A DNA stretch of 64,000 bases from Ulvibacterium marinum (GTDB taxonomy: Bacteria; Bacteroidota; Bacteroidia; Flavobacteriales; Flavobacteriaceae), in NCBI RefSeq assembly GCF_003626755.1, contig NZ_RBCJ01000001.1, forward strand, positions 1,054,001 through 1,118,000, read 5' to 3'. Within the stretch, counting starts at the first letter, position 1, and each line of letters opens with the position of its first letter. Under the pieces are notes generated by a model. That model was not told the origin of the DNA. It did no database searches and was given only the letters and a program-made list of their open reading frames with translations. Both the position numbers and the translations under genes were made by a program. Positions 1 to 64,000 of the stretch are shown piece by piece.

Positions 1-70
1 TTTAAACCTGGCCTTTAGCTTTTAAGAATTCAAAAAAACCTTCTCCTGGATAGGAAGGGACCCAAAAGAT

Positions 71-1423
71 ATGAAAAAAAATATACTGTCAATGATCTTG
101 ATTTTGGTGTTCTCATGTGTAAAAGATCAAAACTTTGATACACCAAAAAGTATATGCTCCTCGGATTTAACGGCCAACGTAACCTATGCCCAAGTAAAGA
201 GTTTATATGTAGATAAGACCATTCAGATTTTGGAAGATTGGATCATTGAGGGCTATGTCATATCATCGGATAAAGCGGGTAATTTCTTTAACGTACTTCA
301 TTTTCAGGATAATCCAGCAAATCCTACCGAAGGACTGCAGATAGAGATTGACCTCAGGGACTCACATGTATTCTATCCGGTTGGCAGTAAAATCTTTATC
401 AAACTCAAAGGACTTTATCTGGGAAAGAGTAAGGAAGTATTCAAATTGGGTGGAACCTTTATCGCTTTTGGAAATATATCCGTTGGTCGATTGCCAGCTA
501 CGGCTATAGGAAACCACGTTTTTGTTTCCTGTGATGAAATTATTGAACTACTGCCTACTTTAGGCACTGTGGATGCTTTGGATAATGCCCTGGCAAACAC
601 ATTGGTTACTATTGAAGATGTAGGATTTTTGGAAGAAGAACTTGGTCAACCCTTTGCCATTGAACGAGAGGAAACCGAACGCACCTTAATTACTTGCAGT
701 AATCAAGAACTTGTGGTATTGAATAGCGGTTTTTCCGATTTTCAGTCCGAAATACTTCCCGAAGGGAACGGAAGGATTACAGGAGTTCTGGTCCAGGATA
801 AGGATGGGTTCAAATTGATTATCCGTGATTTGAACGATATTGATTTTAATCAGCAACGCTGTGAAGATTTGATAGATGAGTTTACATCCACCCAAATTTT
901 TATTTCAGAACTGGCGGATCCTGATAATAACATAGGGGCACGTTTTGTGGAATTGTACAATTCCGACACTGAAGCTTTAAGTTTAAAAGGGTGGACATTA
1001 CGCCGCTATACCAATGCCAATACAGAGGTTAGCTCATCCTTGGATTTATCCGAACTTGCCATTGAAGCGTTGAGCACCTCGGTAATTTCCCCAAATGCGG
1101 AGGAATTTGAAAGGGTATATGGCTTTATGCCCGATTTGGGAGTAAGGACGAACAGTCCTGCCGATTCCAATGGAGATGATAATTTGGAATTGGTAGACCC
1201 TTTTGGAACCATTATAGATATTTTTGGGAAGGTAGGTGAAGATGGTACCGGGACCAATCATGAATTTGAGGACGGACGTGGAGTCCGTAACTTAAGTGTT
1301 ACAGAAGGAAACCCTATGTTTACCTTCGGCGAATGGACGATTTACAATGATTCTGGCGAGGCGGGAACCATTGACCAACCTCAAAATGCTCCCGAAGATT
1401 TTAGTCCTGGGATACGGGATTGA
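71..1423 (+). CDS. DUF5689 / lamin-tail-domain lipoprotein
   Basis: This 450-residue protein is predicted to be an exported, surface-associated lipoprotein. The N-terminus MKKNILSMILILVFSC is a lipoprotein signal with the lipid-modified cysteine at residue 16. Residues of about 35-260 look like the DUF5689 domain, an OB-like fold common in Flavobacteria. Residues of about 270-400 resemble a lamin-tail domain, with the pattern ISELADP, then FVELYN, then LSLKGWTLRRY. Proteins of this make-up are often encoded after TonB-dependent receptors; the first bases of the window may be the end of such a gene, but that cannot be shown here. No enzyme function is proposed. Family calls are from recognition of sequence patterns. 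Confidence 0.8.
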   Translation: MKKNILSMILILVFSCVKDQNFDTPKSICSSDLTANVTYAQVKSLYVDKTIQILEDWIIEGYVISSDKAGNFFNVLHFQDNPANPTEGLQIEIDLRDSHVFYPVGSKIFIKLKGLYLGKSKEVFKLGGTFIAFGNISVGRLPATAIGNHVFVSCDEIIELLPTLGTVDALDNALANTLVTIEDVGFLEEELGQPFAIEREETERTLITCSNQELVVLNSGFSDFQSEILPEGNGRITGVLVQDKDGFKLIIRDLNDIDFNQQRCEDLIDEFTSTQIFISELADPDNNIGARFVELYNSDTEALSLKGWTLRRYTNANTEVSSSLDLSELAIEALSTSVISPNAEEFERVYGFMPDLGVRTNSPADSNGDDNLELVDPFGTIIDIFGKVGEDGTGTNHEFEDGRGVRNLSVTEGNPMFTFGEWTIYNDSGEAGTIDQPQNAPEDFSPGIRD

Positions 1424-1440
1424 TAGTTCCATTTTGGGTA

Positions 1441-1498
1441 AAGTGAAGCAATCCGGGTTGCAGTCATGACAATTTAGAATAAATGGATTGCTTCACTT
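1441..1498. repeat. 14-bp perfect inverted repeat between convergent genes
   Basis: The arms AAGTGAAGCAATCC (1441-1454) and GGATTGCTTCACTT (1485-1498) are exact reverse complements separated by 30 bases. They lie between the convergent DUF5689 and DinB genes. There is no T-run at either end, so it is not a canonical intrinsic terminator, although a transcript-stabilising or termination role at this convergent junction is possible. Confidence 0.7.
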
Positions 1499-1526
1499 CA
1501 TATTGGCAAGAGCCATTTGGCCCTAA

Positions 1527-2132
1527 TCATTCTTTTGGAAAATCCGTATGGGCCATCACCTCTTCCATTTGTTTAACATGTCGCTCGGTATGGCCACTCA
1601 TAAAAATGATGATCTGTAAGCCATCTATGGTGCCAAAAGGCAATTGCCCGTAATGATTGCGTAGATCATCTTCGGTATTCTTAACATACGTAATATGCTC
1701 TTTTCGCTTGGTGTTAAAGGCCTTCAAAGCTTCCTGAAGTGAACCGATTTTTCCTTTGGGCTCAAATTCCTCCCGGGTTTTCACTTTTTTGCTTCTATCG
1801 GTAATAATGCCCAACAATTGTTGATCTGTCAATTTCACCGAATCACGTTTGGAAGGGTCCGCAGGGGCTTTCAAGGCGCCCTGCAGCATCCCGTTGAAAG
1901 CGTTTTCTGAAATGGCCAAATGTTCTACGCATTCAGCAATGGACCATGATTCCGAAGAGGGTTTAAAATTCATTTGTTGATTGCTCAGCCCTTTGATCGC
2001 ATGTTTCAAATGCTTTTGGGTCTTGGTCAGTTCCTTGATTGCCATTTCCTGATCGGTATCCGTAAGTCCTGGGGATGTTAGACCAAAACCCATCAAAACC
2101 AATACCACTATGGATAAGATTACTTTTTTCAT
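1527..2132 (-). CDS. Exported DinB-fold protein
   Basis: This 201-residue protein has an N-terminal signal peptide (hydrophobic residues 4-20) followed by a DinB_2-type four-helix bundle. The three histidines expected to bind a divalent metal are visible: H71 in AECVEHL, and H181 and H185 in GHTERH near the C-terminus. DinB/YfiT-type proteins include thiol-dependent transferases, but most exported Bacteroidota members have no assigned reaction, and none is assigned here. The gene is convergent with the DUF5689 gene. Confidence 0.82.
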   Translation of the reverse strand: MKKVILSIVVLVLMGFGLTSPGLTDTDQEMAIKELTKTQKHLKHAIKGLSNQQMNFKPSSESWSIAECVEHLAISENAFNGMLQGALKAPADPSKRDSVKLTDQQLLGIITDRSKKVKTREEFEPKGKIGSLQEALKAFNTKRKEHITYVKNTEDDLRNHYGQLPFGTIDGLQIIIFMSGHTERHVKQMEEVMAHTDFPKE

Positions 2133-2231
2133 TTTACACGTCTTTTTAGATTGTTATTATCTTACTTATTGCCCAAAGGACGAATGAGGGGGGTCTTTTT
2201 TGGACAATTTTGATAAAATAAAGACAAGAAG

Positions 2232-2260
2232 TCCTTCCATTAACTAAAAAATGGAGGACA
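2232..2260 (-). terminator. Candidate terminator after the kinase-regulator pair
   Basis: A hairpin with arms GTCCTTCCAT and ATGGAGGAC, with one bulged base, lies 47 bases beyond the stop of the response regulator. In the minus direction it is followed by a loosely T-rich stretch. The T-run is broken, so this is only a weak terminator candidate. Confidence 0.35.
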
Positions 2261-2306
2261 TAACGGATAAAATGATTGAAAAGTATCGGTTTTGCTTCGA
2301 AAGGGA

Positions 2307-2717
2307 TTAGGCTACATCTTGTAGCACATTTTCCAAATCCTGTGGCGATAGCGGTTTAAGAATGTAATTGTTTACCATCTTGTAATTGCGTATCCGCTCC
2401 AGGTCCCTGGGATCAACGGACGAGCTAATAATGTAAATGATAACCTTTTTGCCATCGGGGTTCGGGATTTTTACGAAATCCTCCAAAAACTCCCAACCGT
2501 TCATGATGGGCATGTTCAAATCCAAAAATAGTACTTCAGGAAGGTCTTCTCCTTTGTCAATCAGTTCCTTTAGGCCTTCTATGGCATCCTGGCCGTTATT
2601 AAACACCAAAATGTTATCACAAAAATCGACCTCTTTCATAATTCTTCTAGTTCCATAAATAAAAATCGGGTCATCATCGATAATACAGGTACTTTGAATT
2701 TTTTTTAACTCCATCAT
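2307..2717 (-). CDS. Single-domain response regulator (CheY-like)
   Basis: This 136-residue protein consists only of a receiver domain. The acidic pocket is IIDDDP at residues 12-17, the phospho-accepting aspartate is D66 in LFLDLNMP, and the conserved lysine is in the ILKP motif near residue 121. There is no DNA-binding output domain, so it probably acts through protein contacts or as a phosphorelay intermediate. It starts 11 bases after the stop of the upstream multi-PAS kinase on the same strand, so the two are very likely co-transcribed partners. The start may be either of two adjacent ATG codons. Confidence 0.88.
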   Translation of the reverse strand: MMELKKIQSTCIIDDDPIFIYGTRRIMKEVDFCDNILVFNNGQDAIEGLKELIDKGEDLPEVLFLDLNMPIMNGWEFLEDFVKIPNPDGKKVIIYIISSSVDPRDLERIRNYKMVNNYILKPLSPQDLENVLQDVA

Positions 2718-2728
2718 AGCGTTCTTTT

Positions 2729-4924
2729 TTAGTTTATTTGAAAAAATATTTTGAAAGTTGTCCCAATGCCAACCTTACTTTCAACCTCTATTCTCCCGTT
2801 CATGGCCTCTATTTGGTTCTTGGTGATAAATAGTCCTATCCCTTTGGCATCCTTATGCTTGTGAAAAGTTTTGTACATGCCAAAAAGCTTGTCTCCATGT
2901 TTATCCAAATCTATACCCAGACCGTTGTCCGAAAAGGAAACCTGTATGGTATCATCTATTTTCGATGCCGAAATTTTAAGGATGAGGGTCCTTTCGGGGG
3001 AACTGTATTTAATACTATTTGTAAACAAGTTGAGAAAAATACTATCCAAATAGGCCGGTATCCCTATAATGTCCAGAGTGGTCGGTACGTCAATGGAACA
3101 ACGTGCTTTTTTTTCCCGAAGCAACACGCCCAAGTTCTTCTTTACGTCCTTTATGGTCTTGAAAAGATTTACCGGAATCATTTCTTCCAATGTTCCTGCC
3201 TTTACCTGAACCACATCATTTAAATGAAGGACTGTTTCATTGAGACTTTCGGAGGCATCTAATAACATGCCTATCAGATTTCTTTGCTCCTCCTCGTTTT
3301 CTTCTTTATTCAAGAAACCGGCCAACATGGAAAGATTACTGGAATGTGACCTAAGGTTATGGGATACGATATGGGCAAAATTCAGTAGGCTATCATTCTG
3401 TTCACTGGTTATGTCCAACAATTTTGTCAATTTGTCCTGAACTTCTATCCGTGAAGAAATATCCACAACCTGGGAAATAAAATGGGACAACGCGCCTTTA
3501 ATGTTTTTTACGGCAGTTACGGTAAGCACTGCGGAAACGATGCTACCATTCTTATGAAAATAACGTTTTTCAATTTGATAGCTTTTTCGTTTGCCATCAA
3601 TAAGTTTGCGTAGCAGTTTTAAATCGATGTCCAAGTCATCTGGGTGGGTGATATCCTGAAAAGTAAGTTTCAAAAGTTCAGATTTGCGATACCCTAGGCT
3701 TTTGCACAGGCTTTTGTTTACCTGTATCCATTTTCCGTCTAGTCCCACAATGGCCATACCTACCGCAGAATTTTCAAAAGCACCTTCAAAAGACTCTTGG
3801 CTACGAAGTAGTTCCAACTGGGTGTTCTTTAATTTGGTAATATCCCAATTGGCACCTATCATTCGCAACGGATTGCCTTCTTCATCCCTTTTTACTGTAG
3901 ATTTCGCCTTGATATGCTTAATCTCCCCATCCGATAGGACAACACGAAATTCAGTATTGAATTCCTTTGTTCCCGCTAGGGCCATGTCCAATTCCTTTAG
4001 ACTTTTTTCCTTATCATCAGGATGTACACAAGCTTCCCAGGCTTCAAAGGCACCGATAAAATCCTTTTGGGCTACGCCATACAAGTCATACATATTGTCG
4101 TCCCAAACCAGTATGTTGTCTACAACATTATAGTCCCAAATACCTATTTTGGCAGCACTGGTGGCAATGGCCAATCTATCAGATACTTTTTGGTATTCCA
4201 ATGCTGTTCGTTTACTTTCGTCAATATCCTGGAATGTTCCATAAATGCGGATACATTTACCATTAATGACTTCTGCCTCCCCTTTGGCCCTTACCCAAAG
4301 CTCCCTACCTTTTGCTGTGACAATTTGAAGTTCGGTATCCCATGGTGTACCATCCTTCATAGCCCTACTGACCAGAAGGGTTATCGTATCGCGGGATTTT
4401 CCTTGCTTGTAAAAATTGATGCCCTCCTCCAGATTTGGAACATAATCTGTAGGTACTTCATGGATTTCCCGAGTGACTTGGGTCCAGTAAAGCTTATTCG
4501 CAACCATATCCATCTCCCAGCCTCCAATGCGTGCCACACTCTTGGCCTTCATCAATAACTCTTGGCTTCTTTTTTCTTCGGTGATATCCTCCTGAACTAT
4601 AATCAGTCCACCGACTGTTTCATCTTCTTCCCTCCAGGCGTTTATTTTCCATTTGAGCCATTGTACGGCCCCATTGGAATGTATTAATTTATAGCCCGTA
4701 TTCACGTTTGGCTTTCCTTCAAGGCACTCTTTGTGTATTCTTTTTAGTTCTTTCGGAGTATCGGGAATTACATCATAATAGGACTGGCCAATAATAGAGG
4801 AGTGGCCATTGGCGAATTCATTCAACCATGTTTTGGAATGGCTTATGAAGTGCATATTGGGGTCTACTATGGCTATGGAGGCAGGGGAATCTTTAATAAG
4901 GAAGTTTAAGGGTAATGTTTCCAA
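2729..4924 (-). CDS. Multi-PAS sensor histidine kinase
   Basis: This 731-residue protein has no clear transmembrane segment and is probably cytoplasmic. Four PAS/PAC modules are visible at about residues 5-118, 125-240, 250-368 and 378-495; the second to fourth have typical PAC endings such as GTFQDIDESKR and GANWDITKLK. The kinase core follows: the H-box is SHNLRS with H522 as likely phospho-acceptor, the N-box is NLFTNSIKYS, the G1 box is DNGLGID and the G2 box is KGIGLFITK. The HNLR form of the H-box is common in Bacteroidota and cyanobacterial kinases. The start appears to be TTG: no ATG lies in frame just upstream and the first PAS domain begins almost at once. It is followed by a single-domain regulator. 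The signal is unknown. Confidence 0.85.
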   Translation of the reverse strand: METLPLNFLIKDSPASIAIVDPNMHFISHSKTWLNEFANGHSSIIGQSYYDVIPDTPKELKRIHKECLEGKPNVNTGYKLIHSNGAVQWLKWKINAWREEDETVGGLIIVQEDITEEKRSQELLMKAKSVARIGGWEMDMVANKLYWTQVTREIHEVPTDYVPNLEEGINFYKQGKSRDTITLLVSRAMKDGTPWDTELQIVTAKGRELWVRAKGEAEVINGKCIRIYGTFQDIDESKRTALEYQKVSDRLAIATSAAKIGIWDYNVVDNILVWDDNMYDLYGVAQKDFIGAFEAWEACVHPDDKEKSLKELDMALAGTKEFNTEFRVVLSDGEIKHIKAKSTVKRDEEGNPLRMIGANWDITKLKNTQLELLRSQESFEGAFENSAVGMAIVGLDGKWIQVNKSLCKSLGYRKSELLKLTFQDITHPDDLDIDLKLLRKLIDGKRKSYQIEKRYFHKNGSIVSAVLTVTAVKNIKGALSHFISQVVDISSRIEVQDKLTKLLDITSEQNDSLLNFAHIVSHNLRSHSSNLSMLAGFLNKEENEEEQRNLIGMLLDASESLNETVLHLNDVVQVKAGTLEEMIPVNLFKTIKDVKKNLGVLLREKKARCSIDVPTTLDIIGIPAYLDSIFLNLFTNSIKYSSPERTLILKISASKIDDTIQVSFSDNGLGIDLDKHGDKLFGMYKTFHKHKDAKGIGLFITKNQIEAMNGRIEVESKVGIGTTFKIFFQIN

Positions 4925-5142
4925 ATTAACGATGTTTAGTTGGTTAAAAATACAATTTATTTCAATAACGTAAGAAATTACATAAAAATTGTCAGAATTA
5001 TTAATAGTTATTTTATGAGAAGGAAAGCACCGGAATAAAGGCTTAAATTTTACGCTGGTGTATAAATTAGAATATGATTTTGCTTAATTTCCGGCTTCAG
5101 ATCTTTTCATAGATCTTATAGTTTTTTATACATTTAATACCC

Positions 5143-5625
5143 ATGGAAAACACGGATATTTTTTTTAACCAAATACGAAATGGTAATCTGGATGTAGTTA
5201 CCAAAATGATAGCTTCACATCCGGACTTGGTCAATAGTAAAGATCAAAGGGGTTCCACTCCTTTGATTTTGGCCACCTACTATGATCAAAATGAGATTAT
5301 TGATTTGTTATTGGATCAAGGCGCAAAGATTAACTCGGAGGATGCCTCGGGAAATACTGCCTTAATGGGGGTGTGTTTCAAAGGATTTACAGCTGTGGCC
5401 AAAAAATTGATAGAAAGAGGTGCGGATATAAATCGACAAAATGCCATGGGGGGCACTTGTCTTATTTATGCCGCCACCTTTGATCGAAAGGAGATTGCCA
5501 AGATGCTGTTGGCCCAAGGGGCGGACCCCTCCGTGAAGGACAACAGGGGCCATACAGCTTTGGATCATGCCAAGATGCAGGGAATGAACGAATTGGTAGA
5601 TTTGTTGGAAAATACACCGCAATGA
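5143..5625 (+). CDS. Ankyrin-repeat protein
   Basis: This 160-residue soluble protein is almost entirely ankyrin repeats. About four repeats run from residue 5 to 155, with TPLILATYYDQNEI, TALMGVCFKGF, TCLIYAATFDRKEI and TALDHAKMQGM as the first helices, and the usual GAKIN, GADIN and GADPS loops between them. There is no signal peptide. Ankyrin repeats mediate protein-protein contacts; the partner is unknown. The stop codon overlaps the start of the downstream NUDIX gene in an ATGA, implying translational coupling and an operon of ankyrin, NUDIX and amidase genes. Confidence 0.85.
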   Translation: MENTDIFFNQIRNGNLDVVTKMIASHPDLVNSKDQRGSTPLILATYYDQNEIIDLLLDQGAKINSEDASGNTALMGVCFKGFTAVAKKLIERGADINRQNAMGGTCLIYAATFDRKEIAKMLLAQGADPSVKDNRGHTALDHAKMQGMNELVDLLENTPQ

Positions 5626-6245
5626 AACGTTCCGATCAGCTTAACCTTGTAAAACGCATACAGGCATTGTCCGATACTGGTCTGGTCTATGCGGAAAACG
5701 AGTACGACAGGGAAAGATACGAGGAACTAAAGGAGATAAGTCTAAAACTGTTGGCGACTATGGCCGATTGTCCGCTTCCCGTATTACAAAACTTCTATAT
5801 GCCCGTAAAGGACTATCCGACACCAAAAGTGGATGTGCGGGGTTTTGTATTAAATGATGCAAAGGAAATTCTTATGGTCAAAGAAAGTGAGGATGATAAA
5901 TGGACCATTCCCGGGGGGTGGGCAGATGTGGGCTATTCACCTTCAGAAGTTGTGGTAAAAGAAATCGAGGAAGAGACAGGGTATAAGACCAATGTAGTCC
6001 GGTTGTTGGCGATTTATGATAAAAAATGCCATCCACATCCTCCTCAGCCCTTTTATATTTATAAGTTGAATTTTCTTTGTACCATTTGTGGTGGAGCGTT
6101 AAAACCTAGTTTCGATATTAAGGACGTCGGATTCTTTCCTATGGATAAGCTTCCAGAATTATCAGAAGATAGGATTCTCGAAAGTCAATTGGAACAGCTG
6201 CACAAGATGGTTATGGATGATGATCATGTAGTATATTTTGACTGA
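5622..6245 (+). CDS. NUDIX hydrolase with family-specific N-terminal domain
   Basis: This 207-residue protein has an N-terminal helical domain at about residues 1-65, as found in a known NUDIX subfamily, followed by the hydrolase fold. The Nudix box spans residues 99-121, with the core GGWADVGYSPSE followed by KEIEEETGY. It departs from the strict consensus: a tyrosine replaces the glutamate after GX5, and lysine replaces the arginine of REUXEE. These changes are typical of the YjhB-like branch as I recall it, so the enzyme is probably active on a nucleoside diphosphate derivative, but the substrate cannot be read from sequence. The start overlaps the ankyrin gene stop by four bases. Confidence 0.87.
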   Translation: MKRSDQLNLVKRIQALSDTGLVYAENEYDRERYEELKEISLKLLATMADCPLPVLQNFYMPVKDYPTPKVDVRGFVLNDAKEILMVKESEDDKWTIPGGWADVGYSPSEVVVKEIEEETGYKTNVVRLLAIYDKKCHPHPPQPFYIYKLNFLCTICGGALKPSFDIKDVGFFPMDKLPELSEDRILESQLEQLHKMVMDDDHVVYFD

Positions 6246-6250
6246 ATAAA

Positions 6251-7024
6251 ATGGCAAAAGAACTGATAATCGCCTTAGTGCAATCCCCTTTGTTTTGGGA
6301 AGATCCCGAACGAAACAGAAAAATGTTCTCGAAAAAAATCGAAACTATTTCGGACCAGGTGGATCTCATTATTCTCCCCGAAATGTTCACTACAGGATTT
6401 ACCATGCATCCTGAAAACATTGATGCTAAAGAAGGAATACAAACGGTGAAATGGATGCAACGGCAAGCCGCCAAGAAAAACGCGGCCATAGTGGGGAGTA
6501 TGGTGTTCCAAGAGAATGGGAGGTATTATAATCGCTTGCATTTTGTGGAACCCGATAGTGGATTCAATATTTATAATAAAAGGCACACCTTTACCCTTGC
6601 TGGTGAAGATATGGTATATAATGCCGGAGAAAAGAAAGTTCTGGTGGAGTACAAGGGATTCCGCTTGTATCCTTTGATCTGTTATGACCTTCGGTTCCCG
6701 GTGTGGAGCCGGAATACAGAAAATTATGATGCACTTCTCTATGTTGCCAATTGGCCCAAACCTCGAAGTACGGCTTGGGATACCCTGTTAAAGGCACGTG
6801 CCATAGAAAATATGGCTTATTGTATTGGGGTGAACAGGATTGGGCAAGATAAAACCGGCCATGAATATATAGGCCATTCCGCCGTGTACGATTGTTTAGG
6901 GGAACAATTGGTGTTTTCAGAAAAGGAAGCGGTACTTCAAGTTACTTTAAGCAAGGAACATATTAAATCTACAAGGGACAAGCTAAAATTTTTGGACGAT
7001 AGGGATCATTTCATTCTGGAATGA
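6251..7024 (+). CDS. Nitrilase-superfamily amidase (omega-amidase-like)
   Basis: This 257-residue cytoplasmic protein belongs to the carbon-nitrogen hydrolase superfamily. The catalytic triad is visible: E44 in LPEMFTTGF, K110 in YNKRHTF and C144 in PLICYDLRFP. The length and motif spacing match the YafV/omega-amidase group, which hydrolyses alpha-ketoglutaramate or related omega-amides and so repairs products of glutamine transamination; the exact substrate is inferred from family only. It begins five bases after the NUDIX gene. Its 3' end overlaps the end of the convergent Ig-like gene by 14 bases. Confidence 0.83.
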   Translation: MAKELIIALVQSPLFWEDPERNRKMFSKKIETISDQVDLIILPEMFTTGFTMHPENIDAKEGIQTVKWMQRQAAKKNAAIVGSMVFQENGRYYNRLHFVEPDSGFNIYNKRHTFTLAGEDMVYNAGEKKVLVEYKGFRLYPLICYDLRFPVWSRNTENYDALLYVANWPKPRSTAWDTLLKARAIENMAYCIGVNRIGQDKTGHEYIGHSAVYDCLGEQLVFSEKEAVLQVTLSKEHIKSTRDKLKFLDDRDHFILE

Positions 7025-8627
7025 TAAAAGTCTGCTCCAATTCCCAATTGGCCCTGACTTCAATTACATCCGGGTAGTAGGTTACTTTTTCCGGTTGTAT
7101 TCTTTGAAGATAATTTCCTGTATCCCATTTTTGGTTACCATTTGCGTCAAAAATGATACGGACAAGGTATTTGGATGGTTCCAGGGCATTAAATTCGAAA
7201 ATCTGCGGTTTCGGCGCATAGATCTCACGTTTTGCCTTGCCCTTTTCGTCTGTTAGTTCTACAATTAAGGGGTATGCCAAGCTATCTGCGGTAATCGTAA
7301 ACCTAAGGTTTCCATAATCGGCCAAACTTTTGGTAGAAAGGTTATAGCTTAAGGTATCGTTCGCTTGCCCAAAGAAATCGGTGATTGCCCCTGGTAACAT
7401 CGTCAAAGCATAACTTTCATTGGGTTCCACCTCAAAATCAAAATCAACCTTATTTTCAACGCTATCCAATTTGGCGGTAAACAATAACGCGGTTGAATCC
7501 TTTTTCATCATACTCATTTGTACAGTATCGATGGCTACAAGCGGTGTATTGGCATCTATGTAAAAAGGCTCATTGAATCCTAGAGATCCCCTTTGATTGG
7601 GATTTAGGGTCAGGGAATCAATCCCTACCTTTCGGCTTTTCACGGTGAACGTATCAACAACCTTTAGGGTTTCGTTGGTTACGGTGAAGATAAGGGAATC
7701 CATTTCAAACGGTGTAAACCAAAAATTGAGGGTGTCTTTGTCCCCATCCTTTAAAATCTTGGTTCTAACGGTATCCGGCAGGTCGCTTAGTAGGTCAATA
7801 TGAACATCCTTCCCATCACCATAATATCCAAAAAGTATTTTATTCTGTGCTGCGTAGCTTGGTACGGAACTGCTATAATTTGGTATTTCCTTGAACATAT
7901 TAAGCAAGTATGTAGAATCCGTAGGTAGGGTAACGGTATCCTGGATAAAAGCGATTTTATCCACGTTTTGATCAAAAAGATTGTTTTTCCCCTCATCCTT
8001 TAGGCCGAACAAGGCATATTTGCCCTCCTTTAAATTTTTTAAAGTAAAGATTACAGCACTATCCAACGTATTGGTGATATAATTCGGAGGTTTTTGATAT
8101 ACCGTTGAATCAGTATAGGCGGTGTCCAATTCGTAGAGCATTACACTTATGAATTCATCCGCTTTTCTATTAAAAGCGTCCTTTACAACACCTAATACCG
8201 TCAAAGAATCAATATAATCGCCCGTAGAGAATACATAGGTCAGAAAACTGTTCGGATTTCCTTCGTTGTTATCCGTAATACTTTGCCCAAAATTTAGGGT
8301 GTAGGTCGTGTTTTCCTTTAGGGTATCCTTGAATTTTATTTCCACCACCCTGTCCGCCCCGCCCTGCGGGGATATTTCCGGAAGATACTTTAGGGGAGGG
8401 GAAACAATGAGTTGTTCTTGAACATCCTCCAACTTCACATATTCATCAAAATAAAGCCGTATTTCCTGTGCATCGAAGTTGATGGTCATATTCTCGGGCT
8501 CGGCCCGTAACAATACGGGAGGGTCTTCATCCTTAGGGCCTCCAGTGGGATTGCCCCTTCTTGCGCACTGCCATAAAGCGGCAATGCCAAAGAACAAAAA
8601 AACACAAGCCAATATGCGTCGTAACAT
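7011..8627 (-). CDS. Ig-like-domain lipoprotein (Big_5 type)
   Basis: I start this 538-residue protein at the ATG giving MLRRILACVFLFF, because that yields a proper lipoprotein signal ending in the motif WQCARRGNPTGGPKD; the longer reading from 8657 adds ten residues ahead of it. A C-R-G-x-P-T-G-G-P-K-D start is a familiar signature of a conserved Bacteroidota lipoprotein. Residues of about 35-145 form a Big_5 Ig-like domain, and the rest is beta-rich. It is probably attached to the outer membrane; no function is assigned. It is convergent with the amidase gene and lies downstream of comF on the same strand. Confidence 0.8.
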   Translation of the reverse strand: MLRRILACVFLFFGIAALWQCARRGNPTGGPKDEDPPVLLRAEPENMTINFDAQEIRLYFDEYVKLEDVQEQLIVSPPLKYLPEISPQGGADRVVEIKFKDTLKENTTYTLNFGQSITDNNEGNPNSFLTYVFSTGDYIDSLTVLGVVKDAFNRKADEFISVMLYELDTAYTDSTVYQKPPNYITNTLDSAVIFTLKNLKEGKYALFGLKDEGKNNLFDQNVDKIAFIQDTVTLPTDSTYLLNMFKEIPNYSSSVPSYAAQNKILFGYYGDGKDVHIDLLSDLPDTVRTKILKDGDKDTLNFWFTPFEMDSLIFTVTNETLKVVDTFTVKSRKVGIDSLTLNPNQRGSLGFNEPFYIDANTPLVAIDTVQMSMMKKDSTALLFTAKLDSVENKVDFDFEVEPNESYALTMLPGAITDFFGQANDTLSYNLSTKSLADYGNLRFTITADSLAYPLIVELTDEKGKAKREIYAPKPQIFEFNALEPSKYLVRIIFDANGNQKWDTGNYLQRIQPEKVTYYPDVIEVRANWELEQTFIIPE

Positions 8628-8666
8628 TGGGGATAATATAGCGCAACAAAGAAACAATTTATTTCA

Positions 8667-9371
8667 TTAGGGTACAACGGCGATACTGGTTAGATATATG
8701 TTAATACCTTTAGCCTCCTTAAGGGCCTTGGCACAGAGTTCCATTGTAGCCCCAGTGGTAATAACGTCATCCACCAAAAGCACATTTTTATTTTCGAGTT
8801 CGGAAGTATGGGTAACGGTATAAAGTGCTTTGTTTGCCTGCCATCTTGCTATTCTTCCTTTTTGGGTCTGAGTCTTGGTATTGGATGTTTTAACGAGCAC
8901 ATGATCTATGTATTCCGCATTGAGGTGATGGGCAATTTTTCTTGCGAAAACGGCCACCTGGTTGTACCCACGTTGGCGTAGTTTATTTTTATGAAGCGGA
9001 ACCGGGACAACGGCATGGATGGTCTTATTAAGTAGGTCTTCCTTTAAGGCTTGGCCATACCAGTCGCCCAGGAAATCCCCTATTTGTTCCTGGTTGCGAT
9101 ATTTCAGATAGTGAATCAGATTTTTTACGATCCCCGTTTCCGAAAAAAACAAAAAAGAACTGGCCTTTTTTATGTTAATTCTGCCATAAAAGATACGGTC
9201 AACGGCATTTTCGGCGTTAAAGGTGTATTCGGTGAGTGGTATTTGGTTTCGACAAACTGTACACAGATGTTGTTCTCCGCCTGATAAATGTGCATTACAT
9301 CCAAAACAGACCTTGGGCAATAGGAGGGTGTTTATATCATTTATTATATTTGATAGCTTGGCGCGTAACAA
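8667..9371 (-). CDS. comF: ComF-family phosphoribosyltransferase-like protein
   Basis: This 234-residue protein has the ComF layout. An N-terminal zinc-binding region carries C22, C25, C37 and C40. The conserved stretch VPVPLHKNKLRQRGYNQ follows, and then the phosphoribosyltransferase PRPP loop VLLVDDVITTGATM near residues 193-206. ComF proteins are linked to the cytoplasmic side of DNA uptake during natural transformation; a function in this organism is inferred only. The start codon reads as TTG: a stop lies two codons upstream in frame and no ATG precedes the first zinc cysteine. It is divergent from the coiled-coil gene, with 39 bases between. Confidence 0.82.
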   Translation of the reverse strand: MLRAKLSNIINDINTLLLPKVCFGCNAHLSGGEQHLCTVCRNQIPLTEYTFNAENAVDRIFYGRINIKKASSFLFFSETGIVKNLIHYLKYRNQEQIGDFLGDWYGQALKEDLLNKTIHAVVPVPLHKNKLRQRGYNQVAVFARKIAHHLNAEYIDHVLVKTSNTKTQTQKGRIARWQANKALYTVTHTSELENKNVLLVDDVITTGATMELCAKALKEAKGINIYLTSIAVVP

Positions 9372-9410
9372 ATCTTAATTACTTTAACCTACTAAAGCTT
9401 ACTTGCTCTG

Positions 9411-10307
9411 ATGGATGGTCAAGATAATAAATTCAACTATAAAATAATCCTTACTGCACTTGCGGCGGTAATTATAGGCATCCTTATTGCCTTTTATTAT
9501 AGCTATGCCCAATCCCAAAGCCAAATTGACTTTTTGGAGCAAGAAAAGGAACTTTTGGTAAAGGACCTTACCCTAATGAAGGCGGATGTGGATAGACTTT
9601 CCGCGCTCAATGAAGTCAATGAAATTGAATTACAGGATTCCAGATATCGCGTACAACAATTATTGGACTCGGTGGGGAGGTTGAATTTCACCGTTGATAA
9701 ATTAAGGGAATACAAGACGGAACTTCGCAGATTGGAGGCCAAGAACGATAGCCTAAAGCTTAAGAACAACTTCCTGAGATACAACAATATGTTGCTATCC
9801 GACAAGTACGAGGAAACACGAAAACAAATAGAGGAATTAAGGACTAAAAGCAATTCTTTGGCGGAAGCGGAAGCCTTACAGCGAAGGAAGATCCAAGAAT
9901 TGAATAAGGAGCTCAAGAGCAAAAGGTATTTAACATTAAGAGGTTCAGAGGGAATTGGTTTTCGATTAAGGAGCGGGAAGCCCATACGTACAAATAAGGC
10001 TTCTACTATAGAAAAACTCCGGGGTTGTGTTACCATTATGGCAGATCCCAATATTATAAATACCGAAAAGGTAATCTACTTCCAGTTTTTAGGTCCCAAC
10101 ATGGGCGTCATTGAGGATAATGCCAATACCATTTCCGTAAACGGGAATATTTATAGCAAGCGTGTAGAAGTTGTTTTTACAGGGGAACAGAAAAATATCT
10201 GCGACTTTATAACGCTGCCTCAAGGATCCTTGGAAGGAGGCACATATACCTTAAATGTCTTCGAAGATGAGCGTCTTCTAGCATCTTCCGAATTTCAATT
10301 GAAATAA
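9411..10307 (+). CDS. Membrane-anchored coiled-coil protein of unknown function
   Basis: This 298-residue protein has a short cytoplasmic N-terminus, one transmembrane helix at about residues 10-30, a long coiled coil from about 36 to 178 (rich in E, K, R, L and D with heptad spacing), and a C-terminal domain of about 110 residues rich in beta strands that contains GPNMGVIEDNANTISVNG. It looks like a single-pass membrane protein with a spacer coil presenting a small folded domain, probably on the outside. I do not recognise a characterised family. It sits between comF (divergent) and glyS. Confidence 0.7.
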   Translation: MDGQDNKFNYKIILTALAAVIIGILIAFYYSYAQSQSQIDFLEQEKELLVKDLTLMKADVDRLSALNEVNEIELQDSRYRVQQLLDSVGRLNFTVDKLREYKTELRRLEAKNDSLKLKNNFLRYNNMLLSDKYEETRKQIEELRTKSNSLAEAEALQRRKIQELNKELKSKRYLTLRGSEGIGFRLRSGKPIRTNKASTIEKLRGCVTIMADPNIINTEKVIYFQFLGPNMGVIEDNANTISVNGNIYSKRVEVVFTGEQKNICDFITLPQGSLEGGTYTLNVFEDERLLASSEFQLK

Positions 10308-10332
10308 TTAGCACTTTTTTAGGGTAATATTC

Positions 10333-10340
10333 TATTTTTG
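10333..10340 (+). promoter_or_regulatory. -7 element of the glyS promoter
   Basis: TATTTTTG matches the Bacteroidota -7 consensus TAnnTTTG and ends only four bases before the glyS ATG. No good -33 TTTG lies at the usual spacing. If this element is used, the transcript would start at or within a few bases of the start codon. Confidence 0.4.
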
Positions 10341-10344
10341 CCGA

Positions 10345-11886
10345 ATGGCAAAACAAGATGACGATTTAAGAAGGGTAATCTCCCATGCTAAGGAATACGG
10401 CTATGTATTTCAGTCCAGCGAAATATATGATGGCCTAAGCGCGGTTTATGACTACGCCCAGAATGGCGTGGAACTCAAAAAGAATATACGGGAGTATTGG
10501 TGGAAGGCCATGGTGCAGCTCAATGAAAACATCGTCGGTCTGGATGCCGCCATTTTTATGCACCCTACCACTTGGAAGGCTTCTGGTCACGTAGATGCTT
10601 TTAATGACCCCTTAATAGACAACAAGGATTCAAAAAAAAGGTATCGCGCCGATGTTTTGGTAGAGGAATATGTAGCCAAAATTGAGACCAAAATTGAAAA
10701 GGAGGTCGCCAAGGCTGCCAAACGTTTTGGAGATAAATTTGATAAGGAACAATTTTTGGCCACCAACCAACGTGTGGTGGATTATCAGGAGCAGGCTACG
10801 ACCATATTAAAACGTTTGGGGAAATCTTTGGAGAAGGAAGATCTGGCAGATGTAAAAAAGCTCATTGAAGAATTGGAAATTGCCTGCCCGATGTCCGGCT
10901 CAAGAAATTGGACGGATGTAAAACAGTTCAATCTTATGTTCGGAACCAAGTTGGGTGCTTCCGCGGATACGGCTACCGATTTGTATCTTCGACCGGAAAC
11001 CGCCCAAGGTATCTTTGTCAACTTTTTGAACGTACAGAAGACAGGGCGTATGAAAATCCCGTTTGGAATCGCACAAACCGGAAAGGCCTTTCGTAATGAG
11101 ATCGTGGCGCGGCAGTTCATTTTCCGTATGCGTGAATTTGAACAAATGGAAATGCAGTTTTTCATTAAACCGGGCACCCAAAAGGAATGGTATGAAAAGT
11201 GGAAGGAAAATCGCTTAAAATGGCATTTGTCCCTGGGAATGGGAGAGGAGAACTATCGCTTTCATAACCATGAAAAATTGGCCCATTACGCGGATGCCGC
11301 TGCAGATATTGAGTTTCGTTTTCCTTTCGGATTCAAGGAATTGGAAGGTATCCATTCCCGAACGGATTTTGATTTGAGCAGTCATGAGAAATATTCAAAT
11401 AAAAAATTACAATATTTCGATAACGATACCCGAGAGAGCTATGTTCCCTATGTGATAGAAACCTCCATAGGCTTGGACCGTATGTTCCTATCCGTGTTTA
11501 GTAATTCTTTGCAAGAGGAGGAACTGGAGAATGGTACCACCCGAACGGTATTAAGACTTCCGGCGGTACTGGCCCCCACCAAGGCTGCGGTACTCCCATT
11601 GGTTAAAAAAGATGGGCTACCGGAAATTGCCCGCAAGATCATTGCAGATTTAAAATGGGATTTCAATGTGGCCTATGACGAAAAGGATGCCGTAGGACGC
11701 AGATATCGAAGACAGGATGCCGCCGGAACCCCATTCTGTATTACCGTGGACCACCAAACCTTGGAAGATGACACGGTGACCCTACGTCATCGTGATACTA
11801 TGGAACAGCAACGTATTAAATTGGCCGAGGTAAAATCAATTATAGCCCAAGAAGTGGATATGAGGGAGTGGTTGCAGAAGATTTAG
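10345..11886 (+). CDS. glyS: Glycine--tRNA ligase, dimeric type
   Basis: This 513-residue enzyme charges tRNA-Gly with glycine in the cytoplasm. It is the alpha2, eukaryote/archaea-like single-chain type, not the alpha2beta2 type. The N-terminus (HAKEYGYVFQSSEIYDGLSA) and the class II core motifs are present, including YLRPETAQGIFVNF and RNEIVARQFIFRMREFEQMEMQFF. The C-terminal part from about residue 400 is the anticodon-binding domain, starting near LPAVLAPTKAAVLPL. The ATG start agrees with the conserved N-terminus. The gene stands alone. Confidence 0.96.
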   Translation: MAKQDDDLRRVISHAKEYGYVFQSSEIYDGLSAVYDYAQNGVELKKNIREYWWKAMVQLNENIVGLDAAIFMHPTTWKASGHVDAFNDPLIDNKDSKKRYRADVLVEEYVAKIETKIEKEVAKAAKRFGDKFDKEQFLATNQRVVDYQEQATTILKRLGKSLEKEDLADVKKLIEELEIACPMSGSRNWTDVKQFNLMFGTKLGASADTATDLYLRPETAQGIFVNFLNVQKTGRMKIPFGIAQTGKAFRNEIVARQFIFRMREFEQMEMQFFIKPGTQKEWYEKWKENRLKWHLSLGMGEENYRFHNHEKLAHYADAAADIEFRFPFGFKELEGIHSRTDFDLSSHEKYSNKKLQYFDNDTRESYVPYVIETSIGLDRMFLSVFSNSLQEEELENGTTRTVLRLPAVLAPTKAAVLPLVKKDGLPEIARKIIADLKWDFNVAYDEKDAVGRRYRRQDAAGTPFCITVDHQTLEDDTVTLRHRDTMEQQRIKLAEVKSIIAQEVDMREWLQKI

Positions 11887-11975
11887 CAATCCCACTGCGA
11901 AATTCTTTCCTTACCGCATATGGTGGTCTCATATAGCCGTCCTCTTAAATTATGCGTATAATTGTTGTGCTTTCC

Positions 11976-12734
11976 TCATTCAGTAAGTTCCGATTTACAG
12001 ATCGAAAGTATTTCATCAATATAACCTTGCAGCTTCTGCTGATAAAGGATTCTGAGTGTTTCCAGCCACGTTTTTGAGATCAATAACCCAAGATAGGCCT
12101 CATTGTTCAAAAGCTGCTTAACATATAGGTCTATGTCTTTGCTGCCCATCATTACCCCAAGCTCTTCCCGCTGGATACCATGAATTAATGCAGGTGCCAT
12201 TTCTGCCGATATTTTATTCATTTCGATCAGATAATGCATTGATTCATAATGATCTTCAAATCCGGAATCAATATCAGCTGAAAATTGGGAAAGAACCCTT
12301 TTTAGATTATCGTTTTCCAGAATATTGATACTACCGGAACTTACCATGGCATCGTACGTACCGGTTACAAATTCGGTTTTCCACCAGGATTTGGCTCCTG
12401 AGGTAACCCAAAATCGAATAGAGTCCGCAGGTATTGCTTTTTGGTTGGATTGCATGGCTTTGATCAGAGACTTGCTCATTCTTACCATATCCATTTCCTT
12501 GTTAATAGCTTCTTCCAGTCTGATTTTATTTTCATTAAAATCTTCGATGAGTGCGGTAAGCAACTTTTCTTCTTCAATACTTCGTTTTCGGGCTTCGTTC
12601 CAATTGTTGATCTGTAGGGCCAATAGAATTCCAATCACTACAAGTACTATTTCTCCGATGGCATACAGAAGATATTTTTTGAAATTATTTTCAGAGAGTA
12701 ATTGCTGCCGAATACGTCTAAAAAATTTGATCAT
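11976..12734 (-). CDS. DUF6090 family membrane protein
   Basis: This 252-residue protein carries the hallmark N-terminus of DUF6090: a basic stretch (MIKFFRRIRQQLLSENNF), then one transmembrane helix at about residues 24-44 (IGEIVLVVIGILLALQINNW), then a helical, charged region to the end. This family is often expanded in marine Flavobacteria and has no known function. The topology suggests that the C-terminal helical domain lies outside the cytoplasm. It borders the structured non-coding stretch at 12735-13112. Confidence 0.83.
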   Translation of the reverse strand: MIKFFRRIRQQLLSENNFKKYLLYAIGEIVLVVIGILLALQINNWNEARKRSIEEEKLLTALIEDFNENKIRLEEAINKEMDMVRMSKSLIKAMQSNQKAIPADSIRFWVTSGAKSWWKTEFVTGTYDAMVSSGSINILENDNLKRVLSQFSADIDSGFEDHYESMHYLIEMNKISAEMAPALIHGIQREELGVMMGSKDIDLYVKQLLNNEAYLGLLISKTWLETLRILYQQKLQGYIDEILSICKSELTE

Positions 12735-12813
12735 GCTTTTTTTGTTTTAATTAAGCCCAACGCCCAGCTAAACGCAGTTCGTTGATTTTTAAGGAAATAT
12801 AGCAAAATCCTGC

Positions 12814-12868
12814 AACTATCGTTTGAAAATCTGACTTGTGAATTGTTGATTGATTTCAAACGATAGTT
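12814..12868. repeat. 15-bp perfect inverted repeat
   Basis: AACTATCGTTTGAAA (12814-12828) and TTTCAAACGATAGTT (12854-12868) are exact reverse complements, separated by 25 bases. There is no T-run, so it is not an obvious terminator. It may be the end of a small mobile element or a recombination or protein-binding site. Confidence 0.75.
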
Positions 12869-13027
12869 CAATAAGAAGGCCGTATTTGCGGTCGCATCTT
12901 TTGGATTTTGTGGTATTGGGAATAAAAATTGCCGTACCAAATTGCTTTTAGTTCTTATTGTAACACGGTTTGGACTCGAAGTCCGCCCAAAACTGTGAGT
13001 TGATTGATGCCCTAGGTGCGATTTGGT

Positions 13028-13063
13028 CTAAATAAACACCCGTTTTAATGGCGTTTATTTTTT
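13028..13063 (-). terminator. Terminator hairpin after the isomerase-like gene
   Basis: Arms AATAAACACC and GGCGTTTATT pair with a single mismatch around a nine-base loop, with T-rich sequence on both sides. It lies 50 bases past the stop of the minus-strand gene that ends at 13113, so it most likely ends that transcript. Confidence 0.55.
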
Positions 13064-13112
13064 GTTAGCGGTATTTCTCGAATCTCCTGATTTTAAGATG
13101 ATATTCCTACGT

Positions 13113-14015
13113 TTAGAGTTTTTCATACTCTTTTCTAAAATCATTGAACATAGAAGTTACAATTTGTTTTGGGTCGCCGTCGCTCAAGCTTTCGAAAGAA
13201 ATGTAACCGGTATAGTTTATGTCTTTTAATATTGTGGCAATCTTTTTCATATTAACAGGTTCCGCAATTCCATCTATATAAACCAGTTCTTTTATAAACC
13301 AGTAATTTGCATAGGGGGCCAATTTTTCAATTTCTTTATACGGATCACCTCTTCTTAAACTACCGATATCTAATATTAATCCAAACCATTCCGAATCAAC
13401 TCTTTTAAAAATATCGATGACCTCATCGGCTTCGTATAAAAAATCGTTATGATGTTGCATGGCAGCAATAACTCCTGTCTCTTCAGCATATTTAGCACAC
13501 TCTTGAAAGTCTGACACCATCCAGTTTTTAACCTCCGTTCTGGAATAACCTTCGTGTTCTCCCTTTCCCGGAAAAATTCGCATAATGGAAGCTCCAAGTT
13601 TTGATGATACTTGCAACCAATTTTTTATCATCTCAATATCAGCTTGTCTTGATGCCTTATCCAGATTTACAAAGTTATTCCGTATCCCTGTCCATGAAAT
13701 ATTTAAGCCTAATTGCAATGCTTTCTTCTTTAACTGAAACAATGTTTTATCATCCGGTATATTAGGATAGCCAGAAAAATAATAACCCGTTAAGTCAACT
13801 GCATTTAGACCAAGGGTAGAGGCAAACTCCATCATGTCAAAAAATGTCATTTCACCACTATTAAGCAAGGTGTTGAAAGAAAATGCATTGACGCTATATT
13901 GTAATCTGGAGGCGGCTATTGGTTTACCTAATGGGCTTGCAAAGAGGCTGTAAGACCCTAATAAAATTGGTGTAAGAGTCAGGCTGCGTAAAAAATCCCT
14001 TCTTTTCTTATCCAT
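13113..14015 (-). CDS. Tat-exported sugar phosphate isomerase/epimerase-like TIM-barrel protein
   Basis: I start this 300-residue protein at MDKKRRDFLRSL, because that puts a twin-arginine signal (KRRDFL followed by a hydrophobic stretch) at the N-terminus; a reading from 14027 adds four residues. The remainder has the pattern of xylose-isomerase-like TIM barrels, with probable metal and substrate residues in MQHHNDF, LILDIGS and GYISFESL. Members of this superfamily act as isomerases or epimerases, and exported versions occur widely in Bacteroidota, usually in polysaccharide or inositol metabolism. No sugar genes adjoin it here. It may belong to an accessory insertion. Substrate unknown. Confidence 0.78.
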   Translation of the reverse strand: MDKKRRDFLRSLTLTPILLGSYSLFASPLGKPIAASRLQYSVNAFSFNTLLNSGEMTFFDMMEFASTLGLNAVDLTGYYFSGYPNIPDDKTLFQLKKKALQLGLNISWTGIRNNFVNLDKASRQADIEMIKNWLQVSSKLGASIMRIFPGKGEHEGYSRTEVKNWMVSDFQECAKYAEETGVIAAMQHHNDFLYEADEVIDIFKRVDSEWFGLILDIGSLRRGDPYKEIEKLAPYANYWFIKELVYIDGIAEPVNMKKIATILKDINYTGYISFESLSDGDPKQIVTSMFNDFRKEYEKL

Positions 14016-14146
14016 AGTTGCAATCAATTTTTAAGTGTTATACAAATCATTGCCCCTAATGGTCTGGCATAACTGTCGGTTACTGATTTAAAGTTAATTT
14101 ATTGTGGTAGTATATAGTTAAGTGCTGGCTTTTATTTCTGTCAAAC

Positions 14147-14920
14147 CTAAAATGGTAAATCATCGTGTTCTTCAATAATTTCTTCGGGTGGTTTCGGGAA
14201 TTTCGTTTTAAAATACGACTGTAAAAAAAGGCCAACTGTTGTAACAGCGTTAACTACGAAATATGTATACAATGAATCCGTAATTAAATAATCCTCCGCT
14301 GTCTTTCCGTGAAAGTCAGTTTTTTCACTTCTCAATTTTTCTATTGACTGACTTATTGATAGAAGTGAACTCCCTATGGTCTTTATTTCGACAGGGTGAT
14401 TGCTGTCCAAAAAATTAAACTCTTTTAGAATCTTTGAAGTCAGTTTATAGAGAGTTTCAGTTCCTTTTAATTTGTTTTTTATTCGGTCATCTTTTAAAAT
14501 TTCCTTTACAATGCTTTCTAACGCCGAATTGGCTAATCCGACTGCAAGGCTCGGGTCAGACTCGATTTGTTTGAAGGCTTTTGTAAAAGTGTCATAAGCA
14601 GTTTTATAATCGGATTTTAATTCGTTTTTGAAGGTTGGTATTGAGGGTATAAAACCAGGTGTGTCAACTCCCATATCTATTGCGACTTTCAATAAATCAC
14701 TTCCGCTCATTGAATGCAAAGTCCTCAATAAATCTATATCTCCGCTTTCTTTTTGAACAATTTGGAAATTTTCCCAATAATTGTTCCAATCGTCATCTAC
14801 ATTGTGCCATTTGTTAATATATAAGCCTACTTCCCTATAAGTTTTGTATTCTGCCCAAATAGCTTCGTGAACTGATCTCACAAGTTTCATCTGGTATTTT
14901 GGTGAAACAATTTCGTCCAT
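14147..14920 (-). CDS. Abortive-infection-type protein with HEPN-like C-terminal region and SSB-like tail
   Basis: This 257-residue protein resembles proteins with an abortive infection C-terminal domain (Abi_C) at about residues 120-240. Within it R197 and H204 fit the Rx4-6H pattern of HEPN ribonucleases (LRSEKTDFHG), which would make it an RNA-cleaving effector; this is inferred. The N-terminal 110 residues are unassigned. The last residues, EEHDDLPF, end exactly as the acidic tip of the ssb product encoded at 51981-52451 (EPEDDLPF). It lies in an AT-rich block between glyS and katG with no toxin or antitoxin partner visible. Such genes are typically horizontally acquired. Confidence 0.72.
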   Translation of the reverse strand: MDEIVSPKYQMKLVRSVHEAIWAEYKTYREVGLYINKWHNVDDDWNNYWENFQIVQKESGDIDLLRTLHSMSGSDLLKVAIDMGVDTPGFIPSIPTFKNELKSDYKTAYDTFTKAFKQIESDPSLAVGLANSALESIVKEILKDDRIKNKLKGTETLYKLTSKILKEFNFLDSNHPVEIKTIGSSLLSISQSIEKLRSEKTDFHGKTAEDYLITDSLYTYFVVNAVTTVGLFLQSYFKTKFPKPPEEIIEEHDDLPF

Positions 14921-17400
<2,480 letters not shown>

Positions 17401-17420
17401 CAGAATTGAATCATATACCT

Positions 17421-17455
17421 AAAAAACATCCCGCCATACTGCGGGATGTTTTTTT
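17421..17455 (+). terminator. Intrinsic terminator of katG
   Basis: ACATCCCGC and GCGGGATGT form a GC-rich stem with a six-base loop, flanked by an A-run and followed by seven T residues. It lies 20 bases after the katG stop. Confidence 0.88.
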
Positions 17456-17582
17456 GATATCATGACACAAATGGTCTGGCCTTAAAACCCTAGGTTACCA
17501 GAATTTTCATAAGCTTGAATCCGACTTTTTTACTCCAGGTTTTTAGAGGGATCTTCATGTAATTCCTAGGGAATTTGTATTA

Positions 17583-19661
17583 TCACAAGAAATAGCTAAG
17601 TCTAATACCGCCGTAAATATTCCTATCATTTCCCGGATAAAAATAGCGTGGTTCATTGCCCCCAAAACTACCGGCATTGATCAAAACGGATTGGGCATAT
17701 CTTGTGTTTGCGATATTATTCATACCAAAATCCAGTCCAAGGGTCAATTTTTGGAGGAATGTTGTACGATATCCCAGTCTTGAATTAAAAACATTGAAAC
17801 TATCACTATATAAGGTGTTTTCATCCCTGAGCGAAATTTCGTCCACAAACTGGTGGGTAGTATTCCAATAGAATCCGCCCCATTGCAGCCTTAACCCGGA
17901 ATTGATACGGTGCTTGGGTACCCCGGTCAATGGATTTCCTGAGAAATCGTTTTCCCCATCCACAAAATCCACAAAGCTATGGTCGCTAAAAGTATAATTT
18001 ACGAAGGGCGAAATCCGAAGTTTTTGGGAAACCTCCCAATCATAGTTCATTTCCAGATCCAATCCCTGATGTTTGGTTTGGCCAGCATTCTTACCAACAA
18101 ATTGATCGTCACCTACCCTTTGTGCCACCAAAAGATTTTTAATGTCCATTCGATATAGGGCGGCATCGATGGTTAACTTTTTGTTTGCCAAGGAGAGTAA
18201 TGTCCCTACCTCATAATTTGTTCCCGTCTCTTGGGCAATATCCGGATTAATGACCCCGTCCGGAGTCAGCGTTTCTTCCAAACTTGGGTTGGAGAACCCG
18301 CGACTTACATTGGCATATACCTTTTGATCCAATGCAAAGGAATAGTCCAGATTAAGGCTTGGCATCACGATGACCTTAAAATTACGTTCTGCACTTGTAT
18401 TTTGGGCACCTGAATTGAAAAAGTCCCGAAAGTCATACTTGGTCTTATTGATATTTAGGCCTGCTTGGGCTATCAACCTACTGGTCAATGGAATGGTCAA
18501 TGAACCGAAACCATTAAATTGCCTTCGGAATTCGTTATTGTTACTCAGTCTATTTCCTTGTAGACTTCCATTGCCATTATTCTCTTGATATAGATTCTCA
18601 AATGTACCCCAATGATATTCATCCTTGTACAATTCCCCGCCGAAAGTGTACTGGGCATTTTGCCCTCCAAGACTGAAACTTCCCGAAAATCGTGTTCGGA
18701 AACCATAGCCATTGGTAAACTCATCCAAAATATTGAAAGGCCTGGGCTCAAAGTGATCTAAATAGGTATAGAAGATACTTGTATTGTTTTCTAGCTTGTC
18801 CGAAAATTTATGATTCAAGGACAGGCCCAACAACGTATAGTTGTTGGTTTCAAAGCCTTGGGAGGCGGCCCAGGTAAAGGCAGCTTGGGTCGGGTCCTCA
18901 TCAAAAGCCGTTTGACTCAAGGAACTCGGAATCTGTGCTGTATAATCAATATGGTTCACCAATAGTGAAATGGTATTTTTTTTACTGATTTTCAAGGAAG
19001 TATTCAAGAGAAAGCCGTCCCGCTCAAACCGATTGTTATCCCGGTAACCATCTGTTTCCATATGGCCGTAATGAAAGCCCAGGGACAGTTTTCCTTCCTT
19101 ATGTAGAAAAGACAGGTTGTTTTTAAGGAGCGCATAGGAACCTACGGTAGAGTTGTTCCTGAATTCGGTGGATTCTTCCTTTCGTTCCCTGGAATCGAGT
19201 ATTATGGCCCCGCCTAAATTGGTTCCAAAAGCTACCCCCTTTGGGCCCTTTATGACCTCAATGGCGGCAAGGTTTTCCAAATCAAATGCCTCAATGGTGG
19301 AAAAGCCCGTACCGTTGGTAACAGGGATATCGTTATAATACAATCGTAGTTTGTCCGTGCCGAAAGGAGTCCGTGCCCCCACACCACGGATGGTTATCCT
19401 ATTGGTATTCAATGCTCCGGAAAGGATGTAGACCCCGGGGATTTGGTTAATGGCCGACACGGCATCGATAGGACTGTAGTTTTGAAAGACTTCAGGACCT
19501 ATGACACGAGAGGGCACAATTCCGACAGCATTTTTAACTCGGACACTATCCGTAAGGACTACTTCATCCAAGCGGGTTATACTATCTTTTTGGGCCGGTT
19601 CCTGTGCCCTGATAAGGAAAGGAAACAATAAAAGTATGGGAAATAAAAAGGGTGCCTTCAT
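17583..19661 (-). CDS. TonB-dependent outer-membrane receptor (siderophore-receptor-like)
   Basis: This 692-residue protein has a signal peptide (residues 1-19), a TonB-box-like stretch LDEVVLTD near residue 31, a plug domain at about 45-160 (VSAINQIPGVYI, ITIRGVGAR, AIEVIKGP, GGAIIL), and a beta-barrel to the C-terminal aromatic residue region RLSYFL. It would import a ligand across the outer membrane using energy from TonB-ExbBD. Its size and lack of an N-terminal carboxypeptidase-like domain resemble siderophore or iron-complex receptors rather than SusC. No substrate genes flank it. A small outer-membrane protein lies directly upstream on the same strand, 30 bases away. Confidence 0.87.
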   Translation of the reverse strand: MKAPFLFPILLLFPFLIRAQEPAQKDSITRLDEVVLTDSVRVKNAVGIVPSRVIGPEVFQNYSPIDAVSAINQIPGVYILSGALNTNRITIRGVGARTPFGTDKLRLYYNDIPVTNGTGFSTIEAFDLENLAAIEVIKGPKGVAFGTNLGGAIILDSRERKEESTEFRNNSTVGSYALLKNNLSFLHKEGKLSLGFHYGHMETDGYRDNNRFERDGFLLNTSLKISKKNTISLLVNHIDYTAQIPSSLSQTAFDEDPTQAAFTWAASQGFETNNYTLLGLSLNHKFSDKLENNTSIFYTYLDHFEPRPFNILDEFTNGYGFRTRFSGSFSLGGQNAQYTFGGELYKDEYHWGTFENLYQENNGNGSLQGNRLSNNNEFRRQFNGFGSLTIPLTSRLIAQAGLNINKTKYDFRDFFNSGAQNTSAERNFKVIVMPSLNLDYSFALDQKVYANVSRGFSNPSLEETLTPDGVINPDIAQETGTNYEVGTLLSLANKKLTIDAALYRMDIKNLLVAQRVGDDQFVGKNAGQTKHQGLDLEMNYDWEVSQKLRISPFVNYTFSDHSFVDFVDGENDFSGNPLTGVPKHRINSGLRLQWGGFYWNTTHQFVDEISLRDENTLYSDSFNVFNSRLGYRTTFLQKLTLGLDFGMNNIANTRYAQSVLINAGSFGGNEPRYFYPGNDRNIYGGIRLSYFL

Positions 19662-19691
19662 TCATTATGGATCAAGCTTTAAAATTAGGGA

Positions 19692-20210
19692 TTAAAATCG
19701 AAATCCAACGGATAGTCCCACCCTATACATGAAGGAATCCTGAAAGTCCTCCGGATTCACGTTCCTTCCAAGCCCTCCGCTTACCTCCAAACTAAAACGT
19801 TGGCTGCGGGTAACCCACTTATTACCAATGCCAAAACCAAGGGCCAAGGTACTATAATCGTTATTGCGAATGCCCAAGTTGTCCGAATTCACTTCATCCT
19901 CACCGGTGTAATACAATCCAAAGGCCTCTGCAAAAAAGCCACTTCTTGGGGCAAAACCAAAATACGCCCTAAAATTGGGTCCAATTCCAAAATTGCCATT
20001 GTAATCCTCGGCATCGCCATCAAAATATATAGTGCCACCTATACTAACGTCCTCATTTAGGAAATATTCATAGGAACCTTCGGCCGTGGTCGTGGCCAAA
20101 AAAAGTCCAATATTGAACTTTATTTCATGGTCATTACCTAATCGGGGATAGGCCTGGGCATTCATGAAATGAAAGCTTAGAAAAAGAATGGGAAGAATTA
20201 AATTTTTCAT
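19692..20210 (-). CDS. Small outer-membrane beta-barrel protein
   Basis: This 172-residue protein has a signal peptide ending near residue 19 (FHFMNAQA), then alternating beta-strand sequence with many Gly and aromatic residues and a C-terminal Phe (VGLSVGFRF), all typical of an eight-stranded outer-membrane barrel. It probably forms a short operon with the TonB receptor that follows 30 bases downstream. Specific function unknown. Confidence 0.75.
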   Translation of the reverse strand: MKNLILPILFLSFHFMNAQAYPRLGNDHEIKFNIGLFLATTTAEGSYEYFLNEDVSIGGTIYFDGDAEDYNGNFGIGPNFRAYFGFAPRSGFFAEAFGLYYTGEDEVNSDNLGIRNNDYSTLALGFGIGNKWVTRSQRFSLEVSGGLGRNVNPEDFQDSFMYRVGLSVGFRF

Positions 20211-20340
20211 GTGTCAAAGCTAAAGGATATTGGAAGTAAATCAAATCGCGTTCCAAAAATGTAGTCAAAGGCATATTAGCTGGCAATGGCACTATGGATT
20301 TCCTATAACATTCCTTAATTTCGACCCAAATATTACATAC

Positions 20341-21105
20341 ATGAAAATAGTTTCGTATAACGTAAATGGTATTCGGGCCGCGTTGAACAAGGGTTTTTTG
20401 GAATGGTTGAATACTGTAGACCCCGATGTGGTCTGTCTTCAGGAAATAAAAGCTCAGGAAGATCAACTGGACCTGGAGCTCTTTGAAAAAGCGGGCTATT
20501 CCCATAATTATTGGTTCAGTGCCCAAAAGAAAGGCTATAGCGGAGTCGCTATTTTATCCAAACAAAAACCGGATCATGTGGAATTTGGTACCGGAATAGA
20601 CTATATGGATTTTGAAGGAAGAAACCTAAGGGCGGATTACAACGGAACTTCGATTATGAGCCTATATCTTCCTTCCGGAACCAATTTGGCCCGTTTGGAG
20701 CATAAGCTTCAATACATGGCCGATTTTCAGGACTATATCAATGGATTAAAAAAGGAATATCCGAATTTGATCATTCTTGGGGATTATAACATCTGTCATC
20801 AGGCCATTGATATTCATGACCCTGTACGAAATAAAAATGTATCCGGTTTTTTACCTGTAGAAAGGGAATGGATCGGCAATTTCATGGATAGTGGATTTAT
20901 TGATAGCTTCCGTCATTTTAACAAAGAGCCTCATAACTATACCTGGTGGAGTTACCGGGCCAATGCCCGAAACAACAATAAAGGGTGGCGGTTGGATTAT
21001 GGTATGGTAAGTGAACCGTTGGGGAATCGGCTTAAACGTTCCGTTATTCTATCCGAAGCAAAACATAGTGACCACTGCCCGATTCTTGTGGAGTTGGAAA
21101 ATTGA
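20341..21105 (+). CDS. xth: Exodeoxyribonuclease III
   Basis: This 254-residue enzyme cuts DNA at abasic sites and removes 3' blocking groups in base-excision repair. I start it at MKIVSYNVNGIRAAL, the conserved N-terminus; upstream in-frame sequence from 20230 has no family similarity. The metal and catalytic residues are in VCLQEIKAQ (Glu), the loop LGDYNICHQAIDIHDP, and RLDYGMVS and SDHCPILVEL at the end (Asp-His pair). Length and motifs match the ExoIII branch of the EEP superfamily. It is divergent from the outer-membrane protein gene. Confidence 0.95.
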   Translation: MKIVSYNVNGIRAALNKGFLEWLNTVDPDVVCLQEIKAQEDQLDLELFEKAGYSHNYWFSAQKKGYSGVAILSKQKPDHVEFGTGIDYMDFEGRNLRADYNGTSIMSLYLPSGTNLARLEHKLQYMADFQDYINGLKKEYPNLIILGDYNICHQAIDIHDPVRNKNVSGFLPVEREWIGNFMDSGFIDSFRHFNKEPHNYTWWSYRANARNNNKGWRLDYGMVSEPLGNRLKRSVILSEAKHSDHCPILVELEN

Positions 21106-21174
21106 TAGTTAGTTAAACTTCGAAGGCATTTTAATTTGTAAATTTGGGCTTTTAAAAAAACCGCCGAACTTAGG

Positions 21175-22215
21175 ATGAAATATACCAACTTACCGCACTC
21201 CGATATTGAAGTCAGTAAAATTTGTTTGGGTACCATGACCTGGGGCAAGCAGAATACGGAAGCCGAGGGACATGAACAAATGGATTATGCCTTTGATCAA
21301 GGCATCAACTTTTTTGATACCGCCGAATTATATCCAATACCTCCACATGCGGACCGGTATGCGGATACCGAGAAAATCATTGGTACTTGGTTTAAAAAGT
21401 CCGGGAACCGGGATAAAATTGTTTTGGCCAGTAAGATTGCTGGAAAAGCGGAATTCACCAAGTTTATTCGGACTACTGGATTTACCAGAAAATCCATTAC
21501 AGAGGCCGTGGAAGGGAGTTTAAAACGCTTGCAAACGGATTATATAGATCTCTACCAATTGCATTGGCCGGACCGAAATACGAACTATTTTGGCAAAAGG
21601 GGATACGCCTATGATGTAACCGATCATTGGAAGGATAATATCCACCAGATATTGGAAACTTTACGCGACCTGATACGTGAAGGAAAAATTCGCCATGTGG
21701 GACTTTCCAACGAAACGCCATGGGGCGTTATGCGTTACCTGGAAGAAAGTAAGGTGCACCCGAGCCTGCCCAGAATGATTACCATACAAAACCCGTATAG
21801 TCTGTTGAACCGTTTGTTTGAAATAGGTAATGCAGAAGTCTCCCATCGGGAGAAAATAGGGTTATTGGCCTATTCCCCTTTAGGCTTTGGCACTTTGAGC
21901 GGAAAGTATTTGGGTGGGATGCAACCGGCTACTTCAAGGATTACCCTTTTTCCTAACTATACGCGATACAGCGCAGAAACTGCGGTGAGGGCCACGGAAA
22001 AATATCATAAATTGGCTCAGGACAACGACTTGTCCATGGCGCAGATGGCCTTGGCTTTTGTAAACACAAGACCTTTTTTGACCAGTAATATTATCGGGGC
22101 CACTTCTATGCGGCAATTGAAAGAGAATGTAGCCAGTATTGATGTGAAATTGAGCGATTCGGTTCTTGAGGGTATTGAGGAAATCCATAATGCCATCCCG
22201 AATCCGGCACCGTAG
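21175..22215 (+). CDS. Aldo/keto reductase, Tas-like
   Basis: This 346-residue NADPH-dependent oxidoreductase has a TIM-barrel fold. The catalytic tetrad is recognisable: Asp and Tyr in NFFDTAELYP, Lys in VLASKIAG and His in LYQLHWPDR. The coordination of NADP is suggested by IIGATSMRQLKENV near the C-terminus. Overall spacing resembles the E. coli Tas subgroup. The substrate is unknown. A TAAATTTG -7-type element at 21139-21146 lies 28 bases before the ATG. It is convergent with radA, with only three bases between stop codons. Confidence 0.88.
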   Translation: MKYTNLPHSDIEVSKICLGTMTWGKQNTEAEGHEQMDYAFDQGINFFDTAELYPIPPHADRYADTEKIIGTWFKKSGNRDKIVLASKIAGKAEFTKFIRTTGFTRKSITEAVEGSLKRLQTDYIDLYQLHWPDRNTNYFGKRGYAYDVTDHWKDNIHQILETLRDLIREGKIRHVGLSNETPWGVMRYLEESKVHPSLPRMITIQNPYSLLNRLFEIGNAEVSHREKIGLLAYSPLGFGTLSGKYLGGMQPATSRITLFPNYTRYSAETAVRATEKYHKLAQDNDLSMAQMALAFVNTRPFLTSNIIGATSMRQLKENVASIDVKLSDSVLEGIEEIHNAIPNPAP

Positions 22216-22218
22216 GAA

Positions 22219-23580
22219 TTATCCAAATAATCGGCTTATTACATCTTCGATTTTAGAAACCAGTTCAATTTCAATTTGGGTATTTTTCAAGCCAATTTTG
22301 TTACGTTTGGAAACATAAATCGTAGAAAAGCCCAATTTTTCAGCTTCCAAAATACGCTGCTCTACCCGTTGCACCGGTCGTATTTCTCCAGCCAAACCAA
22401 TTTCTGCGGCGAAACAAATCCCTTTTTCTATAGGAATATCAATATTACTGGAAAGAATGGCCGCAATTACGGCCAAATCTATGGCCGGATCATCTACGGA
22501 AATACCTCCGGTAATGTTTAAAAAGACATCTTTGGCCCCCAATTTAAAACCGGCACGTTTTTCCAAGACCGCCAAAAGCATATTTAGACGTTTTGCATTG
22601 TAACCCGTATTGGAACGTTGGGGCGTACCATAGACTGCGGTACTTACAAGGGCCTGAATTTCAATGAGCAAAGGCCGCATTCCCTCTACGGTAGAGGCAA
22701 TGGCCGTACCACTAAGCCCCTCGTCGTTTTTTGAAATCAGGATTTCCGATGGGTTATTCACTTCCCGAAGGCCATTTCCCTGCATTTCATAGATACCCAG
22801 TTCTGCGGTGGAACCAAACCTATTCTTTAAAGCTCTTAGGATGCGATATACATAATTTCGGTCACCTTCAAATTGAAGTACCGTGTCTACCATATGTTCC
22901 AGAATCTTGGGACCTGCAATGGAACCGTCTTTGGTGATATGACCGATAAGGACAACAGGGGTATTTGTTTCCTTGGCAAATTTGATGAGTTCCGCAGTAC
23001 ATTCACGAATCTGTGAAATGCTGCCAGCGGCGGATTCGATATAATCCGAATGCAAGGTCTGTATTGAATCGATGACCACAATATCTGGCCCTAGGGCCTC
23101 GATTTGCTGAAAAATATGTTGGGTTTTGGTCTCGGTTAGAATAAAACAGTTCTCAGTATCCGGATGGATACGATCTGCTCGCATTTTAATCTGTTTTTGG
23201 CTTTCCTCCCCAGAAACATAGAGCGTTTTATAAGGAAGTTTTAGGGCTATTTGAAGCAACAAAGTACTCTTGCCCACACCGGGCTCTCCACCTAAAAGTA
23301 CCATGGAACCAGGGACTAGTCCGCCACCCAATACCCTATTGAATTCTTGGTCATATACATCCAGGCGAAGCTCACGCTCTGTATTTATTTCACTGACCCG
23401 TAAAGGTTTGGGGATTTTTTCCCTAGGACCCCTGCTTGTCTTCCAACCACTTTTCTCCTCCTTTTGAATGACTTCCTCCACAACGGTATTCCATTGCTTA
23501 CAGGCGGTACATTGTCCTACCCATTTGGCGAATTGGGTACCACAATTTTGACAGAAATAGGCGGTTTTTGTCTTGGCCAT
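22219..23580 (-). CDS. radA: DNA repair protein RadA
   Basis: This 453-residue RecA-like ATPase promotes branch migration during recombination. The N-terminal zinc finger has C10, C13, C24 and C27. The Walker A motif is GEPGVGKS at residues 98-105, the RadA signature KNRFG lies in LKNRFGSTAELG, and the C-terminal third is the Lon-protease-like domain (GISVDDPAIDLA). Length is normal. It is the last gene of the minus-strand run that starts with panC, but a 162-base gap separates it from the esterase-like gene, so it may have its own promoter. Confidence 0.96.
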   Translation of the reverse strand: MAKTKTAYFCQNCGTQFAKWVGQCTACKQWNTVVEEVIQKEEKSGWKTSRGPREKIPKPLRVSEINTERELRLDVYDQEFNRVLGGGLVPGSMVLLGGEPGVGKSTLLLQIALKLPYKTLYVSGEESQKQIKMRADRIHPDTENCFILTETKTQHIFQQIEALGPDIVVIDSIQTLHSDYIESAAGSISQIRECTAELIKFAKETNTPVVLIGHITKDGSIAGPKILEHMVDTVLQFEGDRNYVYRILRALKNRFGSTAELGIYEMQGNGLREVNNPSEILISKNDEGLSGTAIASTVEGMRPLLIEIQALVSTAVYGTPQRSNTGYNAKRLNMLLAVLEKRAGFKLGAKDVFLNITGGISVDDPAIDLAVIAAILSSNIDIPIEKGICFAAEIGLAGEIRPVQRVEQRILEAEKLGFSTIYVSKRNKIGLKNTQIEIELVSKIEDVISRLFG

Positions 23581-23742
23581 CCAAGGGAGTTTAGATTGGC
23601 CCTAAAGGTAACAAGAAGTTTGAAAACGATTATTTTTATAGATGCGATTCGGATTCGCAATAGAAATTTCAAGATTGAACGAACCCTATACTGTGAATCA
23701 TTCAACCCAAGCTCGGTGTTTAGCGATAAACCGTAAACTCTG
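23581..23742. other. Intergenic gap upstream of radA
   Basis: No gene is seen here. A small GCGA-loop hairpin (GTTTA GCGA TAAAC) lies near 23715-23730, close to the end of the esterase-like gene. It may slow or end transcription, but there is no T-run. Confidence 0.35.
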
Positions 23743-24876
23743 TTAATATCCGAAATCTGCCTTGAGCGCATCAATTTTCTCCAAGGCCATTTCCTTGGTA
23801 AGGAAGTCTATTTCGTCCATGCCGAAGGCCTTTTCAAAGGTGCGTAGGGCCTTTTTAGGCTCACCTAGTTGCTCATAATATTCGCCTTCAAAATAAAAAC
23901 CCAACATGGTATCCGGAAATTCTTTTTTACAAAGATCTGACAGGGATTTTAAGGACTCCAGGTCTTCCTTCTTTCGGGTTCCGGCATAAATGGCCATAAC
24001 GTCATTGAGTTCCACCGATTTACGGAACCCAAAAAGATCTTCTATCATATTGTATTTGTCCTCCAGGTATTGGTAGACCGGTTCATCCGATGTCAATATC
24101 TTTTGTTTGTATTCCTGTGGGCTTATCGGTTTAAATATGTTAAAAGTCCGGTCCCATGCCTTTCCAAGGCCATACGTGGCTATGGAAACTTCATTGGCTT
24201 CTTGATATTGGTCAAAGAAATAGTGGAAGGACTCCTTATCTATGACCTTAAGTGCCCTGTCCATTTGGAGTATCGTTTCATCCGCCTTTCCTTCAACGAT
24301 AAGATGATAGAATATCTTCTGCTTTAGGGCATTCAACCGTTCCGGAACCCTGGTTTCCATTTCAGGGGCCAATGAAGGCGAGATGCTTATATAGGCATTG
24401 AACAGTGAATTTTCCTTGAAAAGCCAATAGTTTTGAAAATTCGCTGTAATATCATAACCCACGATCATTTTGAAAGGAGCAGTATTATAGTTCAAATCCA
24501 AATAGGGAATGATTTCCATACCCAAGAATTCAAAGAACTTTTTCCCCTTTTCCGTTGGAAGTCCGGTATTTTCCTCAAAAGCACAATCTTCCCAACGTAA
24601 GTCGTCCTTACTTTGGTGGATGCCTACAACTATAGATTCCGGCATACCTTGGAAAGTACTGTAGAACTTAGCGGTGGCGACTACTTGATCAAATAGATAA
24701 TCCCCATCCAATACCACAATGAGCGGATATTTTTTTTCTTCCGAAAGGTTTTCTGGAAAATAGTAGGAAACATCCCTTCTTTCCTGGAGTTTAAAGGATT
24801 CAAAAATCTCTTTTGTCACCTGGGCATTGACGCTAAGGCATAAAAGTAGGGTAAGCGTAAGGATTAAACGTTGCAT
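23743..24876 (-). CDS. Esterase-D-like alpha/beta-hydrolase, nucleophile apparently missing
   Basis: This 377-residue protein has a signal peptide (residues 1-19, ending VNAQ), then an alpha/beta-hydrolase domain of the putative esterase family (PLIVVLDGDYLF, SIVVGIHQ), and a helical TPR-like C-terminus (AFGMDE region). The usual nucleophile elbow G-x-S-x-G is replaced by GYDITAN at residues 140-146, with Asp142 where serine is expected. That suggests a non-catalytic or altered activity. It is encoded in the panC-panD-flippase-radA run, exported to the periplasm or surface. No function is proposed. Confidence 0.78.
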   Translation of the reverse strand: MQRLILTLTLLLCLSVNAQVTKEIFESFKLQERRDVSYYFPENLSEEKKYPLIVVLDGDYLFDQVVATAKFYSTFQGMPESIVVGIHQSKDDLRWEDCAFEENTGLPTEKGKKFFEFLGMEIIPYLDLNYNTAPFKMIVGYDITANFQNYWLFKENSLFNAYISISPSLAPEMETRVPERLNALKQKIFYHLIVEGKADETILQMDRALKVIDKESFHYFFDQYQEANEVSIATYGLGKAWDRTFNIFKPISPQEYKQKILTSDEPVYQYLEDKYNMIEDLFGFRKSVELNDVMAIYAGTRKKEDLESLKSLSDLCKKEFPDTMLGFYFEGEYYEQLGEPKKALRTFEKAFGMDEIDFLTKEMALEKIDALKADFGY

Positions 24877-24903
24877 AGGGTGCTTTTTGGTCCGTAGGAC
24901 AGA

Positions 24904-25869
24904 TTACCGGTTTCTGTTCCATAACGGTAATACCAGAAAAGATATTGCACCAAAAATAACGATCATAAGGTTTTGTGCCGTCCACATGATCCACCCATAG
25001 GCATCCCCGGAGGTTTTGCTTATTCCGAAAAAAGACAAGGCTGCGGTCACTACAATAGGGAAAAGACCCAAACCGCCATTGGTGGTAGCCATTGCAAAGG
25101 CCCCTGCAACAAAGGCTACCAAAAGTGCTCCTAAAGAAAGATTTTCAGTTTCAGGGACCGTAAATTTTATAACCCAGAACATGCCGATATAACAAGCCCA
25201 GATAAGGATGGTATGAAATATAAAGCGCCCCTTCTGCTTCATTTTAAAAATACTCAAAATCCCGTCCAAAAGGCCTTTCAAAAAAGCCTTGATTCTCATA
25301 GCATAGGCGGAAGTGGATTTTCTAATAATCCTGATGGAGATAACAAGTCCTAGTATACCGGCTCCGATCAACCCAATTGAGCCCACCAACCCTATTCCAT
25401 TTTCTTCAAGAATACCCAATATTATCTCGGCCTGGAACAAAAATGCGGTAAGTATCACCAAAAGCAACATAATCACGTCGATAACCCGTTCGGTAACTAT
25501 AGTGCCAAAACCCTTTTCAAAGGGAACGTCCTCATAGGTGTTCAGGGCGGTAGCCCGTAAAATCTCGCCAGAACGTATGATCAACAAATTGGCAAAGTAG
25601 GAGATTAGTATGATAAAAACATTATTGATGATCTTTGGTCGATACCCCAAGGGTTCTAGCAAATAGTTCCAACGTATTGCCCTGGAAACATGGCTCACAA
25701 TACCTATAAATATGGATAGGCCTACCCAGAACATATTGGCTTCCTTTATATGTAGGATAATCTGTTGTCTATCTTCTGGTGAAGTGCTGCTATAAGAATA
25801 CCAGACCAAAAAAACTCCCAAGGATATCGGGAGTATGGTTTTTAGTATTTTTTTTAGCTTATTGTTCAA
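24904..25869 (-). CDS. Lysylphosphatidylglycerol synthase-like flippase-domain membrane protein
   Basis: This 321-residue integral membrane protein has about eight transmembrane helices and the UPF0104/LPG_synthase_TM pattern (SHVSRAIRWNYLLEPLGY, NGGLGLFPIVVT). In MprF this domain flips lysyl-lipids, but this protein lacks the synthase domain, so it may move another lipid. The start appears to be TTG: the panD stop lies two bases upstream and the next ATG is within the second helix. The tight spacing implies co-transcription with panD. Confidence 0.85.
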   Translation of the reverse strand: MNNKLKKILKTILPISLGVFLVWYSYSSTSPEDRQQIILHIKEANMFWVGLSIFIGIVSHVSRAIRWNYLLEPLGYRPKIINNVFIILISYFANLLIIRSGEILRATALNTYEDVPFEKGFGTIVTERVIDVIMLLLVILTAFLFQAEIILGILEENGIGLVGSIGLIGAGILGLVISIRIIRKSTSAYAMRIKAFLKGLLDGILSIFKMKQKGRFIFHTILIWACYIGMFWVIKFTVPETENLSLGALLVAFVAGAFAMATTNGGLGLFPIVVTAALSFFGISKTSGDAYGWIMWTAQNLMIVIFGAISFLVLPLWNRNR

Positions 25870-25871
25870 GA

Positions 25872-26222
25872 TTAGTTTAACAGATTGTTCGCCTCATTGG
25901 GGAAGATCAATGCCGGATTAAAGTTTTTTGCCTCTTCTAAGCCCATCCAGGCATAGGTGATCAATATCAATACATCCCCAACAGCGACCTTTCGTGCCGC
26001 AGCACCATTTAAAGTAAGTTCACCACTACCTCGCGGTCCTGGAATAGCATAGGTTTCCAAACGTTCCCCATTGTTGTTGTTAACAATCTGCACCTTTTCA
26101 CCACGGATGATATTTGCAGCATCCATAAGGTCTTCATCAATGGTAATACTCCCTATGTAATTAAGGTCGGCACCAGTGACCTTTACACGATGAATCTTGG
26201 ATTTTACAACTTCTATTTGCAT
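25872..26222 (-). CDS. panD: Aspartate 1-decarboxylase
   Basis: This 116-residue pyruvoyl enzyme converts aspartate to beta-alanine for pantothenate and coenzyme A. The self-cleavage site is G24-S25 in NYIGSITID, where Ser25 becomes the pyruvoyl group. The length matches the family. It lies 13 bases after panC on the same strand, so beta-alanine and its consumer are made together. Confidence 0.96.
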
Positions 26223-26235
26223 TTGACAAAGTTAG

Positions 26236-27081
26236 TTAATTCAGGGCTATGTTATCTATGAGCCGAACGTCGTTGGCATAAACGGCCATAAAGGCCCTAT
26301 ATTTTATATTATCCTGTTTTCTTTTGATGGGCATTAAGGTTCCCACATCCACTATTTCAACATATTCCAACTTTAAAAATGGATGTCCTTTAAATTGATC
26401 TTTGACCCAATCCATTATGGATTTAGCACTTTCCGTGCCAAATTTCTTTTTGGCAGTCTCCAGTGTTTTATAGATAAGACCAGCTTCTTTTCTTAGGGTC
26501 GTTGAGAGCCTTTTATTCCGCGAGCTCATGGCAAGTCCATTGGGTTCCCTGACAATAGGACAGCCTATGATGTCCACCGGGATATCCTTGATTTCTACCA
26601 GTTTTCTTATAATTTGTAATTGTTGAAAGTCTTTTTCTCCAAAGTAGGCTTTATTCGGCTTTATAAGTTTCAATAAGGTTTCCACCACGGTACCTACTCC
26701 ATTAAAATGGCCTTCCCTAAAAGCGCCTTCCATTACTTGGTCCAAACCATCGAACATATAGGATGTAGAGCCAACCCCATTTGGATACATCTCTTCTACG
26801 GAGGGTGCAAAGACAGCAATTTTATTAGAAAGTTTTTCCAAAATATCGATGTCTGCAATTAAACTTTGAGGATACTTTTCCAAGTCCTCCCGGTTATTGA
26901 ATTGGGTGGGATTAATAAAAATACTAACAACGGTGTTGTCGTTTTCGGAAATCGCTCTACGAACCAACGAAACATGGCCATGGTGCAAAGCTCCCATCGT
27001 TGGGACGAGCCCAAGGGACTCCCCATTGCCAAATGACGAAAGATGCGATTTGAGCTCTTTTTCAGTTTTGATTACTAGCAT
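26236..27081 (-). CDS. panC: Pantoate--beta-alanine ligase
   Basis: This 281-residue cytoplasmic enzyme joins pantoate and beta-alanine using ATP to make pantothenate. I start it at MLVIKTEKELKSHL; the longer reading from 27180 adds 33 residues that do not belong to the family and would contain the promoter. The nucleotide-binding PTMGALHHGH, the pantoate-site stretch FINPTQFNNREDLEKYP and the KMSKS-like MSSRNKRL are present. It heads the minus-strand run. It is divergent from the GT5 gene. Confidence 0.95.
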   Translation of the reverse strand: MLVIKTEKELKSHLSSFGNGESLGLVPTMGALHHGHVSLVRRAISENDNTVVSIFINPTQFNNREDLEKYPQSLIADIDILEKLSNKIAVFAPSVEEMYPNGVGSTSYMFDGLDQVMEGAFREGHFNGVGTVVETLLKLIKPNKAYFGEKDFQQLQIIRKLVEIKDIPVDIIGCPIVREPNGLAMSSRNKRLSTTLRKEAGLIYKTLETAKKKFGTESAKSIMDWVKDQFKGHPFLKLEYVEIVDVGTLMPIKRKQDNIKYRAFMAVYANDVRLIDNIALN

Positions 27082-27102
27082 CGTCTTTGTGCTAAAAGCC
27101 AG

Positions 27103-27134
27103 CAAACTTACTATAATTACGGCTAATCTGCATA
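27103..27134 (-). promoter_or_regulatory. Candidate panC promoter
   Basis: On the minus strand TAAGTTTG (27110-27103) matches the TAnnTTTG -7 consensus and TATG (27134-27131) is one base from the -33 TTTG, with 20 bases between. The -7 element lies about 20 bases before the panC ATG, which supports the shorter start. Confidence 0.45.
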
Positions 27135-27185
27135 ATTTTTGTAATTTTGCGGCCACGCTTGTCCGATAAATAAAATACAACTTTT

Positions 27186-27995
27186 ATGAATGGTAAAAAG
27201 ATATTGTTCGTATCTTCAGAATTAGTCCCCTACCTACCAGAGAACGAAGTTTCCCTAATGTCTTACGAAGCGCCAAGGATGGTCAACAGTAAAGGTGGCC
27301 AAATACGGATTTTCATGCCAAGGTACGGTAATATCAATGAGCGTAGACATCAGTTGCATGAGGTGATACGTTTGTCCGGTATGAACCTGGTAATCAATGA
27401 TATGGATATGCCTTTGATTATTAAGGTGGCTTCCATTCCAAGGGAGAGGATCCAGGTGTACTTTATTGACAATGACGAATATTTTAAGCGAAAATCCACC
27501 TTTTCGGATGAGGACGGCAATCTTTTTCCCGACAATGACCAACGCGCTATATTCTTTGCCAAAGGGGTGGTGGAGACCGTTAAGAAACTAAATTGGTCTC
27601 CGGACATTATCCATGTTCATGGTTGGATGGCTTCTTTATTGCCCCTTTATCTCAGGGAATACTATGCGGATGAGCCCCTATTTGCAGACAGTAAAATAGT
27701 AACTTCGGTATATGGTAGAAGTTTTGAGGGTAAATTGGACGAGAGTATGATTAATAAAATTACCTTCGATGGGGTGCCAGAAGAGAATATCAATGCTTTG
27801 GAAACTCCCAACTATAATAATTTGTTAAAAGTGGCGGTAGATTATTCGGATGCCGTTATTTTAGCCGCGGAAGAAATTCCGGAAGATTTGTTGAACCACA
27901 TTTCCAACCTTCAAAAACCCGTGTTACCTTATGTTTCCTTGCAAGAATTTGAAGAAGCATATGATAATTTTTATAACACACAAGTTTTAAAGTAA
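27186..27995 (+). CDS. Short glycogen/starch-synthase-like protein (GT5 N-domain only)
   Basis: This 269-residue protein matches the N-terminal Rossmann half of glycogen synthase (KKILFVSSELVPYLPENEV, DNDQRAIFFAKGVVE, DIIHVHGWMASLLPLYL) but ends where the C-terminal ADP-glucose-binding half would begin. Such short forms are common in Bacteroidota and usually carry the automatic label glycogen synthase. Without the second domain, ordinary glycogen synthesis is unlikely. No other glycogen genes are nearby. It is seven bases before the DUF4270 gene and probably co-transcribed with it. Confidence 0.8.
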   Translation: MNGKKILFVSSELVPYLPENEVSLMSYEAPRMVNSKGGQIRIFMPRYGNINERRHQLHEVIRLSGMNLVINDMDMPLIIKVASIPRERIQVYFIDNDEYFKRKSTFSDEDGNLFPDNDQRAIFFAKGVVETVKKLNWSPDIIHVHGWMASLLPLYLREYYADEPLFADSKIVTSVYGRSFEGKLDESMINKITFDGVPEENINALETPNYNNLLKVAVDYSDAVILAAEEIPEDLLNHISNLQKPVLPYVSLQEFEEAYDNFYNTQVLK

Positions 27996-27998
27996 TCC

Positions 27999-29897
<1,899 letters not shown>

Positions 29898-30072
29898 TAT
29901 CAATGGCTTACCATAATACCATAATTCTGTTTTAAGCAAGCAATATTTTCTCCCGCTTCATACCACATAAAGAGATTATACGTTTTATATCCAAAAAGTG
30001 ATAAACTTTAGAGACATCGTATTAGATTTGTGTCATACTCAAAGCAATCTTATTTAAAAACCTCTTTTAACT

Positions 30073-31920
30073 ATGTGTGGAATAGTTGGTTATATAGGAC
30101 ACCGTGATGCATATCCCATTATTGTAAAGGGTTTGCAACGTTTGGAATATAGAGGATATGATAGTGCGGGCATTGCATTGTATGACGGTACTTCCATAAA
30201 TCTTTCTAAAACCAAGGGTAAGGTCGAAGACCTTAAAAATAAGGCAAAGAATACTATTTCCTTGGCTGGTCACCTAGGGGTAGGGCATACCCGGTGGGCT
30301 ACTCATGGGGTGCCCAACGATGTAAATTCCCATCCCCATTATTCCAACTCAGGGGATTTGGTAATCATCCACAACGGGATAATCGAGAATTACGAATCCA
30401 TTAAAAAGGAATTGACCAAAAGGGGCTACATCTTTAAATCGGATACGGACACCGAAGTTTTAGTTAATCTTATTGAGGAGGTAAAGAAGACCGAAGCGGT
30501 TAAACTGGGGCAAGCAGTGCAAATTGCATTGAATCAGGTAGTAGGAGCTTATGCTATTGCGGTTTTTGATAAACAAAAGCCGGATGAAATTGTAGTGGCC
30601 AAGTTGGGTAGTCCTTTGGCTATCGGAATTGGCGAAAATGAGTTTTTTATTGCTTCGGATGCCTCTCCCTTCATAGAATTTACCAATAACGCGGTATATC
30701 TGGAAGATCAAGAGATGGCTATTGTACGACTGGGCAAGGAAATCAAATTACGTAAGATAAAGGATGATGCCATTGCCTATCCTAAGATTTTGGAGCTACA
30801 ATTAAACTTAGAGCAAATTGAAAAAGGAGGCTATGACCATTTCATGTTAAAGGAGATTTATGAGCAACCTCACGCCATTTTGGATACCTATAGAGGAAGA
30901 CTTCTCGCAGATCAGGGCATTATCCGTATGGCAGGAATAGATCAACATCTGGAAAAATTTGTCAATGCCAATAGAATAATAATTGTTGCTTGTGGAACTT
31001 CTTGGCATGCCGGGTTGGTAGCAGAGTATATTTTTGAGGATCTCGCCAGAGTACCGGTTGAGGTGGAATACGCATCGGAGTTTCGATATCGCAATCCCAT
31101 AATTACGGATAAGGACGTACTCATTGCCATATCACAGTCCGGTGAAACGGCAGATACTCTGGCCGCGATTAAACTGGCCAAGGAAAAGGGTGCTTTTGTC
31201 TTTGGAGTATGCAATGTTGTGGGATCGTCCATTGCTAGGGAAACCCATGCAGGGGCCTATACCCATGCCGGACCTGAAATAGGGGTAGCTTCGACCAAGG
31301 CTTTCACCACTCAAATTACCATCCTAACTTTAATGGCCCTTAAATTGGGTAAGGAAAAAGGAGAATTTTCAGAATCAAAATTTCATGAGTATTTGGCGGA
31401 ATTGGAAAATATTCCTGCCAAAGTACAAATAGCTTTGGAATCCAATCCATTGATTGAAATTATAGCGGATGTCTACAAGGATTCCAGTAACTGTCTTTAC
31501 TTGGGCAGAGGTTATAACTTCCCGGTAGCTCTTGAAGGAGCTTTAAAGCTAAAGGAAATAAGTTATATACATGCGGAAGGCTATCCTGCTGCGGAAATGA
31601 AACACGGTCCTATCGCCTTGATCGATGAGCAAATGCCTGTAATTGTAATTGCCACGAATAAGGGGCATTATGAAAAAGTGGTAAGTAATATTCAAGAAAT
31701 AAAATCAAGAAAGGGGAAGATCATCGCTATCGTAACCGAAGGCGATGAGCAGGTTAAGGAATTGGCGGATCATGTAGTGGAGATTCCGGAAACAATAGAA
31801 AGTCTTACGCCCTTGTTGACCACAATACCCTTACAACTTTTATCCTATCATATAGCGGTCATGCGAAATTGTAATGTGGATCAGCCCCGTAATTTAGCGA
31901 AATCCGTTACTGTTGAATGA
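30073..31920 (+). CDS. glmS: Glutamine--fructose-6-phosphate aminotransferase (isomerizing)
   Basis: This 615-residue enzyme makes glucosamine-6-phosphate, the first step towards UDP-GlcNAc for cell-wall and lipid A synthesis. The N-terminus MCGIVGYIG presents the catalytic Cys after methionine removal; the glutaminase domain has HTRWATHGVPN. Two SIS domains follow (SQSGETADTLAA, LGRGYNFPVALEGALKLKE) and the C-terminus ends PRNLAKSVTVE as in the family. There is no glmS ribozyme upstream: the 175-base leader lacks its recognisable core. A -7-like TAGATTTG lies at 30023-30030. A terminator follows directly. Confidence 0.97.
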   Translation: MCGIVGYIGHRDAYPIIVKGLQRLEYRGYDSAGIALYDGTSINLSKTKGKVEDLKNKAKNTISLAGHLGVGHTRWATHGVPNDVNSHPHYSNSGDLVIIHNGIIENYESIKKELTKRGYIFKSDTDTEVLVNLIEEVKKTEAVKLGQAVQIALNQVVGAYAIAVFDKQKPDEIVVAKLGSPLAIGIGENEFFIASDASPFIEFTNNAVYLEDQEMAIVRLGKEIKLRKIKDDAIAYPKILELQLNLEQIEKGGYDHFMLKEIYEQPHAILDTYRGRLLADQGIIRMAGIDQHLEKFVNANRIIIVACGTSWHAGLVAEYIFEDLARVPVEVEYASEFRYRNPIITDKDVLIAISQSGETADTLAAIKLAKEKGAFVFGVCNVVGSSIARETHAGAYTHAGPEIGVASTKAFTTQITILTLMALKLGKEKGEFSESKFHEYLAELENIPAKVQIALESNPLIEIIADVYKDSSNCLYLGRGYNFPVALEGALKLKEISYIHAEGYPAAEMKHGPIALIDEQMPVIVIATNKGHYEKVVSNIQEIKSRKGKIIAIVTEGDEQVKELADHVVEIPETIESLTPLLTTIPLQLLSYHIAVMRNCNVDQPRNLAKSVTVE

Positions 31921-31941
31921 TTGATTTAAGAAAGAATATCT

Positions 31942-31976
31942 AAAAAAGGCCACGGACAATTTCCGTGGCTTTTTTC
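31942..31976 (+). terminator. Intrinsic terminator of glmS
   Basis: GCCACGGA and TCCGTGGC form an eight-pair stem with a five-base loop, preceded by an A-run and followed by a T-run. It lies about 25 bases after the glmS stop. Confidence 0.88.
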
Positions 31977-32118
31977 TTTTCAAATTATTGATTTCCTATT
32001 TTACTCAAGACTTTTTTACAATAATTATATTATGCATGCATAATTTTTTTCATTTTATGACTGTTCCTTTGTAAAAATCTGTATCTTGCCCTACAAACTA
32101 ATTTAACTCAAAGTTAAC

Positions 32119-34878
32119 ATGAGAACAACACTATTGTTATCCATGCTGATGCTTGTGACGGTTGGTTTCTCACAAACAACGGTAAATGGAAAAGTGGTAG
32201 ATCAGAACGATCAACCCATACCGGGGGCCAATGTAGTTATTGTCAATAAGACAATAGGCACCGTTACGGATTTTGATGGGTTTTTTACCTTGGAAACATC
32301 GGAAGTCCCCCCTTTTCAGTTAAGAATTACGAGTTTAGGGTATTCGGATGGCTCTGCAAATGTTGCAGAAAATAATGAAACGTTGACTATTGTACTTTCG
32401 GAGGCTCAAACTTTTTTGGATGAAGTGGTCATCTCTGCCTCCAGAACACCAGAACGTATTTTCGAATCCCCGGTATCCGTGGAGCGTTTTGGAATAAAGG
32501 ATATTAAAAATGCCTCATCCGCCTCATTTTATGGCGGACTTGAAAATTTAAAAGGTGTGGATATCAACACCAGTAGCTTAACTTTCCAGTCCCTGAATAC
32601 CAGAGGTTTTGCCGCAGTGGATAATTCAAGATTTGTACAATTGGTAGATGGGATGGATAATTCTTCCCCGGCTTTGAATTTTGCTTTGGGAAATTTGGTG
32701 GGAATGAACGAGTTGGATGTGCAAAGTGTGGAGATATTACCAGGAGCTTCTTCGGCATTATACGGAGCGAATGCCTTTAATGGTATCCTATTCATGAGAA
32801 GTAAAAGTCCCTTTGATTTTCAAGGGATAAGCGTTTATGGGAAAACCGGGTTTACTTCCCAGGAGGCCGCTGGAGACAATTCATACTATGATATTGGCAT
32901 AAGGGTGGCCCATGCATTTAACGATAAATTTGCCGTAAAGGCCAATTTCTCCATTTTAGAAGGTACGGACTGGTTTGCCGTAAATGAAGAAGATTTAAGT
33001 ATTCCTGGAGCCGACAGAAGTAATCCGGCCTACAACGGATTAAATGTTTTTGGCGATGAGGTTGCCATACCCATAGACTTTGATGCCGCTACAGGATTTC
33101 CATCCGGAACCTTAGGTTCGGCCGTGGTTTCCAGGACGGGTTATGCGGAACAGGATTTGACCGATTATGGTGCCCAAAGTGTAAAGTTTGATGGTGCGTT
33201 GCACTACAGGCCATTCGGAGATGATTTCGAGATTATATATAATGGTAGGATAGGTCGCGGTTCCACTATCTTTCATGGAGCCAGTAGATATTATATAGAT
33301 GATTTTATACTGCAACAGCATAAGTTGGAGTTCAAGAACAACAACTTTTTTCTAAGAGGTTATATCACATCGGAAAACGCCGGTAACTCCTACGATATGC
33401 GTTTCACGGGAATAAATATCAATAACAGGTGGAAGTCCAATACCCAGTGGTTTGGGGACTATGTGGCCACATTTGCCGGGGCTAAATTAGGCGTAGGAAC
33501 CGGGGTGCTTTTAGATGACGAAGCGGCCCATGCAGCCGCAAGGCAGGCGGCGGATACCGGAAGATTGGTTCCTGGAACTCCCCAATTTCAAAACGCGTTC
33601 AACGCTGTAATTTCAGATGGGGATCTGGCTACCGGTTCACGCTTCATCGATAATACAAAACTGAGTCATATTGATGCAAACTATAACTTTAGCCATTTGA
33701 CCAAGAATTTTGCGGATATTCAGGTAGGCGGCTCTTTTAGGGAGTATGTACTCAATTCGCAAGGAACGATCTTTACGGATTTGGATGGATCCATTCCATA
33801 TAAGGAATTTGGACTGTATACGCAGATTCAAAAACAATTTCTAGATGAAAGATTAAAGTTCACCGGCTCTATACGATATGACAAGAATGAATTTTTTGAT
33901 GGCTTCCTGTCCCCAAGGGCTTCATTGGCCTATACCGCCGGATCCAAAAGAAACCATAACTTCCGTGCCTCCTTCCAAACCGGCTTTCGGAACCCCACTA
34001 CTCAGGATCTTTTTATCGGGTTGGATTTGGGGAACGTAATCTTAGTAGGTTCGGCACCGGACAATCTCGAAAAACGTACATTTTCGGTAACCAATAACAA
34101 TACGGGAAACACCGGGGTTTTTGTACCTAGGGATACGTACGAAAACTCTTTTTCAAAAAGCTCGGTAAATGCCTTTAGGGCCTCTAACTTTGCCGACACC
34201 TCGTTATTGGAAGCAGGTAATCCTGATCCCATAACGCCAGAACAAATTTCCGCCTTCGAATTGGGGTATCGCGGGCAGATCGGAAAATTCACCATTGATT
34301 TAAGTGGGTATTACAATACATTCCAGGATTTCATAGCCACCGAAAGGGTAATTGTGACGTTCTCCAAGGATGAGACCAATCTACAAGCATCTGCTACGGA
34401 AATAAGAAATGGGGATAGCCAAGAATTTCAGGCCTATACCAATTCCACTGCGAATGTAAACTCGTATGGTGCTACCTTAGGAGTAAATACAAGGATTCTC
34501 GGCAATTTTGATTTGGGAGTGAATTACACTTTTGCAGATTTTGATTTTGACGAAGCTTCCGACCCGGACTTCCGACCTGGCTTTAATACGCCCAAGCATA
34601 AAGTGAAAGCATCTTTTGGAAACGAAGAGTTGTTCAAAAATTTTGGATTCAATGTAAATTATAGATGGAGCGATGCCTTTTTCTGGCAGGCCTCCTTTGC
34701 GGATGGGGATGTGCCGGCATATACCGTTTTGGATGCCCAAATCAATTATTCAATACCAAAAATAAAATCGGTTTTCAAAATTGGGGGATCCAACCTCCTG
34801 GCCAACGAATATTTCACTGCTGTGGGCACAGGACTCGTTGGATCCATCTATTATCTGTCTTGGACAATAAACCCATAA
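32119..34878 (+). CDS. TonB-dependent receptor with carboxypeptidase-regulatory-like domain
   Basis: This 919-residue outer-membrane receptor has a signal peptide (residues 1-18), a carboxypeptidase D regulatory-like domain at about 20-100 (VNGKVVDQNDQPIPGANV, GTVTDFDGFFTLE), a TonB-box-like DEVVISASRTPE, a plug domain (SVEILPGASSALYGANAFNG) and a large barrel. It is monocistronic, since a terminator follows and no SusD partner is next to it. The substrate is unknown; the absence of SusD argues against a standard glycan-uptake pair. Confidence 0.9.
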   Translation: MRTTLLLSMLMLVTVGFSQTTVNGKVVDQNDQPIPGANVVIVNKTIGTVTDFDGFFTLETSEVPPFQLRITSLGYSDGSANVAENNETLTIVLSEAQTFLDEVVISASRTPERIFESPVSVERFGIKDIKNASSASFYGGLENLKGVDINTSSLTFQSLNTRGFAAVDNSRFVQLVDGMDNSSPALNFALGNLVGMNELDVQSVEILPGASSALYGANAFNGILFMRSKSPFDFQGISVYGKTGFTSQEAAGDNSYYDIGIRVAHAFNDKFAVKANFSILEGTDWFAVNEEDLSIPGADRSNPAYNGLNVFGDEVAIPIDFDAATGFPSGTLGSAVVSRTGYAEQDLTDYGAQSVKFDGALHYRPFGDDFEIIYNGRIGRGSTIFHGASRYYIDDFILQQHKLEFKNNNFFLRGYITSENAGNSYDMRFTGININNRWKSNTQWFGDYVATFAGAKLGVGTGVLLDDEAAHAAARQAADTGRLVPGTPQFQNAFNAVISDGDLATGSRFIDNTKLSHIDANYNFSHLTKNFADIQVGGSFREYVLNSQGTIFTDLDGSIPYKEFGLYTQIQKQFLDERLKFTGSIRYDKNEFFDGFLSPRASLAYTAGSKRNHNFRASFQTGFRNPTTQDLFIGLDLGNVILVGSAPDNLEKRTFSVTNNNTGNTGVFVPRDTYENSFSKSSVNAFRASNFADTSLLEAGNPDPITPEQISAFELGYRGQIGKFTIDLSGYYNTFQDFIATERVIVTFSKDETNLQASATEIRNGDSQEFQAYTNSTANVNSYGATLGVNTRILGNFDLGVNYTFADFDFDEASDPDFRPGFNTPKHKVKASFGNEELFKNFGFNVNYRWSDAFFWQASFADGDVPAYTVLDAQINYSIPKIKSVFKIGGSNLLANEYFTAVGTGLVGSIYYLSWTINP

Positions 34879-34901
34879 TTTTGTTCTGAAATATATGGGA
34901 T

Positions 34902-34930
34902 AAAAGGGTGTCTTCGGACGCCCTTTTTTT
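34902..34930 (+). terminator. Intrinsic terminator with UUCG tetraloop
   Basis: GGGTGTC and GACGCCC pair across a TTCG loop, with A-run and T-run flanks. The C(UUCG)G loop is an exceptionally stable form. It ends the TonB receptor transcript. Confidence 0.9.
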
Positions 34931-34953
34931 GACCAAAAAAGAATAAGAAGAAG

Positions 34954-34984
34954 TTTTCAATTAAAACGGAATACCATATCTTTG
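34954..34984 (+). promoter_or_regulatory. Candidate atpD promoter
   Basis: TATCTTTG at 34977-34984 matches the -7 consensus TAnnTTTG, and TTTT at 34954-34957, 19 bases upstream, approximates the -33 TTTG. It lies about 60 bases before the atpD ATG. Confidence 0.5.
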
Positions 34985-35028
34985 CAGCCTGAAAAACATA
35001 GGCCCTGTACAGCCATCTTTAACCCTAA

Positions 35029-36555
<1,527 letters not shown>

Positions 36556-36628
36556 AATAAGTAAGCAGTAGCTGTATGCAGTGTTTAGATACTGCCAACT
36601 GCCGCTGTCAACTGCTAACAGACAAAAG
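36556..36628. repeat. atpD-atpC spacer with repeated GCAGT / ACTGC units
   Basis: The 73-base spacer contains GCAGT at about 36566 and 36580 and then ACTGC at about 36593, 36600 and 36611, so the two halves can fold on each other. Such CAACTGC-type low-complexity spacers recur between genes in some Flavobacteria. It makes an unusually long and structured gap for an atpD-atpC pair. Confidence 0.5.
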
Positions 36629-36907
36629 ATGTATTTAGAAATCGTATCACCTGAAGCTACATTGTTCGCCGGGGAAGTTGTTTCGGTAACCGTCCCAGGC
36701 ATCAACGGGGAATTCCAAATGTTGACGGATCACGCGCCTATCGTTTCATTGTTGCAACAAGGACATGTAAAGGTTGATGGCAATATAAGCATCGATGAGT
36801 CCTATCAAGATAAGTTTACCAAAGATGCCACCGGAAAAACTGTTCTTTCCATTACCAGTGGTACTGTAGAAATGAAGGACAACAAGATTATCGTTTTGGC
36901 GGATTAA
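36629..36907 (+). CDS. atpC: F1Fo ATP synthase subunit epsilon (short form)
   Basis: This 92-residue subunit consists of the N-terminal beta-sandwich only: MYLEIVSPEATLFAGEVVSV, VPGINGEFQML, ITSGTVEMKDNKIIVLAD. The C-terminal two-helix inhibitory domain of the E. coli protein (about 138 residues) is absent, as is usual in this phylum, so classic epsilon inhibition is not expected. I use the ATG at 36629; the upstream in-frame stretch from 36581 lies in the spacer repeat. Confidence 0.93.
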   Translation: MYLEIVSPEATLFAGEVVSVTVPGINGEFQMLTDHAPIVSLLQQGHVKVDGNISIDESYQDKFTKDATGKTVLSITSGTVEMKDNKIIVLAD

Positions 36908-36971
36908 GAGATTATTTCGTTTCCTTGTTTATGGACTTTACTAAATTAGCTTTCCAAAACGAAGAAAGTTT

Positions 36972-37502
36972 TTAGTCAAGTGAAATCAGTTGCCATTCCT
37001 GATTGACAGAATGATACCTTTTTAAATCTTTAAAACCAACCGCATAATGTGCTTTTAAGGAACGTTCGTTCTTTGTATCTACTTCTGTAATGATCGTTGG
37101 ATACTCGGGGGACAATTCACTTTTCATAGTTTGATACAATTTTCGGAAAACACCCTTTTTACGATACTTCTTGTGAATGCATATTTGCCCCATCACCATA
37201 TACTTATCACCTTTAGAAACCATGGTCTCGATTTCGTGGAACATCGGTCTCAAAACAGGTACGGTTTCGGCAAACATCGGATGCATACATAGGGCATAGC
37301 CAATTACTCTATTCTTGTCCTTTGCGATGATGTGGGGGCAGACCTGATGCATCTCCTTTAATTGGTCAAGGGAATGGGATACCGTTACAAAGCCCTCCCT
37401 ATGCTTTTCTTCCATTGACAGGGATACAGGTAAGTTTTGCCTTTGTAGCTCTAAAATCTGAATCAATTCACCTTCTTTCGAAGTCCTTTTGTAGATGACC
37501 AT
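36972..37502 (-). CDS. GNAT-family N-acetyltransferase
   Basis: This 176-residue protein has the GNAT fold. The acetyl-CoA-binding loop region is seen in ICIHKKYRKKGVFRKLYQ (residues of about 106-123), preceded by the central strand MVMGQ. The C-terminal part includes TEVDTKNERSLKAHYAVGF. The acceptor substrate is not predictable. It is divergent from bioF with only about 35 bases between the start codons, so their promoters must overlap. Minus-strand TTTG, 17 bases, TACCTTTA is a possible promoter reading out of the bioF start region. Confidence 0.86.
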   Translation of the reverse strand: MVIYKRTSKEGELIQILELQRQNLPVSLSMEEKHREGFVTVSHSLDQLKEMHQVCPHIIAKDKNRVIGYALCMHPMFAETVPVLRPMFHEIETMVSKGDKYMVMGQICIHKKYRKKGVFRKLYQTMKSELSPEYPTIITEVDTKNERSLKAHYAVGFKDLKRYHSVNQEWQLISLD

Positions 37503-37526
37503 GTCAAGAAGTTTTAATAAAGGTAG

Positions 37527-37534
37527 TAAATTTG
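37527..37534 (+). promoter_or_regulatory. -7-like element at the bioF start
   Basis: TAAATTTG fits the TAnnTTTG consensus and ends three bases before the bioF ATG at 37538. If used, the bioF mRNA would have almost no leader. No clear -33 element is seen, so this is tentative. Confidence 0.3.
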
Positions 37535-37537
37535 AAT

Positions 37538-38707
37538 ATGGTCAAACTTCCTCTGAAATTAAAGGCGAAACTTTTAGAAAGAAAGGAAGAAAGCTTCATT
37601 AGAAACTTAACGGCACCTTTGGACTTGGTGGATTTTACCTCCAATGACTATTTGGGTTTTGCCGGGGACAGGACGATTTTTTCAAAGTCTTTTCAGCTCC
37701 TTAAAAAAATGGGAGCGGCATCAAATGGTGCTACGGGATCTCGTTTACTTTCCGGTAATCACAAATTGTATGCGGAATTAGAGGAAACCCTGGTAAAATT
37801 TCATGAGGTGTCCTCCGCACTGGTCTTTAGTTCTGGCTATGACGCCAATGTAGGATTTTTTAGCTCGATTCCCCAACGTGGCGATTTTGTTTTTTATGAC
37901 GAACTTATTCATGCCAGTATCCGGGACGGCATTAAAATGGGTAATGCCAAAAGCTATAAGTTCAAGCATAATAATCTGGAGGATTTAAAAAGTAAATGTA
38001 ATTTCAAGCGTCCACAAAGTATTAATGAGCCGCAGATTTATGTCGTTACTGAATCGGTCTTCTCTATGGACGGAGACTCCCCGGATTTGAAGAGGTTTTC
38101 AGAATTTTGTATCCAAAACGGATTTAATCTTGTTATTGATGAGGCACATGCAATAGGTGTTTTTGGAGAAATGGGCAAAGGCAAAGTTGATGAGTTGGGA
38201 CTTCAAAAAGAAATATTTGCCCGCATCATTACTTTCGGTAAGGCTTTAGGTTGTCACGGTGCAGCAGTCTTAGGGAGTAGTGAACTAAAGGACTATTTGG
38301 TAAATTTTGCCCGAAGCTTTATCTATACAACCGCCTTGTCACCACATTCGGTGGCAACGATTATGGAGGCATACAATCATTTGGAATCTTCTAAAGGAGC
38401 TGATGCCAGGCAAAGACTCACCAAGAATATTGCTTATTTTAAGGATATGGTACATATGAAAGGGCTTAATTCTCTATTTATACCGAGCCATTCGGCAATT
38501 CAGTGTTGTATACTACCGGGAAATCATCAAGTGAAGTCAGTTGCCAAAAAAATACAAGATACTGGTTTTGACGTGAGACCCATTTTTTCCCCAACCGTTC
38601 CGAAAGGAAAGGAAAGGCTTCGTTTCTGTTTACATAGTTTCAACACCAGGAAGGAAATTAAGAAGTGTTTGGAAATACTATCCCATAATTTACGAGGTAA
38701 TGGCTGA
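37538..38707 (+). CDS. bioF: 8-amino-7-oxononanoate synthase-like PLP enzyme
   Basis: This 389-residue alpha-oxoamine synthase condenses pimeloyl-thioester and alanine in biotin synthesis; the biotin role is supported by bioD, bioA and bioB nearby. Visible landmarks are DFTSNDYLGF, GATGSRLLSGNHKLYAELE, VIDEAHAIGVFG and the PLP lysine in TFGKALGCHGAAVLGS. I prefer the ATG at 37538 to the TTG two codons earlier. It overlaps the following DUF2007 gene by eight bases, indicating an operon. Confidence 0.92.
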   Translation: MVKLPLKLKAKLLERKEESFIRNLTAPLDLVDFTSNDYLGFAGDRTIFSKSFQLLKKMGAASNGATGSRLLSGNHKLYAELEETLVKFHEVSSALVFSSGYDANVGFFSSIPQRGDFVFYDELIHASIRDGIKMGNAKSYKFKHNNLEDLKSKCNFKRPQSINEPQIYVVTESVFSMDGDSPDLKRFSEFCIQNGFNLVIDEAHAIGVFGEMGKGKVDELGLQKEIFARIITFGKALGCHGAAVLGSSELKDYLVNFARSFIYTTALSPHSVATIMEAYNHLESSKGADARQRLTKNIAYFKDMVHMKGLNSLFIPSHSAIQCCILPGNHQVKSVAKKIQDTGFDVRPIFSPTVPKGKERLRFCLHSFNTRKEIKKCLEILSHNLRGNG

Positions 38708-39080
38708 GAAATTTTACACGTTGGCTTCCTTTGAATTCCCTGCTGATGTTCAAGTATTGAAAGGTAAATTGGAATCGGAGGGTGTCCCTGTTTTTCTAAA
38801 AGATGAAAACACCTTGAATTCCGATCCATTGATAAGCAGTGCCATTGGTGGGGTTAGGGTTCAAGTATACAGTAGGGACAAAGAAAGGGCCAAGGCCATT
38901 TATGATGAAATTCGTTCCTATGCTTTGGATAAATATGGAAATCCTGTTATTTGTCCCAATTGTAAGGCCCAAAAATCGGAGACCTACTATGAAAGCAAAG
39001 GTCTTTTCCACAAACTCTTTCCTTTTTTTGAAAAAAGAAAGTACAAATGCCTAAATTGTGGTATGATTACAAAACCTTAA
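38700..39080 (+). CDS. DUF2007-domain protein with C-terminal zinc ribbon
   Basis: This 126-residue protein has an N-terminal DUF2007 domain at about residues 5-75 (FYTLASFEFPADVQVLKGKL, GGVRVQVYSRDKERA), a family labelled putative signal-transducing protein. The C-terminus is a zinc ribbon with C85, C88, C117 and C120. It overlaps bioF by eight bases and sits two bases before bioD, so it is firmly in the biotin operon. No biotin-related function is known for it; it could be a passenger or a regulator. Confidence 0.85.
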   Translation: MAEKFYTLASFEFPADVQVLKGKLESEGVPVFLKDENTLNSDPLISSAIGGVRVQVYSRDKERAKAIYDEIRSYALDKYGNPVICPNCKAQKSETYYESKGLFHKLFPFFEKRKYKCLNCGMITKP

Positions 39081-39082
39081 GA

Positions 39083-39700
39083 ATGCAGAGAATATTTGTT
39101 ACTGGAATATCTACCGATGTAGGAAAGACTATCGCTTCGGCCATAATTGTGGAGGCCTTAGAGGCAGATTATTGGAAACCGGTTCAGGCAGGGGAATTGG
39201 ATAATACAGATAGCCACAAAATTCATCGACTTATTTCAAATACCAAAAGTGTAATTCATCAAAGCAGTTATGATTTAACGTCTCCTATGAGCCCCCATGC
39301 TGCAGCCGAAATAGATGATATCCGAATTGATAGGCAACATATCGTTGAGCCGGAAACAGATAATCATTTAATTATTGAAGGTGCAGGAGGCTTACTGGTT
39401 CCCTTAAACGAGGAAGATACAGTTTTAGATATCATAATGCCCAATTATAAGGTGGTGGTGGTTTCCCGACATTATTTGGGAAGTATCAACCATTCCCTGT
39501 TGACTATTCGTTGGTTGCAACAAAAGGGATACGAGGTTTCGGTAATTTTTAGCGGGGATGCCAATCCACATACAGAAAACATAATACTTCATAAGACGGG
39601 GGTATCCTTAATCGGCAGAATTGAAGAAGAAACCGATTTTGATAAAGAAACTATTAAAAAGTATGCCGATAAATTCCAACATATCTTGGAATCACTGTAG
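39083..39700 (+). CDS. bioD: Dethiobiotin synthetase
   Basis: This 205-residue ATP-dependent enzyme closes the ureido ring of dethiobiotin from diaminopelargonate and CO2. The start is set at MQRIFVTGIST, the conserved N-terminus; an in-frame upstream reading from 39047 overlaps the previous gene. The P-loop reads GISTDVGKT, slightly off the usual GTDTxVGKT. The motifs KPVQAG and EGAGGLLVPLNE are present. Its last nine bases overlap the end of the opposite-strand GT39 gene. Confidence 0.93.
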   Translation: MQRIFVTGISTDVGKTIASAIIVEALEADYWKPVQAGELDNTDSHKIHRLISNTKSVIHQSSYDLTSPMSPHAAAEIDDIRIDRQHIVEPETDNHLIIEGAGGLLVPLNEEDTVLDIIMPNYKVVVVSRHYLGSINHSLLTIRWLQQKGYEVSVIFSGDANPHTENIILHKTGVSLIGRIEEETDFDKETIKKYADKFQHILESL

Positions 39701-41200
39701 ACGTTTAAGTACTTCCGCTTTGTCAACCGTAGCGAAAATCTCATAATGCTTCTTTAGGTAGGCATCAATATATTCGTTTTCTTCAACTTCCTTTTTGTCG
39801 AACACCAATCTATTTTTCCGTACAACAATAGTCTTAGGTTGTAATTCCTCAAGTATATACTGTAGTTCTTGCAAAGATGAGCTTCTTGGATTGTCGTAAA
39901 AAGGAAATAATTCGTCCCTGCAGATATTGCTGGGATGCGTAGCGGCTTTTGTGGGCGGTTTTACATCCAGTACCCAATAGCCTATGTGATAGCCCAGAAA
40001 AAGAATATTTTGAGTATCCATTTGATTATTGACAATGTATTGAGGTACGGTGAACCCCTCACCATTAAAGAAAGTGCCGCGTTCCATTTTGTTCCTTGCA
40101 ACGGAATAGTACTCCAAATAGCTTTCTAAAGGCAACATCAATGAAAAAAAGAACAAATAGGGTCTATAATCGAATTTTTGAAATACGAGGATCTTGCCCA
40201 CAACCATACTTACCAGAACTATCAGTACTGGATGTAGCTGTATTAAATAGTGACTATTGATTCTTCCACCTTTGATAAAAGAAAGTAGTATGCCTAAAAT
40301 GGCAATAACCAAAATTTGGATTGTTACGGCTCTAAAGTCCAACAGCTTCTTTTTCCAGGAATAGTAGAAAAAGATGCTGATAAGAAGGAATGTAGGTGCC
40401 ATCTTAAGAATGGAATACCGCCGCGCATCCGTGTATTCCAATGGCGCAAGGATAACCGATTTCCACCAAGCTTCCGGGTTGCCTGTAATAATATAGGGCA
40501 ATATGGTGAGGAACACCACCATAAAAATTCCACCGGCAAATAAAAAAGAGAATTGTATTCCCCTGGGATACTCCCTTCTTTTTATATAACTATAAAGAAA
40601 GTATATCCCTAAGAGGAGCACAACATAGGCCATGTTCAATTTGGTCATGATCGTTAGCCCCATAAGGATTCCGGATAGCCCTGCCCAAAATAGTTTTTTC
40701 TGTTTTATAAGTAGGTAGAGTCCCGGCATAAAAAAGGCCATACAAATGTGCTCCGACATTACTCCTTGCAAACTTCCAAAAAGACTTTGTAGGGCAACAC
40801 ACAACATTGCTGCCCAAAAACCCAATTTTTTGGAACTTACCTCTTTCCCTATTTTGTAGGTAAAAAAGGCCGTAATAACCACCAATAGGGTGCCTAAGAA
40901 ACGGATGGCCAAAAAACTCTTTCCAAAAGCATAGATACTACTGGCAAAAAAAAGGTAGGTGATGGGCGGTTTTAAATCCCAAAGTTCCATATAAGGTAAA
41001 TAACCATCTACCCAAGATTGTCCCATAAGAATAAAGGTACTTTCGTCACGATCTATATAGTCCCTAAAGAAAAATGGGAACCGTATAAAAAACGAAGCTG
41101 CGAACAGCAAAATAAAAACAGATTTGTCTTTGAGTTTATGGTATTTAGGAGTAAGAGATGTTATAACTTTGCGCAGCATCCGTTTGGGGTTGATTCCCAT
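39692..41200 (-). CDS. GT39-family (ArnT/PMT-like) membrane glycosyltransferase
   Basis: This protein of about 502 residues has roughly eleven transmembrane helices and the ArnT/dolichol-phosphate-mannosyltransferase pattern. The likely catalytic acidic pair is in the first periplasmic loop (YIDRDESTF), followed by DLKPPITYLFF. A soluble C-terminal region ends the protein. It would transfer a sugar from a lipid carrier on the outer face of the inner membrane. The ATG at 41200 is preferred; a TTG at 41239 would overlap the bioA ATG, and an ATG at 41179 is also possible. It lies antisense between bioD and bioA. Confidence 0.83.
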   Translation of the reverse strand: MGINPKRMLRKVITSLTPKYHKLKDKSVFILLFAASFFIRFPFFFRDYIDRDESTFILMGQSWVDGYLPYMELWDLKPPITYLFFASSIYAFGKSFLAIRFLGTLLVVITAFFTYKIGKEVSSKKLGFWAAMLCVALQSLFGSLQGVMSEHICMAFFMPGLYLLIKQKKLFWAGLSGILMGLTIMTKLNMAYVVLLLGIYFLYSYIKRREYPRGIQFSFLFAGGIFMVVFLTILPYIITGNPEAWWKSVILAPLEYTDARRYSILKMAPTFLLISIFFYYSWKKKLLDFRAVTIQILVIAILGILLSFIKGGRINSHYLIQLHPVLIVLVSMVVGKILVFQKFDYRPYLFFFSLMLPLESYLEYYSVARNKMERGTFFNGEGFTVPQYIVNNQMDTQNILFLGYHIGYWVLDVKPPTKAATHPSNICRDELFPFYDNPRSSSLQELQYILEELQPKTIVVRKNRLVFDKKEVEENEYIDAYLKKHYEIFATVDKAEVLKRLQ

Positions 41201-41238
41201 CACCGCAAGATAGATAAAAAGGCGATTTATCAAATTCA

Positions 41239-42513
41239 ATGACAGCTAAAAATCTCTCCAAAAGAGACCAGAAACACATTTGGCATCCACTGACCCAGCA
41301 CAAGACCCATCCTAATACTTTAGGAATTGTAAGGGCCAAGGGAGCAATTTTGTACGATGAAAATGGCAAGGAATATATTGATGGTATTGCCTCTTGGTAT
41401 ACCTGTATGTATGGGCATTGCAATGACTTTATCCTGGAAAAGGTACAAAAACAGATGTCTCGGTTGGACCAAGTGGTATTTAGTGGTTTTACACATGAGC
41501 CGGCCATAGGATTATCCGAGGAACTGATTAAGATTTTACCGCGGAATCAGGAAAAATTATTCTTTTCCGATAACGGGTCCACAGCTGTTGAAATTGGGAT
41601 AAAAATGGCACTGCAATACCATTTCAACAAAGGGGACAAAAGGAAGGTGCTTTTGGCTTTTGAAGAAGGGTTCCATGGGGATACCTTTGGTGCAATGTCC
41701 GTTTCCGGGCTATCCGTTTACAATGGTCCTTTTGAGGATTTTTTTATTGATGTGGAACGAATTCCGGTGCCTACAAAAGACAATATCGAGCGTATCTTGG
41801 CCTCCCTGGAAATACGGATAGGGAAACAGGATATAGCGGGCTTCATCTATGAACCACTTGTGCAGGGTGCCGCAGCAATGAAAATACATGACGCAGAGGG
41901 GTTAGACCGTATTCTTGAGCTGTTACAGCAGAATGAAGTGTTGACTATTGCAGATGAGGTCATGACAGGATTCGGGAAGACGGGAACCTTTTTTGCATCA
42001 GATCAATTGACCACTCCACCGGATATTATCTGCCTGTCCAAGGCCTTGACCGCTGGATTAATGCCCATGGCCATTACCAGTTGTTCAAGTAAGGTTTATA
42101 GCGCATTTTACAGCAATGAGATAACCAAAGGCTTATTCCATGGCCACACCTATACGGCCAACCCTTTGGCCTGTACTGCGGCTTTGGCCGGAATAGAGCT
42201 ATTATGCTCAGAAGAAATCCAAAATAATATTCAACGTATCATAAAATCACATGAAGATTTTGGCCAACAAATCAAGACGCATCGTCTTGTAGCTTCTATC
42301 CGACAATGCGGTACTATTTTTGCTTTGGATTTAAATGTGCAAACGGAACGCTACGGTAATCTTAGGGACAGACTCTTCCAATATTTTATGGATAAAGGTG
42401 TATTTTTGCGTCCTCTCGGAAACACTATTTACATTTTGGCGCCTTACGTTATTTTGGATGAACAGTTGGAAAAGGTTTATAGTACTATAAAAAGTGCTCT
42501 GGATAGTATTTGA
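41239..42513 (+). CDS. bioA: Adenosylmethionine--8-amino-7-oxononanoate aminotransferase
   Basis: This 424-residue class III PLP aminotransferase forms 7,8-diaminopelargonate using S-adenosylmethionine. The N-terminus KRDQKHIWHPLTQHK with YIDGIASWYTCMYGH is diagnostic for BioA; the PLP lysine is in CLSKALTAGLMPMA and DEVMTGFGKTGTFFA precedes it. The stop codon lies 14 bases before the ATG of the ketoacyl synthase gene, so these two form an operon separate from bioF-bioD. Confidence 0.95.
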   Translation: MTAKNLSKRDQKHIWHPLTQHKTHPNTLGIVRAKGAILYDENGKEYIDGIASWYTCMYGHCNDFILEKVQKQMSRLDQVVFSGFTHEPAIGLSEELIKILPRNQEKLFFSDNGSTAVEIGIKMALQYHFNKGDKRKVLLAFEEGFHGDTFGAMSVSGLSVYNGPFEDFFIDVERIPVPTKDNIERILASLEIRIGKQDIAGFIYEPLVQGAAAMKIHDAEGLDRILELLQQNEVLTIADEVMTGFGKTGTFFASDQLTTPPDIICLSKALTAGLMPMAITSCSSKVYSAFYSNEITKGLFHGHTYTANPLACTAALAGIELLCSEEIQNNIQRIIKSHEDFGQQIKTHRLVASIRQCGTIFALDLNVQTERYGNLRDRLFQYFMDKGVFLRPLGNTIYILAPYVILDEQLEKVYSTIKSALDSI

Positions 42514-42527
42514 ATTCCCTTAAAGCT

Positions 42528-43700
42528 ATGCCAGAACAACAGATTACCATAACTGCAATTTCTTCCATTTCTTCATTGGGAAAATCAACCGACGATGTCT
42601 GGGATAGTTACCGGAAGGAGAAACATCTTTTTGAAAAAAGAAGTTTGGGCAATCATGACGACTGGATGGCTCCACTATCACAAAAAGCAAAGCGCGCCAT
42701 TAATCTCCTAAGAAGTTCCGATGCTAAATACGAAAACCTGGATGATACCGTGCTGTATGCCTTGTATGCTTCTAGACAAGCCATAAAAAAAGCTGGATGG
42801 AAACAAGGAGATGACTTTGGTATTAATATAGGGTCTTCCCGTGGCGCAACGACACTTTTTGAAAAGTATCATGAGAACTTTAGGGAAACCGGCAAAGTTT
42901 CCCCACTTTCCTCACCAACAACAACTTTGGGTAATATTTCCTCTTGGATAGCACACGATCTAAAAACGAAGGGCCCCGAAATTTCACATTCCATTACATG
43001 TTCCACCGCCTTACATGCAGTGTTGAACGGGATGGCCTGGATCAATAGTGGTATGGCCGATAGGTTTTTGGTAGGAGGCAGTGAAGCTCCCCTCACAGCA
43101 TTTACCTTGGCCCAAATGAAGGCCTTAAAAATATATGCCAATGGCCAAGCAACCACAGGGCATACTTTTTACCCTTGTAGAGCTTTGGATATGGAGAAAA
43201 GGAAAAATTCAATGGTATTGGGCGAAGGAGCCTCTATTGCTTGTTTGGAAAAAGGGGTTCGTCATAATTCATTGGCAGTTATTGAAGGCATCGGATATGC
43301 TACGGAACCTTTGGAGCATTATGTTTCCATTTCAAGTGATGCTCATTGTTTTCAGCGATCTATGGAAATGGCTTTAAATGATTTAGCCCCAGAATACGTT
43401 GACGTAATCGTGATGCATACACCTGGAACAATTAAGGGAGATTTGTCGGAATATAAAGCTATTAAGAAGGTTTTTTGTAACAAAACACCTTTTTTAACTA
43501 CCAATAAATGGATAGTAGGCCACACTTTTGGAGCTTCAGGCATGTTGAGTATCGAAATGGCCATATTAATGTTGCAACATCAAGAAGTTATAAGAGTACC
43601 CTTCGCCGAAGATTTCAAGATACCTTCAAAGATTCGAAAAGTAATGGTTAATTCTGTCGGATTTGGAGGAAATGCAGTAAGTATTTTACTTTCAATTTGA
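42528..43700 (+). CDS. Beta-ketoacyl synthase-like protein in the biotin locus
   Basis: This 390-residue thiolase-fold protein has the full KAS catalytic triad: C158 in SITCSTALHA, H297 in MHTPGTIKGD, and H332 in NKWIVGHTFGASG. The second motif is diverged from the usual HGTGT, so it is not a housekeeping FabF. Its position directly after bioA suggests a role in making the pimeloyl chain, perhaps replacing or supplementing a BioC/BioH route, but this is inference. The ATG at 42528 is preferred to a TTG at 42510 that would overlap bioA. Confidence 0.83.
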   Translation: MPEQQITITAISSISSLGKSTDDVWDSYRKEKHLFEKRSLGNHDDWMAPLSQKAKRAINLLRSSDAKYENLDDTVLYALYASRQAIKKAGWKQGDDFGINIGSSRGATTLFEKYHENFRETGKVSPLSSPTTTLGNISSWIAHDLKTKGPEISHSITCSTALHAVLNGMAWINSGMADRFLVGGSEAPLTAFTLAQMKALKIYANGQATTGHTFYPCRALDMEKRKNSMVLGEGASIACLEKGVRHNSLAVIEGIGYATEPLEHYVSISSDAHCFQRSMEMALNDLAPEYVDVIVMHTPGTIKGDLSEYKAIKKVFCNKTPFLTTNKWIVGHTFGASGMLSIEMAILMLQHQEVIRVPFAEDFKIPSKIRKVMVNSVGFGGNAVSILLSI

Positions 43701-43763
43701 GATACCTCCCTAATTTTGAAAAAGGTACTATCTTATAATTCTTAACAAGAAAACTAAAAATAT

Positions 43764-44345
43764 ATGGAAGAATGGTTTACAGCTCTGACTTTATTTGAAA
43801 AAATTTATTGGGTCGTTGCCCTCATCGCTTCGGCAATTTTAACTATCCTCCTTATTCTTACTTTGTTGGGCGGTGATACTGAAGATATGGATGCTGGCGA
43901 TGTGGATGCCGATGTAGAAGGTGATTATGGTATTGGGTTCCAATTCTTATCTTTTAAAAATTTGATGGGCTTTTTGACCATTTTCGGTTGGTCTGGAATC
44001 GCTTGTCTTGATGAAGGTTTGTCTAAAGGGCTTACTGTTTTAATTTCGGTAATCTGCGGATTATTGATGATGCTTGCCATGGCCTCACTCTTTTATTATC
44101 TGGGAAAACTACAGAGCAGCGGAACCTTGAGGTTGAAAAGTGCTTTAAACCAAGTTGGTGAAGTATATCTGACCATCGGTGCCGGTCGCTCCAAAATTGG
44201 CAAGGTAAGTATTACCGTTCAGGGTACTTTACGAGAATTGGAGGCACTTACCGATGAGGAAAAAGATCTCGTTTTAGGTAACGTCGTACGTGTTAAGGCT
44301 ATCACGGAAAACGGTTTGCTAATTGTTGAACTATTAAATAAATAA
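43764..44345 (+). CDS. NfeD-like membrane protein
   Basis: This 193-residue protein has about three to four transmembrane helices in the first 120 residues (ASAILTILLILTLLGG, GLTVLISVICGLLMMLAMASLF), with an acidic loop DTEDMDAGDVDADVEGD between helices, and a C-terminal OB-like domain (VGEVYLTIGAGRSKIGKVS). NfeD-type proteins are encoded next to flotillins in many bacteria and are thought to work with them in membrane organisation. Here the flotillin gene begins four bases downstream. Confidence 0.8.
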   Translation: MEEWFTALTLFEKIYWVVALIASAILTILLILTLLGGDTEDMDAGDVDADVEGDYGIGFQFLSFKNLMGFLTIFGWSGIACLDEGLSKGLTVLISVICGLLMMLAMASLFYYLGKLQSSGTLRLKSALNQVGEVYLTIGAGRSKIGKVSITVQGTLRELEALTDEEKDLVLGNVVRVKAITENGLLIVELLNK

Positions 44346-44349
44346 CCAT

Positions 44350-45792
44350 ATGCTTCTATTACCGTTACAATTGGGAGGTAGTGCCTCTTTATTAGCTATT
44401 GGCTTTGCCATCCTGTTCTTTTTTATAATTATCATCTCCTTCATCCGAAGGTATAAACGCTGTCCGTCTGATCGTATCCTTGTCGTTTACGGAAAAGTGG
44501 GCGGCGGCAGTTCGGCCAAGTGTATTCATGGTGGTGCCGCATTTATCTGGCCGGTTATCCAGGACTATCAGTTTTTGGATTTAACTCCGATTTCGATCGA
44601 AGTGAGTTTGGTAAATGCATTGAGTAAACAGAATATTCGTGTTAATGTACCCTCACGTTTTACCATTGGTATTTCTACCGAGCCTGGAATTATGCAGAAT
44701 GCCGCCGAACGTCTTTTGGGCCTTGGCCAAAATGAAATTCAGGAATTGGCCCAGGAAATTATCTTTGGACAATTGCGTTTGGTCGTAGCTTCAATGGATA
44801 TTGAAGAGATTAACTCGGATAGAGATAAATTCTTGACCAACATTTCACAAAGTGTAGAGTCGGAATTAAAGAAAGTCGGGCTTAAATTAATTAATGTAAA
44901 TATTACCGACATTGTTGATGAATCCGGTTATATTGAAGCATTGGGTAAAGAAGCTGCGGCCCATGCCATAAATGCAGCTCGTAAGTCGGTAGCGGAAAAG
45001 AATAGGGATGGATCCATTGGTGAAGCCAATGCCCTGCAAGATGAGCGTACTCAGGTGGCCGCTGCAAATGCCCAGGCCGTTGAAGGAGAGAATATAGCTA
45101 AAATAGATGTGGCCAATTCCGATTCGTTACGACGGCAGCGTGAGGCAGAAGCCGAGCGCACGGCCATAGCCGCTGAAAAGGTACAGTCGGCCAAGGCATT
45201 GGAAGAATCTTATGCGGCTGAAAAGGATGCAGAAATAGCAAGGGCCGAGCGCGAACGCTCTTCACAGATTGCAGATATCGTCGTACCTGCTGAAATTGAT
45301 AAAAAGAAAGTCGAGATTGATGCTGAGGCCGAAGCGGAGAAGATACGTCGGCAAGCCCGTGGAGAAGCGGATGCTATTTTGTTTAAGGCACAGGCAGAAG
45401 CTCAAGGGCTTTTTGAAGTATTGACCAAACAAGCACAAGGTTTGGATGAAATAGTAAAGGCCGCTGGTAACGATCCAAAGGATGCAGTACTCTTATTAAT
45501 AGCGGATAAACTTCCAGAATTGGTCAAAACCCAGGCCGAGGCGATAAAGAATATTAAAATCGATAAGGTTACTGTATGGGACTCGGGGGCCAAGACTACC
45601 GATGGTAAAGGCTCAACAGCTAATTTCATTTCTGGTATGTACAAGTCCGTACCTCCATTGCAAGAGATGTTTAATATGGCTGGTATGCAGCTTCCCGAAT
45701 ATTTAAAGGGAAAAGCCGTGGATAACGAAGAAGTTTCCCCTGAAACAGAGAAGAATACAAAGCCAAAAAAAGACCCCAAGGATACGGAATAA
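44350..45792 (+). CDS. Flotillin-family SPFH protein
   Basis: This 480-residue protein has an N-terminal membrane helix at about residues 13-33, an SPFH domain at about 45-200 (VNVPSRFTIGISTEPGIMQN), and a long coiled coil rich in Ala and Glu at about 210-350 (AEAERTAIAAEKVQSA), the flotillin signature. Flotillins scaffold functional membrane microdomains. The NfeD-like gene directly upstream is the usual partner. The pair sits between the ketoacyl synthase and bioB without obvious link to biotin. Confidence 0.9.
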   Translation: MLLLPLQLGGSASLLAIGFAILFFFIIIISFIRRYKRCPSDRILVVYGKVGGGSSAKCIHGGAAFIWPVIQDYQFLDLTPISIEVSLVNALSKQNIRVNVPSRFTIGISTEPGIMQNAAERLLGLGQNEIQELAQEIIFGQLRLVVASMDIEEINSDRDKFLTNISQSVESELKKVGLKLINVNITDIVDESGYIEALGKEAAAHAINAARKSVAEKNRDGSIGEANALQDERTQVAAANAQAVEGENIAKIDVANSDSLRRQREAEAERTAIAAEKVQSAKALEESYAAEKDAEIARAERERSSQIADIVVPAEIDKKKVEIDAEAEAEKIRRQARGEADAILFKAQAEAQGLFEVLTKQAQGLDEIVKAAGNDPKDAVLLLIADKLPELVKTQAEAIKNIKIDKVTVWDSGAKTTDGKGSTANFISGMYKSVPPLQEMFNMAGMQLPEYLKGKAVDNEEVSPETEKNTKPKKDPKDTE

Positions 45793-46056
45793 ATATTAGG
45801 ATTTACCTGGACTAGGTCGTGAAATTGGTATAGCTCTAGGAAAGACCTCAAAAGTTAGAAAATATCACTTTTTAATAGAAAACCTTTGGGTTAAGCATGT
45901 TGTTGCCTTGGTTATCATGAGTATGGTATACAACTTAAATTCTTTGAATAAGGGATGACCAAAAACAAACAAATATCATATTTTAGCCAATGCTGATGTT
46001 GTTCCTTAGCGGCTTATTTTAATTAGTTAATTTTGATTCAGATATAATTCAATGTT
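45793..46056. other. 264-base intergenic region upstream of bioB
   Basis: No gene is credible here. TAATTTTG at 46028-46035 fits the -7 consensus, 21 bases before the bioB ATG, and is a likely bioB promoter element; no good -33 was found. I see no convincing BirA or other biotin operator palindrome. Confidence 0.45.
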
Positions 46057-47151
46057 ATGAACAATACTAGACATGACTGGACCAAGGAAGAAATTCTAAA
46101 TATATACAACAAACCACTAATGGAATTGCTGTATGAAGCGGCAACCGTACATAGAAAACATCACGACCCCAATACAGTGCAAGTTTCCACTTTATTGTCG
46201 ATTAAAACGGGCGGATGTTCTGAGGATTGTGGGTATTGTCCACAAGCGGCTAGATACCATACGGATATTGAGAAGAATGATCTTATGTCGGTTTCCCATG
46301 TTAAAGCACAGGCATTGCGGGCAAAGGAATCTGGAAGCTCAAGGGTTTGCATGGGAGCCGCGTGGCGAAATGTAAAGGACGGTCCTGAATTTGATCAAGT
46401 GCTGGAAATGGTGCGTACCATCAACAAATTGGATATGGAAGTCTGCTGTACTTTGGGGATGCTCACGGAAAATCAAGCCAAGCGCTTAGCTGAAGCCGGA
46501 CTTTATGCCTACAACCATAATTTAGATACTTCGGAAGATTACTATAAAGACGTTATCTCAACACGTGCCTTTGAAGACCGTTTAGAGACTATAGATAATG
46601 TTAGAAAAAGTAATGTCACGGTTTGTAGTGGAGGTATTATTGGTATGGGGGAAAAATTGGAGGATCGTGCGGGGATGCTCGTTGCATTGTCTTCTTTGAA
46701 CCCTCAGCCGGAATCCGTACCGATTAATACACTGGTAGCTGTGGAAGGGACTCCTATGGAGGATATTGAACCAGTGGCCATTTGGGATATGGTACGTATG
46801 GTGGCCACCACGCGAATTGTAATGCCCGAGACTCAAGTGCGACTTTCGGCAGGCCGTACCCAAATGAGTAGGGAAGGGCAGGCACTTTGTTTCTTTGCCG
46901 GGGCCAATTCAATTTTTGCCGGGGATAAACTCTTGACCACACCAAACCCGGATGTAAACGAGGATATGGAAATGTTCGCCTTGCTTGGACTCAACAGTCA
47001 GAAACCCTTCGAAAAGCATGATCAACCAGAGACCGTTGAGGCATCGGATTCAGCACTACAGGGCTTGGGCGAAAAGCCTAAATGGACACGTCCCGGACAT
47101 ACTATTGAACGCAATGAAGCTGCAAAAGCGAAGTCGAAAATTGTCCAGTAG
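46057..47151 (+). CDS. bioB: Biotin synthase
   Basis: This 364-residue radical SAM enzyme inserts sulfur into dethiobiotin. The [4Fe-4S] cysteines C54, C58 and C61 are in GCSEDCGYCPQ. The motifs for the SAM site and second cluster are present: RVCMGAAWRN, YNHNLDTSEDYY, VCSGGIIGMGE and VRLSAGR. Length is slightly beyond the usual because of a polar C-terminal extension (TRPGHTIERNEAAKAK). It closes the biotin pathway but is separated from bioA by about 3.5 kb. Confidence 0.96.
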   Translation: MNNTRHDWTKEEILNIYNKPLMELLYEAATVHRKHHDPNTVQVSTLLSIKTGGCSEDCGYCPQAARYHTDIEKNDLMSVSHVKAQALRAKESGSSRVCMGAAWRNVKDGPEFDQVLEMVRTINKLDMEVCCTLGMLTENQAKRLAEAGLYAYNHNLDTSEDYYKDVISTRAFEDRLETIDNVRKSNVTVCSGGIIGMGEKLEDRAGMLVALSSLNPQPESVPINTLVAVEGTPMEDIEPVAIWDMVRMVATTRIVMPETQVRLSAGRTQMSREGQALCFFAGANSIFAGDKLLTTPNPDVNEDMEMFALLGLNSQKPFEKHDQPETVEASDSALQGLGEKPKWTRPGHTIERNEAAKAKSKIVQ

Positions 47152-47229
47152 TCTCTTAATCAAAGGTTAATTTTAGGAAAGCATTTTGTAAGGTTTTTTA
47201 CCTTTGATGTTTAAATAACCTGAATACCG

Positions 47230-48090
47230 TTGGAATTAAAGGACATCCCCAGAGCTAAAACTCTTACCAAAAAAGAGTTTATGGAAACCTATTTTAAACC
47301 CCAAAAACCGGTTGTCATTGAGGAATGTACACTTGGCTGGCCCGCGTATTCCAAATGGAACCTGGAGTATATGCGGAAAGTTGCAAGGAATAAGATAGTT
47401 CCTTTATATGATGACAGGCCCGTGCATCACAAAGACGGATTTAACGAACCGCATGCACGGATGAATATGTCGGATTATATCGACTTATTGAAAACAACAC
47501 CTACGAAGTACCGCATTTTTCTTTGGAATATCCTAAAGGAGATTCCTGAACTTCAAGATGACTTCGATTACCCCGATTTAGGTCTTCGGTTCATGAAAGG
47601 TCTGCCCATGCTTTTTTTTGGTGGAAAGGATTCCCATACCTTTATGCATTATGATATAGATTTGGCCAATATCTTCCATTTTCACTTTGAAGGTCAAAAG
47701 GACTGTATCCTTTTTTCAAGGAAGGAAACCAAGTATCTTTATAAAATTCCACATTCCTTGATTACGCACGAAAGTATTGATTTTTCCAATCCAGATTTTG
47801 AAAAATGGCCGGCCTTGAAACATGCAACGGGTTATAGAACAAGTTTAAACCATGGCGAAGTGCTTTATATGCCTGAGGGATACTGGCATTACATGAAATA
47901 TCTTACCCCGGGATTTTCTATGAGCCTAAGGGCCATGGCGCGTAACCCCAGGAATGTTACCCGGGCCATATACAACATCCTTATAATGCGGCATTATGAT
48001 GGCCTAATGCGCAAGCTTAAAGGTCAAAAGTGGATAGATTGGAAGAATGAAGAAGCCATTCATGAGACTAACAAGCGTATTCGGGCATGA
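47230..48090 (+). CDS. Cupin/JmjC-like Fe(II)-dependent oxygenase
   Basis: This 286-residue protein resembles FIH-like JmjC/cupin_8 hydroxylases. The likely iron ligands are H140 and D142 (FMHYDIDLANIF) and H220 (PEGYWHYM). In this group, Fe(II) and 2-oxoglutarate are used to hydroxylate an amino-acid side chain or ribosomal protein. The start seems to be TTG at 47230: a stop codon lies three codons upstream in frame and the next ATG would remove conserved sequence. It follows bioB by about 80 bases and is convergent with recX. Substrate unknown. Confidence 0.8.
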   Translation: MELKDIPRAKTLTKKEFMETYFKPQKPVVIEECTLGWPAYSKWNLEYMRKVARNKIVPLYDDRPVHHKDGFNEPHARMNMSDYIDLLKTTPTKYRIFLWNILKEIPELQDDFDYPDLGLRFMKGLPMLFFGGKDSHTFMHYDIDLANIFHFHFEGQKDCILFSRKETKYLYKIPHSLITHESIDFSNPDFEKWPALKHATGYRTSLNHGEVLYMPEGYWHYMKYLTPGFSMSLRAMARNPRNVTRAIYNILIMRHYDGLMRKLKGQKWIDWKNEEAIHETNKRIRA

Positions 48091-48150
48091 GCTCCGATGC
48101 ATTTTTTGAATACGGTTAAACTTCGGTTGAATGAATTCTCGGCCAAATTG

Positions 48151-48630
48151 TTAAAGGTGATGTTCTTTTAATAAGGTTTGGATCTTATCATAAACAAGAT
48201 GATTCTCCCAACCTCGATAGAGCAGATAATCTGCCAGTTTTCTGCGCTTTTCCTGAAGACTTTTTCCGGTCAACTGTTCTACTCTTTTGTTTGCTAAGGT
48301 ATCCAAGGTTTTTTTATAGTCCTCCTCATCAATTTCCTGGAGTGCCGTTTGTATATTATACTTGGAAATATTGCGCAGTTTCAGCTCTTTTAGGATACGG
48401 TTTCGTCCCCATTTTTTTATGCTAAACTTTCCTCGGGCAAAGCTTTTCGCAAAACGTTCCTCATTGAGGTAGTTCTCCAAGATTAAGTGAGCCATAATTT
48501 GATCTATGACCTCGGGAATCATATGCATTTCTTTTAATTTGGATACCACCTCTTTATGACAGCGCTCCTGATAGGCACAATAGCGCTCCATTTTTTTAGT
48601 AGCTTCAGAGAGGGTATGGGTAAAAAACAT
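48151..48630 (-). CDS. recX: Regulatory protein RecX
   Basis: This 159-residue helical protein binds and inhibits RecA filaments. Typical three-helix repeats are visible (YCAYQERCHKEVVSKLKEMH, LILENYLNEERFAKSFARGKF, ILKELKLRNISKYNIQTAL). Length is normal. It lies downstream of rng on the same strand but a strong terminator hairpin stands between them, so it is probably expressed separately. recA is not in the window. Confidence 0.92.
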   Translation of the reverse strand: MFFTHTLSEATKKMERYCAYQERCHKEVVSKLKEMHMIPEVIDQIMAHLILENYLNEERFAKSFARGKFSIKKWGRNRILKELKLRNISKYNIQTALQEIDEEDYKKTLDTLANKRVEQLTGKSLQEKRRKLADYLLYRGWENHLVYDKIQTLLKEHHL

Positions 48631-48649
48631 TTGACAAAAATAGCAAACA

Positions 48650-48682
48650 AAAAAAGCGACCCCAATTTGGGGTCGCTTTTTT
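48650..48682. terminator. Strong bidirectional hairpin after rng
   Basis: GCGACCCC and GGGGTCGC form a perfect eight-pair GC-rich stem with a five-base loop, with A6/T6 flanks on either side. It directly follows the rng stop on the minus strand and precedes the recX start by about 20 bases. Confidence 0.88.
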
Positions 48683-50228
48683 AATAAATGGTTTTGCCGT
48701 CTTTATTTTTAAAACGATATTCTAGATACGTATAAGCATCTCTCGGTTGTATTTTTATCCACTTTTTGTGTTCCAAGAACCACTTGGAACGGATGGATGG
48801 AAAACCTTTGGAAAGGTATGCCGCAATGAATGGATGAATATTCAGCGTAATGCTGTTATCCTTTGCCGGCCCTTTCAGGAGTTTTTCCAAATCGGAATTT
48901 ATCCGGTCTATCAAAACTATCGGAGCTTCAACCTCTTGACCGTTGCCATTGGGATTTTCCTCGGTAGTCTTGATATTCATTTCCGGCCTTACGCGTTGCC
49001 GTGTTATTTGGACAAGACCAAATTTACTAGGAGGCAAAATCTTATGCTTGGCCCGGTCGTCCTTCATTTCATCTCTTAGATGGTCAAAAAGCTTGCGTCT
49101 ATGCGGTGCCTTTACCATATCAATGAAGTCTACCACAATTATGCCGCCCATATCTCGCAAACGTAGTTGTCTTGCAATTTCCGAAGCGGCCAGAAGGTTT
49201 ACCTCCAAGGCCGTATCCTCCTGATTTTTGGCTTTGTTGGATCGGTTGCCACTGTTCACGTCAATGACGTGCAAAGCTTCCGTATGCTCTATGATCAGAT
49301 AAGCTCCTTTACTCATAGAGGCCGTTCTGCCAAAGGAAGTTTTAATTTGCCGTTCTATTCCAAATTTTTCGAAAATAGGAACGGACGAATTATAGAGCTT
49401 TACAATGGATTCCTTTCCTGATGCAATTTCCTGTACGTAATCCTGAATTTGTCCGTAGAGCGTTTCGTCATCAACATGGATTCCTGTAAAGGAATCATTG
49501 AAAACATCCCGCAGTATACTTGAGGCCCTATTGAGTTCCACCAATACTTTTGAGGGTGTTCGCGCTCTGTACAATTTTTTACACATTGCTGACCACTTGT
49601 TCAGCAAGTTTTCTAAATCTTTGTCCAGCTCTGCCACTTTTTTGCCTTCTGCCACTGTGCGGATTATGACCCCGAAACCTTTGGGCTTAATGCTCTTTAC
49701 AAGTCTCTTAAGCCTATCTTTTTCCTCGTTGCTCCCTATCTTTTGAGAGACGGAAACACGATCGGAGAAAGGAACCATTACCAGATATCGCCCGGCTATG
49801 GAAAGTTCGGAACTTATCCTTGGGCCTTTGGTAGAAATAGGCTCCTTAACAATTTGCACCAACAAGGATTGATTGGCTTTGATAACATCGTTTATGCTAC
49901 CATGTTTATCAATGTCTTTTTCAAATGGAAAGTTTTTCAAGGAGTAGTCCCTTAGTTTTCCAGTGCTTACCTTTTTGATAAACTTTAGCATGGAAGAGAG
50001 CTGTGGGCCCAGGTCATGGTAGTGCAAAAACGCATCCTTTTCATAACCTACATTTACAAATGCAGCATTGAGGCCGGTTACGGGCTTACGCACCTTGGCT
50101 AAAAAGATGTCTCCAACGGAAAAATCGTTGTTGTCCTCTTCTTTGTGCAATTCGGTGAGCTTTCCATCCTTTAACAGGGCAAAATCGACGGCATCGGAAC
50201 TAGATCTTACGATTAATTCTCTATTCAC
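48681..50228 (-). CDS. rng: Ribonuclease G/E
   Basis: This 515-residue endoribonuclease cuts single-stranded RNA in rRNA maturation and mRNA decay. The N-terminal S1-like domain is at about residues 38-125 (VGDIFLAKVRKPVTGLNAAFVNVG) and the RNase-H-like/DNase-I-like catalytic part includes IDVNSGNRSNKA and GGIIVVDFIDM. The CPxC zinc-link motif found after RQR in E. coli RNase E is absent here (RQRVRPEMNIKTTEENPNG). The start codon is GTG. It follows the HU-small-protein pair on the same strand, beyond a terminator. Confidence 0.93.
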   Translation of the reverse strand: MNRELIVRSSSDAVDFALLKDGKLTELHKEEDNNDFSVGDIFLAKVRKPVTGLNAAFVNVGYEKDAFLHYHDLGPQLSSMLKFIKKVSTGKLRDYSLKNFPFEKDIDKHGSINDVIKANQSLLVQIVKEPISTKGPRISSELSIAGRYLVMVPFSDRVSVSQKIGSNEEKDRLKRLVKSIKPKGFGVIIRTVAEGKKVAELDKDLENLLNKWSAMCKKLYRARTPSKVLVELNRASSILRDVFNDSFTGIHVDDETLYGQIQDYVQEIASGKESIVKLYNSSVPIFEKFGIERQIKTSFGRTASMSKGAYLIIEHTEALHVIDVNSGNRSNKAKNQEDTALEVNLLAASEIARQLRLRDMGGIIVVDFIDMVKAPHRRKLFDHLRDEMKDDRAKHKILPPSKFGLVQITRQRVRPEMNIKTTEENPNGNGQEVEAPIVLIDRINSDLEKLLKGPAKDNSITLNIHPFIAAYLSKGFPSIRSKWFLEHKKWIKIQPRDAYTYLEYRFKNKDGKTIY

Positions 50229-50354
50229 CTGATTTTATTTATAGCACATCCTTACAAAATAGCGGATATGCTGATTGAACAATTATTAAAACAGGTTGTA
50301 CAAACCCGTCGAAATTCTTTTGGGAATTTCTATGTCAATGAACGTATTAAAATG

Positions 50355-50381
50355 AAAAAGTAGTCGCAAAAACTACTTTTT
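50355..50381 (-). terminator. Terminator hairpin overlapping the small-gene stop
   Basis: AAAAAGTAGT (50355-50364) and ACTACTTTTT (50372-50381) are a perfect ten-pair stem with a seven-base loop. The minus-strand stop codon of the 29-residue gene at 50373-50375 lies inside the stem, so coding and termination signals overlap. Confidence 0.75.
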
Positions 50382-50462
50382 CTTATGTCGGTTTGCTCTC
50401 CTCCGCTTTTTGCGTTTATGGGTAGCAACCTTATGTCTTTTTCGTTTTTTACCACTCGGCAT
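50373..50462 (-). CDS. 29-residue basic protein, bS22/mS38-like ribosomal protein candidate
   Basis: This tiny gene encodes a 29-residue chain that begins MPSGKKRKRHKVATHKRKK and ends in RHKKK; it has about 17 Lys/Arg residues. The composition and spacing resemble the COX24/AURKAIP1 (bS22, mitochondrial mS38) C-terminal motif found in small ribosomal-subunit proteins. I recognise near-identical short proteins as conserved in Bacteroidota, but the ribosomal assignment here is inference. It lies 25 bases downstream of the HU gene on the same strand and is likely co-transcribed. The stop codon is within a terminator stem. Confidence 0.72.
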   Translation of the reverse strand: MPSGKKRKRHKVATHKRKKRRRANRHKKK

Positions 50463-50487
50463 AAAGTTCTCCTTTTAATTGAATATG

Positions 50488-50778
50488 TTATTTGACCTGA
50501 ACGTTACTTTTAACCCCTTCTACAAAAACCTTTGCGGGCTTGAATGCCGGAATGTTGTGGGCCGGTATCTTTATAGTGGTATTTTTGGAGATATTTCTGC
50601 CTGTTTTTTCGGCTCTAGTCTTAATAATAAAACTTCCAAAACCTCTCAAGTAAACATTGTCCCCACTTTCCAACGAGGATTTAACTTCTTCCATAAAGGA
50701 TTCTACAGTGGCTTGGACATCTCCCTTTTCAATTCCCAGTTTGTCTGAGATTTTCGCAACAATTTCCGCTTTCGTCAT
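50488..50778 (-). CDS. HU-family DNA-binding protein
   Basis: This 96-residue nucleoid protein has the full HU/IHF fold: MTKAEIVAKISDKLGIEKGD, then the helical region, then YLRGFGSFIIKTRAEKTGRNI and the beta-arm reaching HNIPAFKPAKVF. It bends DNA and organises the nucleoid. A TATATTTG -7 element lies about 40 bases upstream. It heads a short transcript with the 29-residue basic gene. Confidence 0.95.
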   Translation of the reverse strand: MTKAEIVAKISDKLGIEKGDVQATVESFMEEVKSSLESGDNVYLRGFGSFIIKTRAEKTGRNISKNTTIKIPAHNIPAFKPAKVFVEGVKSNVQVK

Positions 50779-50816
50779 CTTTAATAATTAGATTTTCAGT
50801 ATGTTTTTTCGGCTTG

Positions 50817-50824
50817 CAAATATA
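50817..50824 (-). promoter_or_regulatory. -7 element of the HU promoter
   Basis: On the minus strand TATATTTG matches TAnnTTTG exactly and lies 38 bases before the HU ATG. A -33 TTTG is not apparent. Confidence 0.5.
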
Positions 50825-50905
50825 TAAATTAAATTGAATCTTTCCCCTTAACGAGCTAATTTTAAGTATATAAACAGCTACTTTTGCACATTAGTATTTG
50901 CATAG

Positions 50906-51952
50906 ATGTCTTTTTCCCAAAAAATTCTTAATTGGTATTCAGAAAATAAACGGAGCTTGCCTTGGAGAAGTACACGGGATCCCTATAAAATTTGGCTTTC
51001 GGAAATCATTCTTCAACAAACGCGTGTTGTACAAGGGGAACCCTATTATTTAAAATTCATTGAAAATTTTCCCAATGTACAAGATTTGGCCAATGCATCA
51101 GAAGAAAGGGTTTTGAAACTCTGGCAGGGACTAGGGTATTATTCCAGAGCGCGCAATCTACATGCAACCGCTAAGATCGTGGTAAACGAGTATGATGGTC
51201 GCTTCCCTAATTCCTATAATGAACTTTTGAAACTCAAGGGTGTTGGGGATTATACGGCCAGTGCCATAGCGTCCATTTGTTTTGATGAGCCACAGCCAGT
51301 GGTGGATGGAAATGTATATCGCGTCCTTGCACGTCATTTCGGGGTAGCTATTCCCATCAACAGTACTAAAGGGATAAAATATTTCAAAAGACTTGCCACG
51401 GAAGTCATGGGCCGGAAAAATATTAGGGATTACAATCAGGGGATTATGGAATTCGGGGCGATACAATGTGCTCCTAAAAAACCATATTGCCTGCTTTGTC
51501 CATTAAATGAAAGCTGTGTGGCATTAGAAAAGAATTTAGTACAAACACTGCCCATAAAAGAAAACAAAACCAAAGTTAGAAAAAGAAATTTCAATTATTT
51601 GGTTTGGTTGGACCCAAATAATAAAACGATATTGAATCAGCGAAGGGGAAAAGGAATATGGCAAAATCTTTGGGAATTTCCACTTTTGGAGTCGGAAAAC
51701 CAATTAAATGAGAAAGAGGTAAGGAAGGAGTTAAAGGAAATGGTATCCGGTGACGATTCCTTTCGATTACTTTCGTATAACGAATCATTAATAGTGCATA
51801 AGCTCTCACACCAACATTTATATACAAGATTTTGGATTATAGAGAGTAATGTTGAACTTGAGAATGGGATTTCATTGGAAGATTTGGACAGTTATCCCGT
51901 TCCGGTTTTAATTTCGGATTTCATAAAAGCATTCAAAAATTCGTATTTTTGA
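50906..51952 (+). CDS. mutY: A/G-specific adenine glycosylase
   Basis: This 348-residue base-excision repair enzyme removes adenine mispaired with 8-oxoguanine. The catalytic E33 lies in LSEIILQQTR and the key D134 in PVVDGNVYRV. The [4Fe-4S] ligands C188, C195, C198 and C204 have the C-x6-C-x2-C-x5-C spacing. The C-terminal third is the NUDIX-like 8-oxoG recognition domain. It begins a conserved Flavobacteria gene order with ssb, gldE and gldD. Confidence 0.95.
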   Translation: MSFSQKILNWYSENKRSLPWRSTRDPYKIWLSEIILQQTRVVQGEPYYLKFIENFPNVQDLANASEERVLKLWQGLGYYSRARNLHATAKIVVNEYDGRFPNSYNELLKLKGVGDYTASAIASICFDEPQPVVDGNVYRVLARHFGVAIPINSTKGIKYFKRLATEVMGRKNIRDYNQGIMEFGAIQCAPKKPYCLLCPLNESCVALEKNLVQTLPIKENKTKVRKRNFNYLVWLDPNNKTILNQRRGKGIWQNLWEFPLLESENQLNEKEVRKELKEMVSGDDSFRLLSYNESLIVHKLSHQHLYTRFWIIESNVELENGISLEDLDSYPVPVLISDFIKAFKNSYF

Positions 51953-51980
51953 TTTCAATCAAAAAACATAATACAAGAGC

Positions 51981-52451
51981 ATGAGTGGAACATTGAATAA
52001 AGTAATGTTGATAGGGCATTTGGGCGATGAAGTTAAAATGCACTATTTTGAAGGAGGAGGTTGCATAGGTAGGTTTCCAATTGCTACCAACGAGACATAT
52101 ACCAACAGACAAACCGGTGAAAAGGTGACCAATACGGAATGGCATAATATTGTTGTTCGGAACAAGGCCGCTGAGATTTGTGAAAAGTACTTGAGTAAAG
52201 GAGATAAAATATATGTGGAAGGCCGATTAAAAACGCGCCAATGGCAAGGTGAAGACGGTAATACCCGGTATTCTACGGAAATACAGGTCCAGGATTTCAC
52301 CTTTCTTTCCACTAAAAGTGAAAGTATGTCCAATGCACAATCCAATACTCCTCAGGAACAAAGACCAATTTCCGGCAACCCTGGAACAAAGCCCATTGAA
52401 AATACCGCTCATGTGAGTGAGCCGGAACCGGAAGACGACCTCCCTTTCTAG
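51981..52451 (+). CDS. ssb: Single-stranded DNA-binding protein
   Basis: This 156-residue protein has the SSB OB-fold (MSGTLNKVMLIGHLGDEVKM, TEWHNIVV, YVEGRLKTRQW) at residues 1-105, a polar linker rich in Asn, Gln, Thr and Pro, and the acidic C-terminal tip EPEDDLPF, which binds partner proteins such as RecO, PriA or polymerase subunits. It lies 28 bases after mutY. The same DDLPF ending occurs on the abortive-infection-type protein at 14147-14920. Confidence 0.95.
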   Translation: MSGTLNKVMLIGHLGDEVKMHYFEGGGCIGRFPIATNETYTNRQTGEKVTNTEWHNIVVRNKAAEICEKYLSKGDKIYVEGRLKTRQWQGEDGNTRYSTEIQVQDFTFLSTKSESMSNAQSNTPQEQRPISGNPGTKPIENTAHVSEPEPEDDLPF

Positions 52452-52476
52452 GAAATTCAAAATAAAATTGTGACTG

Positions 52477-53805
52477 TTGGACCCTGACCCCCATAGTTTA
52501 TTTCTTAGTTCTGTAGTTTTTGATGGTGCATTGGCACTGAAGTTTGGTATTCTTATAGTCTTGCTGATCTGTTCCGCTCTCATTTCAGGCGCGGAAGTGG
52601 CCCTTTTTGGACTCTCTCAAACCGATATAAATGGGATTGGAGAGAATAGGACGGGCAAGGGCACCATAATTGTCAGTCTGCTGGAGCGTCCCAAAAAGCT
52701 ATTGGCGACCATTCTTATTGCTAACAATACCATTAACATAGGGATAGTGCTTTTGTTCAATAGTATTGGGGATACACTTTTCTCTACTATAGACCAAGTT
52801 TGGTTAGGCTTTATTTCTGTGCGTTTTTTGTTGGAGGTTATTGTGGCTACCTTCTTGATCTTAATGTTCGGTGAAATCCTACCAAAGGTTTATGCGAATA
52901 GAAATCGGATGAAATTTTCATATTTTATGGCTTATCCGCTCAAGGTGCTCGATTTTCTTTTCTCACCATTGAGCTTTCCCATGCGATCGGGCACAATATT
53001 TTTGTATAATAAATTGGGCAAACAAAAGTCCAATTTGAGTGTGGATCATCTCTCCCAGGCGTTGGAACTTACTTCGGAAGGTGATACGACCAAGGAGGAA
53101 CAAAAAATACTACAGGGCATCGTATCATTTGGCAATACGGATACCAAACAGGTAATGCGTCCACGTATCGATATTTTCGCCCTGAGCGAGGAGATGAAGT
53201 TTCCCGAAGTCCTTGAAGAAATAAAGAAGAACGGGTACTCGCGTATTCCAGTTTTTTCAGAGCATATGGACAATGTATTGGGCGTACTTTATGTAAAAGA
53301 TTTGTTGCCCCATATAGACAGGAAAAACTTCAATTGGATATCCTTGATACGTGAACCTTATTTTGTGCCGGAAAACAAGAAATTGGATGATCTTTTGCTA
53401 GAATTCCAAGATAAGAAGAACCATTTGGCCATTGTTGTGGATGAATATGGAGGCACTTCGGGTATTGTAACCTTGGAAGATATCATTGAAGAGATTGTTG
53501 GAGATATCAGTGATGAATTTGATGATGAGGATTTGGTGTTTTCCAAATTGGATGATTACAACTATGTTTTTGAGGGAAAGACCACCTTAAAGGATTTTTA
53601 TCGGGTAATCAAAATAGCCAATGAAGAACTTTTTGAGGAGAATAAGGGAGAGTCCGAAACCATAGCCGGTTTTGTATTGGAGATAGCAGGAAGTTTCCCC
53701 AAGAAAGGGGAAAAGGTTCTTTTTAGGGACTACCAATTTGTAGTTGAAAGCTTAGATAAAAAACGATTGAAACAAATAAAGGTTACGCTACCCCATGAGA
53801 AATAG
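52477..53805 (+). CDS. gldE: Gliding-motility-associated protein GldE
   Basis: This 442-residue protein has a DUF21/CNNM transmembrane domain at about residues 20-180 (three to four helices), two CBS domains at about 210-330 (IPVFSEHMDNVLGVLYVKDLL) and a CorC/HlyC C-terminal domain (DDYNYVFEGKTTLKDF). The TTG start gives MDPDPHSL, which matches the GldE beginning. In Flavobacterium johnsoniae gldE overlies gldD as here and helps gliding and type IX secretion function. It overlaps gldD by 11 bases. Confidence 0.9.
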   Translation: MDPDPHSLFLSSVVFDGALALKFGILIVLLICSALISGAEVALFGLSQTDINGIGENRTGKGTIIVSLLERPKKLLATILIANNTINIGIVLLFNSIGDTLFSTIDQVWLGFISVRFLLEVIVATFLILMFGEILPKVYANRNRMKFSYFMAYPLKVLDFLFSPLSFPMRSGTIFLYNKLGKQKSNLSVDHLSQALELTSEGDTTKEEQKILQGIVSFGNTDTKQVMRPRIDIFALSEEMKFPEVLEEIKKNGYSRIPVFSEHMDNVLGVLYVKDLLPHIDRKNFNWISLIREPYFVPENKKLDDLLLEFQDKKNHLAIVVDEYGGTSGIVTLEDIIEEIVGDISDEFDDEDLVFSKLDDYNYVFEGKTTLKDFYRVIKIANEELFEENKGESETIAGFVLEIAGSFPKKGEKVLFRDYQFVVESLDKKRLKQIKVTLPHEK

Positions 53806-54352
53806 ATTTGTTTTTTTGGCTTTTATAATGATTCTCTTGGGAATGGGCTGCAAAGAGAACGTTATTCCCAAGCCCAAGGCCATGTTGCGATTGGAGTATC
53901 CGGATTTTGAAACAGAGAATTTTGAAACAAAGAATTTCCAATTCCAATACAATACCATGGCCCAATTAAAAGACGAGGGGAACAATTCACTTACATTAGA
54001 TTATCCAAGGATTAAAGGTTCCATTTTTATCACCTATAAAGAAGTAAATGATAACTTGGAGAAGTTGCTTTCGGATGCCCAAAAACTGTCTTATGAACAT
54101 GTAGTCAAAGCAGACGGTATAGAGGCCAATGAATTCTTAAATCCTGAGGAACGGGTTTTTGGAATGTTCTATGAAGTTAGTGGCAATGCGGCATCCCAAG
54201 CTCAATTTTATGTTACGGACAGTACCTGGCATTTTGTCACAGGATCACTGTATTTCTATGCAAAACCTAACTATGACTCCATTTATCCTGCAGCGGCCTA
54301 TCTACAGAAGGACATTCGCAGAATCATGGAAACCCTACGATGGAAAGAGTAA
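53795..54352 (+). CDS. gldD: Gliding motility lipoprotein GldD
   Basis: This 185-residue lipoprotein has the lipidated Cys at residue 19 (ILLGMGCKENVIPKPKAM) and the GldD core (LRLEYPDF, LDYPRIKGSIFITYKEV, LYFYAKPNYDS, YLQKDIRRIMETLRW). In F. johnsoniae GldD is needed for gliding and for type IX secretion. It is anchored in the envelope. The gene overlaps gldE and so is co-expressed with it. Confidence 0.92.
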   Translation: MRNRFVFLAFIMILLGMGCKENVIPKPKAMLRLEYPDFETENFETKNFQFQYNTMAQLKDEGNNSLTLDYPRIKGSIFITYKEVNDNLEKLLSDAQKLSYEHVVKADGIEANEFLNPEERVFGMFYEVSGNAASQAQFYVTDSTWHFVTGSLYFYAKPNYDSIYPAAAYLQKDIRRIMETLRWKE

Positions 54353-54356
54353 CCCT

Positions 54357-54382
54357 AAAGGCCAATTTAGTTTGAGGCCTTT
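54357..54382. terminator. Candidate bidirectional terminator after gldD
   Basis: AAAGGCC (54357-54363) and GGCCTTT (54376-54382) form a seven-pair stem with a 12-base loop between the convergent gldD and lipoprotein genes. A T-rich tail is short. Confidence 0.45.
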
Positions 54383-54391
54383 GGCGTTTGA

Positions 54392-54820
54392 TCAGTCCTG
54401 CTTTTTAAGTACTGCTTGCGCACGCTCTATGCTGGAATTAATTTCCTCCTTTAAAGCTTTAACTTTTACTTCCTCCTCATCCAACCACTTTTGCTTTTGT
54501 TCCGTAAGTGCTTTTCCGTTAAGGATTTCATCGGAATCAAAACGGTCTCCAAAACCTCTCATCCAGTCCATCATACTTTGATGTGAAGCTTGTAGGTCTT
54601 TCATTGCCTTTTCATAGTGTATTCCCATCTCCGTGGAATCCACCTTGGGCTTCAACTCCGCCACCAGTTTGCCTATGATCCCCATTTTGGGCATTACCTC
54701 GTCATGAATGGCCATGACTTTTTCCATCTGTTCCGTATTTGGGTTTGCCATTGATTTTTTATCCTCCTTACAGGAGATTGCCATAGCCAAAACGGCAAAT
54801 AAAAAAACTGTTCTTTTCAT
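54392..54820 (-). CDS. Small lipoprotein of unknown function
   Basis: This 142-residue protein has a lipoprotein signal with Cys at residue 17 (VLAMAISCKEDKKS) and then a helical, charged domain rich in Glu and Lys. I recognise this as a type of small conserved Flavobacteria lipoprotein, but no function is known. It is convergent with gldD. It has no visible operon partner. Confidence 0.72.
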   Translation of the reverse strand: MKRTVFLFAVLAMAISCKEDKKSMANPNTEQMEKVMAIHDEVMPKMGIIGKLVAELKPKVDSTEMGIHYEKAMKDLQASHQSMMDWMRGFGDRFDSDEILNGKALTEQKQKWLDEEEVKVKALKEEINSSIERAQAVLKKQD

Positions 54821-54910
54821 TTTTGTTTTTTACAAATATAAACCATTCCTGTCATGGAAACCAGAGGGATACCCAGACAGAAATGGTTTAAATCATTGGT
54901 TAAATTCTAG

Positions 54911-55936
54911 TTACTTGAATGCATACTGTAGCCCTAACGTCAAGGTTTCCCTGTTCTTCAATTGTATTCCGTTTAAATCTTGGTACAAGGGAAAAGCAAA
55001 TTCAAAGCCTATCCGAAGGTTTTTTAACGGGCCTTTCGGGACATAAGTGTTAAATCCTATCCCGGAATTCAAACAGTTCCCGCCGGAATTATCGGTATCC
55101 GCTGTTATGACCATCATGGGGTTTAGGTTGGGATCCATCCCATCTATTTCACCTACCAATAGCCCTTCCAAACGAAGCGAAAAGCTCAACCAATCCGTTG
55201 CTTTTGCAGCTAACCAATTGTTTAAACTATAACGGTTTCCATAGCGGTATTCCCTATCATTTTCCCCAAAGCGGAAAATACCTCGTAATTGACCTCCGTA
55301 AGATAGAATGTTTCCTTGGCAGAGATAGGTCAGTGCCAAATTTGTATCAAAAGTGCCGCTTCCAATTTGCATGGGATAGGGCAATTCCACTTCATTAGGT
55401 GAAGATGCCGGTGTAACGTCACTTTCCGTAATGCTACCGCTAGGGATAGAAAATCCCAATTGTGCATGCATCGTTTGCCTATTCTTATTGAAGAACTTGT
55501 AGAGTCCGGAAACTTGGATGTCACCCAATCCCGAAGCTTCAGTAGTGAACATGCCGCCCATTCGGGTAACGTGGTCCATTTCCATGGACAGATAATTGAA
55601 CATAACCATTAAAGTGAGCTTATCACTTGGAGCATACATAGCACCTAGCATATGCATATTCATGGGCATTTGGGTTGGGGTCACCATATAATTGGCCAAG
55701 GCATCATCAAAAGAGGCATCATCGCTCCCCTGCTTTAAATCCTCCATATTCATATACATGTATCGGTAGCTGAACATCCATTCACCCTTACCGTGCATAT
55801 GGTCTCCCATTACCGGGATAGGAGCATGTCCATCCGGTCTGCCCGCGGACCATTTTTCAATGTTCGTACTATTTGTTTCTTGGGCGCAAAGCGCTAGTGT
55901 TACCATCGTTAAAATGGTAGATATATAAATTTTCAC
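54911..55936 (-). CDS. Outer-membrane beta-barrel protein with Met/His-rich segments
   Basis: I start this 341-residue protein at the GTG at 55936, which gives a short signal peptide ending LALCAQ; the longer TTG reading from 55990 has no signal logic. The mature protein is a beta-barrel of the transporter/phenol-degradation-meta-like type. It is unusually rich in Met and His: VMGDHMHGKGEWMF, YRYMYMNMEDL, MPMNMHMLGAMY. Proteins of this kind tend to accompany copper or heavy-metal genes. A CNGKC protein lies directly upstream. A metal-related role is inferred, not shown. Confidence 0.7.
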   Translation of the reverse strand: MKIYISTILTMVTLALCAQETNSTNIEKWSAGRPDGHAPIPVMGDHMHGKGEWMFSYRYMYMNMEDLKQGSDDASFDDALANYMVTPTQMPMNMHMLGAMYAPSDKLTLMVMFNYLSMEMDHVTRMGGMFTTEASGLGDIQVSGLYKFFNKNRQTMHAQLGFSIPSGSITESDVTPASSPNEVELPYPMQIGSGTFDTNLALTYLCQGNILSYGGQLRGIFRFGENDREYRYGNRYSLNNWLAAKATDWLSFSLRLEGLLVGEIDGMDPNLNPMMVITADTDNSGGNCLNSGIGFNTYVPKGPLKNLRIGFEFAFPLYQDLNGIQLKNRETLTLGLQYAFK

Positions 55937-56018
55937 GTATGTATTTTTAAATTTTTGGAAATAGATAGTTGGCAGGTCCTTTAGCTTCAATCAGATTTGG
56001 ACCTACAAAAAAGAAAAA

Positions 56019-56399
56019 CTAAACGCGTAAGCTAGGTGGGCGAAAGCTGGAGTCGCTAAATAGAAAGCTGTAGTTATTACTGTAATGAAGGACTGAGGTA
56101 CTTCCGGTGATTCCGGTCTTTTGCGCAGGGATGGCGAGAACATCAATAAAACCTATGGGATATTCTTCCATGGCTATTTTTGGGAGATTCTGTTTTTTCT
56201 CCTCGTTCTGTTCGTTGAGTCTTTGCATAAGGTAGCACTTTCCATTACATTGCATTTCTACCTTTTCCTTATTAATACAAAGAAATTCGGCAATGTAGTC
56301 TTGATCTACTATATATTCAAACAAAGGAAATACAGGACGGAGCATAGCCAAGACATAGAGGAAAATAAAAAAAGACGCCCAAGAAGCTTTCAAGCCCAT
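56019..56399 (-). CDS. Small membrane-anchored protein with CNGKC motif
   Basis: This 126-residue protein has an N-terminal transmembrane segment (residues 5-27) and then a soluble region with the motif MQCNGKCYLMQRL, containing two cysteines in a C-x3-C spacing. Short proteins with a CxGKCxL motif recur in Bacteroidota and are usually labelled hypothetical. The Cys pair and the Met-rich barrel just downstream suggest copper or another soft metal. The topology probably places the Cys pair outside the cytoplasm. No known function. Confidence 0.72.
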   Translation of the reverse strand: MGLKASWASFFIFLYVLAMLRPVFPLFEYIVDQDYIAEFLCINKEKVEMQCNGKCYLMQRLNEQNEEKKQNLPKIAMEEYPIGFIDVLAIPAQKTGITGSTSVLHYSNNYSFLFSDSSFRPPSLRV

Positions 56400-56493
56400 T
56401 TATTTTTGCAAAGTTAGGCGATGAAAAAGTTTTAGACATTTTTTTGTCATGAAAATTTGCTTGATAGTACTTGGGAATTTTTGGTCAATAACT

Positions 56494-56518
56494 GTAACAA
56501 TCTGTTCTACACATAGTC
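56494..56518 (+). promoter_or_regulatory. Possible ECF-type promoter before the DUF2807 gene
   Basis: GTAAC at 56494-56498 and TAGTC at 56514-56518, 15 bases apart, look like an extracytoplasmic-function sigma promoter. It lies within the longer ORF reading, so if real it supports the start at 56557. The match is short and could be chance. Confidence 0.25.
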
Positions 56519-56556
56519 TTTCATATACCGGAAGAGAGAAAACAACAATAAAACCT

Positions 56557-57315
56557 ATGAAGATGAAAAAAAATACTTTTTATGCTTTAATCCTGACTTT
56601 CCTAACCTTTGGAGCAATCCAAGTGAATGCCCAGACCAAGACCTTAAAGGTAGACTCATTTGATAAGATCATTGTCAGCCCTCATATTAAGGCGACATTG
56701 GTTCAAGGGGATGAGGAATCCGTATATTTCGAATATGCCAACGTTTCCGAGGAAGAAATCAATGTAGAGGTCGAAGGCAAGACCTTACGTATCTATCTGG
56801 ATGGTGCCAAAACATTGGATAGAAACGAAAAGGTCCGCGGAAATGGGTATAATATGAGCAGGGCCTATTACGAGGGAGCTGAGGTAAAGGCAATAATCAC
56901 TTATAAAAGTTTGGAAACCTTATCCGTTAGGGGCGAAGAAATAATACGTTGTGAGAGTCCTATGGATCAAAAGAATTTTACTTTACGCATTTATGGGGAA
57001 TCACAAGTATACCTTTCTGATGTCAATCTGGAAAGGCTAAAGGTCACCATTTATGGGGAGAGCTACCTTGAAGTTCAAAAAGGTACTGTTGACCATCAAA
57101 AATTTACAGCCTATGGCGAAAGTAAGGTTAATACCATGGCAATTGATAATACGTTCACCAGGATATTGGCCTATGGCGAAAGTGATTTTAGGGTAAACGT
57201 AGCCGATCGGCTTAAAGTTACTTGCTATGGAGAAACCCATATCACCTATGAAGGCAGTCCGAAAGTAGATAGGGGCATTGTTGTCGGCGAGGCCACTATT
57301 CGCAAAATTGGTTAG
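56557..57315 (+). CDS. DUF2807 (head GIN domain) exported protein
   Basis: I start this 252-residue protein at MKMKKNTFYALILTFL, which gives a signal peptide ending VNAQ; a longer reading from 56449 adds 36 residues without signal character. The mature region is a DUF2807 domain, a right-handed beta-helix-like fold. A recurring YGES motif is clear: IYGESQVYL, IYGESYLEV, AYGESKVNT, AYGESDFRV, CYGETHITY, with about 20 residues per turn. The function is unknown; such proteins are labelled putative adhesins or anti-sigma-linked. Confidence 0.85.
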   Translation: MKMKKNTFYALILTFLTFGAIQVNAQTKTLKVDSFDKIIVSPHIKATLVQGDEESVYFEYANVSEEEINVEVEGKTLRIYLDGAKTLDRNEKVRGNGYNMSRAYYEGAEVKAIITYKSLETLSVRGEEIIRCESPMDQKNFTLRIYGESQVYLSDVNLERLKVTIYGESYLEVQKGTVDHQKFTAYGESKVNTMAIDNTFTRILAYGESDFRVNVADRLKVTCYGETHITYEGSPKVDRGIVVGEATIRKIG

Positions 57316-57334
57316 TGTTTATTTAATTGAAGTG

Positions 57335-57374
57335 GCACGGATAGGATTTATATCCTATCCGTGCTAATTTTTTC
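57335..57374. terminator. Bidirectional terminator between DUF2807 and M16 genes
   Basis: GCACGGATAGGAT and ATCCTATCCGTGC form a perfect 13-pair stem with a four-base loop, followed by TAATTTTTTC. It lies between convergent genes. Confidence 0.85.
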
Positions 57375-59436
57375 ATTCAAAATCCGCATCGGAGACTCCT
57401 TCGTTCACTTTTATTTCCTGTACAAAAAACTCCATACTTTGGGGTCCCATGGATTGGGTCAACTTAAAAGGGAACTTTATGCCGGATACTTCTTTGTAAT
57501 CATCATAGATCAAGGTTTGTTGCATTTTCTGCCCCTGCATTTCCGTGGTATTGACCTCTTGTAACTTAAGGCCACTTTCCATATCATAGAAAATTGATTT
57601 TTCATCGCTTATTTTCAATTTATAGGCTTTCTTGCCTTCAATGGTTTCGATACCTTCTAGAACAACATTATTGTTCAAGTAGTTGAGCTCGGGAAAAGGA
57701 GCGGACTCTTCCTTTGCCTTCTTCAATTCCTCTTCTCTCAAATCCTTACGTTGACCTTGCATCACCATATAACCCATATCTCCATCCAGGACCCGCCTGC
57801 TCATGGAATTACCCATCACCTTAACATCTTGCATAAATTGATTCTTGGCCGTTTTTTTCAGTTCAAGATTTAATTTTGTCCCTTGCATTTCAGCTTCAGC
57901 CATTAAGGCATAAGATTGTACTCCTTCCAATTTTTCCTTACCGCCCAAGGCATCGAGATATTTGTTGATGACATCATTGGCCGTAATGCCCTCTGGTATT
58001 TTGGCACTATAATCCGGCTTTTCCGTTGCGTTTGTGTATTTGTCAAAATACTTTACGGGAATATTCTTTCCATTGAAGGGTATGTTTTCCAAATTCTCGG
58101 CAACCTCGCTTCCCTTTCCGGTAACTACGATTCGGAAATTGTTCAAGGCAATGAATTTTTGGGCAGCCTCTTGAATTTGTTCCGCGGTTACTGCATTAAT
58201 TTTTTCCAAGTAGGTCGTGTAAAAATCTTCCGGTAAATCTTCGGTAAGAATATTAAGGGCATAACGCGCAATGGTTTCCGGTCGTTCCAAGGCCATGACA
58301 AATTCCCCCACGTATTCGGCTTTAGAGATTTCAATTTCCTCGGGATCCACTTTTTCATTTCTGATTCGTTTTAGTTGATCCAGGAATACTGTTACGGCAC
58401 TGTCCGTAACCGCATTTCGTACACTGGCTCCGGCCCGAAATCTAGAGGCGTACTTATCCGCCCCGATACTTGATCTTGCGCCATAGGTATAGCCCTTGTC
58501 CTCGCGGAGGCTGGCATTGAGATAGCTTCGCATACCACCGCCCAGAATATTATTGGCCAACAATGAAGGAAAGTAATCATCGTCCCCCATTTTTAAATCT
58601 ACCACGTTCTGCACGGCAATTTCAGATTGTACAGCGTTGGGCATGTCCACAAAATTTATTTGGGTATACTGAACATTTTTTGGTTGTGCAAGTGTAATGA
58701 CCGGTGGACTGGCCTTTCGCCATAACTGAAAAAGTTCGATGACTTTTTCTTTTGTTTTATCAAAATCAACATCGCCTATTATAGCCAAATAAGCATTTTT
58801 AGGGACAAAATAGTTGCGGTAATTGGATGCCACGTCCTCAAGGCTCACGCGTTTTACACTTTCTTGGGTAACAAATTCCCCATATGGATGGTTCACCCCA
58901 TAAGCCAAAGCGCTCTCTACCCTTCTTGCAGCGGTAGCTACGCTCTTTTCCCCAGATTTAATGGCGTCTAAAAGAATGTTTCGTTCTTTTTCCAATTCTT
59001 CCGTTGTAAAATTCGGATTTAGTGCCGCATCGGCAAGCAGTTCCAGAATACGGTCTGCATATTTGGACAGGCCGGAAGCAGAGGCCCCACTGGAACTAAA
59101 AGTAATGGACGCGCCCATATAGTCTACTTCTTCATTGTAGGTGTCCTTGTCAATATTTGTGGAACCCTTTCCCAGTAAGCTGCCGGTCAACTGACTTACG
59201 CCGGCTATTTCACCTTCTACATAGGGCGGATTGTCTATGGCCAAGGTATAGGAAACCCTGGGGAGCTTATGGTTTTCCACTACAATAACCTGCAGACCAT
59301 TGTCCAATTTAAAAGTTTGGGGGACGCCTAAATTGATTTCGGGAATGGGTCCTACCTTTGGTTCCTTACTTCTGTCCAGTTGCGCCGTTAAAGCACAAGT
59401 AATCAATAAAAACAGTGATAAAATGGATTTTTTCAT
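57373..59436 (-). CDS. M16-family peptidase subunit lacking the zinc motif, with C-terminal extension
   Basis: I start this 687-residue protein at MKKSILSLFLLITCALTAQ, a signal peptide; a longer reading from 59511 runs back into the upstream gene. The M16 fold spans about residues 20-450. The HxxEH zinc motif expected in the first domain is missing (GVSQLTGSLLGKG stands there), so this is the non-catalytic partner. Residues of about 470-680 form a LolA-like beta domain. The start is separated by one base from the stop of the active subunit gene. The two form an exported heterodimeric peptidase. Confidence 0.88.
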   Translation of the reverse strand: MKKSILSLFLLITCALTAQLDRSKEPKVGPIPEINLGVPQTFKLDNGLQVIVVENHKLPRVSYTLAIDNPPYVEGEIAGVSQLTGSLLGKGSTNIDKDTYNEEVDYMGASITFSSSGASASGLSKYADRILELLADAALNPNFTTEELEKERNILLDAIKSGEKSVATAARRVESALAYGVNHPYGEFVTQESVKRVSLEDVASNYRNYFVPKNAYLAIIGDVDFDKTKEKVIELFQLWRKASPPVITLAQPKNVQYTQINFVDMPNAVQSEIAVQNVVDLKMGDDDYFPSLLANNILGGGMRSYLNASLREDKGYTYGARSSIGADKYASRFRAGASVRNAVTDSAVTVFLDQLKRIRNEKVDPEEIEISKAEYVGEFVMALERPETIARYALNILTEDLPEDFYTTYLEKINAVTAEQIQEAAQKFIALNNFRIVVTGKGSEVAENLENIPFNGKNIPVKYFDKYTNATEKPDYSAKIPEGITANDVINKYLDALGGKEKLEGVQSYALMAEAEMQGTKLNLELKKTAKNQFMQDVKVMGNSMSRRVLDGDMGYMVMQGQRKDLREEELKKAKEESAPFPELNYLNNNVVLEGIETIEGKKAYKLKISDEKSIFYDMESGLKLQEVNTTEMQGQKMQQTLIYDDYKEVSGIKFPFKLTQSMGPQSMEFFVQEIKVNEGVSDADFE

Positions 59437-59437
59437 C

Positions 59438-60757
59438 TTATTGGTTTTCCGTTTTTGGTAAATATTCCAGTAATAAGCGTTGATTGGAGCCCAAATGTTT
59501 TTTAGCGACATCTCGGATTTCTTCCCTTGTTATGGAACGATACAAATCTATTTCTGTATTTATCAGGCTGGTATCCCCATAAAGCAAATAGTAATTGGCC
59601 AAGGATCCTGCAACCCCTTCCAGGGTAGCATTGGAGTTTACAAATTGATTTTCAAACTGGTTCAATAGTTTTTTATGATCCTTCTCTGAAATGAGCTCTG
59701 TTTGCAATTTTTGAATCTCCTCATCGAATTCCATGACCAGGGCATCTAAAGAGGTTTCCCCGAGTGGAAGGGCCAAAATTGCATAAATACCATAGTCTTC
59801 CTGGCTCAAGTTTACCGCCTGCACTGCAAGGGCCATTTTCTTGTCATCGACTAGTTTTTTGTACAATTTGGAACTATTTCCATTACTTAGATAGGTAGAT
59901 ATCATATCCAACACTCTGGCATCCCTTGTAGTAAAGGAAGGTGTTCTATAACAAGCAACTATAGCCGGTATTTGGATGTTGGTGTCATAGGCTGTTGCCT
60001 TAAACTCTTGTGTAATCGGTTTTTCCTTGGGGAAACTATGCTCAATTTTGGCACCTTTGGGGATAGGCCCAAAATAGTCTTGAATCATTTTTTTTGTTGA
60101 AGGAATATCAATGTCGCCAGCAATAATCAAAGCGGCATTGTTTGGAATATAGAATTTATTGTTAAAAGCGATAAACTCCTCCAAGGTGGCTGCGTCCAAA
60201 TGTTCCATAGAACCTATGGTGCTCCATCGGTAAGGATGTTCTACAAAAAGATTTTTCTTTATTTCTGCCAATAAATTTCCATAAGGTCGGTTATCTACAC
60301 GTAATCTTTTTTCCTCTTTTACTACCTCGTTCTGGGTATCTACTCCCACTTGTTCAATTACGGGATGCAATAATCGCTCAGACTCCAACCAAAGGCCGGT
60401 TTCCAGGGCATTGGAGGGGAAAACTTCATAATAGTAGGTACGGTCATCGTTGGTTGTGGCATTATTTCTTCCCCCTTTGGAAGAAACTATTTTATCCCAT
60501 TCCCCACGGCCGATGTTTTTGGTTCCCTCAAAAAGAAGGTGTTCAAAAAAGTGTGCAAATCCAGTACGTTCGGGGTCTTCGTCCTTGGCACCTACATGGT
60601 AGGCAATAGAGGTTACAACAATGGGTGCCGTATTGTCCTTATGAAGGATTACGTGTAGTCCATTGCTTAGGTCGTATTCTTCGAAAGAAACTTCCTGGGC
60701 GTTACTGCTGAAAACTAGTAGAATAGATAGAAGTAAAAAGAGAGGTAGTTTTTTCAT
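59438..60757 (-). CDS. M16-family zinc peptidase, catalytic subunit
   Basis: This 439-residue protein has a signal peptide (residues 1-20) and an M16 domain with HFFEH at residues 69-73 and the third zinc ligand Glu near residue 149 (NEVVKEEKR). This is the inverted zinc motif of pitrilysin-type peptidases. It lies immediately before the inactive subunit gene, so they should be made in equal amounts. It probably acts in the periplasm. Its substrate is unknown. Confidence 0.92.
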   Translation of the reverse strand: MKKLPLFLLLSILLVFSSNAQEVSFEEYDLSNGLHVILHKDNTAPIVVTSIAYHVGAKDEDPERTGFAHFFEHLLFEGTKNIGRGEWDKIVSSKGGRNNATTNDDRTYYYEVFPSNALETGLWLESERLLHPVIEQVGVDTQNEVVKEEKRLRVDNRPYGNLLAEIKKNLFVEHPYRWSTIGSMEHLDAATLEEFIAFNNKFYIPNNAALIIAGDIDIPSTKKMIQDYFGPIPKGAKIEHSFPKEKPITQEFKATAYDTNIQIPAIVACYRTPSFTTRDARVLDMISTYLSNGNSSKLYKKLVDDKKMALAVQAVNLSQEDYGIYAILALPLGETSLDALVMEFDEEIQKLQTELISEKDHKKLLNQFENQFVNSNATLEGVAGSLANYYLLYGDTSLINTEIDLYRSITREEIRDVAKKHLGSNQRLLLEYLPKTENQ

Positions 60758-60923
60758 ATTTTTAAGAGGGTTGCGTCCATATATCCTTTTAAATAAGTAG
60801 TGAATGAAAACTATTTGTTACACGAATTTAATTTTTTTGGGGGATCGAGTAAGATCCTAACTACGCTTTAACAAGAATTTCTAACATATTTTGTATTTTT
60901 AGATTAATATAAAAACATGGGAA

Positions 60924-61379
60924 ATGAAGGAGTTTGCTTTGCCCATCCGATTTGGTATAGCCACGAGTGGTTGCCTTATTGCCTATTTCCTCATGCTTTC
61001 GCTCTTCAATCTGCACATTAATGTATTCTATAGTCTTTTTAATGGAGTGATTACGGGTTTTGGAATCTATGAAGCCATAAAATTTTTTAGGTTAAGGGAC
61101 AAGGAGGGATTCAATTATGGAAAAGGATTTATGGCAGGATTGGTTACGGGGGGCGTGGCTACCTTAATTTTCACTTTGTTTTTTGCATTATATTCTACCG
61201 AGCTCAACATCGAGTTTTTAAATGAGCTTTCCACGGTATGGGCCAAGGACTATCGCAATTTTCAGGGTATAGTTTTCCTTACGGTCGCTGTTATGGGTTT
61301 TGCCACTTCTTTGGTACTTACGCTTTCTTTCATGCAGCTTTTCAAGACAAGCAATAACCCCAAAAGTAAATCGGTTTAA
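60924..61379 (+). CDS. DUF4199 family membrane protein
   Basis: This 151-residue protein has four predicted transmembrane helices and the DUF4199 pattern (GYGIYEAIKFF-like GFGIYEAIKFFR, FNYGKGFMAGLVTGG). DUF4199 proteins are common and uncharacterised in Bacteroidota. It stands alone between the M16 pair (divergent) and rplU. Confidence 0.82.
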   Translation: MKEFALPIRFGIATSGCLIAYFLMLSLFNLHINVFYSLFNGVITGFGIYEAIKFFRLRDKEGFNYGKGFMAGLVTGGVATLIFTLFFALYSTELNIEFLNELSTVWAKDYRNFQGIVFLTVAVMGFATSLVLTLSFMQLFKTSNNPKSKSV

Positions 61380-61395
61380 AAACTCCTTAAAATCA

Positions 61396-61426
61396 CTTGT
61401 GGATTAGCGAATTACCCCTATATTTG
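61396..61426 (+). promoter_or_regulatory. rplU-rpmA promoter
   Basis: TATATTTG (61419-61426) matches the -7 consensus exactly, and CTTG (61396-61399), 19 bases upstream, fits the -33 TTTG in three of four bases with normal spacing. It is the best promoter match in the window. Transcription should start near 61432. Confidence 0.65.
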
Positions 61427-61435
61427 CACCCGCCT

Positions 61436-61498
61436 ATGAAAAAAATCCAAAGATGGATTTTTAGGGGAGGAGAGTCCAAAGTGAGGGCTATTAATTAA
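61436..61498 (+). other. Upstream ORF and hairpin in the rplU leader
   Basis: The leader between promoter and rplU contains a 20-codon ORF that begins MKKIQRWIFRGG and ends VRAIN, whose ATG lies within a few bases of the predicted transcript start. Within it AAAAATCC (61441-61448) and GGATTTTT (61455-61462) form a perfect eight-pair hairpin, followed by GGGGAGGAGAG. Leaders of ribosomal-protein operons often hold autoregulatory structures; whether the ORF is translated is unknown. Confidence 0.4.
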
Positions 61499-61514
61499 AA
61501 TCAATATACACGCT

Positions 61515-62075
61515 ATGTACGCAATTGTAGAGATGGCAGGGCAGCAATTTAAAGTTGCAAAAGACCAAAAAGTGTATGTTCACCGTTTACAAACAGAAGA
61601 AGGCAAAAAGGTTACCTTTAACAATGTACTTCTTTTAGATGACGGCAAGAACGTTACCGTTGGCGCCCCGGCTATAGACGGAGCCGCTGTTGAGGCTAAA
61701 GTCGTTAAGCACCTTAAAGGTGATAAGGTAATCGTCTTTAAAAAGAAAAGGCGCAAGGGATATCGTAAGAAAAACGGTCATAGACAATACCTTACGGAGA
61801 TTGTTGTGGAAAGTATTATTGCCAAAGGTGCCAAGAAAGCTACTACTGAAAAGGCCAAAGAAGAAAAACCTGCTGCCAAGAAAACCGAAGCAAAAAAAGA
61901 AGCTCCAAAAGCAGCTCCAGTGAAGGAAGCCGCGAAGCCAAAGGCCGCGCCCAAGGCGGTTGAGGACTTGAGCAAGAAAACAGTGGCCGAACTCAAGGAA
62001 ATGGCCAAAGCGAAGGATATTACTGGGTATTCCTCAATGAAAAAAGCCGATTTGATAGCGGCATTGGAAAAATAA
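61515..62075 (+). CDS. rplU: 50S ribosomal protein L21 with C-terminal extension
   Basis: This 186-residue protein has a normal L21 fold in residues 1-105 (MYAIVEMAGQQFKVAKDQKV, KKKRRKGYRKKNGHRQYL). It continues with an Ala/Lys/Pro-rich linker at about 108-150 and ends in a compact helical unit (VAELKEMAKAKDITGYSSM) that resembles SAP or Rho-N type nucleic-acid-binding domains. Ordinary L21 is about 100 residues. The extended form occurs in several Flavobacteria. It is followed by rpmA. Confidence 0.95.
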   Translation: MYAIVEMAGQQFKVAKDQKVYVHRLQTEEGKKVTFNNVLLLDDGKNVTVGAPAIDGAAVEAKVVKHLKGDKVIVFKKKRRKGYRKKNGHRQYLTEIVVESIIAKGAKKATTEKAKEEKPAAKKTEAKKEAPKAAPVKEAAKPKAAPKAVEDLSKKTVAELKEMAKAKDITGYSSMKKADLIAALEK

Positions 62076-62099
62076 GAAACGAACTAAAAAGGATAGATC

Positions 62100-62360
62100 A
62101 TGGCACATAAAAAAGGTGTAGGTAGTTCAAAAAACGGTAGGGAATCAGAATCGAAACGCTTGGGCGTAAAGATTTTCGGTGGCCAAGCCGCCGTTGCAGG
62201 AAACATTATCGTTAGACAACGCGGCACCAAACACAATCCTGGTGAGAATGTTTACGCCGGCAAGGATCATACGTTACATGCTAAAGTGGATGGTTTGGTT
62301 AAGTTTGAAAAGAAGGCAGGTGGAAAATCCTATGTTTCCATAGAGCCGTTCGAAGCATAA
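62100..62360 (+). CDS. rpmA: 50S ribosomal protein L27
   Basis: This 86-residue protein has the conserved N-terminus [24 protein letters not shown], which reaches the peptidyl-transferase centre, and [23 protein letters not shown]. It lacks the cleavable N-terminal extension known in Firmicutes. It is co-transcribed with rplU (24 bases apart) and followed by a terminator. Confidence 0.97.
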
Positions 62361-62386
62361 GAACTATACTTTATATAAACTATATG

Positions 62387-62416
62387 AACCCTGACATCTT
62401 GGTCAGGGTTTTTTTA
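62387..62416 (+). terminator. Intrinsic terminator of rplU-rpmA
   Basis: AACCCTGAC and GTCAGGGTT pair with a six-base loop and are followed by seven T residues, 26 bases after the rpmA stop. Confidence 0.9.
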
Positions 62417-62461
62417 TTCCCATAAACGAATTTTTGAGGAAAATTAATTGCTAAGTGGGTT

Positions 62462-63280
62462 TTAAGTTTCGTACGTTTGATGCTTCGTCATTCCGCCCAT
62501 GACCAGTTTCATAATCCGAATTTTTCCCCAACGGGGTACCGTCCGTAGTCCAAGTATCAAGATTTTGGTGAGTTGACCGGGAAAGACCGTAGGCTTTCTT
62601 CCCAAAGCTTTTAAGATTGGAATTCCAATATCCGAAGGTTTCAAGGCATTGCCCAACTCCATGTGGGCCACAGCGGCAAATCCACTGTTTACAGGTCCGG
62701 GAGCTGCTGCAAGCATATCAACGTTATACGGTTTTAATTCGTAAAACAGTCCTTCGGCAATAGATTGCACGTAGGCCTTTGTAGCTGCATAATGGGACGC
62801 ATTCGGGACACCTTGGAAACCTACGATGGAGCTCATTAAAATGATACCCCCCTTTTTCTGTTCAGCAAATTTGCGGGCAAAATAATGGGTGAGCATCATC
62901 AATGCCAGTGCATTCACATTCAGCATATGTATTTCCCTCTCCAAGGGGGAATGTATGAATTGTCCGGAATTGCCAAATCCCGCGGAAGCAACAAAAAGCC
63001 CAATGGGTAGTTCGCCGATTTTTTCGATTAGGGTATGAATTCCTGAGGTAGATGAAATATCGGCTATAATGACCTCTGCGATTATTTTGTGCTTTTCTTC
63101 CAATACATCGCCAAATTCCCGAAGCATTTCTTCATTTCTTCCCGTGAGTACTATATTTAATCCGGCTTCTGCAAGTCTTTCCGCAAGTTCTTTCCCAATA
63201 CCGGAAGAGGCCCCCGTAACCAGTGTCCATGGCCCATATTTGTCCAGTAAACGTTGTTTTAAATGATTTGAAAATCTCAT
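62462..63280 (-). CDS. Short-chain dehydrogenase/reductase
   Basis: I start this 272-residue protein at MRFSNHLKQRLLDKYGPW; a longer reading from 63313 adds eleven residues that overlap the small upstream ORF. It has the Rossmann motif TGASSGIG and the catalytic YAATK (Tyr-x3-Lys) with a serine in LMSSIVG. It is a classical NAD(P)-dependent SDR of the DltE/YqjQ-like type; the substrate is unknown. It is convergent with rpmA. Confidence 0.9.
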   Translation of the reverse strand: MRFSNHLKQRLLDKYGPWTLVTGASSGIGKELAERLAEAGLNIVLTGRNEEMLREFGDVLEEKHKIIAEVIIADISSTSGIHTLIEKIGELPIGLFVASAGFGNSGQFIHSPLEREIHMLNVNALALMMLTHYFARKFAEQKKGGIILMSSIVGFQGVPNASHYAATKAYVQSIAEGLFYELKPYNVDMLAAAPGPVNSGFAAVAHMELGNALKPSDIGIPILKALGRKPTVFPGQLTKILILGLRTVPRWGKIRIMKLVMGGMTKHQTYET

Positions 63281-63291
63281 ATCTTCTTTTA

Positions 63292-63411
63292 TTATGTGGT
63301 TTCCCACCCCCACCAGATTAGTTTTTGGAACCTGTAAATGGATTTGTTTTCTAGAAGTTGTTCCAACTTTTTATTGATCGGGGTTCTATGGTGATCTTTT
63401 TCATTCTTCAT
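63292..63411 (-). CDS. Possible 39-residue small protein
   Basis: A 39-residue ORF starts MKNEKDHHRTPINKKLEQ and ends KLIWWGWETT. It lies 33 bases downstream of the TonB receptor stop and 11 bases upstream of the SDR start, all on the minus strand. It is basic and ends with a Trp-rich stretch. The position in the operon is credible but I recognise no family. Confidence 0.35.
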   Translation of the reverse strand: MKNEKDHHRTPINKKLEQLLENKSIYRFQKLIWWGWETT

Positions 63412-63443
63412 GTTGATACTTTTTAATTCAGTGGCTGTTTTTT

Positions 63444-64000
63444 TTAAAATTGAAATTTGTACCCGAAATCAGGAAAAAAACCAATTTGATCCACTTGGTC
63501 TACCTGATTGGTCAAACGATTGTACCTGCGCACAAAAATGTTTTCGTTTGCGGTGACATTTTGAAGGTCGAAATAGAACTGATGGGAACTTTTTTTGTTG
63601 CGACTATTTAATTTAAGCCCGAATTTAACGTCCCATCGGAAGTAACCGTCATATTGTTCACTAAAGGCCCTGTCTTCTTGTAGAATTTCAAAACCGGCCT
63701 GCTGCGAAGCTTCCAGATCCACCGGCGTAAAATATCGCCCTCCAGAAGTTGTCAATCTTGTGTCTACGAACCATATGTTCTTTCCGGAAGGGCCTGTCTT
63801 AAATTCCTTTCCTGCCAGCAAATTGATTACGTATCCATTGTTGAACGGCGTATTGCGTTCAATGCCATCACTGCCCTCATACTTGCTGTCAAAAAATGAA
63901 CCGGTCAATAATCCATAGTAGCCCTTGCTAAAGAATTTCTCTAAGGTAAGTTCAATACCTTGATTAAAGCCTACCCCCTCGTTGACCAAGGATACACGGT
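63444..64000 (-). CDS. TonB-dependent receptor, C-terminal part (truncated by window end)
   Basis: About 185 residues of the barrel's C-terminus are in the window, and the reading frame continues without a break past position 64000, so the start lies outside. Typical barrel elements are seen: NQGIELTLEKFFSKGYYGLLTGSF-type strands, WDVKFGLKLN, and the closing QIGFFPDFGYKFQF with a terminal Phe. The substrate cannot be predicted from this fragment. It precedes the small ORF and the SDR gene on the same strand. Confidence 0.82.
   Translation of the reverse strand, partial: RVSLVNEGVGFNQGIELTLEKFFSKGYYGLLTGSFFDSKYEGSDGIERNTPFNNGYVINLLAGKEFKTGPSGKNIWFVDTRLTTSGGRYFTPVDLEASQQAGFEILQEDRAFSEQYDGYFRWDVKFGLKLNSRNKKSSHQFYFDLQNVTANENIFVRRYNRLTNQVDQVDQIGFFPDFGYKFQF

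Follow-up and report, generated by a model that had tools for sequence, protein, structure and literature searches.

A FabF-fold ketoacyl synthase encoded with the biotin genes of Flavobacteriales as a candidate enzyme for the pimeloyl stage

Introduction

Biotin (vitamin B7) synthesis varies in the stage that provides the pimeloyl chain, and this stage is known only in part. A survey of gut genomes recorded 74 in which all the late genes are present but no pimeloyl source is known, and its authors proposed uncharacterised enzymes for this gap (PMC6593275). Marine flavobacteria, in turn, have been rated as biotin producers from four late genes (PMC9561691). In Ulvibacterium marinum, a gene encoding a ketoacyl synthase (here termed KAS) lies among the biotin genes, and the question raised by this locus is whether KAS provides the pimeloyl chain. 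We address it through the occurrence, genomic linkage and residue conservation of KAS across the order Flavobacteriales and its phylum. The term window is used here for the whole stretch of DNA that was analysed (64,000 nucleotides of contig NZ_RBCJ01000001.1).

Results

A ketoacyl synthase gene in the biotin locus

The neighbourhood of KAS presents the gene order bioF-bioD-bioA-KAS-bioB and comprises the following features.

37532-38707, + strand: bioF-like gene, 8-amino-7-oxononanoate synthase (TIGR00858, 332 bits)
39047-39700, + strand: bioD, dethiobiotin synthase (TIGR00347, 112 bits; cut-off 83)
41239-42513, + strand: bioA, 7,8-diaminopelargonate aminotransferase (TIGR00508, 530 bits; cut-off 405)
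42528-43700, + strand: KAS, FabF-fold ketoacyl synthase (PF00109/PF02801, AlphaFold model, co-occurrence with bioA); proposed role, dedicated condensing enzyme of the pimeloyl stage
46057-47151, + strand: bioB, biotin synthase (TIGR00433, 404 bits; cut-off 225)
47230-48090, + strand: Cupin_8 protein 3' of bioB (PF13621, 104 bits), possibly an accessory or rival factor

TIGR00858 is the best match of the bioF-like protein among its family models, yet the score falls below the cut-off of 426. The KAS gene extends from an ATG at 42528 to a stop codon ending at 43700, within an enclosing ORF (42510-43700) that opens with TTG, and begins 14 bp after the bioA stop codon. Its product of 390 aa scores 75 bits against PF00109 and 60 bits against PF02801. 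The original prediction, made from sequence alone, had placed a ketoacyl synthase directly after bioA at 42528-43700, and this placement was confirmed. Its description of a two-gene unit with bioA held only in part, the setting being larger, with bioF, bioD and bioB also near. The claim that the window lacks bioC was upheld (no match at E <= 1), while the corresponding claim for bioH lacks a search with a BioH model. No BioG or BioW domains were identified in the 47 ORFs scanned out of the 53 window ORFs of at least 130 aa, and a PF00756 esterase is encoded in the window at 23746-24876, unlinked.

The source genome (5.9 Mb, 14 contigs) is rated 99.98% complete. The check proposed with the original prediction, a genome-wide search, was run for bioC and bioW and revealed no credible BioC (best match 59 bits against a cut-off of 185) and no BioW (PF03744; no match at E <= 0.01). 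A bioC-bioH pair elsewhere had been named as the refuting observation, and the BioC half of such a pair was not found in this genome. BioE likewise gave no match at E <= 0.001.

Co-occurrence with bioA and exclusion of other early modules in the order

The occurrence of KAS was analysed in 118 genomes of the order, sampled with a requested completeness of 90%, using a threshold of E <= 1e-30 for KAS and the curated cut-off for bioA. Under these settings, bioA was present in 39 genomes and KAS in 26, all of them among the 39 bearing bioA. No KAS was detected in the bioA-less genomes (0/79), four of which present a weaker bioA-like match (271-282 bits) under the cut-off. The association between both genes yields a Fisher value of 9e-17, which ignores relatedness and is only descriptive; the genomes in all the counts reported here are not independent samples. 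A chance neighbourhood of KAS and the biotin genes was rejected on the basis of this co-occurrence. In five genera (g2, g3, g17, g20 and g32), members with bioA carry KAS and members without bioA do not, a pattern suggestive of repeated joint loss.

Among the 39 bioA genomes, 26 carry KAS, 12 BioE and one BioG-BioC, with no genome of the order carrying two of these early modules and no bioA genome devoid of all three. The 13 bioA genomes lacking KAS correspond to 12 members of a single genus (g14) and one genome of another family (f8). All 12 g14 genomes encode BioE, and in the seven of their loci that were fetched the genes for BioL, BioE, bioF, bioD, bioB and bioA were found together (7/7). 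The g14 protein matches no Pfam model and was named BioE because its gene lies beside that of a GntR-aminotransferase (MocR-type) regulator and because it matches the metal ligands of EmBioE: in the one g14 protein examined, the six published ligands (PMC12915131) are all present at a constant offset of 2. The f8 genome presents the gene order bioB-bioA-bioF-bioG-bioC. Its BioG matches PF04301 with 124 bits, and its BioC reaches 158 bits across nearly the full model, yet remains below the curated cut-off. Given that this real BioC scores under it, the BioC cut-off alone is not decisive.

No credible BioC was detected in the KAS genomes of the order, where the best match reached 76 bits (G076); the background observed in BioE-bearing and bioA-less genomes extends up to 87 bits. 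Searches in the same 26 genomes returned no BioE match at E <= 0.001 and no BioW (PF03744; 0/26), with Bacillus subtilis and Methanocaldococcus jannaschii as positive controls for the latter.

Survey of the phylum

The survey was extended to 296 genomes of the phylum, scoring the top 5-10 first-look candidates in each genome and setting the BioC threshold (E <= 1e-26) just above the background seen in the order. Among the 141 genomes with bioA over its cut-off, KAS was identified in 24, BioE in 10 and BioC in 85, with zero overlap, and none of the 24 KAS genomes of this set had a BioC match at E <= 1e-26. BioC was matched in 98 genomes overall, comprising these 85 and 13 without bioA. The best BioC scores in the 85 genomes ranged from 126 to 239 bits, covering most of the model in all but G375 and G257. 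Two genomes with a weak KAS match (G269 and G319; 107 bits, 29% identity) were excluded from the KAS count because the matching proteins have Ile at position 105, a residue analysed below, and because their genomes encode BioC. As in the order, Fisher tests on the phylum set ignore relatedness and are descriptive only.

The remaining 22 of the 141 bioA genomes were negative for KAS, BioE and BioC under the thresholds applied, which probably indicates a further unknown pimeloyl route or a diverged enzyme; examples are G124, G199, G226 and G343 (loci L124, L127, L129 and L134). Together with the 13 genomes that have BioC and no bioA, they imply that the gene sets are not fully understood. No alternative route was seen in three unknown ORFs near the bio genes of route-less genomes, which encode a pantoate hydroxymethyltransferase, a Nudix/NrtR-type regulator and a short-chain dehydrogenase. 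In the genome of G247, where KAS, BioE and BioC are all absent at the thresholds used, a FabG-like short-chain dehydrogenase is encoded directly 5' of bioF-bioD-bioA (locus L131, 3211-4074). No FabH-like ORF above 60 bits was present in the fetched KAS and bioA loci.

These surveys bear on a first alternative, in which KAS would act as the biotin-specific elongation enzyme in a methyl-ester route whose unlinked methyltransferase and esterase have diverged beyond recognition as BioC and as BioH or BioG. In its favour, generic methyltransferases reach the 76 bits noted above for KAS genomes. Against it, the BioC background is equal or higher in genomes with BioE or without bioA, and the 85 bioA genomes of the phylum counted as BioC-bearing all reach 126 bits or more. 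Furthermore, a methyl ester would not be expected, by inference, to call for the invariant pocket arginine of KAS described below. We regard this explanation as unlikely.

Linkage of KAS to biotin genes

The 26 KAS genomes of the order are represented by the window and 25 fetched loci. In the window and in 23 of the fetched loci, and hence in 24 genomes, a same-strand bio gene was found within 500 bp of KAS, with bioA, bioB or bioD as the nearest one. As exceptions, KAS is 2.4 kb from bioA in G091, and in G003 no bio gene occurs within 18 kb of it. Where bioA is located elsewhere, in seven genomes of the order, KAS lies just 5' of bioB (five), 3' of bioD (one) or alone (G003).

A second set of named loci consisted of the best 80 of the 434 found, which are hence close relatives. 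These belong mostly to the Flavobacteriaceae or genera thereof (Zobellia, Maribacter, Flavobacterium, Arenibacter and others), the rest being labelled only as Bacteroidetes (five), as Flavobacteriales (one) and as a Sphingobacterium MAG (one). A bio gene was located within 3 kb of KAS in 79 of the 80 loci. In 58 of them, the nearest one was an upstream bioA at no more than 500 bp; in nine, bioA was again upstream, at 0.5-3 kb, and in 12 the nearest one was bioB, located downstream within 500 bp. In the one remaining locus (L220), KAS lies close to a FabF gene, without bio neighbours. KAS was also located in four further families: near bioA in three, overlapping its end (G158), about 0.4 kb after it (G266) or about 1.3 kb 3' of it (G152), and directly after bioF in the fourth (G276).

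Several other genes were observed in these neighbourhoods. The gap between bioD and bioA (window 39695-41239, - strand) encodes a PMT-family glycosyltransferase-like membrane protein with homologues in 24 of the 80 named loci, and the gap between KAS and bioB (window 43764-45792) encodes a small protein that matches no Pfam model, together with an SPFH/Band 7 protein whose homologues were found in 27 of the 80. Genes for ATP synthase beta (and epsilon) lie near bioF in the window (35047-36907) and in 13 fetched loci, an odd neighbourhood that recurs in several families.

Of the named loci, 65 contain bioB, and in 47 of these the Cupin_8 gene lies next to it. The Cupin_8 family includes iron-dependent oxygenases, and it is conceivable that this protein belongs to the biotin pathway as a biotin-linked oxygenase. 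This leads to a second alternative, in which pimeloyl-ACP would arise when an oxygenase cleaves a particular acyl-ACP provided by KAS, the candidates for the oxygenase being the Cupin_8 protein or an unlinked P450 or diiron enzyme. The BioE and BioI routes work in this way (PMC12915131), and the alternative is retained mainly because of the recurrence of the Cupin_8 gene beside bioB. Several observations argue against it. BioE is absent from every KAS genome in the order and phylum searches, and the Cupin_8 gene was found in only five of the 15 fetched KAS loci of the order that hold bioB, plus the window, although it could lie elsewhere in the others. Moreover, long acyl-ACPs are already made by the general FabF. 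On balance, this alternative is also improbable.

Family membership, fold and residue signature of KAS

The AlphaFold model of KAS, a monomer without ligand based on a 22-row alignment, presents a mean pLDDT of 88.5 and a pTM of 0.91. Confidence is moderate across residues 101-130 (block pLDDT of 72, 77 and 60) and falls below 50 in residues 128-134. The model aligns with FabF and FabB structures over 372-382 residues (Z 51-53, rmsd 2.0-2.3, 21-25% identity), and the ketoacyl-synthase fold spans the whole length of the protein, as expected of a KAS I/II (FabF-type) condensing enzyme. Against the FabF equivalog model (TIGR03150), KAS scores 147.5 bits, short of the cut-off of 493.75; it matches 18 NCBIfam models in all, each below its own cut-off. 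In a midpoint-rooted tree of 67 sequences, 30 KAS sequences cluster together to the exclusion of the 37 FabF-type paralogues; the support for this cluster reads 0.81 from one side of the root and 1.0 from the other. No relative was recovered when viral contigs were scanned with the KAS alignment.

Residue conservation was assessed in 115 of the 116 KAS sequences collected, which count at least one genome twice (G052 = L204); L115 (G376) was omitted, no ORF above 250 aa having been taken for it. The positions of interest map to the window as follows.

42840-42842, + strand: Arg105 codon (CGT) of KAS, in the place of FabF Ile108 (Ile109 counting Met1)
42999-43001, + strand: Cys158 codon, active site of KAS (115/115)
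43416-43430, + strand: HxPGT motif, His297-Thr301 of KAS, replacing HGTST
43506-43523, + strand: Lys327 to His332 of KAS, catalytic Lys and second His (115/115 each)

Cys158, His297 (codon 43416-43418), Lys327 and His332 (codon 43521-43523) are invariant in the KAS homologues (115/115), fulfilling the criterion of a conserved triad plus lysine. The original prediction had stated that a C158, H297 and H332 triad is kept and that the second motif has diverged from FabF, and both statements held: the codons are as predicted, and the motif reads HTPGT in the window KAS and HxPGT in its relatives, against HGTST in FabF.

These results bear on the possibility that KAS has no activity of its own and serves the fatty-acid enzymes as a scaffold or chain-length factor. 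The fold is common to chain-length factors, but these proteins are not known to have the cysteine, and KAS retains Cys158, both histidines and Lys327 throughout. A second FabF-like ORF is also absent from the fetched loci L070-L109 and L123-L142, and a single one was found in the 80 named loci (L220). The identification of KAS as an inactive chain-length factor was rejected because the cysteine is retained, and the broader alternative is considered highly unlikely.

The residues expected to line the acyl pocket set KAS apart from its paralogues. Arg105 is present in 115/115 KAS homologues and in 0/37 paralogues, which have Ile (18), Val (10), Gln (5) or, once each, Ser, Lys, Asp and Thr at this site. 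Position 197 is Met in 108, Ile in five and Phe in two of the 115 KAS homologues, against Phe in 37/37 paralogues. Pro299-Gly300 is similarly found in 115/115 and 0/37 sequences, the paralogues having Thr at 299 (37/37) and Ser or Ala at 300. Ser129 and Thr132 are also invariant in the KAS homologues, but the alignment of the paralogues is uncertain in that loop. In a profile alignment to FabF sequences from the PDB, Arg105 falls on the isoleucine of GSGIGG, a site occupied by Phe in 4ls6 (I108F mutant). KAS hence has an acyl-pocket signature of its own, with an invariant arginine.

Four further KAS-like genes were identified in the source genome at E <= 0.001, the best with 73 bits. Three FabF-type KAS genes lie close together on its contig C6 (133-149 kb) and could form part of a pigment or polyene cluster; in one of the three, Lys occupies the Arg105 position.

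A further alternative is that KAS is an ordinary second enzyme of fatty-acid synthesis that merely shares the locus. The FabF fold, the intact triad and the lack of bio neighbours at L220 and G003 are compatible with this explanation. It is opposed by the absence of KAS from 79/79 bioA-less genomes and from 13/13 genomes with BioE or BioC-BioG, by its score against the FabF model (147 bits, cut-off 494) and by an invariant pocket signature not found in any of the 37 paralogues, and we consider it very improbable. Orthology to FabF was rejected on the same score and pocket residues, and orthology to BioZ on the triad, which is Cys-His-His instead of Cys-His-Asn.

Discussion

KAS is encoded in the biotin locus, occurs in the order only with bioA and is never found with the other early routes searched. 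Its membership of the biotin pathway can be held with high confidence, on genomic evidence only and in the absence of phenotype or activity data. The proposal in the original prediction of a part for the enzyme in building or choosing the pimeloyl chain is supported within these same limits. The more specific reading that we favour, with a probability of roughly 0.58, is that KAS is an active, dedicated condensing enzyme for pimeloyl-ACP that, in biotin-producing flavobacteria without BioC-BioG, BioE and BioW, operates through a free-carboxylate mechanism; its activity, primer and chemistry are all inferred. To the extent that KAS replaces BioC-BioG or BioE, it should yield a pimeloyl thioester for BioF.

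The closest precedent is BioZ, a KAS III enzyme that condenses glutaryl-CoA with malonyl-ACP and replaces BioC-BioH (PMC8024396, PMC7645780). Residues S84, R147 and S287 of BioZ were proposed by their authors to neutralise the free carboxylate (PMC8024396, PMC7645780). By analogy, the pocket arginine of KAS suggests a BioZ-like chemistry reached within the FabF family, and our main reading includes the notion that KAS works like BioZ but derives from FabF-type enzymes. In the mechanism envisaged, Cys158 would accept a short acyl chain whose omega-carboxylate stays free, either from malonyl-ACP (two rounds) or from a glutaryl thioester (one round). Arg105, at the pocket wall, would neutralise the carboxylate of the primer, so that the methyl ester made by BioC would not be needed. 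Decarboxylative condensation with malonyl-ACP would then generate a 3-oxo-dicarboxylyl-ACP, and housekeeping reductases and dehydratase would convert it into (glutaryl- and then) pimeloyl-ACP, the predicted substrate of BioF, with BioF, BioA, BioD and BioB completing biotin.

The identity of the primer is inferred from pocket residues only, and the choice between malonyl and glutaryl is unresolved. FabF-type enzymes use acyl-ACP primers, which makes malonyl-ACP or glutaryl-ACP the natural candidates, glutaryl-CoA being also possible. A bolder reading, which we put forward more tentatively and would not favour over its negation, is that KAS itself loads malonyl-ACP, with Arg105 shielding the carboxylate, and performs two rounds of elongation. 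If so, three malonyl units would supply the C7 chain of biotin, with neither a disguised carboxylate nor a step of oxidative cleavage, in a further methyl-ester-free route to pimeloyl-ACP.

Several observations count against the main reading. The R147A variant of BioZ is partly active, and S84A and S287A are not (PMC8024396), a result that weakens an arginine-based interpretation. A BioZ has been recorded in a Bacteroides strain (PMC7645780), KAS has no bio neighbours in G003 and L220, and the Cupin_8 gene recurs beside bioB. No description of a FabF-family enzyme in a pimeloyl role was found in the open-access literature searched, which leaves subscription papers uncovered. With these reservations, KAS constitutes a specific and testable candidate for the pimeloyl gap in one large group of bacteria, and the data outline three early modules (KAS, BioE and BioC-BioG) that replace one another inside a single order.

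Comparison with known systems

The BioC-BioG/BioH systems are expected to generate the same product as KAS, pimeloyl-ACP, but KAS genomes lack a credible BioC. The BioE-BioL system of Elizabethkingia and Chryseobacterium resembles KAS in occupying the early slot beside bioF, bioD, bioB and bioA, within the same order; BioE, however, is described as a diiron oxygenase acting by cleavage of long acyl chains (PMC12915131) and was not found in genomes with KAS. With FabF and FabB, KAS shares the fold and the Cys-His-His triad plus lysine. It differs from FabF in presenting Arg at Ile108, Met at Phe202 and HxPGT for HGTST, and in being found, within the order, only with bioA.

BioZ, described mainly in alpha-proteobacteria, is a FabH-type enzyme with a Cys-His-Asn triad and a CoA primer (PMC7645780), whereas KAS is of the FabF type, with Cys-His-His. 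Both have an arginine in the pocket, forming part of a polar pocket end in BioZ, although the spatial correspondence of these arginines is untested. Like BioZ, a condensing enzyme of the biotin cluster that bypasses BioC-BioH, KAS is encoded with biotin genes in genomes without BioC, meeting the genomic criterion for such a system, and the same bypass is proposed for it here.
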